From: Meghimatium bilineatum
Lineage: Eukaryota; Mollusca; Gastropoda; Stylommatophora; Philomycidae
Assembly (NCBI GenBank): GCA_034231615.1
Contig: CM067322.1
Coordinates: forward strand, 102,757,587-102,821,586
Direction: 5' to 3'
Length of the DNA stretch: 64,000 bases
Positions 1 through 64,000 of this stretch are shown here, piece after piece. Within the stretch, counting starts at the first letter, position 1. Every line of letters begins with the position of its first letter. A program made the translations under genes and the position numbers. The notes beneath the pieces were generated by a model, which saw only the letters and a list, made by a program, of their open reading frames with translations, did no database searches and had not been told where the DNA came from.

Positions 1-912
1 TTTTCACCCGGCCATCAAGTTCACCTCCCATGTGAACAGCCTGGACACATCCATCACTATCCAACCCTTCTGTCCCATCACATTGGTACACTACAAACCT
101 ACTGATACCCATAGCTTTCTTCTGTACACCTCTTCTCTCCCTCTGCCTGTCGGGATTCTGTCCCATTCTCTTTGTATCCTGTGATTGACGAGGAAGACTT
201 CCTAGAGAAAGCTTACGATGACGGATTTCTTCAGCTGTCACCTATACCTCAAGATCTGCCCTTCTTCTAGTGTGCAGTCTCTCCCATTAGATCACCCTCT
301 TGAACACTCAGAAGTCTTCCTCTTCTGACAGTGTCAAGCTTGTTCTCACTTTACACCCGAATAGCGTCACCTTCCTCTTCTCCAGTCTGATCCCGAGACG
401 CAGAAAGTGTTCTATGGACCCCCCCCCCTTTTTTTTTTTGCTTACAGACATGACAAGAACCTCAGGGATCTAGTGGTCCGGAGTCACCTCCAGCCTAACA
501 TTCCTAATCATTTCGGCACTATCAGCTGCAAACGCTACATCTGTGTCTATGTCACCCAGACCTGGTCTGTCACATTCCCCAAAGCCACCTTCACCATTGA
601 GGAGAGCTTCATATGTGTCCCGCAACATCATCTATGCAAGCGTTGCGCCATGGTATATATAGGTGAAACTGGAAGGAGGCCCGCAGACTGATTCTGTGAA
701 CACCTGTATAGCATTAAAAAAATATTTGAGTTATCCTGTAGACGTCCACTTATGTGGCACGGGTCATCGGGGATACCATGACATTCAGGTTACAGCTATT
801 AATTCATGCTTCTCTAACGACCGTACCTGTCTGCGCTAGACAACTGCTACATTTACCAATATGGCATTCTTAAACTCAACGGCATCAATAAGCACCTGTC
901 TCATGTATGATT
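1..912 (+). mobile_element. Penelope-like retroelement, decayed 3' portion with GIY-YIG endonuclease remnant
   Basis: Frame-broken translation on the plus strand reads like the end of a Penelope-like element (PLE). Near 90-190 there is a YKPTDTHSFLLYTSS-type motif. Near 430-490 there is AYRHDKNLRDLVVRSHLQP, typical of the post-RT linker. Near 650-700 there is a YIGETGRRPAD motif followed, after one stop, by FCEHL, which matches the core of the PLE GIY-YIG nuclease. A GTLNxxGIN-like end follows near 870-890. Several stops and frameshifts show it is dead. Its 5' part lies outside the window. PLEs are RT elements distinct from LINEs. The assignment rests on recognised motifs, not on a search. 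Confidence 0.72.
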
Positions 913-967
913 ATAGTTGTTCTATAGCTGCTGTTTGTCTCGTGTCACATGTTTGTAGACTTTTCTT

Positions 968-1158
968 TGTATATTCCTTGTCTGGTGTCATTTCACATCT
1001 TCCTGTCAATCTACAGTACACATGACCATGTGTATATTCCTTGTCTGGTGTCATTTCACATCTTCCTGTCAATCTACAGTACACATGACCATGTGTATAT
1101 TCCTTGTCTGGTGTCATTTCACATCTTCCTGTCAATCTACAGTACACATGACCATGTG
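968..1158. repeat. 63-bp tandem repeat, three copies
   Basis: Three near-identical 63-bp copies beginning TGTATATTCCTTGTCTGGTG. The unit is a multiple of three and has no stop in one plus and one minus frame, which creates short spurious ORFs. It lies between the PLE coding remnant and a PLE-like 3' motif near 1205. Confidence 0.95.
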
Positions 1159-1198
1159 AACGTCCATAATTTCTTACTGTCCATTTTCTGTTTAAATT

Positions 1199-1262
1199 TG
1201 TGTCTTGATAAAGGCCTTTTGGTCAAAACGCCGATTTGTGTGCGATATTATGCGTATCTTGA
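1199..1262 (+). other. PLE 3' terminal motif, degraded hammerhead-like core
   Basis: The stretch CTTGATAAAGGC, then GGTCAAAACG, has the layout CUGAUGA - stem II - GAAAC that hammerhead ribozymes in Penelope-like elements use. Here the core bases are mutated (TTGATAA in place of CTGATGA, and CAAAAC in place of CGAAAC). The same motif in the same order recurs in the 73-bp array at 60.1-60.7 kb on the minus strand. I infer a PLE 3' end; ribozyme activity is unlikely. Confidence 0.35.
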
Positions 1263-1398
1263 GTGATTAGCAAACATTCATTACCCTGTTCCTGTATTTA
1301 CCTGTTCTAATTTGGTCATCATTTTGTGTACACAAAGATGACATCTTCTTCTGCATTCGCTCTCTGATAATGAACACAAAATTATTTGTGATTTCCAC

Positions 1399-1425
1399 GG
1401 GGGGGGGGGGGGGGGGGGGGGGGGG
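1399..1425. repeat. Poly(G) tract, 27 G
   Basis: An uninterrupted run of 27 G on the plus strand, the longest of several poly(G) runs in the window (others at 6442-6460, 17321-17341 and 41331-41341). It could form a G-quadruplex, and the exact length is prone to sequencing error. Confidence 0.9.
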
Positions 1426-2007
1426 AGTGTATTGTGCGGCTGGTTTACAGCAGAACTGCATTATTTGTGCGTTCTGGTCCAGCACATCTGATTTCGGCAT
1501 GAGAGACGAGGAAGTATCCAATGATAATACAATAAATGTTTAAGAACCATATCAGTGTGGATGTATTTATTAAACAAACATTTATTAATGAGACATTCAG
1601 TAAATGTCCATTCATCTGTACACAGTCAATTCTCTTTGCCAACAAGTTATCTAGACTGTAACCTGTGATATAAATGATAAGGACTGCCTGTAGTATTTTA
1701 ATGAGGTTGGATAGTGTAGCAAATATCTGCAATGTCATGTATGTTGTAAGATGTAACTAAGGGGCTGTCCATAAATTGTCTCAGCAATTGGGGGGGGCGG
1801 GGGTGATGTTTGACAATATTTGTTTGTTATATACTAGTTATTTATGGGGAATTTTAAAAGTTGTAAAATGTGAACAATTCTATGTGTTCACTTTTTCTTA
1901 TAAATTTGTTGACATAATTAAGCAGATGGATACCCAGAATTCTTGACAGTTTTTGACAGGGTAAACAAATTGACACAAAAATTAACTTAACATCTAAGGA
2001 GAGTTGT
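1426..2007. other. Intergenic, no gene seen
   Basis: AT-rich sequence with no coding signal. A short G-rich stretch near 1790-1805 follows GGGGCTGTCCATAAATTGTC, a phrase that looks like part of a dispersed repeat. Confidence 0.5.
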
Positions 2008-2335
2008 AATGGAGTTGGCTGTTCCATCCAGTATACAGTAACAAGTGGAGTTGGCTGTCCCATCCAGTATACAGTAACAAGTGGAGTTGGCTGTCCCATC
2101 CAGTATACAGTAACAAGTGGAGTTGGCTGTCCCATCCAGTATACAGTAACAAGTGGAGTTGGCTGTCCCATCCAGTATACAGTAACAAGTGGAATGGCTG
2201 TCCCATCCAGTATACAGTAACAAGTGGAATGGCTGTCCCATCCAGTATACAGTAACAAGTGGAATGGCTGTTCCATCCAGTATACAGTAACAAGTGGAAT
2301 GGCTGTTCCATCCAGTATACAGTAACAAGTGGGAT
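2008..2335. repeat. 34-37-bp tandem repeat
   Basis: About nine copies of a unit starting GGAGTTGGCTGTCCCATCCA and ending in CAGTATACAGTAACAAGT. The first copies carry GGAGTTGG and the later ones GGAATGG, two bases shorter, so the array has two sub-blocks. It runs directly into the next array and shares the CAGTAACAAGT end with it. Confidence 0.95.
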
Positions 2336-2915
2336 AGTCAACAAACATGACTACATTATACAGTAACAAGTGGGATAGTCAACAAACATAACTACATTAT
2401 ACAGTAACAAGTGGGATAGTCAACAAACATTACTACATTATACAGTAACAAGTGGGATAGTCAACAAACATGACTACATTATACAGTAACTTCAGTAACA
2501 AGTGGGATAGTCAACAAACATGACTACATTATACAGTAACTTCAGTAACAAGTGGGATAGTCAACAAACATGACTACAGTATACAGTAACAAGTGGGATA
2601 GTCAACAAACATTACAGTAATAGTCAACAAACATTACAGTAATAGTCAACAAACATTACAGTAACTACAATAACAAGTGGGATAGTCAACAAACATGACT
2701 ACATTATACAGTAACTTCAGTAACAAGTGGGATAGTCAACAAACATGACTACAGTATACAGTAACAAGTGGGATAGTCAACAAACATTACAGTAACTACA
2801 GTAACAAGTGTGGGATAGTCAACATTACAGTAACTACAGTAACAAGTGGGATAGTCTACAAACATGACTACATTATATAGTAACAAGTTGGGCAGTCAAC
2901 AAACATGACTACGAC
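2336..2915. repeat. Compound tandem repeat sharing CAGTAACAAGT with its neighbour
   Basis: Irregular copies of GGGATAGTCAACAAACATGA followed by CTACATTATACAGTAACAAGT. Some copies insert CTTCAGTAA or are cut to TAGTCAACAAACATTACAGTAA. It looks like the preceding array after replacement of half its unit. No gene signal is seen. Confidence 0.9.
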
Positions 2916-2934
2916 AACAAAAGAAACGTTTAAC

Positions 2935-3650
2935 TTGACCATTCACAACAGCTGTTGTGTGTTCATCAATTACAAGTGATGATGACCATTTTTTACATCC
3001 ACTTTTGAAAATTCAGTTATAATTATGACCATGCCTAGTAGTTCGCAGATGGCTAATGAGCCTTATTCGAGCTGTAAATGTTCTTGGATTGTTCGGGCAT
3101 AGAATGACCACCGTAGACGGATTTTGGTCTATCCATGACTTTCTAGCTACTCTCCACTGTTGAGTTGCTGCATTTTCTCCTCTTTTCACAGGATTATGCA
3201 CCCTTTTTGAGTGTAGAGCGTCATGTAGATCTATTTTGTGCAAGTTCTTCCCATGTGCCATGGTCTATTTCAAAGGCTTTCAGTGAGGTCTTTAACAAGT
3301 CTGTGTAGTGCTTCTTTTGGCCACCTTGAGATCACATACCCTTCTTCAGCTCACCATAGAGAAGTATCTTTGGCAGGCAATGGTCTGGCAAACGTACCAA
3401 ATGACCTGTCCAACGAATCTGTGTCTGCATCAGGATAGTATCAATGCTGGGGATACCAAATCTGTCAAGGACAGTGGTATCTGGAATCTTGTCTTGCCAT
3501 CTGATGTTCATAACTTTTCTGAGACAAGTTGTCTGAAAGTGATTGAGTTTCCTCACATGATGTCTATACACAGTCCATGTTTCACTAGCGTATAAGAGCA
3601 CTGGAAGTACCACTGCTCTGTAGACTTTCACATGGATGTGAAAATGACTT
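2935..3650 (-). mobile_element. LINE 3' end, family C (C2H2-tailed), 5'-truncated
   Basis: Reading right to left, the translation gives the LINE post-RT region: VLLYASETWTVYRHH, FQTTCLRKVMNIRWQDKIPD, TVLDRFGIPSID. It then gives IRWTGHLVR and, near 3020-3110, a CPNNPRTFTARIRLISHLR stretch, the C2H2-like finger that closes many LINE ORF2 proteins. Several frameshifts are present, for example in the lysine/arginine-rich stretch at 3160-3300. A second copy of the same family lies at 34,917-35,540 on the opposite strand and shares its 3' UTR (GTCATCATCACTTGT). The clade is unresolved. Confidence 0.8.
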
Positions 3651-3828
3651 GCACTGGGGATTTTAATTAAAGTGAGAAGTTGTGCAAAGGAGTTGTTTAA
3701 CAGCAGTTACTCCATGGGTGAGAGACGTGATGTATTCCTTGAAAAACTGTAAGGAGCTAAATAGAACTAAAAGACCAGACAAAGTAAGGTATGTCAGGCC
3801 ATATGTACAAATAAAATGACACCACAAC

Positions 3829-4080
3829 ACATCCCTTGACTACATTCTGCTACAAGGGAGATCTTGCAGGATTACATTCTGCTACAAGGGAGATCTTGCA
3901 GGACTACAGTCTGCTACAAGGGAGATCTAGTAGGACCATTGTCCTGTTACAAAAGAGATTTAGTAGGACCATTATTCTGGTACAAGAAACATCTAGAAGG
4001 ATCATTGTCCTGTTAAAAAGAGAGATCTAGAAGGACCATTGTCCTGTTACAAAAAGAGAGATCTATAAGGAATTTGGGAA
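3829..4080. repeat. Minisatellite derived from a SINE core
   Basis: About seven diverged copies, 35-40 bp each, built around CTACAAGGGAGATCTTGCAGG. This matches the region CTACAAGAGAGATCCAGCAGG in the SINE copies at 18,130, 53,780 and 4,900. The array therefore looks like a tandem expansion of a SINE internal segment. Confidence 0.7.
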
Positions 4081-4109
4081 TGAACAATAAAAAAATGCTA
4101 AAAGATAAA

Positions 4110-4345
4110 AATATTATCTACTAGACATGGATATTCTCTACAAGGCAGGGACATTATAAGACGTGTATTCTCTACAAGACAGAGGTATTGCACATAACAT
4201 GGACCTAAAATGCAAGAACATTTTCTACAATACAGGGACATTCTCTACAAGACAGACATTGTACACGACAGGGACATTCTCTATAAAATGGACATTCTCA
4301 CAAGACAGCGACATGCTCTACAAGACAGAACTATACTCTTCAATG
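4110..4345. repeat. Degenerate ACATTCTCTACAAGACAG minisatellite
   Basis: Imperfect tandem copies of a roughly 19-20-bp phrase ACATTCTCTACAAGACAGG, one every 19-40 bases. The spurious ORFs across it have no recognised motif. Confidence 0.75.
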
Positions 4346-4423
4346 GGAAAGGTGAATTAACAACCAGCATGTTTCTGGGGCAAAAAAAAATCAAAGAACA
4401 ATTACACTATAACCTGTCATGCA

Positions 4424-4640
4424 TGTTATAAGAGGCAACTAAATAAGTTTAGGTGTGCGGTTGGCTACCCATCCTGTAATAAGTCACTGTAACAAGAATT
4501 GCTGGGATAGAACTGCATGTGTTGTTCTGAAAGGTGCTGATATCACAGTCAAGCTGTAAACCATAGCACAACGCCTTCTGTACTGCAGACTACATCTTGC
4601 TTACTGACAAGAGTTTTAGAACGATTGCTGCAAGTGTGTT
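4424..4640 (+). mobile_element. SINE, type 1, strongly decayed
   Basis: It follows the order seen in other copies: TATAAGAGGCAACTAA, a GGTTGGCTACCC-type segment, CTGTAAACCATAGCACAACG, GACTACATC, and a remnant of the AGTTTGAGAACGA end. Divergence is high and no tail remains. Confidence 0.55.
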
Positions 4641-4679
4641 CCCTGGGCCTGAATGGGGAGAAAAGAATGGTAAAACTGC

Positions 4680-4958
4680 TGTCATGCATGTCATAAGACT
4701 AAGAAGATTTTGGGGTGCAGTTGACTGTCCCATTACATAGAGGGTCGGAACATCCCAGAAGCCATGTTGAAGTCAGATGTGGCATGTAAAAAGGTGAAAC
4801 CCCTGAAGACGGATGTGTTGGACCATTGGCATCAATAAAGTAGCGACACAACGCGTTTCCATTCTCTGGACTACAACTGGAAATCTTGTAGGACCAATGT
4901 CCTGTTACACGAGAAATCCAGCAGGAGTTTGAGAATGAGCGCTGAAGAAGAAGAAAAG
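4680..4958 (+). mobile_element. SINE, type 2, near full length, GAA tail
   Basis: The head (CATGTCATAAGACTAAG, GACTGTCCCAT, AGAAGCCATGTTGAAG) is followed by the type 2 body (GAAGACGGATGTGTTGGACC, CATTTCCATTCTCTGGACTA in variant form, CACGAGAAATCCAGCAGGAG) and the end TTTGAGAATGAGCGCTGAAG plus a GAAGAAG tail. It is the longest copy here that joins the head to the type 2 body. A type 1 tail (GTAAACCATGACACAACACA) follows immediately at about 4,980-5,060, suggesting adjacent or dimeric insertions. Confidence 0.75.
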
Positions 4959-5058
4959 GTGCAGATATTGTAGATAAGATGTAAACCATGACACAACACA
5001 TTCCGTTTTCTGGACTACATAAAACTAATCTGCAGAAGTTTGAGAACACAGATGAAGA

Positions 5059-5285
5059 ACTATAGACATAAGGATAGATAGTCCATGCATGAAACAAATA
5101 CATATTTATTTGACAAATCTATGGTTTTGTTGAGATGTCCTTTACGAAATTCTGGATTTTCTGTGATGTCCATGAGATTTGATCTTCTAGTTTTTGATGC
5201 ACAGGCCTATCATCAACTGATCTGTCATAGATGTCCCAGTCCATTAATCTTGTAACCGCCATGCAGCTCATTGCTTGAAGGAGAA
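5059..5285. other. Intergenic, no gene seen
   Basis: AT-rich single-copy-looking sequence between the SINE cluster and the 36-bp array. No motif is recognised. Confidence 0.4.
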
Positions 5286-5845
5286 AAGTTATGGTAGAAA
5301 TATCAATTAGATGTTTGAATGAAAATAAGTTATTGTAGAAATGTTAGATGTAACAATGAGAAAAGTTATGGTAGAAATGTTATATGTTATAATGAGAAAA
5401 GTTATGGTAGAAATGTTAGATGTTATAATGAGAAAAGTTATGGTAGAAATGTTGGATGTTATAATGAGAAAAGTTATGGTAGAAATGTTATATGTTATAA
5501 TGAGAAAAGTTATGGTAGAAATGTTATATGTTATAATGAGAAAAGTTATGGTAGAAATGTTAGATGTTATAATGAGAAAAGTTATGGTAGAAATGTTGGA
5601 TGTTATAATGAGAAAAGTTATGGTAGAAATGTTGGATGTTATAATGAGAAAAGTTATGGTAGAAATGTTAGATGTTATAATGAGAAAAGTTATGGTAGAA
5701 ATGTTAGATGTTATAATGAGAAAAGTTATGGTAGAAATGTTAGATGTAACAATGAGAAAAGTTATGGTAGAAATGTTAGATGTTATAATGAGAAAAGTTA
5801 TGGTAGAAATGTTAGATGTTATAATGAGAAAAGTTATGGTAGATG
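5286..5845. repeat. 36-bp tandem repeat, about 15 copies
   Basis: The unit starts GAGAAAAGTTATGGTAGAAA and continues TGTTAGATGTTATAAT. Copies differ at few sites (TTAGATG, TTGGATG, TTATATG; AACAATGAG versus ATAATGAG). The unit is a multiple of three and is stop-free in two plus frames, giving spurious ORFs of 171-180 codons. Confidence 0.97.
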
Positions 5846-6660
5846 GGGAATTGTAATCTAAATTGACATCTTTGTTGCTTGTGTGCTATCTATATATATA
5901 AATGTGTAACTCCATAACTCTATGTTTTTGTTATGTTCTATACGTTTCTCCATTTCATGACGCATACAAATAAAAATTGCCACATTTATAAAATACTTTA
6001 AAAGGAAGGCACTGGTGCTAGCGGAAAACAAATTACTGTCCAGTTGTCCGGCAAAAGATGACCAATTATACGATTGGGTAACCTTTTTACCTCTGACCCT
6101 GCACAAAGCTCAGACAGACATAAACAAATGTTTGTAACAGCTAGGCCTAGAAATTAATGTTCTTGAATTTGAATCAATATTCAAACTGTTTCAATCAATG
6201 TATACTGTGCATTCTGAGGTTAAGTATTGTTTCTACCGCATAATACTTTTATATCTTATATCATACTATGTTCTGGGAAAAATACATGACATGACACACA
6301 TGAGAGTATGCAATTTTCATAAAGCTACATATATTTTATACTCTGTCTTTTGTATGTCCAGAATAGCTTAATTTGTACAAGCGTGAAGTATATCATGGGA
6401 GGGACTGTCGCCGCGCGTTTGTTTGATCCAAGATATATTTTGGGGGGGGGGGGGGGGGGGTTAAAAATGTATAAACTTAAACATATTAATGTCATCAATA
6501 CATTACAAGAAATATTATAGCATAAATCCTATTTTATTTTATTCTTGCCCGGGCATTGTTTCTAGTCTATATATAAACCCATAACCTGTCAAGGTCGTAG
6601 GGGCACTACATTGGATGCATCAACACACAGTCACAGGGGCACTACATTGGATGCATGATT
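5846..6660. other. Intergenic with a 19-G tract
   Basis: No coding signal. It holds a G run at 6442-6460 and two copies of CAGGGGCACTACATTGGATGC-like sequence near 6598-6655. The rest is AT-rich. Confidence 0.45.
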
Positions 6661-6664
6661 CTAT

Positions 6665-7640
6665 CTGTTCTCTATTCATCTTGTTGAATCATCAGATCTG
6701 TTCTCTCTTCATCTTGCTGAATCTTCAGATCAGTTCTCTCTTCATCTTGCTGAATCTTCAGATCTGTTCTCTCTTCATCTTGCTGAATCTTCAGATCAGT
6801 TCTCTCTTCATCTTGCTGAATCTTCAGATCAGTTCTCTCTTCTTGCTGAATATTCAGATCTGTTCTCTTCATCTTGCTGAATCTTCAGATCAGTTCTCTC
6901 TTCATCTTGCTGAATCTTCAGATCAGTTCTCTCTTCATCTTGCTGAATCTTCAGATCTGGTCTCTCTTCATCTTGCTGAATCTTCAGATCTGTTCTCTCT
7001 TCATCTTGCTGAATCTTCAGATCTGTTCTCTCTTCATCGAGCTGAATCTTCAGATCTGTTCTCTTCATCTTGCTGAATCTTCAGATCTGTTCTCTTCATC
7101 TTGCTGAATCTTCAGATCAGTTCTCTCGTCTTGCTGAATCTTCAGATCTGTTCTCTCTTCATCTTGCTGAATCTTCAGATCTGTTCTCTCTTCATCGAGC
7201 TGAATCTTCAGATCTGTTCTCTCTTCATCGAGCTGAATCTTCAGATCTGTTCTCTTCATCTTGCTGAATCTTCAGATCAGTTCTCTCGTCTTGCTGAATC
7301 TTCAGATCAGTTCTCTCGTCTTGCTGAATCTTCAGATCTGTTCTCTCTTCATCTTGCTGAATCTTCAGATCTGTTCTCTCTTCATCGATCTGAATCTTCA
7401 GATCTGTTCTCTCTTCATCGAGCTGAATCTTCAGATCTGTTCCCTTCATCTTGCTGAATCTTCAGATCAGTTCTCTCGTCTTGCTGAATCTTCAGATCAG
7501 TTCTCTCTTCATCTTGCTGAATCTTCAGATCTGGTCTCTCTTCATCTTGCTGAATCTTCAGATCTGTTCTCTCTTCATCGAGCTGAATCTTCAGATCTGT
7601 TCTCTCTTCATCGAGCTGAATCTTCTGACCAGTTCTCAGA
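6665..7640. repeat. 33-bp tandem repeat, about 30 copies
   Basis: The unit begins TCTTCATCTTGCTGAATCTT and continues CAGATCTGTTCTC. Length variants (33, 30 and 27 bp) arise from loss of CTT or TTCATC. Variants CATCGAGC and CATCTTGC alternate in blocks. Both strands are open over long stretches, which explains many overlapping ORFs and no real gene. Confidence 0.97.
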
Positions 7641-7699
7641 AAAAATCTTAGTTTTTTGCAGGTCTACACAGTAGCCACAAAGCGTTTGCCTCAGCTCAG

Positions 7700-7775
7700 T
7701 CCACTAAAGTGAATACTGAGGAGTACCTCATCTCAGTCCACTAAAGTGAATATTGAGAAGTACCTCAGCTTCTGC
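7700..7775. repeat. Imperfect ~44-bp duplication
   Basis: Two copies of CTCAGTCCACTAAAGTGAAT followed by ATTGAGAAGTACCTCA variants. Confidence 0.6.
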
Positions 7776-7994
7776 TCTAACGTTTGAGGATTTCTTTCCC
7801 ATTCTGCAATGAATATGGTACTATAAAAATACTTACCTATACATATTACCACTCCATGCATGACGTTAAATATAAAAACACGTCTTGGCTGTGACGACCT
7901 CCTGGGTGATAATAAAATGAATAAACGATATAGTTAATTTCATGTCACCAAATCTGAGACTTAGAATTTCCACTTGAAAAAAATAAATTTCTCC

Positions 7995-8160
7995 ACTACC
8001 ATAGGATCTCTTTTGCAGCAGAACGTTCCTACTAGATTTCCATCAGTATGCAATCCAGAGAATTTGTATTAGTGTTATTCGAACCAATGCCCCAAGATAC
8101 CTGACTTTGGCATCGGTAATCACTTGCACTGAACAATTAACGTCTGTAAGTGTAGTAGGC
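7995..8160 (-). mobile_element. SINE, type 2, minus strand, decayed
   Basis: The reverse complement gives GGATTGCATACTGATGGAAA, CTAGTAGGAACGTT and GCTGCAAAAGAGATCC, matching the body of the SINE copies at 23,416 and 53,673. The plus-strand end GCATCGGTAATCACTTGCAC corresponds to the head. Confidence 0.6.
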
Positions 8161-8393
8161 CAGCCATATTAGGGAATAGGTTCTTTTACTTACACACAGG
8201 TCACCATGCTCAAAGCTATGGTCAAACATATATGACATCTGAGGTCTTGTTTGGAATGTGTGCCTCCCAATATTTACATAGTTTTTAAATTATTGTCTGA
8301 TCGTAATTTTTTAGTAGTTTGTGACGTCATCGCTAAATTCTATTGTTTAGCAGTTTGTGATGTCACTCTGCCGGTTCATATTCTATTATCAAA

Positions 8394-8609
8394 ATGGCTG
8401 CTGTATCAATGCTGAACTTGCCTACAACTGATAAAGATGCAGTACGCTTGTTGCAGTTGCGAGTTCTCTGTAATGAAAAGATGTGTATACAGGGACATGC
8501 TATGAAATTGTACTACTATGCTAACAGAAGGATTAATTGGAAATATTATGTACAGAAACACCGTCTTAATGTGAAGGTCAACGCTTGCATTTCTCAAAGC
8601 TCTCAATAG
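8394..8609 (+). CDS. Unknown 71-codon ORF, possibly an exon or transposon fragment
   Basis: This ORF is outside the tandem arrays and starts AAAATGGCTGCT, a reasonable start context. The protein (MAAVSMLNLPTTDKDAVRLL, later LCNEKMCIQGHAMKLYYYAN) is not low-complexity and has a normal residue mix. Upstream, 8,300-8,370 holds two TTTGTGACGTCA/TTTGTGATGTCA boxes, which resemble CRE sites but could be a repeat. No splice donor or homologue is recognised. It may be chance or part of a DNA transposon. Confidence 0.2.
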   Translation: MAAVSMLNLPTTDKDAVRLLQLRVLCNEKMCIQGHAMKLYYYANRRINWKYYVQKHRLNVKVNACISQSSQ

Positions 8610-9725
8610 TGACAATATGCAGATTTTGCTATGGCTGGGCGTAGATATCGTCAGAAATAATTCAGTCGGGGACAGAACAAGAGCGATAACCTCTTTAATA
8701 TATGAGTGCTTGCTGAAGTACAGGAAATAGGAATCTATACCATAGTTTGATAGCGCAATCAAAGGCCGAAACTGTTTCAGGATGTATTATGGAGAGATAG
8801 TGTATTTCTAACATTGCGAGTAACCATTCAGCAAGAATTATGGTTTCGCTTTTGTGTAGGAGAATAGACTATGTGGGTTAAGTATAGGAACTAGTATCAT
8901 GTGTTGGAAAATAATTACATAGATCAGAAGCCATACAAATTTTGATGTAACACTGTGGATAGTATGCAATTGTAATTGTAAACAGACAAGTGGACTAGCA
9001 AATTGATTTAATAAGAGTAGATTGAAGGCTTAGTCTGTTAAAAGTGTGACTAACAAGTAAACACTAGGGCTTATGCATAGTTGTGACTAACAAGTAAACA
9101 CTAGGGTTTATGCATAGTTGTGTGTTGTGAAATTAGTGATAGTTGAAATAAAAGAATTGATTAAATTAATTTAGTGGAGGAATCATAGTGTATTTCATGA
9201 TCATAGAGAATTCTTGATCATAACAGAAGTCACAGACAGAGAAATTGTGCAAACCAAATATTGAGTATTGTTCTAGGATAGGAAACTAGAAATAACAAAT
9301 ACAGTTATAAATTTCTTAGGCAGAAGAAGCAAAGTCTACAATTCAGGTTGGGTTGTCATGAACTTTAAAGAAATAGATTCACGCCCAGTCTTTGTTACCC
9401 CAGCAGATCAGATGTAATTGAACACTTCTGGGCCAAATGTGTAGGAAGACGCTGTTTAAAATTTATGTGATTCATTTATCTCAAATGAGAGAGAGTGTTT
9501 AATATCTGGAAGAAATTAGAAAATGGAAAGATGTGTTCTTTTCCAAACACCCACCAAGCATGATTATATTTTCAGTTAGGGTGAAGGTCAAGCGAACCTC
9601 AAGCGACTTCTTTTCATAAATACCGAACAAATTATTATATCAAGAAGAAGCAAAGCTACAGAGAAGGTAAAATTTACTTGTTATTCTTGAAGGTGCCACA
9701 TATTGGGCACACCACTGCTGATGAT
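8610..9725. other. Intergenic, no gene seen; one 37-bp duplication
   Basis: AT-rich sequence. Near 9,045-9,120 a phrase beginning TGTGACTAACAAGTAAACAC is duplicated in tandem. Nothing else is recognised. Confidence 0.45.
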
Positions 9726-12047
9726 CAATCTCACTGATTCTATCTATCTATAATCTCACTGTTGTCTATCTATCTATAATCTCAATGTTGTCTATCTATC
9801 TATAATCTCACTGTTGTCTATCTATCTAAAATCTCAATGTTGTCTATCTATCTATAATCTCACTGTTGTCTATCTATAATCTCACTGTTGTCTATCTATC
9901 TATAATCTCACTATCTATCTATAATCTCACTGTTGTCTATCTATAATCTCACTGTAGTCTATCTATCTATAATCTCACTATCTATCTATAATCTCACTGT
10001 TGTCTATCTATAATCTCACTGTTGTCTATCTATCTATAATCTCACTATCTATCTATAATCTCACTGTTATCTATCTATAATCTCACTGTTGTCTATCTAT
10101 AATCTCACTGTTATCTATCTATAATCTCACTGTTGTCTATCTATAATCTCACTGTTATCTATCTATAATCTCACTGTTATCTATCTATAATCTCACTGTT
10201 ATCTATCTATAATCTCACTGTTGTCTATCTATAATCTCACTGTTATCTATCTATAATCTCACTGTTGTCTATCTATAATCTCACTATTATCTATCTATAA
10301 TCTCACTGTTATCTATCTATAATCTCATTGTTGTCTATCTATAATCTCACTGTTGTCTATCTATAATCTCACTGTTGTCTATCTATTTATAATCTCATTG
10401 TTGTCTGTCTATAATCTCATTGTTGTCTATCTATAATCTCACTGTTGTCTATCTATAATCTCACTGTTGTCTATCTATAATCTCACTGTTGTCTATCTAT
10501 CTATAACCTCACTGTTGTCTATCTATCTATAATCTCACTGTTGTCTATCTATCTATAACCTCACTGTAGTCTATCTATCTATAATCTCATTGTTGTCTAT
10601 CTATCTATAACCTCACTGTTGTCTATCTATCTATAATCTCACTGTTGTCTATCTATCTATAATCTCACTGTTGTCTATCTATCTATAACCTCACTGTTGT
10701 CTATCTATCTATAATCTCACTGTTGTCTATCTATCTATAATCTCACTGTTGTCTATCTATCTATAACCTCACTGTAGTCTATCTATCTATAATCTCACTG
10801 TTGTCTATCTATCTATAATCTTACTATTGTCTATCTATCTATAATCTCACTGTTGTCTATCTATAATCTCACTGTTATCTATCTATAATCTCACTGTTAT
10901 CTATCTATAATCTCACTGTTGTCTATCTATCTATAATCTCACTGTTGTCTATCTATCTATCTATAATCTCACTGTAGTCTATCTATCTATAATCTCACTG
11001 TTGTCTATCTATAATCTCACTGTTGTCTATCTATCTATAACCTCACTGTTGTCTATCTATAATCTCACTGTTATCTATCTATCTATAATCTCACTGTTGT
11101 CTATCTATCTATAATCTCACTGTTGTCTATCTATCTATAATCTCACTGTTGTCTATCTATCTATAATTATACTATTGTCTATCTATCTATAATCTCACTG
11201 TTATCTATCTATAATCTCACTGTTGTCTATCTATAATCTCACTGTTATCTATCTATAATCTCACTGTTGTCTATCTATAATCTCACTGTTGTCTATCTAT
11301 AATCTCACTGTTGTCTATCTATCTATAATTATACTATTGTCTATCTATCTATAATCTCACTGTTATCTATCTATAATCTCACTGTTGTCTATCTATAATC
11401 TCACTGTTATCTATCTATAATCTCACTGTTGTCTATCTATAATCTCACTGTTGTCTATCTATCTATAATCTCACTATTGTCTATCTATAATCTCACTGTT
11501 GTCTATCTATAATCTCACTGTTATCTATCTATAATCTCACTGTTGTCTATCTATAATCTCACTATTGTCTATCTATAATCTCACTGTTGTCTATCTATCT
11601 ATAATCTCACTGTTGTCTATCTATAATCTCACTGTTGTCTATCTATAATCTCACTGTTGTCTATCTATCTATAATCTCACTGTTGTCTATCTATAATCTC
11701 ACTGTTGTCTATCTATAATCTCACTGTTATCTATCTATCTATCTATAATCTCACTGTAGTCTATCTATCTATAATCTCACTGTTATCTATCAATAATCTC
11801 ACTGTTATCTATCTATAATCTCACTGTTGTCTATCTATAATCTCACTGTTATCTATCTATAATCTCACTGTTGTCTATCTATAATCTCACTGTTGTCTAT
11901 CTATCTATAATCTCACTATTGTCTATCTATAATCTCACTGTTGTCTATCTATAATCTCGCTGTTGTCTATCTATCTATAATCTCACTGTTGTCTATCTAT
12001 AATCTCACTATTGTCTATCTATAATCTCACTGTTGTCTATCTATCTG
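9726..12047. repeat. 2.3-kb CTAT-rich satellite abutting a LINE 3' end
   Basis: A long array of TATAATCTCACTGTTGTCTA followed by one to four CTAT blocks, so the unit is 22, 26 or 30 bp. Variants (GTTATC, GTAGTC, ATTGTC, CTATCTATAATC alone) are intermixed, and short higher-order patterns are visible. On the minus strand the array directly follows the LINE at 12,048-13,030: the junction reads GTACAGATAGATAGACAACA. This makes it downstream of the LINE 3' end. Confidence 0.97.
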
Positions 12048-13030
12048 TACGTTGTGGCACTTATTTGCCTTGCGGCGTCAGGGATGGAAGAGTTCTCGGG
12101 AGATGGCCTTCTTGTGTGCTGTGTGTAGTTTGTTCCTTTGGCTTCTTTGATTTCTGTGAACTATCTTTTATATGGTCTGCCTCTGACTTTATAGCCCTTA
12201 TTTCTATGTGTCATGGCCATTTGTGGCATGCTATCTGTTGGTAGTCTGGAAACGTTGAAAACCACTTGATCTGTTGTCTTTTGGTGTGTTCCAATACTGG
12301 TATTGTTTTGGTTATTTGTCTGAAGTTATCGTTTCTAATTCTATCTCTTAATGACACGCCGAGTATTCTTTGTAGACATGTCATTTCTACTGTCACTATT
12401 TTTCTTTTGTCTAGTGCTGTCATTGTCCAGGTTTGGCACTGGTAGTACAGTGACGGAATAATAAGTCTTGTATAATGCAACTTTAGTGTCTATGCTTACA
12501 TTTTTGTTCTTGAAAATACATGTCATGTCCTAGGATCTGGTATATTTTGTAGCATATATTTTGTATCTCTTTACTATTTTTTCGTTCATTCGATATAATG
12601 CTTCCTAAGTAAGTGAACTCCTTTACCTATTTAAGGTGTTTATTATCGATGGAGATGGTGATATTTTTCTTTCTTTGCTATTTCCATTATTTCGGTCTTT
12701 TCAATATTAATCTTCATGTTGAATTTTTGACATGTTGTGTGGAGTCTGTACATATGTTCTTGCAATTGTTCTTCTGATGTCGCTATTAGTACTTGGTCAT
12801 CTGCAAAGAGTAGTTCGCTCAATTTGTCTTTTACGTTATCTTCTTTGTTGGTACTTGATAGTTTACAGATGTGATCGATATATGTTATCAAAAGTAGAGG
12901 GGACAGGACACACCCCGGGCGAATTCCTGATTGGATGTGGAACTTATTGGACACTGCTGCATTTGTTCTTACTTCAAATTGGCTATTAGTATAAATGCTC
13001 TTGCATATATTCATATGTACTGAATTGAAT
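12048..13030 (-). mobile_element. LINE family B, RT fingers/palm to 3' end, GATA-tailed
   Basis: On the minus strand, 13,014-12,643 encodes part of a reverse transcriptase: a FHIQSGIRPGCVLSPLLL block and a LLFADDQVLIA block, the latter with the FADD catalytic motif. Downstream (12,530-12,211) are LIIPSLYYQCQTWTMTALDK and TCLQRILGVSLRDRI, the usual post-RT region. At about 12,180 an RGRPYKR-type basic motif follows in another frame. Frameshifts and stops break the ORF, and the 5' end is truncated within the RT. The 3' end passes straight into the GATA-type array. A short copy of the same family is at 33,685-33,886. Confidence 0.85.
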
Positions 13031-13788
13031 TGTTTGGATTAATGTGATTTTTTTTTCTATTAAGAAATAGATCAGATTTTTCTGTGAAGATGATGTTCTA
13101 AAAAATAAAGATCCTACTCTCCTGTATGTGAAATGATTGTCTCCCTTGTTTATTCCCTAAACTGTTTTTGTTGATTTAATTTAATTAACTTTATAGTGTT
13201 TCCTCATTCATATCAACATCGCACAATAATCATCACGATGGAGCCACTATCACTATATTGCATCACGAGCCATGAAGAGATAAACAGTATTGTGAAGCTA
13301 TACAAGAAATCTTATGACCAGCAACACAAGCCACATATATACGAAGAATAGTTGAACTGATGAAGAAATAATTAAAAGGAAAAATTGAATCATTGGACAT
13401 AAAAGTACAAGGGAGTCTAGAAGAGGAACTTAAGCTACAACCAAGTCATATACAAATGTTAAAGGACAAGGGATATTGTCAAAAGGATGAAGGTGAAAGA
13501 AGTGAAGAATATGATCTACATTTGTAATTGGAGCCGTGACGACATACGAATAAAGGATGGAAACAAGTTATATATAGATAAAAGCCTCATTTATCACAGA
13601 ACAGCATGGCACTACTTGAAAAGCTACCTGGCCAAATTCATGTGATGATCTAGGCTACAGGTCAATGTTAGTCACTTATTTATATGAGACATCACAACAA
13701 ACATTAAAGAGCACTTTTTGATAAGTGACACTAACACTTATTTATATGAGATATAAAAACAGAAACTGCACATATACAAACAATGAGC
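13031..13788. other. 3' flank or UTR of the minus-strand gene; no other gene seen
   Basis: This is the downstream side of the exon ending at 13,789. It contains no recognised coding or repeat motif except an approximate duplication of TTATTTATATGAGA with flanks near 13,676-13,755. Part of it is probably 3' UTR. Confidence 0.4.
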
Positions 13789-14082
13789 TCACCCTTTTAT
13801 GGTACGCACTGTGAGGTACAGGCTTAACAATCCACATACAGCACCGCCAGTTACCTGGAAAAGTTTAGAGAACATGCTATCCCCTGGCTGCAAAGGAATC
13901 ACTTTAAGAGCTTGCTGTTCCCATTCTGGTATCTGTCTTCCATAAAAATTTCTTTTAAGCTCTTCACGCTTGTTATGACTTTCTTGTTCCACTTTCTGGA
14001 ATACAAGTTCTTCAGCCTCCCTTTTATCTTCGAGGAAGATTCCTTGGAGTGCAGACTTTCTCTCTGCTTGCATTTGCATGTC
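13789..14082 (-). CDS. Last coding exon of the minus-strand membrane-protein gene
   Basis: The acceptor is CGGTCTAG before GACATGCAAATG, and the exon is open to a stop at 13789. It encodes 97 residues, DMQMQAERKSALQGIFLEDK onward, with a coiled-coil-like charged region and a C-terminal membrane segment. It is clearly not low-complexity and is flanked by long repeats on the right. Confidence 0.7.
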   Translation of the reverse strand, partial: DMQMQAERKSALQGIFLEDKREAEELVFQKVEQESHNKREELKRNFYGRQIPEWEQQALKVIPLQPGDSMFSKLFQVTGGAVCGLLSLYLTVRTIKG

Positions 14083-17000
14083 CTAGACCGAAACATACAA
14101 TAATTCAACAAATTATTCTGTAAATCTATTCATGAAAGACGAAATGTCCAGCTGACAAACAAAATCAAGTGGTCAGAACCATTGATATAAGTGTTAAGTA
14201 TTCAGAACCTAAGTACAGTCACACAATTAGAGCCCTGACCAGTCATACAATCAGAGCCCTTACAAAGTCAAGTGTTCAAACCCAGACATTCAGGAAAACG
14301 GAGTTCAGGAGTATCTGACAGTAAAACATTCAGGAAAAAGGTGTTCAGGAGTATCTGACAGTAAAACATTCAGGAAAAAGGTGTTCAGGAGTATCTGAGA
14401 GTAAAACATTCAGGAAAAAGGCTTTCAGGAGTATTTGACAGTAAAACATTCAGGAAAAAAACTTTCAGGAGTATTTGACAGTAAAACATTCAGGAAAAAG
14501 GTGTTCAGGAGTATCTGACAGTAAAACATTCAGGAAAAAGGTGTTCAGGAGTATCTGACAGTAAAACATTCAGGAAAAAGGCTTTCAGGGGTATCTGACA
14601 GTAAAACATTCAGGAAAAAGGTGTTCAGGAGTATCTGACAGTAAAACATTCAGGAAAAAGGTGTTCAGGAGTATCTGACAGTAAAACATTCAGGAAAAAG
14701 GTGTTCAGGGGTATCTGACAGTAAAACATTCAGGAAAAAGGCTTTCAGGGGTATCTGACAGTAAAAAATTCAGGAAAAAGGCTTTCATAAGTATTTGACA
14801 GTAAAACATTCAGGAAAAAGGTGTTCAGGAGTATCTGACAGTAAAACATTCAGGAAAAAGGCTTTCAGGAGTATTTGACAGTAAAACATTCAGGAAAAAG
14901 GTGTTCAGGAGTATTTGACAGTAAAACATTCAGGAAAAAGGTGTTCAGGAAAATCTGACAGTAAAACATTCAGGAAAAAGGTGTTCAGGAGTATCTGACA
15001 GTAAAACATTCAGGAAAAAGGTGTTCAGGAGTATCTGACAGTAAAACATTCAGGAAAAAGGTGTTCAGGGGTATCTGACAGTAAAACATTCAGGAAAAAG
15101 GTGTTCAGGAGTATCTGACAGTAAAACATTCAGGAAAAAGGTGTTCAGGAGTATCTGACAGTAAAACATTCAGGAAAAAGGTGTTCAGGGGTATCTGACA
15201 GTAAAACATTCAGGAAAAAGGCTTTCAGGGGTATCTGACAGTAAAAAATTCAGGAAAAAGGCTTTCATAAGTATTTGATAGTAAAACATTCAGGAAAAAG
15301 GTGTTCAGGAGTATCTGACAGTAAAACATTCAGGAAAAAGGCTTTCAGGAGTATTTGACAGTAAAACATTCAGGAAAAAGGTGTTCAGGAGTATTTGACA
15401 GTAAAACATTCAGGAAAAAGGTGTTCAGGAGTATCTGACAGTAAAACATTCAGGAAAAAGGTGTTCAGGAGTATCTGACAGTAAAACATTCAGGAAAAAG
15501 GCTTTCAGGAGTATTTGACAGTAAAACATTCAGGAAAAAGGTGTTCAGGAGTATCTGACAGTAAAACATTCAGGAAAAAGGCTTTCAGGAGTATTTGACA
15601 GTAAAACATTCAGGAAAAAGGTGTTCAGGAGTATCTGACAGTAAAACATTCAGGAAAAAGGCTTTCAGGAGTATTTGACAGTAAAACATTCAGGAAAAAG
15701 GTGTTCAGGAGTATTTGACAGTAAAACATTCAGGAAAAAGGTGTTCAGGAAAATCTGACAGTAAAACATTCAGGAAAAAGGTGTTCAGGAGTATCTGACA
15801 GTAAAACATTCAGGAAAAAGGTCTTCAGGAATATCTGACAGTAAAACATTCAGGAAAAAGGTGTTCAGGAGTATCTGACAGTAAAACATTCAGGAAAAAG
15901 GTGTTCAGGAGTATCTGACAGTAAAACATTCAGGAAAAAGGTGTTCAGGAGTATCTGACAGTAAAACATTCAGGAAAAAGACTTTCAGGAGTATCTGACA
16001 GTAAAACATTCAGATTTCTGGCATAAACAAGCACTCAAAACCCTGGCTGTCACATATTCAGAGCACTGGCAAAGTCAAATATTCAGAGCACTGGCAAAGT
16101 CAAATATTCAGTGCACTGGCAAAGTCAAATATTCAGAGCACTGGCAAAGTCAAATATTCAGAACACTGGCAACATCAAATATTTAAAAAATCTGGCATAT
16201 ACTATATATAAAATAAGTCGCCTGATCCTCTAAGGGATGAGAGAGCCAACTCTGTGTCTTCAAAACCTTCTTAGTCACCTCTTACAAGATGACTGACAGG
16301 CCAGTGTCACTATGAAAACCTGTTCAGGCAATCAAAGGGATGTAATAATTAAACTTCTGCTGTATTTAAAAAAAGGGGGGAACTGAGGACAAATACCAAT
16401 GTTTGAGTTAAATATTTTTAGTTTTATATATGATATCCCAATCAATTGAGATCTCATGGGCTTATTTGATGAAGACAATACAATAAAGAAATCAATTGAG
16501 ATCTCATGGCCTTTATTGGAGGAAGACAATACAGTACAGAAATTGTTAGATAGCAACACTTGCAGTCCAGTGTTCCACACGGAACTGAAAGGGAAGAAGA
16601 TTTCATTTAATTTATTCTGATTTCCTAACTCAATAAATCTATCTATTGTCATTTCCACTTGTGCCATTAAACATCATGGGAGGAAGTTCAAGTTGTCTGT
16701 CTATGGTCAATTGAGTGACATTGGCCATGGTCTCTTTAACTAGTGTCTCTTTAAAAGTTTTTTTAATTGTCTCCACCTATCTAGTTCTTGGTCTTCCTTG
16801 TAACCCAATCTTCTACTGGTGTATGCATGAAAAGCTGGTTGTGTTGGTTCCATTCTCATGATGTAGTCAAATCAGCGGGTTTGTTGTCTCTATATATAGT
16901 CTCAACATGAGATGGTCTTTATTTCTTTCCAGATATCTTCATTTCTCCATCTGTCTCTTCTGGTGACATGTATGGCTTTCCTTAAACATCTTGTTTCACA

Positions 17001-20000
17001 CACTGAGATATTTTTTGCTAATGTCTTTGTCAAGGTAGTGTTTGACATTGGTAACACAGAGTTTGTATAAAAATACTGTTTATCAATTATCGTTCTGTAG
17101 CCATGCAGACTGATGGGTTCTCAACACACTAAAGTTTCTTAACTCTTTCAATCCCAGTCAATCAGGAAAAACTTCGGGTTTCCTTCCCAAGGCAAGGGGA
17201 ACAAGTCTGCAAAAATCAGAAGTCAGTAAGAAAATTAATATAAAACACAATTTACAATCAATTTACCATATAAATACTAATCGAAAGTCAACTTTTTAGG
17301 AAAATTTTAGTGAAAAAAGTGGGGGGGGGGGGGGGGGGGGGAAGAAGAGATGAGTGTGCAGGACCTGATTTCTCATGAATTTTAACAATACTGACATTGA
17401 TCAGCTGTGTTGACTATACTCAATCATTACTAGGTCTCTGTCTGTCTGTCTGTCCGCCCGCCCGCACGCGCGTGTGTGTGCAGTGAGAGGGAGAACGACA
17501 AGTACATCATCAATTATGCCTACATTACAGATCGACAATCGTTACTACTTTAAATTCTAAATACTAAACTAATTCCCCATAAACGTCTGATTCATTCACA
17601 TTCTCTAAAATTACATTTTAAAATTGCCTATCAACATAATCATAAGAATCATAAGAAACAAGAATCATAAGTAGGTCCAATTTTACCAGTTTTGACGAAA
17701 ATTGAAGGTCATAATAAACCTTTTGCAGTTCTGAAACGATAGACTCTGTCGAAGACGATGTGCTGGGCCACTGGCGCAAATTTTCTTATGCGTTCGTTCT
17801 CAAACTCCTGCAGATTAGCAGGATGTAGTCCGGAGAATGGAATGTGTTGTGTCATGGTTTACAGCATTGCTGCGATATCTGCGTCTTTCGGCCTGACACA
17901 TCCAACTTCAGCATGGCTTTCGGTCACTGACCCTATATGGGATGGGATAGCCAGCTCCATCCCATAACCTCCTTAGTCGCCTCGTACGACATACATGGAA
18001 GGTAAACAGTGTTGCTATTCTTTGCTCCCCTTTCAGGCTCCAGCAACACACAGGCGCTGGCGCAAATAAAACGGTGACACAATGCATTTCCATTCTCTGG
18101 ATTATGTCCTGCTGGAAATTTAATAGGATCATGGTCCTGCTACAAGAGAAATCCAGCAGGAGTTTGAGAATGAATGCTGAAGAAGAAGAAACGACAGCTG
18201 TTAGAAATGATCAGAAAACACTGGAAGCCGCCATTATCGGTAATACCGCCAGGGCTAAATTTAGCATGTCTATTGGCATGGAAACCGTAAAGAACATCAA
18301 TCTAAATGACCATGTGTCAATTGGCCGAGAACGGCTTATTCGGGAATGAATATATGATATCTGGCAATAAGGGATTGAATGGCTCAAGCTGTAAACCATG
18401 ACACAACACATCTCATTATTCTAACTACATGCTGCTAATCTGCAAGAGTTTGAGAATGAACGCAAAAGAAGACATGTTGATATATACTAATATACTCACT
18501 CTGTAAAAGTCGAAGCTGTAAAGGTCATTACGGGAACTCTGAAAAAAGAAGATTAACATGTTAACAAGATTAATGTTATCAATATTAATGTTAACAATAC
18601 TAATTTTAACAAGATTAACATTAACAAGTGTGTTTACACTTTAGACTTTATTCTACTTTTTGCAATGCATCATTCCTGATGACTCCTTAAAATATGTAGA
18701 ACATGATGACATCTTACAATATCTAAGACACGATGATTACTTAAAATGAAAAGACAAATGTCAGAAGAAGAAGAATAGGCAGAGACGGAATAAAAAAAAC
18801 AAAAAATCTTACTGAACATAACAGGATATCTATATGAAGGAATAAACAGAGTTAAGACCAAAAGGCCCTCAATACTGGTTATATACACAAATGCATACTG
18901 CAGCGCATCATTTAAGAAACACAATGTAATGGCTGTCACCTAAATATACCAGGTGCCATCTGGGTACAACTCTTCATTGTATCATCAATGTTCTCTCAGA
19001 TCATAGTTTTGATGCAGTTCTATCTATTATTGAAACACGCAATTCATGTGTTGACAAAAAATAAATAAGACCAAATTGATATTTAAACCAAAAGGCATTT
19101 ATTAAGCATGGAAATGTCACATCGGCTGCTGCTACAAACAAATATAAGTAATGAACCTGTTAGAGATGAAGATGAACCTGACAAGATGGAGAGTGCCTCA
19201 GTAACAAAACTAAGAAGTAACAACAACTATGAGAATGTATTGTTGTCCACTGGTAACTCATTAATTAATCAATAGTGAAACTATTGTTGTTGTTTGTTTG
19301 TGTTCATTCTCAAACTCCCATTGGATCTCTTTTGTTGCAGAACATTCTCAAACTCCCATTGGATCTCTTTTGTTGCAGAACAATGGTCCTGCTAGATTTC
19401 CGCAGTACGTAGTCTAGAGAGTGGAAATGCACTGTGCCCGTCACATTTATCTTTGGCATGCCCTTAATTAGGATAAGCTTCCTTAGCCTGTGAAAGTCTC
19501 CCTATTTGTCACCAGGCACAGGGTGTATTGACTCTGCACCGAGATGGTTGTCATTCATGTCTCACACTAGGTGTTCCGCAGCCAGTGAACTTGTTTCATG
19601 TAATTAGATGTATTGTGCCTGTGCCCATTAGGTACTGAACCTTTTGTCATCTATGAGCCTGGTCCTGGTTTAGGAAGAACTCAACAGAAGAGTTGGACCT
19701 AGGCTTGTTCATCTTCTTAGCCTGACATCACCCAAGTTTGAGTCTCAAGACACATTTAGACACAAGGGGGACTAAAAGTTTGCTTGTGAGCTGAACAAAT
19801 CTTGTTCCATTTTATGTGATGTGCCCATTGGGTACTGAACCTGTTCTTTCTGCGAGCATTATTCCTGTATAGGAAAAGCTCAACGGTAGAATTAGGCCCG
19901 GGCTTGTTTGTCTTCTTAGCCGAGCATCCACGACTGAGTCTCTATCCATATTTTGGAGCAACGGAGACTAGAAGCTTGTTCACGAGCTGAACAATACTTT

Positions 20001-20933
20001 AGTTCCGATTTCCATGCATCACTTTTTCTGTTCCAGTACACTCAGCACTGCCCTCTGGTGCTGTGCTTCTCTCATTGTACTTATGTTACCCTTACATGAT
20101 CTGAGATGTAACCATGGCTCTCGACATTCGTAACATAATCTTATATCGGGACATAAGCATTGGCAATATATCTGCATTTTGGTCGCCTGGTCCAGAATTC
20201 TGCTGTGCATCACTGTGTGTCAACAGTGACGATGTATGTGTTGGCGCATAGGTATCGGAGACATTACTTGTCTTTTTCTGTCAATTCTCATTCCGTCTGC
20301 AGCCTTCACAGACACAATCCAAAATGTATTGTCCAGAAGCAGCACAAGCTGCTGTACTGCTGTTTCCAGAGTGAACCAAGGAGGCACTTTTTGAATCTCC
20401 ATTATCTGCTAACCATGCATCCACTGAGAGCAATACAGTACCCTCGGCACCCAGTAAAACTATTGACAATGAGAGAAAACAAAGGAACACAATATTTGAA
20501 AAAAGTCCTTCTTTCTTTGTTATTTCTTATTGTCATTACTTTGACCATTTATTAGTTACTAGTGGCAACAATACATAAGCAGTTGTTATTGCTACAAACA
20601 GAAAGCTGTTTGGTGATAGGCAAATCACCTCGAGGATAAGCGAACGATAAATCACCTTGAGGATAAGCGAACAATAAAAATGATAAAATATGAACACAAG
20701 TTATGAGTACATCTTCTTACGAATCGCTGAATGGCCTTTTGTTTGTAAGGTTCCGGAAAGTCGTGGAAAAATTCTGCAACTTTAGGATCTACAGTCGTTA
20801 CTTTGGGCACTGTGGTCTCTGTAGTTTCTCCAACTTCTTTTTCAGCAACCGAATCACCAACCCCAACACTGGCTTTCACATTAACTGAGTTAGCAGCAAT
20901 GCCTCCAAAGAACCAAGGACGTAATTTATCCAT
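13789..20933 (-). CDS. Unrecognised small membrane protein, three coding exons, ~181 aa
   Basis: Coding exons on the minus strand are 20933-20721, 18538-18500 and 14082-13789. Each junction has GT/AG signals and all are in phase 0. The start ATG lies 3 bases inside an exon preceded by a good acceptor (TATTTTCTCAG), so a 5' UTR exon is expected to the right. Residues 1-71 start MDKLRPWFFGG, are rich in V/T/E, and end in DFPEPYKQKAIQRF. Residues 72-84 come from a 13-codon microexon (SSRNDLYSFDFYR). Residues 85-181 hold a charged helical stretch (LEDKREAEELVFQKVEQESH) and a hydrophobic segment near the C-terminus (VTGGAVCGLLSLYLTVRTI) likely to span a membrane. No clear signal peptide is seen. 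The size and layout would suit a small mitochondrial inner-membrane or assembly-factor protein, but I do not recognise the family. An extra exon in the long introns cannot be excluded. Confidence 0.68.
14285..16015. repeat. 40-bp satellite, about 43 copies, with higher-order repeats
   Basis: The unit begins GTGTTCAGGAGTATCTGACA and continues GTAAAACATTCAGGAAAAAG. Variants GCTTTC/GTGTTC and GGGG/GGAG occur in ordered runs. The rare variant GTAAAAAATTCAGG followed by GCTTTCATAAG appears at 14,761 and again 480 bp later at 15,241, which shows block duplication of about 12 units. The array lies in intron 2 of the minus-strand gene. Confidence 0.97.
16040..16195. repeat. ~27-bp tandem repeat, about five copies
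   Basis: Copies of CAGAGCACTGGCAAAGTCAA followed by ATATT. The phrase resembles the AAAGTCAAGTGTTCA words at 14,255 just before the 40-bp satellite. Confidence 0.85.
16205..16320 (-). mobile_element. SINE head fragment, minus strand
   Basis: The reverse complement reads a TCTTGTAAGAGGTGACTAAG segment followed by GAAGGTTTTGAAGACAC and a GTTGGCTCTCTCATCC segment. This is the order seen in the head of the SINE at 17,753-18,000. Confidence 0.5.
16690..17110 (-). mobile_element. LINE family G fragment, post-RT region
   Basis: Minus-strand translation in broken frames gives VCETRCLRKAIHVTRRDRWR, then NEDIWKEIK, then a GYKGRPRTR-type basic motif near 16,790, the layout of a LINE ORF2 C-terminus. 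Stops are frequent. A second fragment of the same family lies near 52,440-52,620, sharing TTGACATTGGTAA and TATAAAAATACT words. Confidence 0.6.
17321..17341. repeat. Poly(G) tract, 21 G
   Basis: Uninterrupted G run on the plus strand in an intron of the minus-strand gene, so poly(C) on the transcript. Confidence 0.9.
17432..17480. repeat. Microsatellite cluster GTCT / CCGC / CACG / GT
   Basis: Consecutive short runs: GTCTGTCTGTCTGTC, CGCCCGCCCGC, ACGCGCGTGTGTGTG. Confidence 0.85.
17753..18000 (-). mobile_element. SINE, type 1, near full length, minus strand
   Basis: The reverse complement gives CGTACGAGGCGACTAAGGAG, GGTTATGGGATGGAGCTGGC, ACCGAAAGCCATGCTGAAGT, then GCTGTAAACCATGACACAAC, CATTCCATTCTCCGGACTAC, and TGCAGGAGTTTGAGAACGAA. 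This is the best-preserved type 1 copy here and serves as the reference for the others. It lies back to back with a type 2 tail at 18,040-18,192. Confidence 0.78.
18040..18192 (+). mobile_element. SINE, type 2 body with GAA tail
   Basis: It contains GCGCAAATAAAACGGTGACA, CATTTCCATTCTCTGGATTA, CTACAAGAGAAATCCAGCAG and TTTGAGAATGAATGCTGAAG, then GAAGAAG. The 5' boundary is unclear. Confidence 0.75.
18385..18475 (+). mobile_element. SINE, type 1, 3' fragment
   Basis: GCTGTAAACCATGACACAAC to TTTGAGAATGAACGCAAAAG, ending in AAGA. Only the 3' half is present. Confidence 0.65.
18500..18538 (-). CDS. 39-bp microexon of the minus-strand membrane-protein gene
   Basis: The sequence between TTCTTTTTTCAG and GTGAGT reads 13 codons, SSRNDLYSFDFYR, in phase 0 on both sides. 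The strong polypyrimidine tract and consensus donor support it. It is too short to stand out as an ORF. Confidence 0.62.
19290..19470 (-). mobile_element. SINE, type 2, minus strand, with internal 41-bp duplication
   Basis: The plus strand shows TCATTCTCAAACTCCCATTG GATCTCTTTTGTTGCAGAAC twice in tandem, then CTAGATTTCCGCAG and a type 2 body remnant. The duplicated segment corresponds to the SINE 3' end, another case of tandem growth inside a SINE. Confidence 0.65.
19617..19995. repeat. Two diverged ~190-bp tandem copies
   Basis: TGTGCCCATTAGGTACTGAA at 19,618 recurs as TGTGCCCATTGGGTACTGAA near 19,820. Further shared blocks are GGCTTGTTCATCTTCTTAGC / GGCTTGTTTGTCTTCTTAGC and GTGAGCTGAACAA / ACGAGCTGAACAA. 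It lies in intron 1 of the minus-strand gene, function unknown. Confidence 0.75.
20000..20560. other. Unassigned sequence with overlapping ORFs in both strands
   Basis: Higher in complexity than its surroundings, with ORFs of 60-131 codons in several frames, but none has a recognised motif or a start and splice context I trust. It could be an old transposon fragment. Confidence 0.25.
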
Positions 20934-20935
20934 TG
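20721..20935 (-). CDS. Coding exon 1 of the minus-strand membrane-protein gene
   Basis: Bounded by an acceptor (TTTTCTCAG before CAATGG) and the donor TTC/GTAAGA. It carries the start codon at 20933-20931 and 71 codons, ending in phase 0. The ATG lies just after the acceptor, so the upstream exon is non-coding. Confidence 0.7.
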
Positions 20936-21009
20936 CTGAGAAAATATTAAAGTGTAATCAATGTATTAACACCACTTCGGAATAAATTAAGAAGCTGACT
21001 TTCTTATTC

Positions 21010-21168
21010 TTCAGTGTTTGTTCTAAAACTCCTGCAGATTAATGGAATGTGTTGTGTCATAGTTTACAGATTTGCTGCAATATCTGCACCTTTCGGTCTG
21101 ACATCCGACTTCAGTATGGCTTCTCTGTCACTTTGGTCCTATATGGGATGGGACAGCAAACTAAATCC
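21010..21168 (-). mobile_element. SINE, type 1, minus strand
   Basis: The plus strand reads CTCCTGCAGATTAATGGAAT, GTGTTGTGTCATAGTTTACA, TATCTGCACCTTTCGGTCTG, GGTCCTATATGGGATGGGAC, which is the reverse of the type 1 consensus. The array that follows begins right after its head. Confidence 0.7.
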
Positions 21169-21171
21169 AAT

Positions 21172-22853
21172 AACAACACACCAACTACATATACAGCAGC
21201 ACACCAGCTACATATACAACAGCACACCAACTACATATACAACAGCACACAAACTACATATACAACAGCACACCAACTACATAAACAACAGCACACAAAC
21301 TACATATACAGCAACACACCAACTACATATACAACAGCACACCAACTACATATACAACAACACACCAACTACATATACAGCAACACACCAACTACATATA
21401 CAACAGCACACCAACTACATATACAACAGCACACAAACTACATATACAACAGCACACCAACTACATATACAACAGCACACCAACTACATATACAACAGCA
21501 CACCAACTACATATACAACAGCACACCAACTACATATACAACAACACACCAACTACATATACAACAGCACACCAACTACATATACAACAGCACACCAACT
21601 ACATATACAACAGCACACAAACTACATATACAACACACCAACTACATATACAACAGCACACCAACTACATATACAACAGCACACCAACTACATATACAAC
21701 AGCACACCAACTACATATACAACAACACACCAACTACATATACAACACACCAACTACATATACAGCAACACACCAACTACATATACAACAGCACACCAAC
21801 TACATATACAACAGCACACCAACTACATATACAACAGCACACCAACTACATATACAACAACACACCAACTACATATACAACACACCAACTACATGTACAA
21901 CAGCACACCAACTACATATACAACAACACACCAACTACATATACAACAACACACCAACTACATATACAGCAGTACACCAACTACATATACAACAGCACAC
22001 CAACTACATATACAACAGCACACCAACTACATATACAACACACCAACTACATATACAACACACCAACTACATATACAACAGCACACCAACTACATATACA
22101 ACAGCACACCAACTACATATACAACAGCACACCAACTACATATACAACAGCAAACCAACTACATATACAACAGCAAACCAACTACATATACAACAGCACA
22201 CCAACTACATATACAACAGCACACCAACTACATATACAACAGCACACCAACTACATATACAACAGCACACCAACTACATATACAACAGCACACCAACTAC
22301 ATATACAACAGCACACCAACTACATATACAACAGCACACCAACTACATATACAGCAGCACACCAACTACATATACAGCAGCACACCAACTACATATACAA
22401 CAGCACACCAACTACATATACAACAGCACACCAACTACATATACAACAGCACACCAACTACATATACAACAGCACACCAACTACATATACAGCAGCACAC
22501 CAACTACATATACAGCAGCACACCAACTACATATACAACAGCACACCAACTACATATACAACAGCACACCAACTACATATACAACAACACACCAACTACA
22601 TATACAACAGCACACCAACTACATATACAACAGCACACCAACTACATATACAACAACACACCAACTACATATACAACAGCACACCAACTACATATACAAC
22701 AACACACCAACTACATATACAACAACACACCAACTACATATACAACAACACACCAACTACATATACAACAACACACCAACTACATATACAACACACCAAC
22801 TACATATATAACAACACACCAACTACATATACAACAACACACCAACAATATAT
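21172..22853. repeat. 23-bp satellite, about 73 copies, open in all three plus frames
   Basis: The unit is ACCAACTACATATACAACAG plus CAC, with variants AACAACAC, AGCAGCAC and shorter ACACACC. Because 23 is not a multiple of three, translation cycles through a 23-residue peptide (HQLHIQQHTNYIYNSTPTTY then TTA). No frame of the unit contains a stop. This explains the overlapping ORFs of 634 and 649 codons, which are not genes. Confidence 0.97.
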
Positions 22854-23404
22854 CTTTCCTCTCAGAAACTCAGAACTGGCCACTGCAAACTACCGGGTCA
22901 CCCACACCGACTGGTTGACCCACACAAATAAATACTCATGTGGAGCAGACTACAGGGCCACCTTACAGGAAATCCAAAAGGTATCGACTGAAACGTAGGC
23001 CATTTTTGTAACCAACCTGTCAATGTATTTGCACAAATCGAACAAACTGCATTTGGCTTCCAAGATTTATTTGCAATTTGCATCATCAACTTCTGAATCG
23101 AAATAATGTTCGAGTTTGACAGTGTATTATTTAAAACATTTATGTATTAAATTATCTTTGATATAGGTTTATGCAAGACTATTCATTTTTCTATTGATCT
23201 GCGAAGTCTAAGTGTGATATGATGAATAGTTTAAAAGATAATGCATTTTTAACATCATATCCATAATTTGGAGGAGTTGTGCCCCTTTCCTTAGTGATGG
23301 GGGATTGATAATAGGGAAATCTAATAGTTGGCGAAATCTCATAGGAAAATCTCATAGTTGGTGAAAGAATTAAGAACTGGATGTGATAAATATAAATGAA
23401 TTTC
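22854..23404. other. Intergenic, no gene seen
   Basis: Single-copy-looking AT-rich sequence. A small imperfect repeat GAAATCTCATAG/GAAATCTAATAG lies near 23,315-23,360. Confidence 0.45.
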
Positions 23405-23415
23405 AAATACAAAAT

Positions 23416-23567
23416 CAACAGAAGACGGATGTGTTGGGCCATTGGCACAAATAAAATGGCGACACAGCGCATTTCCATTCCCTGGACTACATCCTGCTGG
23501 AAATCTAGTAGAGTCCTACTGCTAGGGAGATCTAGCAGGAGTTTGAGAATGAACGACGAAGAAGAAG
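23416..23567 (+). mobile_element. SINE, type 2, with 11-bp target-site duplication
   Basis: The body runs from CAACAGAAGACGGATGTGTT to TTTGAGAATGAACGACGAAG plus GAAGAAG. It is flanked by AAATACAAAAT at 23405-23415 and the identical AAATACAAAAT at 23568-23578. The direct repeat and the GAA tail show retroposition by a LINE. The insertion marks the exact ends of this short type. Confidence 0.88.
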
Positions 23568-24146
23568 AAATACAAAATGAGCACTAGAAACTGACCTACG
23601 AACATTTATAGGGCCTATAAGAAAAATGTTGTTGGCACTTGTTGGACAGTGTTATCATTCCTCTAGTAGTATTCATCAGATTTTGATAAATACCTATTTA
23701 CACCCCCCCCACCCCAAAAATAACAATTACTTCAAGACTCGAATATTACCAATATTATTGGCCAATATTACCACAGGTTCTGAACTGAAGCAAAATCTAT
23801 CAATAGTTAACATAGATAAGGCATTTTGGGAGCTATGGCGTCATGACGACTGGGCTGATGTCACTGATGAAATCTAGCAAACATTAAACATGCAAGTGCT
23901 ACAACAAAGTACAAAGAGTAACGACTAAAAGAGTGGAGTGGCTTCTCAATGTTCAAGAGAACTGGTTTCTGTCGTATGGTCCGTATATTCGCAGCTTATT
24001 GCATAGGACAAAAGTTCTAGTGGAGAGACAATAATAATGAATATATACTATAAAATATAGTATAATATATATATAGGACTATCCTACTTACTATAGTAAT
24101 AGTATAGTATATATCCTACTTACTATAGTAATAGTATAGTCTATAG

Positions 24147-27091
24147 CAGGATGGGCAAACTACGGCCCGCAGGCAGCATGCGGCCCGCCATTGGATATTT
24201 TGCGGTCCTCAAACACATTTTAAATAAACGAACGATCGTCACAAATGATTTTTTCCCCATTAATTTTACGCAGAAATCCATTGGAATTTTAATTCGACTT
24301 TCTTATATATTAAATATACAATATTTTTCTTCCAACTTGACATCATTTAAATAGTAAACATATTGTCAATGAAATCTTACTACGTTTAATATGAGTGTTT
24401 AATATTGAGTAATCTACTATACTAGAATTGACGTAATTTGATTGGCTGAATGTTTCTCAATGATTATAAGTACTCGGACGATATAATTTTATAAAGGTTA
24501 AAAATTACCTTTCAAATTATAATTAATTATTTTTAACTTTTAAGCATTATGTCGGGATGTATGTTTAGTTTATATTAAAAAGATGTTTCATACAAAATAG
24601 AATATCGCTAAAAGCTGTTATAATTAATAATACATCGTTACAACAATAATGTATCGTGAGAAATAAACCCCCCCCCCCCATATCCTACGAATGGAATGCG
24701 GAAATACTCGATTTGCAATCATTTAAGCTGAGCAGTGCCTGGGGAATTCCTGGTGTGTTTTAATAACCCTCACGTTTGTAGTTTCTAATCACAAATTTCC
24801 GTATTTATATTGCAACCGAGTTTTCTCAATCGAAATAATTATATTCGCGCTGCCGGAAGCACATTTGTTTTTAGTTAATTTTGCAACATTTTAAGATATT
24901 TTTATTATAATGAGTGCATCCAAAAAAGGTAAGATTGAAGACGAGTGTCGGGTTTTCAAAGACGAATGGATTACCAAATATTGTTTTATGCAAGTTGGCA
25001 ACAAATCTGTTTGCTTGCTGTGTCACGAATCAGTGGCTGTTTTTAAAGAATATAACTTAAAAAGACATTACCACACAAAACATCCCAATTTCTGACACAA
25101 TCTAACATCTGAAGAAAGGAAAAGAAAATGCATGGAGTTGGTAAAAAGTCTGGAGAAACAACAAACTGTGTTTACAAAACAGTCTTTAATTCACGATACC
25201 GCAACAGAGAACAGTTTGGTGTTCACAAAATTGTGAAATACAACAAGCCATTTTCTGATGGTGAATTTATTAAGGAATGTTTACTAGATGCAACAAACAT
25301 TCTGTGTCCAGAACATAACAACAAATTTGACAGTATTACATTATCAAGAAGAACTGTGGTCAGACGTGTTGAAAAGATAAGTGAGATTTGCACTTCAACT
25401 TCAAGATGCAAGTAAGTATTTTTTGTGGTACTCTCTTGCATTGGACGAGAGTACTGATGTTCAGGATACTGCTCAATTATTAGTTTTTATACGTGGAATA
25501 AACAATTCTTTTAAATTCTTTGAAGAGTTACTGAGTGTTGAGTTGATCAAAGACACAACCACTGACCTCGATATATTCAATGCTGTTAGTAGCTGTATTG
25601 AAATAGCTGGGTTAATGTGGAACAAGATGGCCAGTATTACACCTGATGGTGCTCGTGCTTTAACTAGAAAAAATATAGGACTGATAAAGTTGATAAATGA
25701 TAGGATTAAGTCAGAATATCCTGACCACGTAATATTACCACTTCACTGTGTGATTCATCAGGAAAGTTTGTGTAAATCTGTTTTAAAGATTAGGCATGTT
25801 ATTGACGGAGTTGTCAGTGTCATAATCCTCATCAGATCAAGAGGACTCAATCACAGGCAGTTCAGAGCATTACTAGACGATCTAGAAAATGAACATTCTG
25901 ACGTCCTGTACCACAGTTCGATGGTTGAGTCTCAGAAAGGTTTTTAGGAGAGTATGGGATCTTAAAGAAGAAATAGTAATGTTTTTAGAGATGAAGGGCA
26001 TATAATATGACTTCAATGCTAACATTGCTGATGCAGAGTGGAAGCTTGACTTTATATTTGCCATTGAAAAAAATGGAAAAGTTAAATGAACTGAATGTTA
26101 AACTTCAGGGGAATGGTTTGTTTGCACATGAAATGTATGTTGATGTAAATTCATTTCAAGCCAAACTCTAATTTTTTCCAGGCAAGCAAGTGAAAACATG
26201 TTTTGTCACTTCCCTTTGCTGAAACAAGAAACTATTTCTGATGAAATGAGTAAAAAATTCAAAGCTCAGTTAGATGTATTAGTTAAAGAATTTGGACGAA
26301 GATTCAAAGATTTCAAGAACTTGGAGCAGCACTTCAATGTTATCAGTTACAAGTAAACTCAGTGCAGAAGCTGATAAAGCCCCAGAGCACATACAGTTGG
26401 AGTTGCTTGAATTACAAGCCAATCATTACCTAAAGGAAAAATTTAAGTCTGAATGTTTTTTGGATTTCTATGGTTTTTTGCCCGAACAATCACTCCCAAA
26501 CTTTAAAAACTTTGCAGCTAAATTTTTGTCATTATTTGGATCTACATATATTTGTGAACGAACAGGCATTTTCTTGCTTAAAAATCAACAAATCTAAGAA
26601 TATGTCTTTATTATCTGATTGCAACTTAAATGTAGTCATGCAAATTTCTACAAGTAAACTTGTTCCAGATTTCAAAGGAATTATAAAATCTTACAAGCAA
26701 TTACATACATCCCATTATAAATTAATAATATCAATAAAGTTGTAACTGTTGTGACTGTATGTGTATGGTGTTTTTTTAAATCTTCATTAAAAATATTAAT
26801 ATGAACCCATATTGTAACTGTATGCAACATAATATTTTTCAAATATTGTTAAAATATTTGCAAAACCTTTTATCCATATTAGAAAATATACTGTTATAGT
26901 GTAAGTCTGTTAGAAATGTAATTTATTTCAAAAGTTATCGACATTATGTAAAACTACCTTTCTTTACAATACAAATATTTGATTACTTACCGAGAATTTT
27001 AAACAAAAATATACATAATATTATATGTGGCCCTCCAATAGCTTTACAATTTTCAATGTGGCCCTCTGCACAAAAAGTTTGCCCACCCCTG
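24147..27091 (+). mobile_element. hAT DNA transposon, complete ends, inactive
   Basis: Terminal inverted repeats are CAGGATGGGCAAACT at the left and, read inward from the right, CAGGGGTGGGCAAACT. It is flanked by an 8-bp target-site duplication, GTCTATAG at 24139-24146 and GTCTATAC at 27092-27099, with one mismatch. Length is 2,945 bp. Inside is a broken hAT transposase (see the entry at 24910). A second copy at 38,562-41,258 is highly similar. Eight-bp duplications and CAG-type ends are diagnostic of hAT. Confidence 0.93.
24910..26735 (+). pseudogene. hAT transposase pseudogene (BED finger, DDE core, hATC)
   Basis: The start MSASKKGKIEDECRVFKDEW begins a BED-type zinc finger: CLLCHESVAVF then LKRHYHTKHPNF. 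A TGA follows at once, then the frame continues SEERKRKCMELVKSLEKQQ. The catalytic region (25,381-25,947) has SLALDESTDVQDTAQLLVFI, the conserved first acidic site, and HCVIHQESLCKSVLK. The dimerisation domain (26,500-26,735) reads FLSLFGSTYICE and STSKLVPDFKGIIKSY. Stops, frameshifts and small deletions break it in at least five places, two of them shared with the other copy. It resembles the ZBED5/GTF2IRD2-type hAT group. Confidence 0.88.
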
Positions 27092-27289
27092 GTCTATACT
27101 AGGTACTTGGACATCTGGGATTAGCGTGTTTGGAAAAATTTGCCTAGGCTATACATTTCTTATGACTTTTACTACTTTTTAGTGATGTTGCTGCGTGTCA
27201 TGTTTTAAACTAGATTTATTAAATTCTTTAACCATTTTTCTTTTTATATGTGTAACTTTTAAAGATACAAGACGATGCATAAAACAGCA

Positions 27290-27830
27290 GTTAATTTTTT
27301 AAAAACATCAACATTTGTTTTAATTATACAAATTGGCTACCATTTTGAATATTAATTAGTTGTACATGCTTCTGATAATCATAGCAATGTGATCAACAGA
27401 TGCGTCTTGTCTTTGTGAATACAAAAATATATAATTATGTGGTATTTTATTATGTTTAATATATATTTAATTTATTTTCAATATAATTATGCAAATAAGC
27501 AGCCATTTTGAATATCAATTAGTTCTGTGACCATCTGAACATTGCAGAAATGTGATCAACATAAACGTCTTGTCTTCACGAACACAAAAATGTATAGTTT
27601 GTCACAGTGTATTGTATTATTGAAAATAACAAAGATAATCCAGAAATTATCAGCTCAGCTACACTTGTGGTCACAAGTTTTATTTATATTTTCCTATATC
27701 TATATTGCTATACTATACTATATGTTTCATGTAAAAAAAATTTATGTCAAATTAATTCAAAAAAAATTCATAACTTTTTTCAGGGTTGACGTACAGACTT
27801 GATCGATGTATCGTTGAATTGCAATTTTTA
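27290..27830 (-). repeat. Dispersed repeat P, two internal units, inverse to the copy at 36.4-37.3 kb
   Basis: Words AACAGATGCGTCTTGTCTTT, ACACAAAAATGTATAGTTT, AAAAATTCATAACTTTT and TATCGTTGAATTGCAA occur in the same order, reverse-complemented, in 36,440-37,262. Here about two tandem units of the internal segment are present, against about four in the other copy. No coding capacity is seen, so it is probably a non-autonomous element with internal tandem repeats. Confidence 0.7.
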
Positions 27831-28258
27831 AGGACTATCCTGATCCAACTATTATTTGTAATACGCTTTGATTTTGATCTACCTATCAACTATGTTGTGA
27901 AACAATTCAGATGCCCCAAAAATCAAAATTATTATGACCAGTAGGGTGTTACTAGACTTAGAAGTCATGTTCTTTTTCAGAAAGGATTTCTAAACTTAAT
28001 TTAATATATAGTATGTTTCTTTAAAATTAAAATATATAAATTCGTACCTATTAAATAAACGAATGCTAACGAATACGTGCAGCACTACCACATTTTCAAT
28101 TTGTCCTTCGACGTACAGAATATTAGAAGTTCGAAGGATAATTGAACTCATAGTTACCACTCAATATTTTGAGACGTCACCAGTACCTCAGACAAAGAAA
28201 TCCCAGAAAAGCTCCGTTCTTATACTTTATATATAAGAACGGAGATATATATATATAG
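27831..28258. other. Intergenic with a 12-bp stem hairpin
   Basis: AT-rich. CTCCGTTCTTAT at 28212-28223 pairs with ATAAGAACGGAG at 28233-28244 across a 9-base loop. No gene is seen. Confidence 0.6.
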
Positions 28259-28269
28259 TGTAAAATTAT

Positions 28270-29224
28270 CAATCAATCAAGTGCCATGCCGACTGGCGTA
28301 GGCGATCATGTTTCTCCACGACTCTCTGTCTCTTGTCTTGTCAATAAGCTCGGTTGGTGAGCTTCTACCGTGCCACGATACAAGCCCATCTAGTAACTTT
28401 TCTCTTTGTCGACCTCTATCTCTTCTCCCTTTGATATTTCCAGTGGTTATTAAGTGTTCAAGCTGTGTTCTTCTCAGCACATGCCCTAGAAACCTTGACT
28501 GTCTGCCTCTAATGTTTGATATGATAGATCTTTTTACGCCAGCATCAATGAGAACCTCTGCATTAGTTTTCTTGGCTGTCCATGGTATTTTCATCATTCT
28601 TCTCAGAAACCACATTTCTGTAGCCTCCAATTCACTTTGAATTTTCTTGTTTATAGTCCATGCTTCACATCCATAAAAAAGAATCGGTTCGATATAACAT
28701 CTCAGCACCCGAATTCAGGTCTGCATTGATAGACTTCCATTGCAAAAAATGGTTCTCATTTTTTTGGAATGCTGATTTGGCTTGTGCTGCTCGGCTCTTT
28801 ATCTCACTTGAGCATCTACCTTCTGATGTTAACAGGGTGCCAAGATATTTCACTTTTTCAACTTGTGCCAATTTTGTGTTATTAATTATTATGTTGCATC
28901 TTGGTGGTGTATGTCTCTTTGATACAATCATTATTTATGTTTTCTTCTTGTTTAAACTGAGGCCTTTGTTTTCACTTTCCTTCACTACTTTATCTAATAG
29001 GGCTTGTAGTAGTTATTGTCCGCTTCCTGCGATCAGTACTGTGTCATCAGCATATCTCAAGTTATTTATGTTGCATCCTCCCACTTTTATTCCGGGCATA
29101 TCCTCTATATTTCGCATAATGTATTCTGTATACAGGGAGAAAAGGTCCGGTGACATTACACAACCTTGCCTGACACCCATTTCTATCTTTTGAAATCTAC
29201 TCGTACCTATAGTGTTGTTAACTA
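28270..29224 (-). mobile_element. LINE family D, 5'-truncated, 11-bp target-site duplication
   Basis: It is flanked by TGTAAAATTAT at 28259-28269 and at 29225-29235. The minus strand starts inside the RT: MGVRQGCVMSPDLFSLYTEY, then LRYADDTVLIAGSGQ with the YADD catalytic motif. It continues through KVKYLGTLLTSEGRCSSEIK and FYGCEAWTINKK to FLRRMMKIPWTAKKTNAEVL and ends RDRESWRNMIAYASRHGT. The 3' tail is TTGATTGATTGATAA. Only a few stops interrupt it, so the insertion is fairly recent. Truncation within the RT and the short duplication are typical of target-primed reverse transcription. Confidence 0.92.
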
Positions 29225-29254
29225 TGTAAAATTATATAAACGTATATTCTTCGG

Positions 29255-29695
29255 CGATCATCATTCAGTCAGGTTGGGACTCCGGATTCTATGATATAAG
29301 CTGCTGTCTGTTTTAGAATTTCCACTGTGCCATACAGTTTCTCTTCGACGTTGATTGGGGTGGGCAATGTCTTGTTTCTCAGGTCTGCATGCTGGGGACA
29401 TGCTTGTAAGATATGTTCTGCTGTCATATTTGCAAGACTGCTATGGCAAAGCCCAGTTGTTCCTATTTTGAATTTGTTGTACAGGTGATGTCTCATTTTG
29501 TTGTGACCAGTTCTGAGGCGCAGCAGGATAACCTGGTATCTTCTGGATAGTTGGTAATACCAATAATCTACATTATATTTGGGGTGGTCTTCTTTCCACG
29601 TTTTGTTATAGTTGCCTTTAATGATGGTATTCACTTCTTCGTAACTGACCAGATAGTCTTCTTGAGGTAATTTCATTCCCTTCAATGTTACAGTG
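29255..29695 (-). mobile_element. LINE, C-terminal RNase H-side fragment, divergent relative of family A
   Basis: The minus strand encodes 138 codons. VILLRLRTGHNKMRHHLYNK, FKIGTTGLC and AEHILQACPQHADLRNKTLP closely parallel the family A segment ILRLRTGHNRLRSHMYTKFK ... AKHILQECSEHETLRQTYWP. It ends KLYGTVEILKQTAAYIIESG. The RNase H domain itself is missing, and no GAA tail is present. Confidence 0.8.
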
Positions 29696-29699
29696 TGAC

Positions 29700-30425
29700 A
29701 TAAATGTACATATACATACGCTCACTAATTCGACATATAGTTCAAATGAAATATGAACATCTGATATAGCCTACTCAAATGAACATCTGATATAGCCTAC
29801 TCAAATGACCACTGTACGTGTATTAGCTTGCATGTAAATTAAGATATATATTGAGAACAAAAGTTACAATAATTTAAACTTCAAATATCGTCATTGACTC
29901 GCAAAGTTGACTGTTTCTGCCTATTGTGCACTATGTCTTCATAACGTTGATGACAATGACCTTCTGTACCGTCAGCGATTATAATTTCTGGTGGTGCCCA
30001 CGAGTGACACTCGCTAATATGGCTTGCTTTGTCAATAACCGATTTGTTATTGTAACATCATGCAATCTATTGGTTAGTGTTATTTTCATCATATTTACTT
30101 GTGAGAATATTCTTTCCGTGCATGCTGATGAATGTGGAAGTGTCATTACCTCAGAAAGTAATTAGAACTTTTGCTATGTTAGTAATCTTCCCTTTTAAAT
30201 AAAATTTTTGACATTTTCTTTGTCAATTTGTGAGACAATAATTAACTTTTGTTTGCATTTCTAAAATTAATGTTACACAGTAAACAATGTATCTGTCAGC
30301 TGGATCAGATTGTATCCCTTCCTTGTGCTCTTTGTCTTCTAGTCATTCACTATAAAATAGTTGTTTATACCATGTCTGTTGTTTTACACCATAGGTGTTC
30401 AGATCTCCGCTTCAGTATATCTCTC
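29700..30425. other. Intergenic, no gene seen
   Basis: AT-rich. A 26-bp phrase ATGAACATCTGATATAGCCT is duplicated near 29,754-29,807. No recognised gene. Confidence 0.4.
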
Positions 30426-30429
30426 AGGG

Positions 30430-32040
30430 TATAACGGCTGATGGCCCCAGTTCTATGTTGGTTCACTGTTATTTTTTAAAATCTTTGTTATGTGTTCTCT
30501 ACGGACCAAGCCCATCCTCACTACCAATTCACGTATTCTCGATATTGACTCATGCTCATTCATCTCAAAATTCTCTGATGGTGCGGACTCACGAAGAGCA
30601 ATGAGTATGTCTGCTCGGACCATAGGCTGATCATCTTTTACGGTGGCGAGGCTAGCTAATTGGTCGACCCATTCGTTTCTCTCCACACCCGTGAGTCCGG
30701 GGACAAAAGAAAAGCGTGATTTTTTGTGGCAATGTCCACATATTCGCTCTCTCCACCGATTCCCTACGTACATCAACTGTTTTGACTCTCTGAATCATAT
30801 TAATTGAGTCACTTAGTATGCACACATGGAAATATGCTTTTCCAGCTAGTTAAGTGCCTGCGCTACGGCAAATACTTCTATTGTTAAACTACTTATTGTT
30901 GTGGTAAAGGATCCACTGGTTTCGTGTACTGTTCTTCCTTGTGATCTGGCAGTAAAAGCCCATACGCATCGGTGGTGACGTGTCACTGATCCGTCCGTGT
31001 AAATTACAACATATGTGCCATCGGCATGTCCGCAGATGAGTGCATTGACTCAGCATCCAATGCTCACATGGCTGTGTTCTCTGCACTCTATATTGAGTGT
31101 AATGATGGTCTTGACTGCCTCTTGAAAGATCATATTCTTCTTCTTCTTCTTCTTTCGTTCACTTGAAACATGTCTATATCTGTAATTCTGTCTCCTTAAT
31201 AAAACTCACTGTCTTTTGTAGTTCATACAGTGTCCCATAGAGCTTTGATTCCAGTGTTGTTTCCTCTGGCCAATATGTCTGCCTCAGAGTTTCATGCTCA
31301 GAACACTCTTGAAGTATATGTTTGGCACTCTGTGCTGCCTGTCCACATGTACACATGGCCGTGTTGCCAATCTTGAACTTTGTATACATGTGACTGCGGA
31401 GTCGGTTGTGTCCTGTTCTGAGACGTAGAATTATAACTTGTTCTGGTCTGTTCATAATGTGATAGTCATCTTGTGTTGGTGTTTGTGGCTTTCTTATTGA
31501 CTTGATCATCTGTTTTTTCTGATGGTAGGTGATTGGTATATCTGGTTGGTCTTCGGCAGCACCTTCTTTAGCCAGTTGGTCTGCTTTTTCATTTCCTGGT
31601 ATTCCACAGTGAGAGGGTATCCACTGCATGGTTATCCTATACTGGTAAGACAATTCGCTAAGTAGTTTTTTTAAGTCTGTTAGTTTTCCAGACTGGAGAG
31701 CTTGAAGCACTGACCTTGCATCTGTCAGGAATACCACAGGCTGTAGGCCAGAGTTGGAGTTCAGCAGTTTTTTAGCTGCCACACTAATTGCCTGGATTTC
31801 TGCATCATAATTATTGCAGAATTTTCCTGTTGGTGTTCTGATTGTATCTCTAGGCTTGTGTGGATATTCTATATATAGAAAGATCATATGAATAGGTATC
31901 CATTCTTCGCCAGGAGTTATGTCTTCTGTGACGCAAAACTTTAACATAATCCTCAGCACAACCCATCCACGATTTGCTTCTCTTGGGCAAGTTTATCTTC
32001 ACACGTGTAGTGTGTGGTCTATATGAGAACACGTATCAAT
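30430..32040 (-). mobile_element. Decayed LINE RNase H domain (second family), split by a nested LINE
   Basis: The minus strand shows a RNase H start near 31,000 (VVIYTDGSVTRHHRCVWAFT). It continues to LTIEVFAVAQALN near 30,870 and ends in FVPGLTGVERNEWVDQLASL at 30,690-30,640, where Asp of the WVDQLA motif is the last catalytic residue. ADILIALRES and SISRIRELVVRMGLVRREHI follow. The upstream part (31,890-32,030, WMGCAEDYVKV) is separated by the family A insertion 31,136-31,877. A relative of the C-terminal tail is at 35,590-35,800. Confidence 0.75.
31136..31877 (-). mobile_element. LINE family A, 742 bp, nested, 12-bp target-site duplication
   Basis: The direct repeat GAAAGATCATAT lies at 31124-31135 and 31878-31889 (plus strand). 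The insert is 5'-truncated inside the RNase H domain: YDAEIQAISVAAKKLLNSNS, VVFLTDARSVLQALQSGKL, WIPSHCGIPGNEKADQLAKE. It continues to the CTCGQAAQSAKHILQECSEH zinc-like end and KETELQI stop, then a GAAAGAAGAAGAAGAA tail. Its coding part is continuous, and it differs from the 61.5-kb copy at only a few residues, so both are young. Confidence 0.95.
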
Positions 32041-32044
32041 TCTG

Positions 32045-32367
32045 TGATATATGCTCGAAAAATCAAGGAGAAATATCACAGCCACGCATGGTGTGTCCAT
32101 TGTGCAACCAAGAATGATCAACATCGCTTCATTTTAAATTATCCAGTCTCTCAATTTGTGAGTGACTCATGCATATTCAATGACAGGGATGGCAAGATCC
32201 TCATATGAGGTTACGAACTGTTATTGTTTAGTATCAGCCACAGCCATCACTTTGAATTTTAAGTGGACTGTACGAAATAAATATACATTAAGTAAATAAC
32301 AGACATGAAATTTGCTGGTACATGTTGGGCAAATGTGGCCTCATCACGCGATAACAGTCCAACTTTT
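32045..32367. other. Intergenic, no gene seen
   Basis: Short stretch between LINE insertions with no recognised motif. Confidence 0.4.
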
Positions 32368-32378
32368 GAAACTTTAGT

Positions 32379-33071
32379 CAGAAATTCAGGCAATTAGTGT
32401 GGCAACTAAAAAACTACAGCCTGTGGTATTCCTGACAGATGCAAGGTCAGTGTTTCAATCTCTCCAGTCTGGAAAACTAACAGACTTGCAAAAACTACTT
32501 AATGAATTGTCTTACCAGTATATGGTAACCATGCAGTGGATACCCTCTCACTGTGGAATACTAGAAAATGAAAAAGCAGACCAACTGGCTAAGGAAGGTG
32601 CTGACGAAGACCAACAAGATATACGAATCACCTACCATCCATCAGAAAAAAACAGACGATCAAGTCAATAATAAAGCCACAAACACCAACACAAGATGAC
32701 TATCACGTTATGGACAGATCAGAACAAGTTATAATTCTACGTCTCAGAACAGGACACAACTGACTCCGCAGTTACATGTATACAAAGTTCAAGATTGGCA
32801 ACACGGTCATGTGTACATGTTGACAGGCAGCACAGAGTGCCAAACATATACTTCAAGAGTGTTCTGAGCACGAAACGCTGAGGCAGACATATTGGCCAGA
32901 GGAAACAACACTGGAATCAAAGCTCTATGTGCCACTGTATGAACTACAAAAGACAGTGAGTTTTATTCAGGAGACAGAATTACAGATATAGACATGTTTC
33001 AAGTGTCAGTTTTATTCAGGAGACAGAATTACAGATATAGACATGTTTCAAGTGAAACGAAAGAAGAAGAA
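32379..33071 (+). mobile_element. LINE family A, decayed copy, 11-bp target-site duplication, 51-bp internal duplication
   Basis: It is flanked by GAAACTTTAGT at 32368-32378 and 33072-33082. Coding begins within RNase H (EIQAISVATKKLQPVVFLTD), with several base changes and frameshifts after about 32,640. The end GTGAGTTTTATTCAGGAGAC ... GACATGTTTCAAGTG is duplicated in tandem (32,957-33,054) before the GAAAGAAGAAGAAGAA tail. It is older than the copies at 31.1 and 61.5 kb. Confidence 0.93.
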
Positions 33072-33280
33072 GAAACTTTAGTAATGATATGCACATAACC
33101 ATGAAATTTCTGTTATAATTATCGCATCTTTCATGTCGTCACACTTCACTAGCAGACCACTCGATGCTAAACCAACATGATTAAAGCAATTGCAGACTCA
33201 TGTTTACTGAGCTTGCCAGGTACATAGAAAGATGATACACATTTGTTACAGACTCTAGGACTGCTTCATCTAGAAAAACG

Positions 33281-33568
33281 CATGTGGTTGTGTCTGTGGG
33301 TCTCACCAATAGCCCACTAGACAAACCACCCATGCGACAGAAAACCTTAGTAGATGACATGCCGTTATATTGAGACTCTTTTGTGGAAGCGTTGTAGCAT
33401 GTCATCTATACAATTATAGACACCTTCTGAGTAGAAGACTCCTTCAATAAGCATTGTACTAAGCTGAAAGCTGAAGTTCCCTGGGTATGAAAGAAAGCTA
33501 AGAAAAACCACTCTGCTGCACATATGAGTAAGAATTAATCGCTCGCAATTCCTGGGGTTCTCAAACAA
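33281..33568 (+). repeat. Dispersed repeat R, about 285 bp, copy 1
   Basis: Shares GTCTGTGGGTCTCACCAATG, ACAGAAATCCTTAGTAGATG, ACAATTATA...CCCTCTGAGTAGAAG and TCCTGGGTATGAAAGAAAGC-type blocks with 53,146-53,432 and, inverted, 63,252-63,515. It can form a hairpin: TAGATGACATGC at 33351-33362 pairs with GCATGTCATCTA at 33397-33408. No coding capacity is seen. It is likely a SINE or MITE family that I do not recognise. Confidence 0.8.
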
Positions 33569-33684
33569 ACAAACATCGAGAAAAGATATGTGGTCACGGT
33601 CACCATATAACATTATATTATTCAAATGTTGGACACATGCAGTAGAAATTCAATAGAAGTTGACATCGCCAGATCAAATAGCTT

Positions 33685-33884
33685 TCACACGCTTCCAGAC
33701 TACCAACAGATAGCCTGCCACAAATGGCCATGACACACAGACATAACGGCTATAAAGCCAGAGGCTGACCATGTAAAAGATGAATCACAGAAATCAAAGA
33801 AGCTACAGGAACAAGCTTACAAACAACACACAATAATGTCATCTCCAGAGAACTCTTCCACCTCTGATGCCGTGGCCAAAGCGT

Positions 33885-33886
<2 letters not shown>
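33685..33886 (+). mobile_element. LINE family B, 3' end only, followed by GATA array
   Basis: From CTTCCAGACTACCAACAGAT to the junction GCGTATAGATAGATAG this matches the 3' end of the LINE at 12,048-12,270 (minus strand) over about 200 bp. As there, the tail runs straight into a long tetranucleotide array. The 5' truncation is extreme. Confidence 0.88.
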
Positions 33887-34588
<702 letters not shown>

Positions 34589-34916
34589 ACAGATAAATTA
34601 TTTAAAATCCGGAAGGATCGACAAGTAAATTGAAAATAATCGAGGGATAGTAACTCAAAACTAAAACGCAACAAACAAAAAAGTCAAGACTTATTGCGGA
34701 ACAATTAGTGATAATTTAACAAAGATATGACTTGATGAGCATGATTGTGAAAATACAGGCGGGGATACATTCGGCAACAGAACTGAATGCAGTGAAGAAT
34801 TCCCGTGTGCGTAAATAAACTTTTATTTTTGTGCCGGGACATACATGATTCCGGGGTAATGAGAGAGCAGATAGGTTGGTTGCACACGCTGCTACTACGG
34901 TGATGCTACTACGGTT
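34589..34916. other. Intergenic, no gene seen
   Basis: AT-rich sequence between the GATA array and a LINE fragment. A tandem GCTACTACGGTGAT/GCTACTACGGTTAT pair lies at 34,891-34,919. Confidence 0.4.
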
Positions 34917-35540
34917 ATCATGTGAAAAAACTCAATCATTTTCATACAAATTGTCTCAGAAAAGTTATGAACATCAGATGGCAAGACAAGATTCCAGATA
35001 CCACTGTCCTTGATAGAGCTGGTATCCCAAGCATTGACACGATCCTGATGCAGACACAGATTCGTTGGGCAGGTCATTTGGTACGTATGCCAGACCATCG
35101 TCTGCCAAAGATACTTCTCTATGGTGAGCTAGAGAAGGGTATACGATCTCAAGGTGGCCAAAGGAAGCGCTACAAGGACTCGTTAAAGAACTAACTGAAA
35201 GCCTTTGAAATAGACCACGATACATGGGAAGAACTTGCACAAAATAGATCTACATGGCGTTCTAAAATAAAAAAGAGCGCATCATCTTGTGAAAAGAAAA
35301 GAAATGCAGCAGCTCAACAGCGGAGAGCAGCTAGAAAGTCACGGATAGACCAAGATCCGTATACAGTCGTCATTCCATGTCCAAACTGGCCAAGGACATT
35401 TACAGCTCGAATAGGGCTCATTAGCCATCTACGAACTCATAATCAAGGACATAACTAAAATTGAATTTTCAAAAGTGGATGTAACATATGGTCATCATCA
35501 CTTGTGATGGACGAACAACAACAACAACGGCTGTTATTGG
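34917..35540 (+). mobile_element. LINE family C (C2H2-tailed), 3' end, CAA tail
   Basis: The translation reads KLNHFHTNCLRKVMNIRWQD, then LDRAGIPSIDTILMQTQIRW and a basic stretch (KSASSCEKKRNAAAQQRRAA). It ends in CPNWPRTFTARIGLISHLRT followed by HNQGHN and a stop, a C2H2-like finger. One stop occurs after DSLKN. The 3' UTR GGTCATCATCACTTGTGATG leads to CGAACAACAACAACAACGG, a likely CAA-type tail. It matches the minus-strand copy at 2,935-3,650. Confidence 0.85.
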
Positions 35541-35584
35541 AGCAACTATGGGCCACTGTATGTGATACAATATCACACCATATG

Positions 35585-35800
35585 TTGCGATGGATCGGGC
35601 AGACATTTTGAACGCCCTACGGGAAAACGCACGAACAAATGACAGTATAAGTGACGATGACTCTTGTTCCATGGCTAGAATAAGGGAGCTTGGTTTGAAA
35701 TGTAGTGTCGCTAGAAAGGAGCGGTTTCGTGGGCGAGAAAAAATGATGGTCAAAGGCGTACTGGGACCGTCAGTCGATGTGTAATGGCAGATACACTCAA
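35585..35800 (+). mobile_element. LINE C-terminal fragment related to the 30.4-kb RNase H family
   Basis: ADILNALRENARTNDSISDD, then SMARIRELGLKCSVARKERF, parallels ADILIALRES ... SISRIRELVVRMGLVRREHI at 30,600-30,470. The start is arbitrary and no other domain is left. Confidence 0.6.
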
Positions 35801-36419
35801 GGAGATATCTGAGCACCTATAGACTTATCCGGAGTACAGTGACGATGATTCAACGACTAAGATATTTCTTTTTAAGAAAGTGGACAAAACAGTTTAGTTT
35901 TGAGAAAATAACCCTAAATCCCCAGGTCTGCACGAAAAAACCCAGATCTTAAGCATAGTGGTGGTAACGCTTCTTGAACCATGTTTCACTCTATTCGTCT
36001 GAAAATCCTGTTGTGATTTTCATCAGTCGAGCTCTTGCATTATAAAAATTTTAATGGCTTATTTAATCTCTTGTACAAGAAAGCAAATTAGTTTAATGTA
36101 AATTTTGCTTTCAAGTCTACACTTAAATCTGTACCTCAAGAGTTATCTATGGATGTAGTAAGTATCAATATTGTCTGTTCTCTGCTTTTGCTGTGAGGTG
36201 TCGCAGGATTGAATGACGATCGGTTTTCGGGCTATTTGACCTTTGATATGCAGTAGTTTAATTTTGACACCACAATTATAGACATTATTATTGAAGCTCT
36301 GTACAAAAATGCAAATCAAAATATAGTGTAGGCATTAGCCTAATCATTATGATTATGGTATATATTAGGTATTAGCACTAAATTTTCAAATTGGGTTTAT
36401 AACATTATAAACACCACAG
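35801..36419. other. Intergenic, no gene seen
   Basis: AT-rich sequence without recognised motif. Confidence 0.4.
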
Positions 36420-37262
36420 TTAGATAGCCCTTGAAATTTGCAATTCAACGATACCTCAACCAAGTCTGTAGGTCGATTCTGTGAAAAGTTATGAATTTTT
36501 TTTGTCGAAATTTCAGGAAAAGATAATTACATGGGAACATATAATAAAATATGAACGGACTGATGATGAAAGTTGTGACCAAGAATTGAAGCAGAACTAG
36601 CATTTTATGAAATATTTCAGTTATTTATGATAATATATGCATAAAACTATACATTTTTGTGTCAGGGAAGGCAAGACGCATCTGTTGATTATACTGTACC
36701 AATTGTCAGGCATAATTGGGGCTAATTAATATTCAAAATGGTGGCTAATTTGCATAATTTACTTGTAATTTAATTGTCTAATTATTAATTATTTCACTTA
36801 TTTATGATAAAACACCATACAAACTATACATTTTTGTGTTCGGGAAGGCAAGACGCATCTGTTGAATATACTGTACCAATTGTCAGGCATAATTGGGGCT
36901 AATTAATATTCAAAATGGTGGCTGATTTGCATAATTTACTTGTAATTTAATTGTCTAATTATTAATTATTTCACTTATTTATGATAAAACACCATACAAA
37001 CTATACATTTTTGTGTTCGGGAAGGCAAGACGCATCTGTTGAATATACTGTACCAATTGTCAGGCATAATTGGGGCTAATTAATATTCAAAATGGTGGCT
37101 AATTTGCATAATTTACTTGTAATTTAATTGTCTAATTATTAATTATTTCACTTATTTATGATAAAACACCATACAAACTATACTTTTTTGTGTTCGGGAA
37201 GGCAAGACGCATCTGTTGAATATACTGTACCAATTGTCAGGCATAATTGGGGCTAATTAATA
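36420..37262 (+). repeat. Dispersed repeat P with ~178-bp tandem units, about four copies
   Basis: Starting near 36,610 a unit of about 178 bp recurs: CATTTTTGTGTTCGGGAAGG, CAAGACGCATCTGTTGAATA, CAGGCATAATTGGGGCTAAT and TAATATTCAAAATGGTGGCT. The last copy is cut at TAATTAATAAGAAAATTC. The left part (36,440-36,600) and one unit match 27,290-27,830 in reverse orientation. Confidence 0.9.
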
Positions 37263-38383
37263 AGAAAATTCTGGAGGTAAGGTAGGACATAGCGAATGCC
37301 AACTGACTAGAGTACAGGAACTGTATGGCGAATAACTAAGTGGGATGAAAAAATGCAGAGGTGGAGAATACAAGAGGAAAAAAGAAAAGAAGAAAAAAAG
37401 AAGAAAATATGTGGTGGATAGACGGAAGCCCCGAGACGGAGATACGCCAGCAAGAAAGTAAAGTGTGGGTGGGAGGGATGAGGGAACCCAGATGCCTAAA
37501 GCCTTATGCATTAGGTCTCCAGTCATAACATCACTGTCACTATCAGAATTAAATAGAATATCCAATAATGCATCTTAAAAATTATCTTTACTGTAATTCT
37601 AATTTATACCTAGACCTACTAATAATGTTTGAATAGAAGCTATCTGAGTTCGATTACAGTGACAGTGAGACACAAACACTTGTCATCGTCATGGTAACAT
37701 GGGCTGCAAGCATTCTGACGCGCTGACATGTTTTTTATCTGTACCCTTGAATAATTTAATACAATACTGTTTGAAGACATTTCAATAAACACTAGTACAT
37801 AGTGTCACATTAAATTAACTAAAGGATGATAAGATGTAGAAATTCATTAAACTGTAACTTAAATTTTTAACATTATACACGAATATCGATAATTAACGGC
37901 GCGGCAACATTGAACAGCCGAAAACGAACTCTAAAGTTAGTAGCGTGGTCGGTCGATCACCATAGCATTTTTAAAATTTAATAATAATTAATAGGTACTT
38001 CTAGAAATGTTAAAATTTGGTACATAAAGATAGAAATGGTTGCTGAATATGTTAGACATGGTTTCACATATTAATTTTAATCAAAATTTAGAAATATACG
38101 TGTGCAAAGACAAAAAACACCTACCTCGTCTTGTTTAATTGCTTGGTGTTAATTGTAGATAAGGTATCTCCAACATACCTAATCTTAATACACTGCAGAA
38201 ATGGATGATAAAAAGTATACAGTTCACTTTTATATGATCTAAAACTGCGTGGCGTCACTAAATGACAATTCCATTGGATATTACACACGTGGTCCATGAA
38301 AAAATGAAAATGTCGGCACATGGCATTTTTATCAAGGGACACTACTCTAAATATCTTTTTGCGGAAATATTTCGATTAGTGCT
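37263..38383. other. Intergenic, no gene seen
   Basis: Includes an A/G-rich run near 37,375-37,410. ORFs in it are short with no recognised motif. Confidence 0.4.
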
Positions 38384-38445
38384 AATGCCTATATATATAT
38401 ATATAATATATATATATATAATTTCATATATATATATATATATAT

Positions 38446-41258
<2,813 letters not shown>

Positions 41259-41860
41259 GTCTAAATAATTATGCCGCTTGCAGAACTTTAGTACAGTTAT
41301 AGGATACTGCTAGATTTTAGGACCCTTGGAGGGGGGGGGGGAAGAGTTAGGCTTATAGTGTTACAATAAATCTAATACTAGTTCCTGTCCCACGCTTTCA
41401 TGGTGAGGGAGACAAAGAAGTGTACTCTTGCTATGATAATTTATTACTTCCCCTGACAATATTAACAAATAGCGGGTGTATCTGCATTTAGAATCATGTA
41501 AATATAATGAAAGGGAGGGTGTATTATGAATGGGAACATGCGGGGGCTAGGGTGCTTTGTGTGGGGTTAGGCAGGTGGCCAGTAGTTTCCCATTTCCTCC
41601 AATATGACATAAAACGGATTCACGTTGGCATGTAACCGAGATCGCCACATGAACTCGGCCAGGTAACTTTCTAAGTGGTACCATGTTGTTTCTTGTTTCA
41701 CCACTTGGCACTTCTCCACATACGTTCAATTGTCTGTGTGTGAACCCGTCTCCGGATCATGAAGGTTGTACCAATGATTCACTGTGAGGTGAGTAAAAGC
41801 GGCTCTTTTAATCTCTGTCATTTGTTAGTCTCGTCAGCACATCAGAGTTTATTGTTGTAG
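41259..41860. promoter_or_regulatory. Putative 5' region of ADAT3 (candidate UTR exon donor at 41788)
   Basis: There is no coding exon that fits the ADAT3 phase. A consensus donor CTGTGAG/GTGAGT lies at 41788/41789, before the acceptor at 42345, so a 5' UTR exon ending there is possible. A G run occupies 41331-41341. This is inference only. Confidence 0.25.
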
Positions 41861-41861
41861 T

Positions 41862-42177
41862 AGTAGTATCTCATACAAGACAACTAATGCAATTTTTGGG
41901 GTGAGTTGACTGACATATCCCATGAAGGGTCAAAGTGACCAAGAAGCCATACTGAACCAGATATATTGTGCCAAAAAAGTGTAGATATTACATCTAGGCA
42001 GCGTAGATATCACACCTACACAGTGTAGATATTACATCTAGACAGTGTAGATATCACACCTAGACAGTGTAGATATTACACCTAGACAGTGTAGATATTA
42101 CACCTATGCAGTGAACCATAGCACCATTAATTCTATTCTCTGAACTATATCCTTCTAATCTGCAGAAATGTGAGTGG
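41862..42177 (+). mobile_element. SINE, type 1, split by an internal 24-27-bp minisatellite
   Basis: The head (CATACAAGACAACTAATGCA, GACATATCCCATGAAGGGTC, CCAAGAAGCCATACTGAACC) is followed by tandem CAGTGTAGATATCACACCTA units at about 41,975-42,112. The SINE then resumes (GTGAACCATAGCACCATTAA, ATTCTCTGAACTATATCCTT, CTAATCTGCAG). The expanded unit sits exactly where other copies have GGTGCAGATATTGCAGC. Confidence 0.75.
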
Positions 42178-42312
42178 ACACACATAGTAGTGATGTAGTG
42201 TGTAGTATCACATAGTAGTGATGTATTGTGTAGTATCACATAGTAGTGATGTATTGTGTAGTATCACATAGTAGTGATGTAGTGTGTAGTATCACATAGT
42301 AGTGATGTATGT
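42178..42312. repeat. ~30-bp tandem repeat, about four copies
   Basis: GTATCACATAGTAGTGATGT followed by AGTGTGTA or ATTGTGTA, immediately upstream of the first ADAT3 coding exon. Confidence 0.9.
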
Positions 42313-42345
42313 TCAATAAACTGTAATGTCCCAAATTTATTTCAG

Positions 42346-42486
42346 ATATGAGAATGCTGATACAGCCATGAGAAATTGTGAGCAGCCAAATCCTGTCCTA
42401 GCAGATATTTATCTGAAACCTGTTGATCTTATCGACGTGTTTGTTGCTAATATAACAGATAAGAAACAAACAGCACGGATAATAAA
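42346..42486 (+). CDS. ADAT3: ADAT3 exon with start codon
   Basis: Acceptor TTTATTTCAG, donor ATAATAAA/GTATGA. ATG at 42368 in context ACAGCCATGAG. Encodes MRNCEQPNPVLADIYLKPVD onward to KKQTARII. If an upstream ATG joins in frame, the protein would be longer. Confidence 0.85.
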
Positions 42487-45400
42487 GTATGAACTCATAG
42501 CACCCATATGTTGTGTTGTGTACTAATATATGTTGTGTTGTATAGTATACAAATCTACTGTGTTTAGTTTACCATAGGATTTGCCCATATGGCAATGAGT
42601 GCCTAGAATTCTAGTTCAGGGAGCAAAGAATAGGACCATTGTCTTCTTTCCAGGCATCTCGTAAGAGGCGATCAAGAAAAGTTATGGGATAAGCTGACAA
42701 CCTGTCACCTGTGACACATGCTGACAACCTGTCACCTGTGATACATGCTGACAACCCATCACCTGTGATACATGCTGATGACATGTGACACATGCTGACA
42801 ACCTGCGACACATGCTGACAACCCATCACCTGTGATACATGCTGATGACATGTGACACATGCTGACAACCCATCACCTGTGACACATGCTGACAACCCAT
42901 CACCTGTTAACAAACCAAATTTTGTATCAATTTTTTACTTTTGTCTTCTATCAAATAATTCCCATGGATGATCAAGTGATGCAGGCCAGTGGAGATTGCA
43001 GCATTGTTCTATTGTGACGACTCCTAGGTGACAGGAAAGGCTAAAAATGCCATCACTGTGTGGATGGGTCAACAAATCTGAAGAATGATGATGCAGAAGT
43101 GTGCACTGTTTTTCTGATGAGATGTGGTGACCCAGAAATACGGGTGCACTGGAATGTTGCCTTTTTTGGGACTAAACCATCCCCTTTCTCTTTGCGATAA
43201 CCATATATATATATATATGAGTCCCAGTGACAACTGAGAAGAACATGTACTTTTGTGTGAAGGGTTATGAACTGTCAAGAGCTACCTGCTCACTGCTAAA
43301 GCAATTATATCATTATCACCTTAGGTATATAAATCTATGACTCAATTCTGGTACAATTTTTCAGGGAGCTGGCTGTAAGATATCCTCTAGGTGATCTGCA
43401 ACACTTGAAAAGAGTTCGACCACAAACAGGAAAAGGTAATCAATATCTAGTTATGTAACAGTCACTGAATACAGATGTGTTAGGCCATTGGTACACATAA
43501 AACAGCAAAATAATGCATTTCAATTCTCTGGACTACATTCTGCTGGAAATATTTTCGGATCATTGTCCTGCTGACAGCGAGATCCAGCGGGAGTTTGAGA
43601 ATGAATGCTGAAGAAGTTAGGTAACAATTAACATGATGTTTGTAGATTAGGGTTATTTAGGATACCACTTCTTCTCCTTTCCTTCTCAAACTACTGCAGA
43701 TTAGCAGGATTTAGTCCAGAGAACGGAATGAGCTATGTCAGGGTTTCTCATGTACTGCATCATGTCCTCTTGTACTGCATGATGTCCTCTTGTACTGCAT
43801 CATGTCCTCTTGTATTGGATCATGTCCTCTATAAAATGTCCTCTTGTATTGCATCATGTCCTCTTGTACTGCATCATGTTCTCATGACAACATGACCACA
43901 GATTCGTAATGCAAAAGAAGGTAGTGAACTGATAAATTTTAATTATCAATTTTGTAAGTCAAACTCTACTCATTATTTCTCACTGCTCTTCTACTAGATG
44001 GGGTTCTACAGATTGTGCTCTACAAACCACCGTCTGAAAGCTGTGATGCTGGGTCAGGTAACGGGTACTGTAATGATGTCCATGGCATTGAAGGTCTGGG
44101 GTCACCATATCTAGTAAAAGTACCTGTGACTCAACCCTTGACTAGACTTCAGTACAATCAGGCATCACAATTTTGGCCAGTCAATTTTCATGAAAGCAAA
44201 GAGTGAGATTGTGAATTTTTCTTTTTGCTTATCTAACTTAAGTAAACTTGATTATAAATCTGAACATAAAATTTATGTAAACTTTATAAAGTATTTGGGA
44301 ATTTGTTTATACTCGTGAAATTGGTTGTAACATTCATTTATTTGTACACTTAACAAATGAGTTGGGTGTCAGCTGAAGCTTCCGCCCGTCTCCAAGTTAT
44401 CATATATTATGTCTACTTTCTCCAAGTTATCATATATTATATCTACTTTCTCCAAGTTATCATATATTATATCTACTTTCTCCAAGTTATCATATATTAT
44501 ATCTACTTTCTCCAAGTTATCATATGGTATATCTACTTTCTCCAAGTTATCATATATTATATCTACTTCTCCAAGTTATCATATATTATATCTACTTCTC
44601 CAAGTTATCATATATTATATCTACTTTCTCCAAGTTATCATATATTATATCTACTTTCTCCAAGTTATCATATATTATATCTACTTTCTCCAAGTTATCA
44701 TATGGTATATCTACTTTCGGCGCAAATTTGATTTCGTCCACCGTTGTGACATTTGCAGTGTTAGATAAGTTGCATAAAATTATAGATTTTTGTAAATGGG
44801 GGTTAAAAGGATTAGAATTAGTTTATAGTTTTTTTAGGAGGGAGAAGGGTTAGAATCAGTGTTTAGATTTTTAAAAATTGTGAATTTAAAAAGGCATGAC
44901 TCGATATGATTTTTATAGCACAACGGTGGACGCAATCAAATTTTTACCCTACTTTCTTCAAGTTATCATATATTATATCTACTTTCTCCAAGTTATCATA
45001 TATTATATCTACTTTCTTCAAGTTATCATATATTATATCTACTTCTCCAAGTTATCATATATTATATCTACTTTCTCCAAGTTATCATATATTATATCTA
45101 CTTTCTTCAAGTTATCATATATTATATCTACTTCTCCAAGTTATCATATATTATATCTACTTCTCCAAGTTATCATATATTATATCTACTTTCTTCTAGT
45201 TATCATATATTATATCTACTTTCTTCAAGTTATCATATATTATATCTACTTTTTCCAAGTTATCATATATTATATCTACTTTCTCCAAGTTATCATATAT
45301 TATATCTACTTCTCCAAGTTATCATATGGTGTATCTACTTTCTTCTAGTTATCATATGATATATCTGTCTCCAAGTTATCATATATTATATCTACTTTCT

Positions 45401-48400
45401 CCAAGTTATCATATGGTATATCTACTTTCTCCAAGTTATATGGTATATCTACTTTCTCCAAGTTATCATATATTATATCTACTGTCTCCAAGTTATCATA
45501 TATTATATCTACTTTCTCCAAGTTATCATATATTATATCTACTTTCTCCAAGTTATCATATATTATATCTACTTTCTCCAAGTTATCATATATTATATCT
45601 ACTTTCTCCAAGTTATCATATGGTATATCTACTTTCGGCGCAAATTTGATTTCGTCCACCGTTGTGACATTTATAGTGTTAGATAAGTTGCATAAAATTA
45701 TAGATTTGTGTAAATGGGGGTTAAAAGGATTAGAATTAGTTTATAGTTTTTTTAGGAGGGAGAAGGGTTAGAATCAGTGTTTAGATTTTTAAAAATTGTG
45801 AATTTAAAAAGGCATGACTCGATATGATTTTATAGCACAACGGTGGACGCAATCAAATTTTTACCCTACTTTCTTCAAGTTATCATATATTATATCTACT
45901 TTCTCCAAGTTATCATATATTATATCTACTTTCTTCAAGTTATCATATATTATATCCACTTTCTTCAAATTATCATATATTAATCTACTTCTCCAAGTTA
46001 TCATATATTATATCTACTTCTCCAAGTTATCATATATTATATCTACTTTCTTCAAGTTATCATATATTATATCTACTTTCTTCAAGTTATCATATATTAT
46101 ATCTACTTTCTTCAAGTTATCATATATTATGTCTACTTTCTCCAAGTTATCATATATTATATCTACTTCTCCAAGTTATCATATATTATATCTACTTCTC
46201 CAAGTTATCATATATTATATCTACTTTCTTCTAGGTATCATTTATTATATCTACTTTCTTCAAGTTATCATATATTATATCTACTTTCTCCAAGTTATCA
46301 TATATTATATCTACTTTCTCCAAGTTATCATATATTATATCTACTTTTTCCAAATTATCATATGGTATATCTACTTTCTCCAAGTTATCATATATTATAT
46401 CTACTTTCTCCAAGTTATCATATATTATATCTACTTTCTCCAAGTTATCATATATTATATCTACTTCTCCAAGTTATCATATGGTATATCTACTTTCTTC
46501 TAGTTATCATATGATATATCTGTCTCCAAGTTATCATATATTATATCTACTTTCTCCAAGTTATCATATGGTATATCTACTGTCTCCAAGTTATCATATA
46601 TTATATCTACTGTCTCCAAGTTATCATATATTATATCTACTGTCTCCAAGTTATCATATATTATATCTACTGTCTCCAAGTTATCATATATTATATCTAC
46701 TGTCTCCAAGTTATCATATATTATATCTACTGTCTCCAAGTTATCATATATTATATCTACTTTCTCCAAGTTATCATATATTATATCTACTGTCTCCAAG
46801 TTATAATATATTATATCTACTTTCTCCAAGTTATCATATGATATATCTACTGTCCTGGACATTCTGTTGTTCACCAGTAATGAGAAAGCGAACAGACTTG
46901 TATTCAAATATCTCAAATCTGTGAAATGATGATGTACAAGGAGGATGTAGCTGAATGTAGAAAGTACAATAGATGACACATCAAGGCTTCAATCAACAGA
47001 ATTTATTTATTTGCTGTTAGTTAATGGTATCATAAGAGTGGGAATCTGAGGGAATGGTGTCGTAAGAATGGTAACTTGAGAGAATGGTATTGTAAGAATG
47101 GGAACTTGAGGGAATGGTATTGTAAGAATGGGAACTTGAGAGAATGGTATTGTAAGAATGGGAACTTGAGAGAATGGTATCGTAAGAATGGGAACTTGAG
47201 AGAATGGTATCGTAAGAATGGGAACTTGAGAGAATGGTATCGTAAGAATGGGAACTTGAGAGAATGGTATTGTAAGAATGGGAACTTGAGAGAATGGTAT
47301 CGTAAGAATGGGAACTTGAGAGAATGGTATCGTAAGAATGGGAACTTGAGAGAATGGTATCGTAAGAATGGGAACTTGAGGGAATGGTGTCGTAAGAATG
47401 GGAACTTGAGAGAATGGTATCGTAAGAATGGGAACTTGAGAGAATGGTATTGTAAGAATGGGAACTTGAGAGAATGGTATCGTAAGAATGGGAACTTGAG
47501 AGAATGGTATCGTAAGAATGGGAACTTGAGGGAATGGTGTCGTAAGAATGGGAACTTGAGAGAATGGTATCGTAAGAATGGGAACTTGAGAGAATGGTGT
47601 CGTAAGAATGTGAACTTGAGAGAATGGTATCGTAAGATACCTGAGGGACATAAAAAGGAGTTTTTTTTAAACCACAGAACGAAACTATGAACATGCATAA
47701 CCTTGTACATTTACTGGAGGTGGCTATGTACAGAGTCATCAGTAGAAATTCTATTAATAATGATAATTCTACTGACACCATTTTCCCCCCGATTGCATGT
47801 GTTTCACTAGCCCTCATATCTTTAGCACGTTGGGCTTTTCCCCAACATTGAGCATTTATCTCTGTATCAATTTGATTGTTCCCCAACGCTTAACCAAGTT
47901 TTTATAATGGGGTTTGACTGTATACATATGATATCAGTATATATTTTAATTCTCTCTGGCAGTATTGAAGTCATGCAGTTATGTGAACTATTGTTGTCAA
48001 TAGTGGTCAACATTGTCACCACTGATTGGTTGTAGACTGTCATGTGATTGCATGTCTGCATACAAAATGGTGGAACATACTTTCAAGATAAACATCCCTT
48101 GTAAGTTGGAGTATTATTCTCAAGACACTGCACACAGCTGAGAGTTGGAGTATTCTGGGTACAGCTGAGTGTTGGAGTATTCTGTGTACAGTTGAGTGTT
48201 GGAGTATTCTGTGTACAGTTGAGTGTTGGAGTATTCTGTGTACAGTTGAGAGTTGGAGTATTCTGGGTACAGCTGAGAGTTGGAGTATTCTGGGTACAGC
48301 TGAGTGTTGGAGTATTCTGTGTACAGTTGAGTGTTGGAGTATTCTGTGTACAGTTGAGTGTTGGAGTATTCTGTGTACAGTTGAGAGTTGGAGTATTCTG

Positions 48401-51400
48401 GGTACAGCTGAGAGTTGGAGTATTCTGGGTACAGCTGAGAGTTGGAGTATTCTGTGTACAGCTGAGAGTTGGAGTATTCTGTGTACAGCTGAGAGTTGGA
48501 GTATTCTGGGTACAGCTGAGAGTTGGAGTATTCTGTGTACAGCTGAGAGTTGGAGTATTCTGGGTACAGCTGAGAGTTGGAGTATTCTGGGTACAGCTGA
48601 GAGTTGGAGTATTCTGTGTACAGCTGAGAGTTGGAGTATTCTGGGTACAGCTGAGAGTTGGAGTATTCTGTGTACAGCTGAGAGTTGGAGTATTCTGGGT
48701 ACAGCTGAGAGTTGGAGTATTCTGTGTACAGCTGAGAGTTGGAGTATTCTGGGTACAGCTGAGAGTTGGAGTATTCTGTGTACAGCTGAGTGTTGGAGTA
48801 TTCTGTGTACAGTTGAGTGTTGGAGTATTCTGGGTACAGCTGAGAGTTGGAGTATTCTGGGTACAGCTGAGAGTTGGAGTATTCTGAGTACAGCTGAGAG
48901 TTGGAGTATTCTGGGTACAGCTGAGAGTTGGAGTATTCTGGGTACAGCTGAGAGTTGGAGTATTCTGTGTACAGCTGAGAGTTGGAGTATTCTGGGTACA
49001 GCTGAGTGTTAGTGTTTTAAAAAAAGCTCTGGCGAAACACACATTGTTTATAGGAAATAAGAGCTTCATCAACAGCAATTCTGGAGATATCCACCTATAA
49101 CTCATCAGTGTCATAGGGGTACCACATCAACTCACAGAGTCCTCCAGCGATTTCTATCTTCAGCGATGAGTGATAAAATAAACTCTGACCTGTCCAGTCC
49201 TTGATGTTGCCTGTCCATAACTTTCTTTGTCTTCTGCCTTCAACTGTTCCCTGTAGTATGTGTTTTACAAGGAATTATGGTTAGCATAACATACTGATTC
49301 TGGGGATGAAAACATTGTAATTCTCAATGTAACATTTGCTCCAGATTTAAAAGAAATGATTGTTCTGTTTATGATTTCTGGACTTTTTATATTCTTTCTT
49401 TCATTCCAGGATTATAGCTCTGTTGTCTGGACAATATTTCAATGACAGTCAGATTGACGACATTGATACTTTTATGAGGCAAGCTGTCAGACTTGCTCAA
49501 ATTGCTAAAGGCAAAGGACAGGTATTATATTATTCATCTTACTGACAGAGTGTGTCACACCTGAAACTGGACAAACTTTTAGTTTTTAGGAGATATCAAT
49601 AAACCAGAGGTGGGCGTGTTCACTGTTCACGCCCACTGTCAATTCAATTGCAATTAGAAAATTCAAGGGAAATAAGAGAAACCCTTCAATTGTCCCCTGG
49701 TGAAATCAGGGGAGGCAAGCCAGAAACTTGGCAGGTAGACATCATCTAGTACCATTTCTGCAACAAAGGTTGGCTGCAACAGATCTCAACATCCCCTGCC
49801 TCTTGTTTTGGTGATGCACTCTGCTAGACTGTACCCTGTCCATCTTGTGATGTTATTCTCCCACACGTATTGCGTATCGCTGTCTACCTCGTGCTCGTTT
49901 CCCTTTGACTTTACCTCCAAGTAAGGTCTTCAATAAGGTGTCATTTCTTTTAATGTGTCCAAAATATTTTATTTGTCTAATCTTGATTTCTCTTAGTAAT
50001 TCTTTTTTCATATTAAGTGTTTTTAGAACCTCTTAACTTTGTTTAGTTCCTTCTCTTGTGGCAACGAATACAGTGTATAGTATAATAACGTTAAATGCAC
50101 ACACAGTTTCGCAATAGCATTTCACTCAACCAACAAAATATATTTCACTTTCAAACTGATCACAATGATTGCAGAATATTTTGCTTTATGATTTTTATTT
50201 AAAACAAAATTAAATTCCGTATATTGTCATTTCTAATATATAATAATTCCTCCTTATTTGTCAATGGTTCTGATATAGGTTTGCTGATAGATTTTTTAAA
50301 ACTAAAGTCATGTTTTATCATGGGAGAAGTGGCACTGTCTGATGTTAACTTTCTGAATTCAGAAACTGTACATGTTGTAACTGCAGGATATATGCTAGAT
50401 ATAGCAGAATCGTGTATGTTATTGGACGTTGAAGGTCTAAAATATGTGGAGGGTGTGCTGGTATAACTACATTGTGGATATGCAGGTGTTGTAAATGTGG
50501 AATGTGTGCTGTTATAGTGAAGATGTGCAAATGCAGGTGTAAATATGGAAGGTGTGCTGGTATAGCTACATTGTGGATATGCAGTTGTTGCAAATGTGGA
50601 AAATATTCCATTATTATATTGAAGACAACGGCTAGCTGTGGGTACTGTTAAATTTGTTGGATTGTTTGTTATTACTATTGGTGAGTTGTGGAGACAATCT
50701 TGCTGTCACTGGCATTAGAATATCTTCCTCTGTTTCTGTAGCAGGAAATAACACAGACACATCATGATCATTATCGGAATTATCAAAAACTCTCTTTCTT
50801 TTTATGCTGCCATGGTTCATACTTTGATGATGACTACACACGGAACATTCTAAAACAGTTAGGTTAGGATTAAAATCCATCCAGATGTGGGCACTGTTAG
50901 TAGCTATCAATTTGGCTCGAGCTAGAGATTTACTATCCTTGTTGATTTTGAGTTTATGATTTCGCATTACACACTTGACACACAATGTGGTTGAATGTTT
51001 TGTTTCACTATCGTCCATGATATGTATCCCATAAATACTAGCCAGGTCACTTTGATATAAGCTACAGGACCGTGGTTTCTTCTGCATCCTTTTATCTTTC
51101 TTAGATAATGTTCTTCCTACACAAATTCTGCACAAATCATTCAAAAATCGCATGTGTAGTGAACTGCAGTGATCCATCCTGTTTTGAAATAAATTTAAAA
51201 ATATTATTAACACATTTTCACATTAGAAACGTATAACATATACTTATTACAATAGTAAATTACTTTTCTGTGTATGTGTAGCATGCAACGAACTTATTTG
51301 AACGGTTATGGGGATCCAACCGCGATTGATAACTATCACACAGAACAAGTTCGTAGCGTTAATGCTACACAAAGAATGAATCTTTTACATGATCTAATTG

Positions 51401-54400
51401 CGCAATGTAACTAATTTTGATCATATTTGCACAAGTAAAATGAGATCTAACTAGATATACGTGCTAAACTAGTGTTTGATGGTGGCATAATAGGTTTATT
51501 TTGGACTTAATATTTGCCAACCACGAATTGAAAAATTATCATGAAGACAAGTTCGTAGCGTTAATGCTACACAAAGAATGAATCTTTTACATGATCTAAT
51601 TGCGCAATGTAACTAATTTTGATCATATTTGCACAAGTAAAATGAGATCTAACTAGATATACATGCTAAACTAGTGTTTGATGGTGTCATAATAGGTTTA
51701 TTTTGGACTTAACATTTGCCGACAACCAATTGAAAAATTATCATGAAGACACGTTCGTAACGTTAATGCTACACAAAGAATGAATCTTTTACATGATCTA
51801 ATTGCGCAATGTAACTAATTTCGATGATATTTGCACACGTAAAATGAGATCTAACTAGATATACATGCTAAACTAGTGTTTGATCGTGGCATAATAGGTT
51901 TATTTTGCAAATTCTTATGGTAAACGATGATCTAACAAATTTGACACTGTATGTAAAGTAATGATATTAGGCCTACTAAATTAACATGAAGAATAACGAA
52001 ATTGTCTTACCTGTATAAATATTGAATGTGCACTGGTCAAAAACAATGACAACCAAATAGGACTTGTACAAAAATATGACGATGGAAAATGTTGATTTGT
52101 GCTTGCAAATGCACAAACTCTGGCTGCTGTATAAAATTTGCAAAATTGAGAAACGGTATCTTTGAACCAGAAGCGAAATCCAAGCCTCCACGCGAATTAT
52201 TTCATTCAGCGCTGGGTAATAAATATGTCAGGTCTGTTACACCCCTTCAGGACTACAATAGCTGAAATGCCTCGTGTGTGGCCGAACTAAAAGTCAACAT
52301 TTTTAGTACAGAAAAACAGGTGTGGTGTGCGTATTGAAACCACCCTGCCTCTCTAAGATATCCTTATTGTATAATTTTGTTCTACCTTTCTAGGATACTC
52401 TCATTAGGTGGTCCTTATTTTTTCCTGATATCTACTAGTGATATTTATATTTCCTCAAACATCTCATTTCACATACTGTGATATTTTTGGCTAGTGCTTT
52501 TGTCAAGGTCCATGTTTGACATTGGTAATGCAGAGTTGGTATAAAAATACTTTTTTATAAGTTGTCATTTTGTCTCAATGCAGGTTGGTGGGTGTTTTGA
52601 GTATTGACAACAGTTGGTAAGTCACAACTTTGGCTTTCTGATATCATTTTTCGATCTCTCTGTTGGAAAACCCCAGAGTTATTTCAAGACAGAAATCCTA
52701 CTTATTATAATGATAGACGTGGATTTACATTAATTTCTATATACAGTAGAAATCTGATTATCCAGATCCCAATTAACTGAATACCCAATTATCCTAATCA
52801 AAATTTGGTGAAATAATTTTTGAACAAGAACGTTAGTGGACGCAGTAGAGAGGTCTAGGGGCAGTGTGCATGTGACGTTACTATGTAGACTATTTGCAAT
52901 ACATAGATGCCTACATATTACTGTACTTTTATCAATAAAATTCTGTTCATTTCAATGTATTATTGTATGTATGTACACTGTTTTTCTTCATTCCTGCCCA
53001 ATAGCCAATTATTGTGAATTTTTGATTATCCGAATCGGCCCGATCTCCAATTAATTTGGATAATCAGATTTCTACTGTATATCACAATCTCACCTTAAAA
53101 AAATTCATCCAATTTCTTCATGGTTAATACTCATAAATGAACACATGGTTGCGTCTGTGGGTCTCACCAATGGCCCACTAGAAAAACTACCCATGCAACA
53201 GAAATCCTTAGTAGATGACATGCCGTTATATTGAGACTCTCTTATAGAAGCTTTGTAGCATGTCATCTATACAATTATATACCCCCTCTGAGTAGAAGGC
53301 TCCTTCAATAGGCATTGCACTAATCCAAAAGCTAAAGTCTCCTGGGTATGAAAGAAAGCTCAGAAAACCACCCCACTGCACGTAGGAAGTAAGAGCTAAT
53401 TGCTCCCAATTCCTGGGGTTCTCCTACAAACTCATAAACGATGTCAATCGTCTGCATTTCATGGGTGCCACCATTTTGGAATAACGCATGATTCTGAATT
53501 AGCTATTTTTAGTAACACAATCACTACAGTTGTCGTATTTCTGAAGTATCATAATGGTTTCAATGATCATTGAAGTTGGTCACCAAGGATATATTATGGA
53601 AATTTGATGACCATTAGTAAAGTAATAAATATCTACACTATTCAAGTCACTGTTATTGAATATATTTTCTGCCAAAGACGGATGTGTCAGGCCATGGACG
53701 CAAATAAAATGGTGACACAATGCATTTCCATTCTCTGGACTACATCCTGCTGTAATTCTAATAAGACCATGGTCCTGCTGCAAGAGAGATCCAGCAGGAG
53801 TTTGAGAATGAATGCTGAAGAAGAAGAAAAAATTTTTTACAAGTTTTGTTTCAACAATTCGTGTTTCTCATGTGTTCTACCTGCATATCACAAATTAAGT
53901 ACTGTAATTTAAACTTTGAGGTCCTGTGTGCACATTTTAAAAGAATTCTTCATTTTAAAAATAAATAAAGGGTGTTAAAAGCTTTTTAACAAACTCTGAA
54001 TCATCTGGAGATTGAAGATCGCAAGTAAACACATAAAACTGCGACTATTCAACGCAAATGTGGTTCCATTGTTAACATATGGATGTAAAAGTTGGAAGAC
54101 TACCACAATAATGGATAAGAAGTCAGTTGCCTTCGAGAATAGATGCCTCAGAAAGATCACAAATACTAATTGGAAAGACTTCAAATCAAATGACATATTA
54201 AGAGAGGAGACAAAACAAGAATATGTGACGAACATCATCAGAAAACGCTGCTGGACATACAACGACCACATACTTAGAATGCAGGAAGACAGAATACCAC
54301 GATAGTCTTCATGTGGACACCAAATGGGAAAAGAAAACATGGAAGACCAAAAAACATTGATCAGAAGAACATTTTTGAATGAATTAAAATCAACAGGCAT

Positions 54401-57400
54401 AAATGCACAAGACCTGCAATCCTTGGCAACTGACTGACAGGCATGGAGAACTATGACATCCGCCCTATGTGCCAAACTTGGCAAAAGAGGAACTGACTGA
54501 CTATTAAAAGCTGCTACACATATAAAACAAAACAATTTGTACAAATATCAATAACGCCTACAAAGGAAATATCACAAGATACTGGGAGGAAGCCTTGCCA
54601 GTTCTGCAGTGTTCATGGTCTTCCATGGATATGTTCCTGTGTAAGAAAGAGACTTAAGCACCCATTGTTTTATTTTAATATGAAGAAAATATTTCAGACT
54701 AAATTAAATTTAATTCCTACTAAAAATTAGTTGCAGATCGGAGCTATTATTGTTGACCCAGTAACTAAGAGTGTGATAGCAGAGGCATATGACCTTCGTC
54801 AGGGGGGCTACGCTCTTCAACATGCAGTAATGGTGGCCATTGACCTAGTAGCCCACTCACAAGGAGGAGGCATGTGGCAGTTTGATGGTTTGTTCTCACT
54901 GTCATTCTGTTATATGCTGATAGATACATACATTCCTGCTACTTCCGTCTGTTCTGATACATACATTCCTGCTACTTCCGTCTGTTCTGATACATACATT
55001 CCTGCTACTTCCGTCTGTTCTGATACATACATTCCTGCTACTTCCGTCTGTTCTGATACATACATTCCTGCTACTTCCGTCTGTTCTGATACATACATTC
55101 CTGCTACTTCCGTCTGTTCTGATACATACATTCCTGCTACTTCCGTCTATGCGGATACTTATATTCCTGCTACTTCCGTCTATGCGGATACTTATATTCC
55201 TGCTACTTCCGTCTATGCGGATACTTATATTCCTGCTACTTCCGTCTATGCGGATACTTATATTCCTGTTACTTCTGTCTATGCGGATACTTATATTCCT
55301 GTTACTTCAATTTTGCTGATATGTATTCCTGTTACTTCAGTCTGTGTTGATAGATACATACACTCTTGTTACTTGTCTTCTTCTTCTTCAGCGTACATTC
55401 TCAAACTCCTGCTGAATTCTCTTGTAGCAGGACATGTCCTACTAGATTTCCAGCAGAATGTAGTCCAGATAATGGAAATGCGTTGTGTTTCCGTTTTATT
55501 TGCACCAATGACCGACTTTCCTGTATAGGGGACATACAAATTTAGCAGATAAGTCCGTACTAGGAAACAGAATATAATAACTGAGAATAAAAAAGAGAAT
55601 GAAGGGGCAACAATCTATTCTGAGGGCGATTAGCCTTTTATTTGATGTAGAATGATATCAGTCTATACTCAGCTGCCAGTTTTGTACACCCTGACTTTGA
55701 CAAGGTATATTTCAAGATGCTTTCTAGTCAACCCACAGTGTGTTTAGTTGCTACCTCACAATCACTCTACTGGTCATCATTGTTGTGAAAAATGATGTAT
55801 TTACATGATTACTATCCACAGAATGGTTTATCCACACAAAAAATTTATTACTTTCGTATATAAAACCACAAGTTACATGCCTGTTATCCAGGAAAGTACC
55901 CTTGAATCTATGTGATATTGCTGACATGTCTTTGACTTCAACCGACAATACTTGTTATTTTATTTCCCATTACTTCACACTATATAAACTGCATACTTAG
56001 TTATCCTGTTAGTTGAGTCTGAGTTATGACTGTGAGTTATCATTAGTCCACACAGGACAAGTACGTATGTGCTCCGATCCCCGTCTCAGTAAATCTATCA
56101 GTGTAGTGACTGACAGTTCCAGTTCGAAGCTGATTTATCAGTCTCTTCGTATATTTATTAGTTTCTCTTTACATGTTGTTCCGATCTTTACACCAATCAC
56201 GCACAGTATTAAGAGCGACCATGAGAAAATCTTCACAACGGTTCAAGATTTCTAAATGCATTAACTATGTCAGATAATCACCTGAACAGAATCCAGGGTG
56301 CCGGCTGTGCACTCATACATATGAAACTGTTGACAACCACCTTTTTGAATGTCCAGCGCTGGATGACATCAGGAAAATTCTTCTCCCTCCAGGGCCAGAT
56401 AAATGGAACACATTATATGGAACAAAACAACAGCTCACAAACACATGCATATATCACACAATGGCATTGGGTCAAAGGGCATGAGCCCATGGACAGCTGG
56501 ATCAGCAACCAACCAACCATGTCAGATTGGTTCATTGATGTACCTATTGACACTGTGGCCATGCTTGCCAGTATATGGGCTCGCTTTTTACACAGAGCAC
56601 CCACATTTCCTGGCACGAATATAAAGCTCATCTTTCTGGTCATAAATTGTGTCAATAACTCCACCCATTGATGGCGGATGACTCCCTTCGGTCACGTTGA
56701 GCATGCTTATATCTTCTGCTTCTTTCGGTCACCTTGAGCATACTTATATCTTAAATTCGTCAGATATGAACATATTCCCATTGCATGGGTTGCTGTGGTA
56801 CGTATCTTGGCTGGTTGCCTCTGTTTTCAGCACCTGTACTTGCTAGGTCTTGCTCAATTTTAGGAGGTGTTGGCCAGTTTTAGTTTTCATCCTTTGTTGG
56901 CTGATCTAAACCCCATCTCAGCAGCTAGAATTTGAACCTGATGGGGAGTGAGTCACTAAGTAAGCATGCGAGTCACTAAGTAAGCATGCATGACAATAGT
57001 TTGTTTATTTGAGAACCTGATGGGATGTGAGTCATTAAGTATGCATGACAATAGTTTGTTTATTTGAGAACCCCAAGAGTTGTGAGCGATTAGTAATCTG
57101 GATGAGCGATTTCCTGCAGTGTTTTTGTCAATAACTCTTGTTATTGAAAACAATAGTCATATCCACTATTTGGTCAATAGTAGACCAACATGGATGCCAC
57201 CAAATAATTTCAGACTTTCATGTGATTGGATATCTTCATACAAAATGGCTGAACATACCTTCTACACACACACACACACACCTAGACCTACTATGAGTAG
57301 AAGATTTCTTTTCCAAACATTGATAACTTCTGAGAGCTGCAATCTTCTGGGTGTTAGAAATATCTGGAAAATCCCTCAATGCAAAAATGAAACAACCTTC

Positions 57401-60400
57401 ATCACATGTAATTCTTGGGGAACAAACTTGTTATATTATATTTATCAATGCTGCATGGCTCAGAGTGTTGGTCTCACAACTCTGAGGTTCAGGGTTTGAC
57501 TCCCGTTTGGGACTGGATTTTTTTGTCGGAGGATAAATGAAAAAAACTCATCATGTACGTTACATAGCGACAGCAAAGGTATGCTGCCTTACAAGCCACA
57601 CGCAGCCTCCCTGCGACACCGGAACAGAAAAAACATGTAGTATTGGTGGTTTTAAAAATATGAAACAATTTTATTAGTTGCTTTACTTCTTAAATATGGC
57701 TTTCTATAGATGTCTGTTATGTTTATTGTTTCACATAAAAATCTGGAAATTATTTTTCAGATCATCCTAGTTTGAAGTATTCACGTCATCAAGCATTCAA
57801 AGATAGTGCAACAACTTCTGAACCATATCTGTGTACTGGCTATGACTTGTACATTACACAGGAGCCTTGTGTGATGTATGTTGCTCCTCAAAAAATGTTT
57901 GTGAAATTTATTTCCATGTAATAATAATCTGAAGTTGATGATGAAATCTGTGCTGTAGAGAGTGATCTAGATGTTTGTTCTGGAACATGTGGGTGTTGAG
58001 GGACATCTTTTTCTGTGCTGCACATTCTCATTCCAGAAAGATTAGCAGGCTGTAGTCTAGAATGTGTTATTATAGTTTACAGCTCAGCTGCAATAGTTGT
58101 ACCTTTTGTCCTGACATATCGTCCATCTTCAGCATTTTGGGAGGAAATCACAGAGCAGACTTGCCAGCTAGGCCTGTCACAAGTGATAGTTCAATGGACC
58201 ATTTTGATATTTTGAATGCAATGAAAAAATAGAAAGATATGGGGTGTATTTCTTCTTCCATGTCTATAGCTAGAAAGCTGGACCTGACAGTGAAGAGTAG
58301 TGTTGCAAGAAACCAGCTGTATATAGGAACCAAAAGTAGAGTTATCAACTAGCACAGAACCGAAACAGTTACTACATGCTGAAGTATATAAAACCTACAG
58401 ACCAGATCCTCTGAGCGTGTCGCAGTGCCATGATGATCTGACAACATCTCCGACTCACTACCCAAGGATGAAAGTTTGGGAACAATCAGTACATACTTCC
58501 ATACCAAAAACACTTGTGTAATAGATGTGTTAATAATAGCACTTCTTCTTCTACTAACATTTTATGATGGAATATCACTTCTTCTTCTACTAACATTTTA
58601 TGATGGAATATCACTTCATTGAATTTGTAATAAGTTTTGTAATGCTAAAGTGTAAGTAAAAAAAAAAGTAAAGTAACCCATAGCATTTATTAATGCCGTA
58701 GGGGTGTGAGATGTTAGCGATCTCACATTTCACAGGCTCTGCAAATGAGGGCGGTAGCCATCTCCCTAAATCAATGCTAAAGTGTAAAGAATAACTGTTC
58801 ACCAAAGAGATTAAACAAGTTTACATGAAATTTGTATTGCTAAAATTTAAATTTATCATTAAAAAAATCAGAGCTAGTTGGGGAATTACATTATAATATG
58901 AGGGTTGCCATTATAATATCAGTGTTGCCAAAATCAATCAGAAATTATGTTTTTAAAGTCTGGTACAAAAATTTGTTGACTAGTGTAACTGTTAGGGTTG
59001 TCACATAGAGATATTTGATGCAGAAAGATCACACATTCTCTATCCTCTGCCATCCTGATGAGTTTGGAAACTTCACAGCCTTTCCAGGCCTTGATATTAT
59101 CTAGCCATGTCTTTCCACATTGTCTTCTTCCACCCTCCACAGTACCTCAAAGAACCTTTTGTTGAGGAAATGCCTGTCCCACTGGAGTTTCACGACTATT
59201 AACAATGGTGCTTGTTGTCTCACTATTACATTAATTCTCTCATGCACCAACACATTAATCTTGTGTTCTCTGTATTTCAAACACCTGGATTCTTCTCTCC
59301 ATGTCCACAGTCAGAGTCCAGGTCTCACAAGAATATAGAAATATTGACAGAATCAAAGATTTACATAAGTTCGTATTAACACATTTCATGATCCTGCTTT
59401 TCCAAATGCTGGTTAATCTTGCCATGGGCATTTGTCAGTCTTTTCTTCACTTCAGCTGTTCATTCCCCATCACTGCTAGTCTTGGCTAATCAGTAAATGT
59501 CCAAACTTTCCATTGTTAAACTTTATACTATCATAGCACTCCTACTTATTAACATTGTACTCGGCTGCATTGATCTCTATGCCAAGATTTTTTTTGCATG
59601 ATAGTTCCAGTCTTGTTTATTCTTATAGTTCTGCCTCTGTTGCACCATCTTCATCGAAGATTATAAATTTGACGACCTTCGATCGTTGTTATTGAATGTA
59701 ATAAAAACTCAGCTCTATGTCTTAAAATGATAGATCAGTGGGGGTTGTTTCAATATTGTGGTGTCTGTCCAACTCCTCTCCAAAACTCCCACAATGAAAC
59801 AGCCACAGAAAAACAGTTATCACATGCCATTTTACTGGAAACTTGGAAGAAAAGAGCAGCAAGTGAGGACAGAATTGATGTCTTAGATATGGGAATCTAT
59901 GGAAGAACAGGAAGAACAGACTAACAGTTGGAGGACAGAAGTGATAGAGGAGTGCTAGTATGGAAGAACAGACTAACAGTTGGAAGACAGAATTGTGGGT
60001 TCATATATGTGACTATATGGAAGAATTGCTGCATGTCATGAGAACAATCCAATATTTGTAATAAATGACTCAAGGAAACAGTGATGTTGTTATACTAATC
60101 ACTGGAAACACACAGGGTAACCAACGTTTCAACCAAACAAGCCTTTATCAAGAAAACACTTGTTATACTAATCACTGGAAACACACAGGGTAACCAAAGT
60201 TTCAACCAAACAAGCCTTTATCAAGAAAACACTTGTTATACTAATCACTGGAAACACAGGGTAACCAATGTTTCAACCAAACAAGCCTTTATCAAGAAAA
60301 CACTTGTTATACTAATCACTGGAAACACACAGGGTAACTAACGTTTCAACCAAACAAGCCTTTATCAAGAAAACACTTGTTATACTAATCACTGGAAACA

Positions 60401-61224
60401 CACAGGGTAACCAACGTTTCAACCAAACAAGCCTTTATCAAGAAAACACTTGTTATACTAATCACTGGAAACACACAGGGTAACCAACGTTTCAACCAAA
60501 CAAGCCTTTATCAAGAAAACACTTGTTATACTAATCACTGGAAACACACAGGGTAACCAACATTTCAACCAAACAAGCCTTTATCAAGAAAACACTTGTT
60601 ATACTAATCACTGGAAACACACAGGGTAACTAACGTTTCAACCAAACAAGCCTTTATTAAGAAAACACTTTCACAATAAAATACCAGCAAGTAAACCACT
60701 GTGTACATTCACATGGTAGAGATAAATATGTGAATATATATATTATATTTAGCAGTCCTGGAGCAGATATTTCTACTGTCTGCTTGTCTTCAAATGAGCA
60801 CATATCTGACTGGCCTGTTTCAGCATATTGTACACGTGATAGTTCAGCTCGCAATGATCAATTCTGTGTCGGAATATTGTAGCCTGCTATCTTCTTAGTG
60901 AGTACCCGGTAGTATGAATCTCTCAGATCATTTTCTGCCAACTTTATTTTAACCATTTTGTTATTGCTGTAGAATGTGTTTTATTTCACTTGCTCATTGT
61001 GTTATTCTGTTTGTCATTAAACACTTGCTGTGTTATTGTTTGTCACTAGGTGCAGCATGGCCTTGGTGCATTCCCGGATAGGACGGGTGTTTTATGGCTC
61101 ATCGCATTCTTCAGGAGCCCTAGGGTCGCATTATAAACTTCATTGTCAGACGGGTCTTAATCACCATTACAGCGTCTTCAGCGGATGTCTCAAAAGAGTT
61201 ACAGATCAATTGTATGACAAATGA
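42368..61224 (+). CDS. ADAT3: tRNA-specific adenosine deaminase subunit ADAT3, seven coding exons
   Basis: ADAT3 pairs with ADAT2 to convert A34 to inosine in tRNA anticodons in the nucleus and cytoplasm; ADAT3 itself is the non-catalytic, tRNA-positioning subunit. Exons are 42346-42486 (CDS from 42368), 43365-43435, 43998-44202, 49410-49521, 54737-54887, 57761-57875 and 61050-61224. All have GT/AG borders and phases agree, giving 315 residues. The N-terminal part carries HLKRVRPQTGK and PLTRLQYNQASQFWPVNFHE, typical of the family. The deaminase domain has IGAIIVDP (170-177) and HAV at 198-200, where active enzymes have HAE. It continues with [20 protein letters not shown] (zinc Cys256 and Cys259) and ALVHSRIGRVFYGSSHSSGA. 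Human ADAT3 is about 350 residues and, as I recall, intronless in its coding part; this gene is split by repeat-filled introns. The start at 42368 is the first in-frame ATG in the first exon, so a 5' UTR exon must exist upstream. Exon 5 could instead begin at 54731, adding two residues. Confidence 0.93.
42600..42700 (+). mobile_element. SINE-like head fragment (type 3)
   Basis: CTAGTTCAGGGAGCAAAGAA, TCTTCTTTCCAGGCATCTCG, TAAGAGGCGATCAAG and GGGATAAGCTGACAACCTGT parallel 62,858-62,960 (TAGCTCAGGGTTAAAAGAAT ... CTTTCCAGGCATGTTGTAGA). The GTAAGAGGCGA word links it to the type 1 head. Confidence 0.6.
42695..42905. repeat. CTGACAACCTGTCACC minisatellite grown from the SINE-like 3' end
   Basis: Irregular tandem copies of GCTGACAACCCATCACCTGT plus GATACAT, about 27 bp, directly continuing the phrase GCTGACAACCTGTCA of the SINE-like sequence just upstream. 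Several copies are shortened to GCTGATGACATGTGACACAT. Confidence 0.85.
43365..43435 (+). CDS. ADAT3: ADAT3 exon 2
   Basis: 71 bp between TTTTTCAG and GTAATC. Encodes ELAVRYPLGDLQHLKRVRPQ then TGK. Confidence 0.9.
43461..43615 (+). mobile_element. SINE, type 2, with 11-bp target-site duplication (one mismatch)
   Basis: The body runs from GTCACTGAATACAGATGTGT to TTTGAGAATGAATGCTGAAG. It is flanked by GTTATGTAACA at 43450-43460 and GTTAGGTAACA at 43616-43626. It lies in ADAT3 intron 2, 15 bases after the donor. Confidence 0.82.
43668..43748 (-). mobile_element. SINE, type 1, 3' fragment, minus strand
   Basis: The plus strand reads TTCTCAAACTACTGCAGATT, AGCAGGATTTAGTCCAGAGA, ACGGAATGAGCTATGTCAGG. 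This is the reverse of the type 1 end. Confidence 0.65.
43750..43885. repeat. ~20-bp tandem repeat
   Basis: CTTGTACTGCATCATGTCCT in about six imperfect copies within ADAT3 intron 2. Confidence 0.9.
43998..44202 (+). CDS. ADAT3: ADAT3 exon 3
   Basis: 205 bp between CTTCTACTAG and GTGAGA. Encodes DGVLQIVLYKPPSESCDAGS through VPVTQPLTRLQYNQ to FHESK. The YLVKVPVTQPLTR motif is the family's linker before the deaminase domain. Confidence 0.92.
44724..44943. mobile_element. MITE, 220 bp, 25-bp terminal inverted repeats, copy 1
   Basis: The left end reads AAATTTGATTTCGTCCACCG then TTGTG. The right end (44919-44943) reverse-complemented reads AAATTTGATTGCGTCCACCG then TTGTG, 24 of 25 matching. The interior is AT-rich and non-coding (TTAAAAGGATTAGAATTAGT). 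CTACTTT flanks both sides and may be a duplication or just the host satellite. Confidence 0.85.
45642..45860. mobile_element. MITE, 219 bp, copy 2
   Basis: Nearly identical to the 44,724 copy, including the same junctions with the satellite (ACTTTCGGCGC on the left, TTTACCCTACTTTC on the right), with small changes such as one T fewer near the right end. The shared junctions indicate duplication together with the array, not a second insertion. Confidence 0.85.
47025..47640. repeat. 30-bp satellite, about 20 copies
   Basis: The unit is GGAACTTGAGAGAATGGTAT plus CGTAAGAATG. Variants are GGGAATGGTGT and TTGTAAG. It is open in one plus and all three minus frames, giving four spurious ORFs. It lies in ADAT3 intron 3. 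Confidence 0.97.
47650..48105. other. Intronic, no gene seen
   Basis: Contains CATGTGATTGCATGTCTGCA then TACAAAATGGTGGAACATAC near 48,040-48,080. A similar phrase (CATGTGATTGGATATCTTCA then TACAAAATGGCTGAACATAC) is at 57,218-57,260, a small dispersed repeat. Confidence 0.5.
48108..49012. repeat. 27-bp satellite, about 33 copies, open on both strands
   Basis: The unit is AGTTGGAGTATTCTGGGTAC plus AGCTGAG, with variants TGTTGG, TGTGTAC and AGTTGAG. One minus frame is open for 343 codons (TLSCTQNTP repeats) and one plus frame for 231 codons (VGVFCVQLR repeats). Neither has a non-repeat domain. Confidence 0.97.
49410..49521 (+). CDS. ADAT3: ADAT3 exon 4
   Basis: 112 bp between TTCATTCCAG and GTATTA. 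Encodes IIALLSGQYFNDSQIDDIDT then FMRQAVRLAQIAKGKGQ, ending in phase 0. Confidence 0.92.
49750..50065 (-). mobile_element. LINE post-RT fragment (family H)
   Basis: Minus-strand translation in one or two frames gives KKELLREIKIRQIKYFGHIK, then RNDTLLKTLLGGKVKGKRAR and GRQRYAIRV, the LINE pattern of a basic GKRxRGRxR motif after GHI(L)RxD. No RT motif or tail is left. It lies in ADAT3 intron 4. Confidence 0.65.
50470..50605. repeat. Imperfect ~34-bp repeats
   Basis: GGTGTGCTGGTATAACTACA / GGTGTGCTGGTATAGCTACA, with TTGTGGATATGCAG, recur three to four times. They lie just downstream of the RAG1-N-like gene's stop codon. Confidence 0.7.
50632..51177 (-). CDS. RAG1 N-terminal-like zinc-binding protein, 181 aa
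   Basis: The CDS is open on the minus strand for 181 codons. Its ATG (51177-51175) lies one base inside an exon preceded by the acceptor ATTTCAAAACAG. Three CxxC pairs appear: C16-C19 in NDLCRICVGRTLSKK, C66-C69 in HSTTLCVKCVMRNHKLK, and C111-C114 in NLTVLECSVCSHH, with Trp99 before the last pair. KRKR follows at 126-129. The order CRIC, a DLxxxxGI-type segment (DLASIYGIHI), CxxCxxxxHK, W-x(11)-CxxC and KRK is that of the non-core N-terminal region of vertebrate RAG1, which binds zinc and nuclear importin. No RING or RAG1 catalytic core follows; the tail is acidic then Ser/Asn-rich and ends at a stop. As I recall, stand-alone proteins of this kind occur in Aplysia in the mobile element N-RAG-TP, so this could be a host gene or part of a transposon. 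It lies antisense within ADAT3 intron 4. Confidence 0.75.
   Translation of the reverse strand: MDHCSSLHMRFLNDLCRICVGRTLSKKDKRMQKKPRSCSLYQSDLASIYGIHIMDDSETKHSTTLCVKCVMRNHKLKINKDSKSLARAKLIATNSAHIWMDFNPNLTVLECSVCSHHQSMNHGSIKRKRVFDNSDNDHDVSVLFPATETEEDILMPVTARLSPQLTNSNNKQSNKFNSTHS
51345..51910. repeat. ~198-bp tandem repeat, nearly three copies, in the RAG1-N-like gene intron
   Basis: GTTCGTAGCGTTAATGCTAC starts copies near 51,348, 51,549 and 51,748. Each continues ACAAAGAATGAATCTTTTAC, ATTGCGCAATGTAACTAATT, AAATGAGATCTAACTAGATA and AATAGGTTTATTTTG. The intron that holds it has consensus ends (donor at 52010, acceptor at 51179). Confidence 0.93.
52011..52195 (-). other. Candidate non-coding first exon of the RAG1-N-like gene
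   Basis: The minus strand ends TTTATACAG/GTAAGA, a perfect donor, at 52011/52010. No ORF joins it convincingly, and the next exon's ATG is at its start, so this would be 5' UTR. Its right end is not known. A TSS within 52,100-52,300 is only a guess. Confidence 0.45.
52440..52625 (-). mobile_element. LINE family G fragment, second copy
   Basis: Shares with 16,960-17,110 the words CATTTCACATACTGTGATAT, TTGTCAAGG, TGTTTGACATTGGTAATGCA and TATAAAAATACT in the same order. Coding frames are broken. Confidence 0.6.
52744..53077. mobile_element. Pogo/Tigger-like MITE, 334 bp, TA target duplication
   Basis: Perfect 21-bp terminal inverted repeats: CAGTAGAAATCTGATTATCC then A on the left, and the exact reverse complement on the right, flanked by TA at 52742-52743 and 53078-53079. 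The interior repeats TTATCC-type words and has no transposase. CAGTA...TTATCC ends with TA duplication are those of the pogo/Tigger branch of Tc1-mariner. Confidence 0.9.
53146..53432 (+). repeat. Dispersed repeat R, copy 2
   Basis: ATGGTTGCGTCTGTGGGTCT to CAATTCCTGGGGTTCTC matches copy 1 at 33,281-33,568. It retains the TAGATGACATGC / GCATGTCATCTA hairpin. Confidence 0.85.
53673..53830 (+). mobile_element. SINE, type 2, GAA tail
   Basis: AAAGACGGATGTGTCAGGCC, CATTTCCATTCTCTGGACTA, CTGCAAGAGAGATCCAGCAG and TTTGAGAATGAATGCTGAAG, then GAAGAAGAAAAAA. No clear target duplication is visible. It lies in ADAT3 intron 4. Confidence 0.8.
54005..54505 (+). mobile_element. LINE family E, post-RT region to C-terminus
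   Basis: KIASKHIKLRLFNANVVPLL, TYGCKSWKTT, FENRCLRKITNTNWKDFKSN and HILRMQEDRIPR, then in another frame GKRKHGRPK-like and AQDLQSLATD ... AWRTMTSALCAK, ending KRGTD. This is the standard LINE ORF2 end with one frameshift and one stop. It is in ADAT3 intron 4, sense orientation. Confidence 0.82.
54737..54887 (+). CDS. ADAT3: ADAT3 exon 5 with the HAV pseudo-active site
   Basis: 151 bp after TTGCAG (an alternative acceptor at 54730 adds Leu-Gln) to the donor GTTTGT. Encodes IGAIIVDPVTKSVIAEAYDL, then HAVMVAIDLVAHSQGGGMWQ and FDG. Val200 replaces the catalytic Glu. Confidence 0.92.
54910..55325. repeat. 33-bp tandem repeat, two sub-families
   Basis: The unit TACATTCCTGCTACTTCCGT plus CTGTTCTGATACA occurs about seven times. 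A second form, with CTATGCGGATACT, follows about six times, then decayed copies. It begins within 25 bases after the ADAT3 exon 5 donor, and the exon frame would read through it for 200 codons if unspliced. Confidence 0.96.
55376..55515 (-). mobile_element. SINE, type 2, minus strand
   Basis: The plus strand begins with the tail TCTTCTTCTTCTTCAGCGTA, then CATTCTCAAACTCCTGCTGA, CTAGATTTCCAGCAGAATGT and GTCCAGATAATGGAAATGCG. This is the reverse of the type 2 consensus. Confidence 0.78.
55530..56270. other. Intronic, no gene seen
   Basis: ADAT3 intron 5 sequence without recognised coding motif. Short ORFs lack support. Confidence 0.35.
56275..56690 (+). mobile_element. Retroelement C-terminal fragment with Cys/His motif
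   Basis: In one plus frame PEQNPGCRLCTHTYETVDNH then LFECPALDDIRKILLPPGPD and KWNTLYGT read as the CxxC...H...C end found after RNase H in some LINEs. On the minus strand 56,640-56,520 also gives FVPGNVGALCKKRAHILASM, like the RNase H end FVPGLTGVERNEWVDQLASL at 30.7 kb, so two fragments may be juxtaposed in opposite directions. Confidence 0.5.
56945..57075. repeat. Small nested duplications
   Basis: GAGTCACTAAGTAAGCATGC is repeated in tandem. GCATGACAATAGTTTGTTTA with TTTGAGAACC is also duplicated about 60 bp apart. Confidence 0.85.
57452..57620 (+). mobile_element. tRNA-derived SINE-like element with A and B boxes
   Basis: ATGGCTCAGAGTGTTGG (from 57455) resembles a pol III A box. GGTTTGACTCC at 57493-57503 resembles the B box GGTTCGANTCC, at tRNA-like spacing with a CTCACAAC anticodon-loop-like stretch between them. 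The cloverleaf is imperfect and a non-tRNA body follows (GGAGGATAAATGAAAAAAAC), so a SINE head is more likely than a functional tRNA gene. It is distinct from SINE types 1-2. It lies in ADAT3 intron 5. Confidence 0.5.
57761..57875 (+). CDS. ADAT3: ADAT3 exon 6
   Basis: 115 bp between TATTTTTCAG and GTATGT. Encodes HPSLKYSRHQAFKDSATTSE then [17 protein letters not shown]. It holds the first of the two Cys of the PCxxC zinc motif. Confidence 0.93.
58005..58160 (-). mobile_element. SINE, type 1, minus strand, decayed
   Basis: The plus strand reads CATTCTCATTCCAGAAAGAT, TAGCAGGCTGTAGTCTAGAA, TTATAGTTTACAGCTCAGCT and TTGTACCTTTTGTCCTGACA, the reverse of type 1. Located shortly after ADAT3 exon 6. 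Confidence 0.65.
58545..58616. repeat. 36-bp direct duplication
   Basis: CACTTCTTCTTCTACTAACA then TTTTATGATGGAATAT, twice in tandem. Confidence 0.93.
58940..59560 (-). mobile_element. LINE family F, post-RT region, decayed
   Basis: The minus strand gives NLGIEINAAEYNV, VKKRLTNAHGKIN and then, near 59,140-58,990, EGGRRQCGKTWLDNIKAWKG and SKLIRMAEDREC, the usual LINE end (GRxxKxWLDNIxxWxG ... LxxxAxDR). Many stops. In ADAT3 intron 6. Confidence 0.7.
60063..60668 (-). repeat. 73-bp tandem repeat, about eight copies, with PLE-like motif
   Basis: The unit (plus strand) is CACTTGTTATACTAATCACT, GGAAACACACAGGGTAACCA, ACGTTTCAACCAAACAAGCC then TTTATCAAGAAAA. Copies are very similar. On the minus strand each contains CTTGATAAAGGCTTGTTTGG then TTGAAACGTTGG and ends GTGATTAG, matching the PLE 3' motif at 1,205-1,262. 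In ADAT3 intron 6. Confidence 0.93.
61050..61224 (+). CDS. ADAT3: ADAT3 last exon
   Basis: After TTTGTCACTAG. Encodes CSMALVHSRIGRVFYGSSHS, SGALGSHYKLHCQTGLNHHY, then SVFSGCLKRVTDQLYDK and a stop. The intron before it is the last, 3.2 kb, and contains a 73-bp array. Confidence 0.93.
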
Positions 61225-61260
61225 CATAGAAATATCAGTTTTATGAAAACAGATTCAACC
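61225..61260 (+). other. Start of ADAT3 3' UTR
   Basis: Sequence after the stop. No polyadenylation signal is obvious before the adjoining repeats. Confidence 0.3.
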
Positions 61261-61500
61261 CACATGAAGACATCAATTTTCTGAATACTGGAATTATGAA
61301 GACAGATTTCATCACATGAAGACATCAATTTTCTGAATACTGGAATTATGAAGACAGATTTCATCACATGAAGACATCAATTTTCTGAATACTGGATGTA
61401 TGAAGACAGATTTCACACATGAAGACATCAATTTTATGAAGACAGATTTGAGCACACGAAGACATATCACTTTTATGAAGACAGACTGTACCGCATGAAG
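61256..61500. repeat. ~52-bp tandem repeat, degenerate
   Basis: Copies of CACATGAAGACATCAATTTT, CTGAATACTGGAATTATGAA then GACAGATTTCAT, about four with increasing decay to the right. It probably lies within the ADAT3 3' UTR. Confidence 0.9.
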
Positions 61501-61551
61501 ACAGGATGATATCTTTGTTTGTACCAACTGTATGAAAATCAAATACCTGGT

Positions 61552-62588
61552 ACTGAAAAGAAGCAGCTTTATCCATCAAGCTAAACGACTCCGCAGACAA
61601 CTTACAGACCTACCTGAAGTTGACAGCCCCTTAAGGTCTGTACCAGAACAAACCCCATGGAGTGAAAGACATGGAATGCCAATATAAATTCAGACCCATG
61701 TGAAAGGAATACTAAGCGTGGACGAACAGAACAGTGTGCAGCGAAGGACAGTCACCCTCAGTTTCCTGGATGAGGAATATCCACAAGATATATGGGTCAG
61801 AGTATACACAGATGGATCAGCACAGAATGCCGTGAGGAATGGAGGTGCAGGTGTATATATAGAATATCCACACAAGCCTAGAGATACAATCAGAACACCG
61901 ACAGGAAAATTCTGCAATAATTATGATGCAGAAATCCAGGCAATTAGTGTGGCAGCTAAAAAACTGCTGAACTCCAACTCTGACCTACAGCCTGTGGTAT
62001 TCCTGACAGATGCAAGGTCAGTGCTTCAAGCTCTCCAGTCTGAAAAACTAACAGACTTGAAAAAACTACTTAGCGAATTGTCTTACCAGTATAGGGTAAC
62101 CACGCAGTGGATACCCTCTCACTGTGGAATACCAGGAAATGAAAAAGCAGACCAACTGGCTAAGGAAGGTGCTGCCGAAGACCAACCAGATATACCAATC
62201 ACCTACCATCAGAAAAAACAGATGATCAAGTCAATAAGAAAGCCACAAACACCAACACAAGATGACTATCATATTATGAACAGACCAGAACAAGTTATAA
62301 TTCTACGTCTCAGAACAGGACACAACCGACTCCGCAGTCACATGTATACAAAGTTCAAGATTGGCAACACGGCCATGTGTACATGTGGACAGGCAGCACA
62401 GAGTGCCAAACATATACTTCAAGAGTGTTCTGAGCATGAAACGCTGAGGCAGACATATTGGCCAGAGGAAACAACACTGGAATCAAAACTCTATGGGACA
62501 CTGTATGAACTACAAAAGACAGTGAGTTTTATTAAGGAGACAGAATTACAGATATAGACATGTTTCAAGTGAACGAAAGAAGAAGAAG
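61552..62588 (+). mobile_element. LINE family A, young copy with intact-looking RNase H, 11-bp target-site duplication
   Basis: It is flanked by AAATACCTGGT at 61541-61551 and 62589-62599. One in-frame stop near 61,685 lies in the linker; after that 285 codons are open. RNase H acidic residues are present: VYTDGSAQNA (first Asp), YDAEIQAI (Glu), FLTDARSVL (Asp) and NEKADQLAK (last Asp). After it come ILRLRTGHNRLRSHMYTKFK and CTCGQAAQSAKHILQECSEH, then KETELQI and a stop, GACATGTTTCAAGTGAACG and the tail AAGAAGAAGAAG. The RT is missing through 5' truncation. RNase H in a LINE points to the I-type superfamily, but the clade is unresolved. Confidence 0.95.
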
Positions 62589-62619
62589 AAATACCTGGTG
62601 CAAACATTATCAACATATT

Positions 62620-62850
62620 CTCCCTATTGCATCCTCCATGTGTAATTGAATATTAATGGTGATGTAAGTAGGACTGGGAACCTGAAAGACAGGCAGAATG
62701 AGGAATTTATTTAATCAGAGAGCTACAGAAACCATCAGTATGTATATACTTCCATGTCTGCTAGGGGAGACTGAGCCCCCAAGGTTTACCTGGAGTGCAA
62801 TGTCAGCTCATACTGGTTAATAACCACAATCCATGCTTGTGCCACAGTCG
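62620..62850. other. Intergenic, no gene seen
   Basis: No recognised motif. Confidence 0.35.
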
Positions 62851-62854
62851 AGAC

Positions 62855-62965
62855 CTGGACTTCTAGCTCAGGGTTAAAAGAATATGACCACTGTCTACTT
62901 TCCAGGCATGTTGTAGAAGGTGACTAAGGAAGGTTGGGGGATAGGCTGACAACCTGTCATCATCA
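62855..62965 (+). mobile_element. SINE-like head (type 3)
   Basis: TAGCTCAGGGTTAAAAGAAT, CTACTTTCCAGGCATGTTGT, AGAAGGTGACTAAGGAAGG and GGATAGGCTGACAACCTGTC, as at 42,600-42,700. TAGCTCAGGG may be a remnant A-box-like start. Confidence 0.55.
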
Positions 62966-63251
62966 TCAGGTGACATATTCTTTCCAGAATGTAGTCTTCC
63001 CTATGTACCTGTTGAATTCTCCCCGGTCTTCAGCAAGTTGCCCCGCCTCTTTTAGTGACATGTACAGGCATTCCTATATGCATGTTTTGCTTCAATTTAT
63101 TTCAAACACAGAAAAGGAAGAAATTAATGTTGAATTGTTACAATAAATGACAATGTTGGAATCCTATAGTTGACTGTTCCTTTATCAGAGTCATAAATGT
63201 GGAATTGTGAATTCTATTGTCTTGCACCAGGTGAATAATGGTTGATTGAAT

Positions 63252-63515
63252 GATAACCCCAGGAATTGCAAGCAATTACCTCTTACTTCCTATGTGCAAT
63301 GGGATAGTTTTTCAGAGCTTTCTTTCATACCCAGGAGACTTCAGCTTTTGGCTTAATGCAATGCCTATTGACAGAGCCTTCTACTCAGAGGGGGTCTATA
63401 ATTGTATAGACATGCTACAAAGCTTCTATAAGAGAGCCTATGTCATCTACTAAGGATTTCTGTTTCATGAGTGGTTTGTCTAGTGGGTCATTGGTGAGAA
63501 CCATAGATGCAACTG
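63252..63515 (-). repeat. Dispersed repeat R, copy 3, minus strand
   Basis: The plus strand reads CCCAGGAATTGCAAGCAATT, TTTCTTTCATACCCAGGAGA, CTACTCAGAGGGGGTCTATA and TCATCTACTAAGGATTTCTG, the inverse of copies 1 and 2. The loop between the hairpin arms is shorter here. Confidence 0.82.
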
Positions 63516-63589
63516 CATGCATGATGATGGTTGATAATATCCACACTTGCCGTTAAGCGTGGGGTGGGAGACTCAGTTGTTTTTCCAAG

Positions 63590-63700
63590 GCCAGATGTAT
63601 CACCTTGGTTGCCTTGAGTCCCTGTTTGTTCAATTTTAGCTTGATGTTTTCTATCCACTGTTTTCTTGGTCTGCCTTTGACTTTATATCCGGATACAAAG
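63590..63700 (-). mobile_element. LINE C-terminal fragment (family I)
   Basis: The minus strand gives SGYKVKGRPRKQWIENIKLK then LNKQGLKATKVIHL, a compact match to the GRPRKxWxxNIK motif of LINE ORF2 ends. Confidence 0.65.
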
Positions 63701-63711
63701 AATAAGTAGAA

Positions 63712-64000
63712 TTCATGATTTGTGTGGTAGAAAGTTGATCACCCACATTGTACTGATGATGCTGTGTGTGCTAGAAAGTTGATCACCCACATTGTACTGA
63801 TGATGCTGTGTGTGGTAGAAAGTTGATCACCCACATTGCACTGATGATGATGTGTGTGGTAGAAAGTTGATCACCCACATTGTACTGATGATGTGTGTTA
63901 GAAAGTTGATCACCCACATTGCATTGATGATGCTGTGTGTGGTAGAAAGTTGATCACCCACATTGCACTGATGATGATGTGTGTGGTAGAAAGTTGATCA
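63712..64000. repeat. ~43-45-bp tandem repeat reaching the window edge
   Basis: GTGGTAGAAAGTTGATCACC, CACATTGTACTGATGATGCT then GTGTGT, about six and a half copies. One copy lacks TGCTGTGTG. The array continues beyond the window. Confidence 0.95.

Follow-up and report, generated by a model that had tools for sequence, protein, structure and literature searches.

A 181-codon open reading frame resembling the RAG1 N-terminal zinc region, antisense within an ADAT3 intron of Meghimatium bilineatum

Within the 64-kb stretch of Meghimatium bilineatum DNA analyzed here as a whole, referred to below as the window, two plus-strand exons at about 49410 to 49521 and at 54737 to 54880 are assigned to ADAT3. 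Their boundaries were placed by eye, the start of the second exon being a likely acceptor and its end approximate. The joined exon pieces, which amount to 88 residues, match ADAT3 chains in PDB at 1.3e-11, and the intron between them is about 5.2 kb long. This intron contains an open reading frame of 181 codons on the minus strand, at 50632 to 51177 (stop codon counted in the coordinates), which encodes a putative zinc domain of the RAG1-N-terminal-like, or Chapa, type. Since the ADAT3 exons lie on the plus strand on either side, the frame is antisense in the ADAT3 intron, and the nested arrangement proposed in a preliminary description of this DNA is thus backed by the PDB match of the flanking exons. 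No tRNA genes were found in the window.

On the minus strand, no stop codon occurs from 51222 down to the one at 50632, and the first ATG of the frame, at 51177, yields a protein of 181 residues. The context of this ATG, with A at -3 and G at +4, favors translation. Second-order Markov sequences of 5.2 kb each were generated to match the composition of the surrounding intron. A frame of at least 196 codons from stop to stop arose in 4 of 1000 of them and one of at least 168 codons in 24 of 1000; given the rarity of the former, chance was rejected as the source of the 181-codon open frame. The zinc-domain part of the protein covers about residues 2 to 133 and is followed by an acidic, Ser/Asn-rich tail. 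Its motifs start with CRIC at residue 16 and DLASIYGI at residue 44, followed by CVKCVMRNHK at residue 66, the arrangement W99-x(11)-C111-x2-C114, and KRKR at residue 126. The order CRIC, DLxxxxGI, CxxCxxxxHK, W-x(11)-CxxC, KRKR given for the 181-residue protein in the preliminary description is therefore present in full, with the spacing as stated there.

A second open frame of 168 codons (50199 to 50705, minus strand) lies in the +1 register with respect to the first and overlaps its end by 74 nt. The last base of its stop codon is overlapped by AATAAA, a poly(A)-signal-like hexamer at 50194 to 50199 on the same strand. The product of the second frame would be rich in Ser, Thr, Pro, and Tyr, and imperfect repeat copies occur in the frame at a spacing of 99 nt. 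Past the end of the first frame the G content is only 11%, and the third frame is likewise open over 100 codons in this stretch. The 72-nt repeat copies in the second frame differ by 4, 3, and 4 mismatches at the three codon positions, and there is therefore no sign of protein-level constraint on it. The second frame may be the frame-shifted C-terminal tail of the 181-codon ORF, or its openness could be a chance property of a G-poor stretch. The ORF had been described as unbroken, which holds for the 181-codon frame but is uncertain for the whole gene, given that the second frame begins before the first has ended.

Upstream of the ORF, a candidate acceptor reads tttcaaaacag/GATGG on the minus strand, with 51178 as the first base of the coding exon and the ATG beginning one base on. 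A candidate donor, CAG/GTAAGA, with 52010 as the first intron base, would delimit with it a putative intron of 832 nt in the 5' untranslated region (51179 to 52010, minus strand), preceded by a putative untranslated exon at 52011 to 52195, the 5' limit of which is that drawn in the preliminary description. When the minus strand of the window was scored with donor and acceptor matrices, which are approximations, this donor obtained the top score. By the same approximate scoring the acceptor is ordinary, since 221 minus-strand positions, itself included, score at least as high, and a higher-scoring acceptor is found at 51364, within a 202-nt tandem repeat of which the putative intron carries three copies (51345 to 51950). 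None of the frames of the upstream exon (52195 to 52011) has an ATG, and a stop codon a short way ahead of the junction closes the one that leads into the ORF; the exon would therefore be 5' untranslated. Both the proper acceptor and the consensus donor 832 bases upstream that had been claimed thus exist and yield the 832-nt intron, with an acceptor that is ordinary by score.

The resemblance of the 181-aa protein to RAG1 was evaluated against a human RAG1 region which, as a control, matched Pfam RAG1_imp_bd (PF12560) at 5e-90. In BLASTP, taken as a single comparison, the protein aligned with this region at an E value of 0.003 over 49 residues. When the protein was aligned jointly with the human and mouse RAG1 sequences, the identity was 21 to 25% and the alignment was collinear from CRIC to KRK. 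Shared columns hold CRIC, CxxC, H, W, CxxC, and KRK. The DL pair is shifted by one residue relative to the DL of RAG1, and RAG1 has no counterpart of the cysteines at residues 4 and 38. Smith-Waterman scores against the RAG1 N-terminal region reached z 5.8 to 5.9 over full shuffles, with none of 2000 shuffles as good, and z 3.5 to 3.7 when all Cys, Trp, and His residues were held fixed, with 5 of 2000 and 6 of 2000 as good. Reversed RAG1, used as a control, gave z 0.9 to 1.8 and -0.6 to 0.5, respectively. Another run, with 3000 shuffles per matrix, gave one shuffle as good with BLOSUM62 and none with BLOSUM45.

Ranked by RAG1-likeness, the 181-codon ORF came first among the 201 low-repeat ORFs of at least 60 aa in the window, with z 6.2 (60 shuffles per ORF). 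Next came an ORF at 50348 to 50647 on the minus strand (z 5.1, raw score 41), which is rich in His, Pro, and Leu and lies in the adjoining repeat, and composition alone is therefore able to raise z. A loosened form of the ordered motif pattern was matched by the protein and by none of 300000 shuffles, in a post hoc comparison in which the first version of the pattern had missed by one spacing residue.

Profile and structure searches gave less. The Pfam search of the 181-aa protein returned no family at an E value of 10 or below, hence no zinc-domain family, and the search with the RAG1 N-terminal/importin-binding profile, a check that the preliminary description had proposed, found no match to RAG1_imp_bd (PF12560) even at E 10. 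A profile built from two RAG1 sequences gave 8.4 bits for the query; 42 of 20000 shuffles scored at least as high, up to 17.1. Among the sequences of solved structures, five distinct ones were retrieved up to E 10, none of them a RAG protein, and the best was contactin-2 at 0.45. The structure predicted from the single sequence has a mean pLDDT of 38.8, and the model is unusable. The claimed likeness to the RAG1 N-terminal region is thus upheld by the pairwise statistics but not by the Pfam profile, and the two-sequence profile supports it modestly. Taken as sequence comparisons, these results suggest that the 181-aa protein is likely homologous to the RAG1 N-terminal zinc region, short of proof.

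Two other identities were considered for the domain. Against the RAG1 RING/ZDD, the protein scored z 0.8 to 1.5 over full shuffles and 0.6 to 1.2 with Cys, Trp, and His fixed, and this identity was rejected. Together with the finding of no RAG1 family in 80 ORFs of the window, these scores agree with the preliminary description, according to which the gene has neither a RING nor a transposase core. The ZAD of grauzone (PDB 1pzw) has a CRxC ... CxxC frame in common with the 181-aa protein and scored z 3.5 to 4.1 over full shuffles, with 18 of 2000 or 4 of 2000 reaching the score. With Cys, Trp, and His fixed, however, the ZAD became ordinary (z 0.9 to 1.3; 393 of 2000 and 234 of 2000 shuffles as good) where RAG1 retained z 3.5 to 3.7, and a ZAD was rejected as well; it is also not known to have the second part (H, W...CxxC) that the 181-aa protein has.

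The surroundings of the gene were inspected for traces of a mobile element. The search for terminal inverted repeats (TIRs) that had likewise been proposed gave none above chance between 49.0 to 50.6 kb and 51.2 to 54.7 kb, the best matches being of 11 nt at E 1.1, and a nucleotide search at E 1e-3 detected no second copy of the gene elsewhere in the 64 kb. The heptamers CACAGTG/CACTGTG and CACTATG/CATAGTG do not occur between 49 and 54.7 kb, an interval in which CACAATG or its complement is present five times, as is usual for such short words. The 80 ORFs scanned with Pfam at E 0.01 (79 of the 100 listed low-repeat ORFs of at least 73 aa, plus one more) contain no RAG1 family, RING, or transposase family. 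The families that they do contain are RNase_H (three members) and RVT_1, LrgA, DUF4371, dCMP_cyt_deam_1, and DUF6451 (one each). A Chapaev core would escape such a scan because, to our knowledge, Pfam holds no Chapaev model. Relatives were also sought in collections that are not meant for animal genomes. Three scans of viral contigs gave 3, 12, and 47 pattern-matching stretches and prokaryote genome contigs gave 75, none of which was confirmed, and plasmids and phages gave no match up to E 1; given the purpose of these collections, the absence says little.

The reading that we prefer, with the balance about even, is that the 181-codon ORF is a stand-alone gene for a Chapa-type zinc protein, lying antisense in the ADAT3 intron and descended from a transposable element akin to N-RAG-TP or Chapaev. 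In its favor are the collinear alignment with RAG1, the above-shuffle pairwise scores, the first rank in the window, and the published precedents given below; the missing match to RAG1_imp_bd, the modest two-sequence profile score, the shifted DL pair and unpaired cysteines, and the lack of TIRs around the gene and of a second copy in the window speak against it. On the basis of the motifs and of RAG1 biology, the cysteines and the histidine of the motifs would bind zinc, KRKR would serve as a nuclear localisation or importin-binding signal, and the protein would have no enzymatic activity of its own. Within its element, it may have aided in trans a transposase made elsewhere, through protein or chromatin contacts and nuclear import. 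The RAG1 N-terminal region lies outside the core that is sufficient for recombination, and the helper role suggested here is by analogy with that region.

The first alternative, which we regard as doubtful, is a domesticated host gene, in which selection would have retained the lone domain in the role of a nuclear zinc adaptor, with the mobile ends long lost and a spliced 5' untranslated exon in front. The open frame, of a length matched in only 4 of 1000 random introns, is what such a gene would present, and so are the best donor of the minus strand joined to an upstream exon without ATG, the favorable context of the start codon, and the lack of TIRs around the gene and of a second copy in the window. 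However, a relatively young transposon copy would look alike, the acceptor at 51178 is ordinary, and the overlapping +1 frame may signal that the original C terminus has been lost. That the ORF is an expressed and selected stand-alone host gene carrying the RAG1 N-terminal zinc domain by itself is, in our estimation, quite unlikely.

Unlikely, too, is that the ORF is the inactive remnant of a longer gene for a transposase of the Chapaev, Chapaev3, or RAG1-like kind, of which only the N-terminal exon survives and the second frame is the frame-shifted continuation. The part of PMC4411706 on Chapa domains reports them in transposases of Chapaev and of the RAG-like kind, and the second frame, with its 74-nt overlap in the +1 register and its end at AATAAA, is placed as such a continuation would be. 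Against this, no RAG1 family was found in the 80 ORFs, a weak argument in view of the Chapaev model missing from Pfam as far as we know, and the second frame has the low G content, the openness of the third frame beside it, and the even spread of repeat mismatches over codon positions described above. Convergence or chance in a cysteine-rich protein, whose domain would then belong to another zinc family such as ZAD, is very improbable: the weak absolute scores, the lack of a Pfam match, the shuffles that equal the small RAG1 profile score, and the above-shuffle score of the grauzone ZAD with its shared CRxC...CxxC speak for it, but with Cys, Trp, and His fixed the ZAD falls to the ordinary and RAG1 does not, no Pfam zinc-domain family is matched at E 10, and we know of no ZAD counterpart for the HK after the second CxxC or for the W...CxxC part.

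The origin of the RAG1 N-terminal region is debated, and the region is held either to have been present in the ancestral transposon or to have come later from another element, for instance N-RAG-TP. Stand-alone examples supply data for this debate if they are intact and common to related species, and the ORF described here contributes a further probable example together with a gene model open to testing. If the host-gene reading were true, the domain would have had a cellular role, or would have been domesticated, independently of the transposase core.

Proteins of this kind have precedents. Panchin & Moroz reportedly described N-RAG-TP of the sea slug Aplysia californica in 2008. The pertinent passages of PMC8355894 present N-RAG-TP as an Aplysia transposon encoding only a RAG1-N-terminal-like sequence, and passages of PMC2996935 and PMC13337447 mention it too. 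In the portion of PMC4411706 devoted to it, Chapa domain is the name given to the RAG1 N-terminal region; it is described as a complex zinc finger that occurs in the transposases of Chapaev, Chapaev3, and TransibSU, and is argued to have joined the core in a common ancestor. According to the relevant section of PMC7204232, most of the RAG1-like proteins newly identified there have the three zinc motifs of the N terminus, and that of PMC9885083 reports two RAG1-like genes in sea urchin, one of them without the N-terminal part. Because N-RAG-TP and Chapa-domain transposases have been published, a stand-alone protein with a RAG1 N terminus is a kind already known, of which the 181-codon ORF is probably another example, and to call it an under-described system, as had been done, is an overstatement on the evidence of these passages. 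The literature was covered narrowly, and further stand-alone cases may be in print.

Compared by description only with N-RAG-TP as these excerpts portray it, the 181-codon ORF likewise encodes a RAG1-N-terminal-like sequence alone, and here no TIRs were found around it. With Chapaev, Chapaev3, and TransibSU, again by description and within the same part of PMC4411706, it has in common the zinc-domain region found at the RAG1 N terminus; in those transposases, however, the Chapa domain is fused to a transposase core, whereas none was found with the 181-codon ORF. The non-core N-terminal region of vertebrate RAG1 (PF12560) has CRIC, DL..(Y/F).I, CxxCx4H(K/R), W..CxxC, and KRK in the same order as the 181-aa protein, which differs from it by a shorter spacing from CRIC to DL, a longer one from H to W, and the absence of both RING and core.

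According to our analysis, the gene, the 181-codon open frame resembling the RAG1 N-terminal region that lies antisense within an ADAT3 intron, has a putative 5' intron that carries a tandem repeat at 51345-51950, in which a 202-nt unit is present in three copies, the other two sharing 97% and 84% identity with the first. Approximately 0.5 kb past the putative upstream exon of the gene lies a 344-nt element (52739-53082) with terminal inverted repeats of 29 nt each, which are 97% complementary and in whose arms TA precedes CAGTAGAAATCTGATTATCC; the element resembles a pogo/Tigger-type MITE.

Two dispersed repeats follow. The one at 53146-53431 (~285 nt) has a copy at 33285-33570 (87%) and another on the opposite strand at 63246-63513 (85%). 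The one at 53675-53830 (~150 nt), which is SINE-like in size, has copies in the window near 4806, 18051, 23422, 43468, and 55503.

The ADAT3 exons are themselves accompanied by four minisatellite arrays (44389-49010 and 54923-55359) with units of 27 to 33 nt and up to 83 copies. Three of them (44389-49010) are located upstream of the exon at 49.4 kb, and the 33-nt-unit array (54923-55359) is directly 3' of the exon at 54.7 kb, whose frame stays open through it.

Among the 80 window ORFs scanned against Pfam (E value of 0.01), one matched DUF4371. Broken transposase-like ORFs form two similar sets, at 25113-26742 and 39290-40952, which have LALDESTDVQDTAQLLVFIRGINNSFK in common and are presumably hAT-like.
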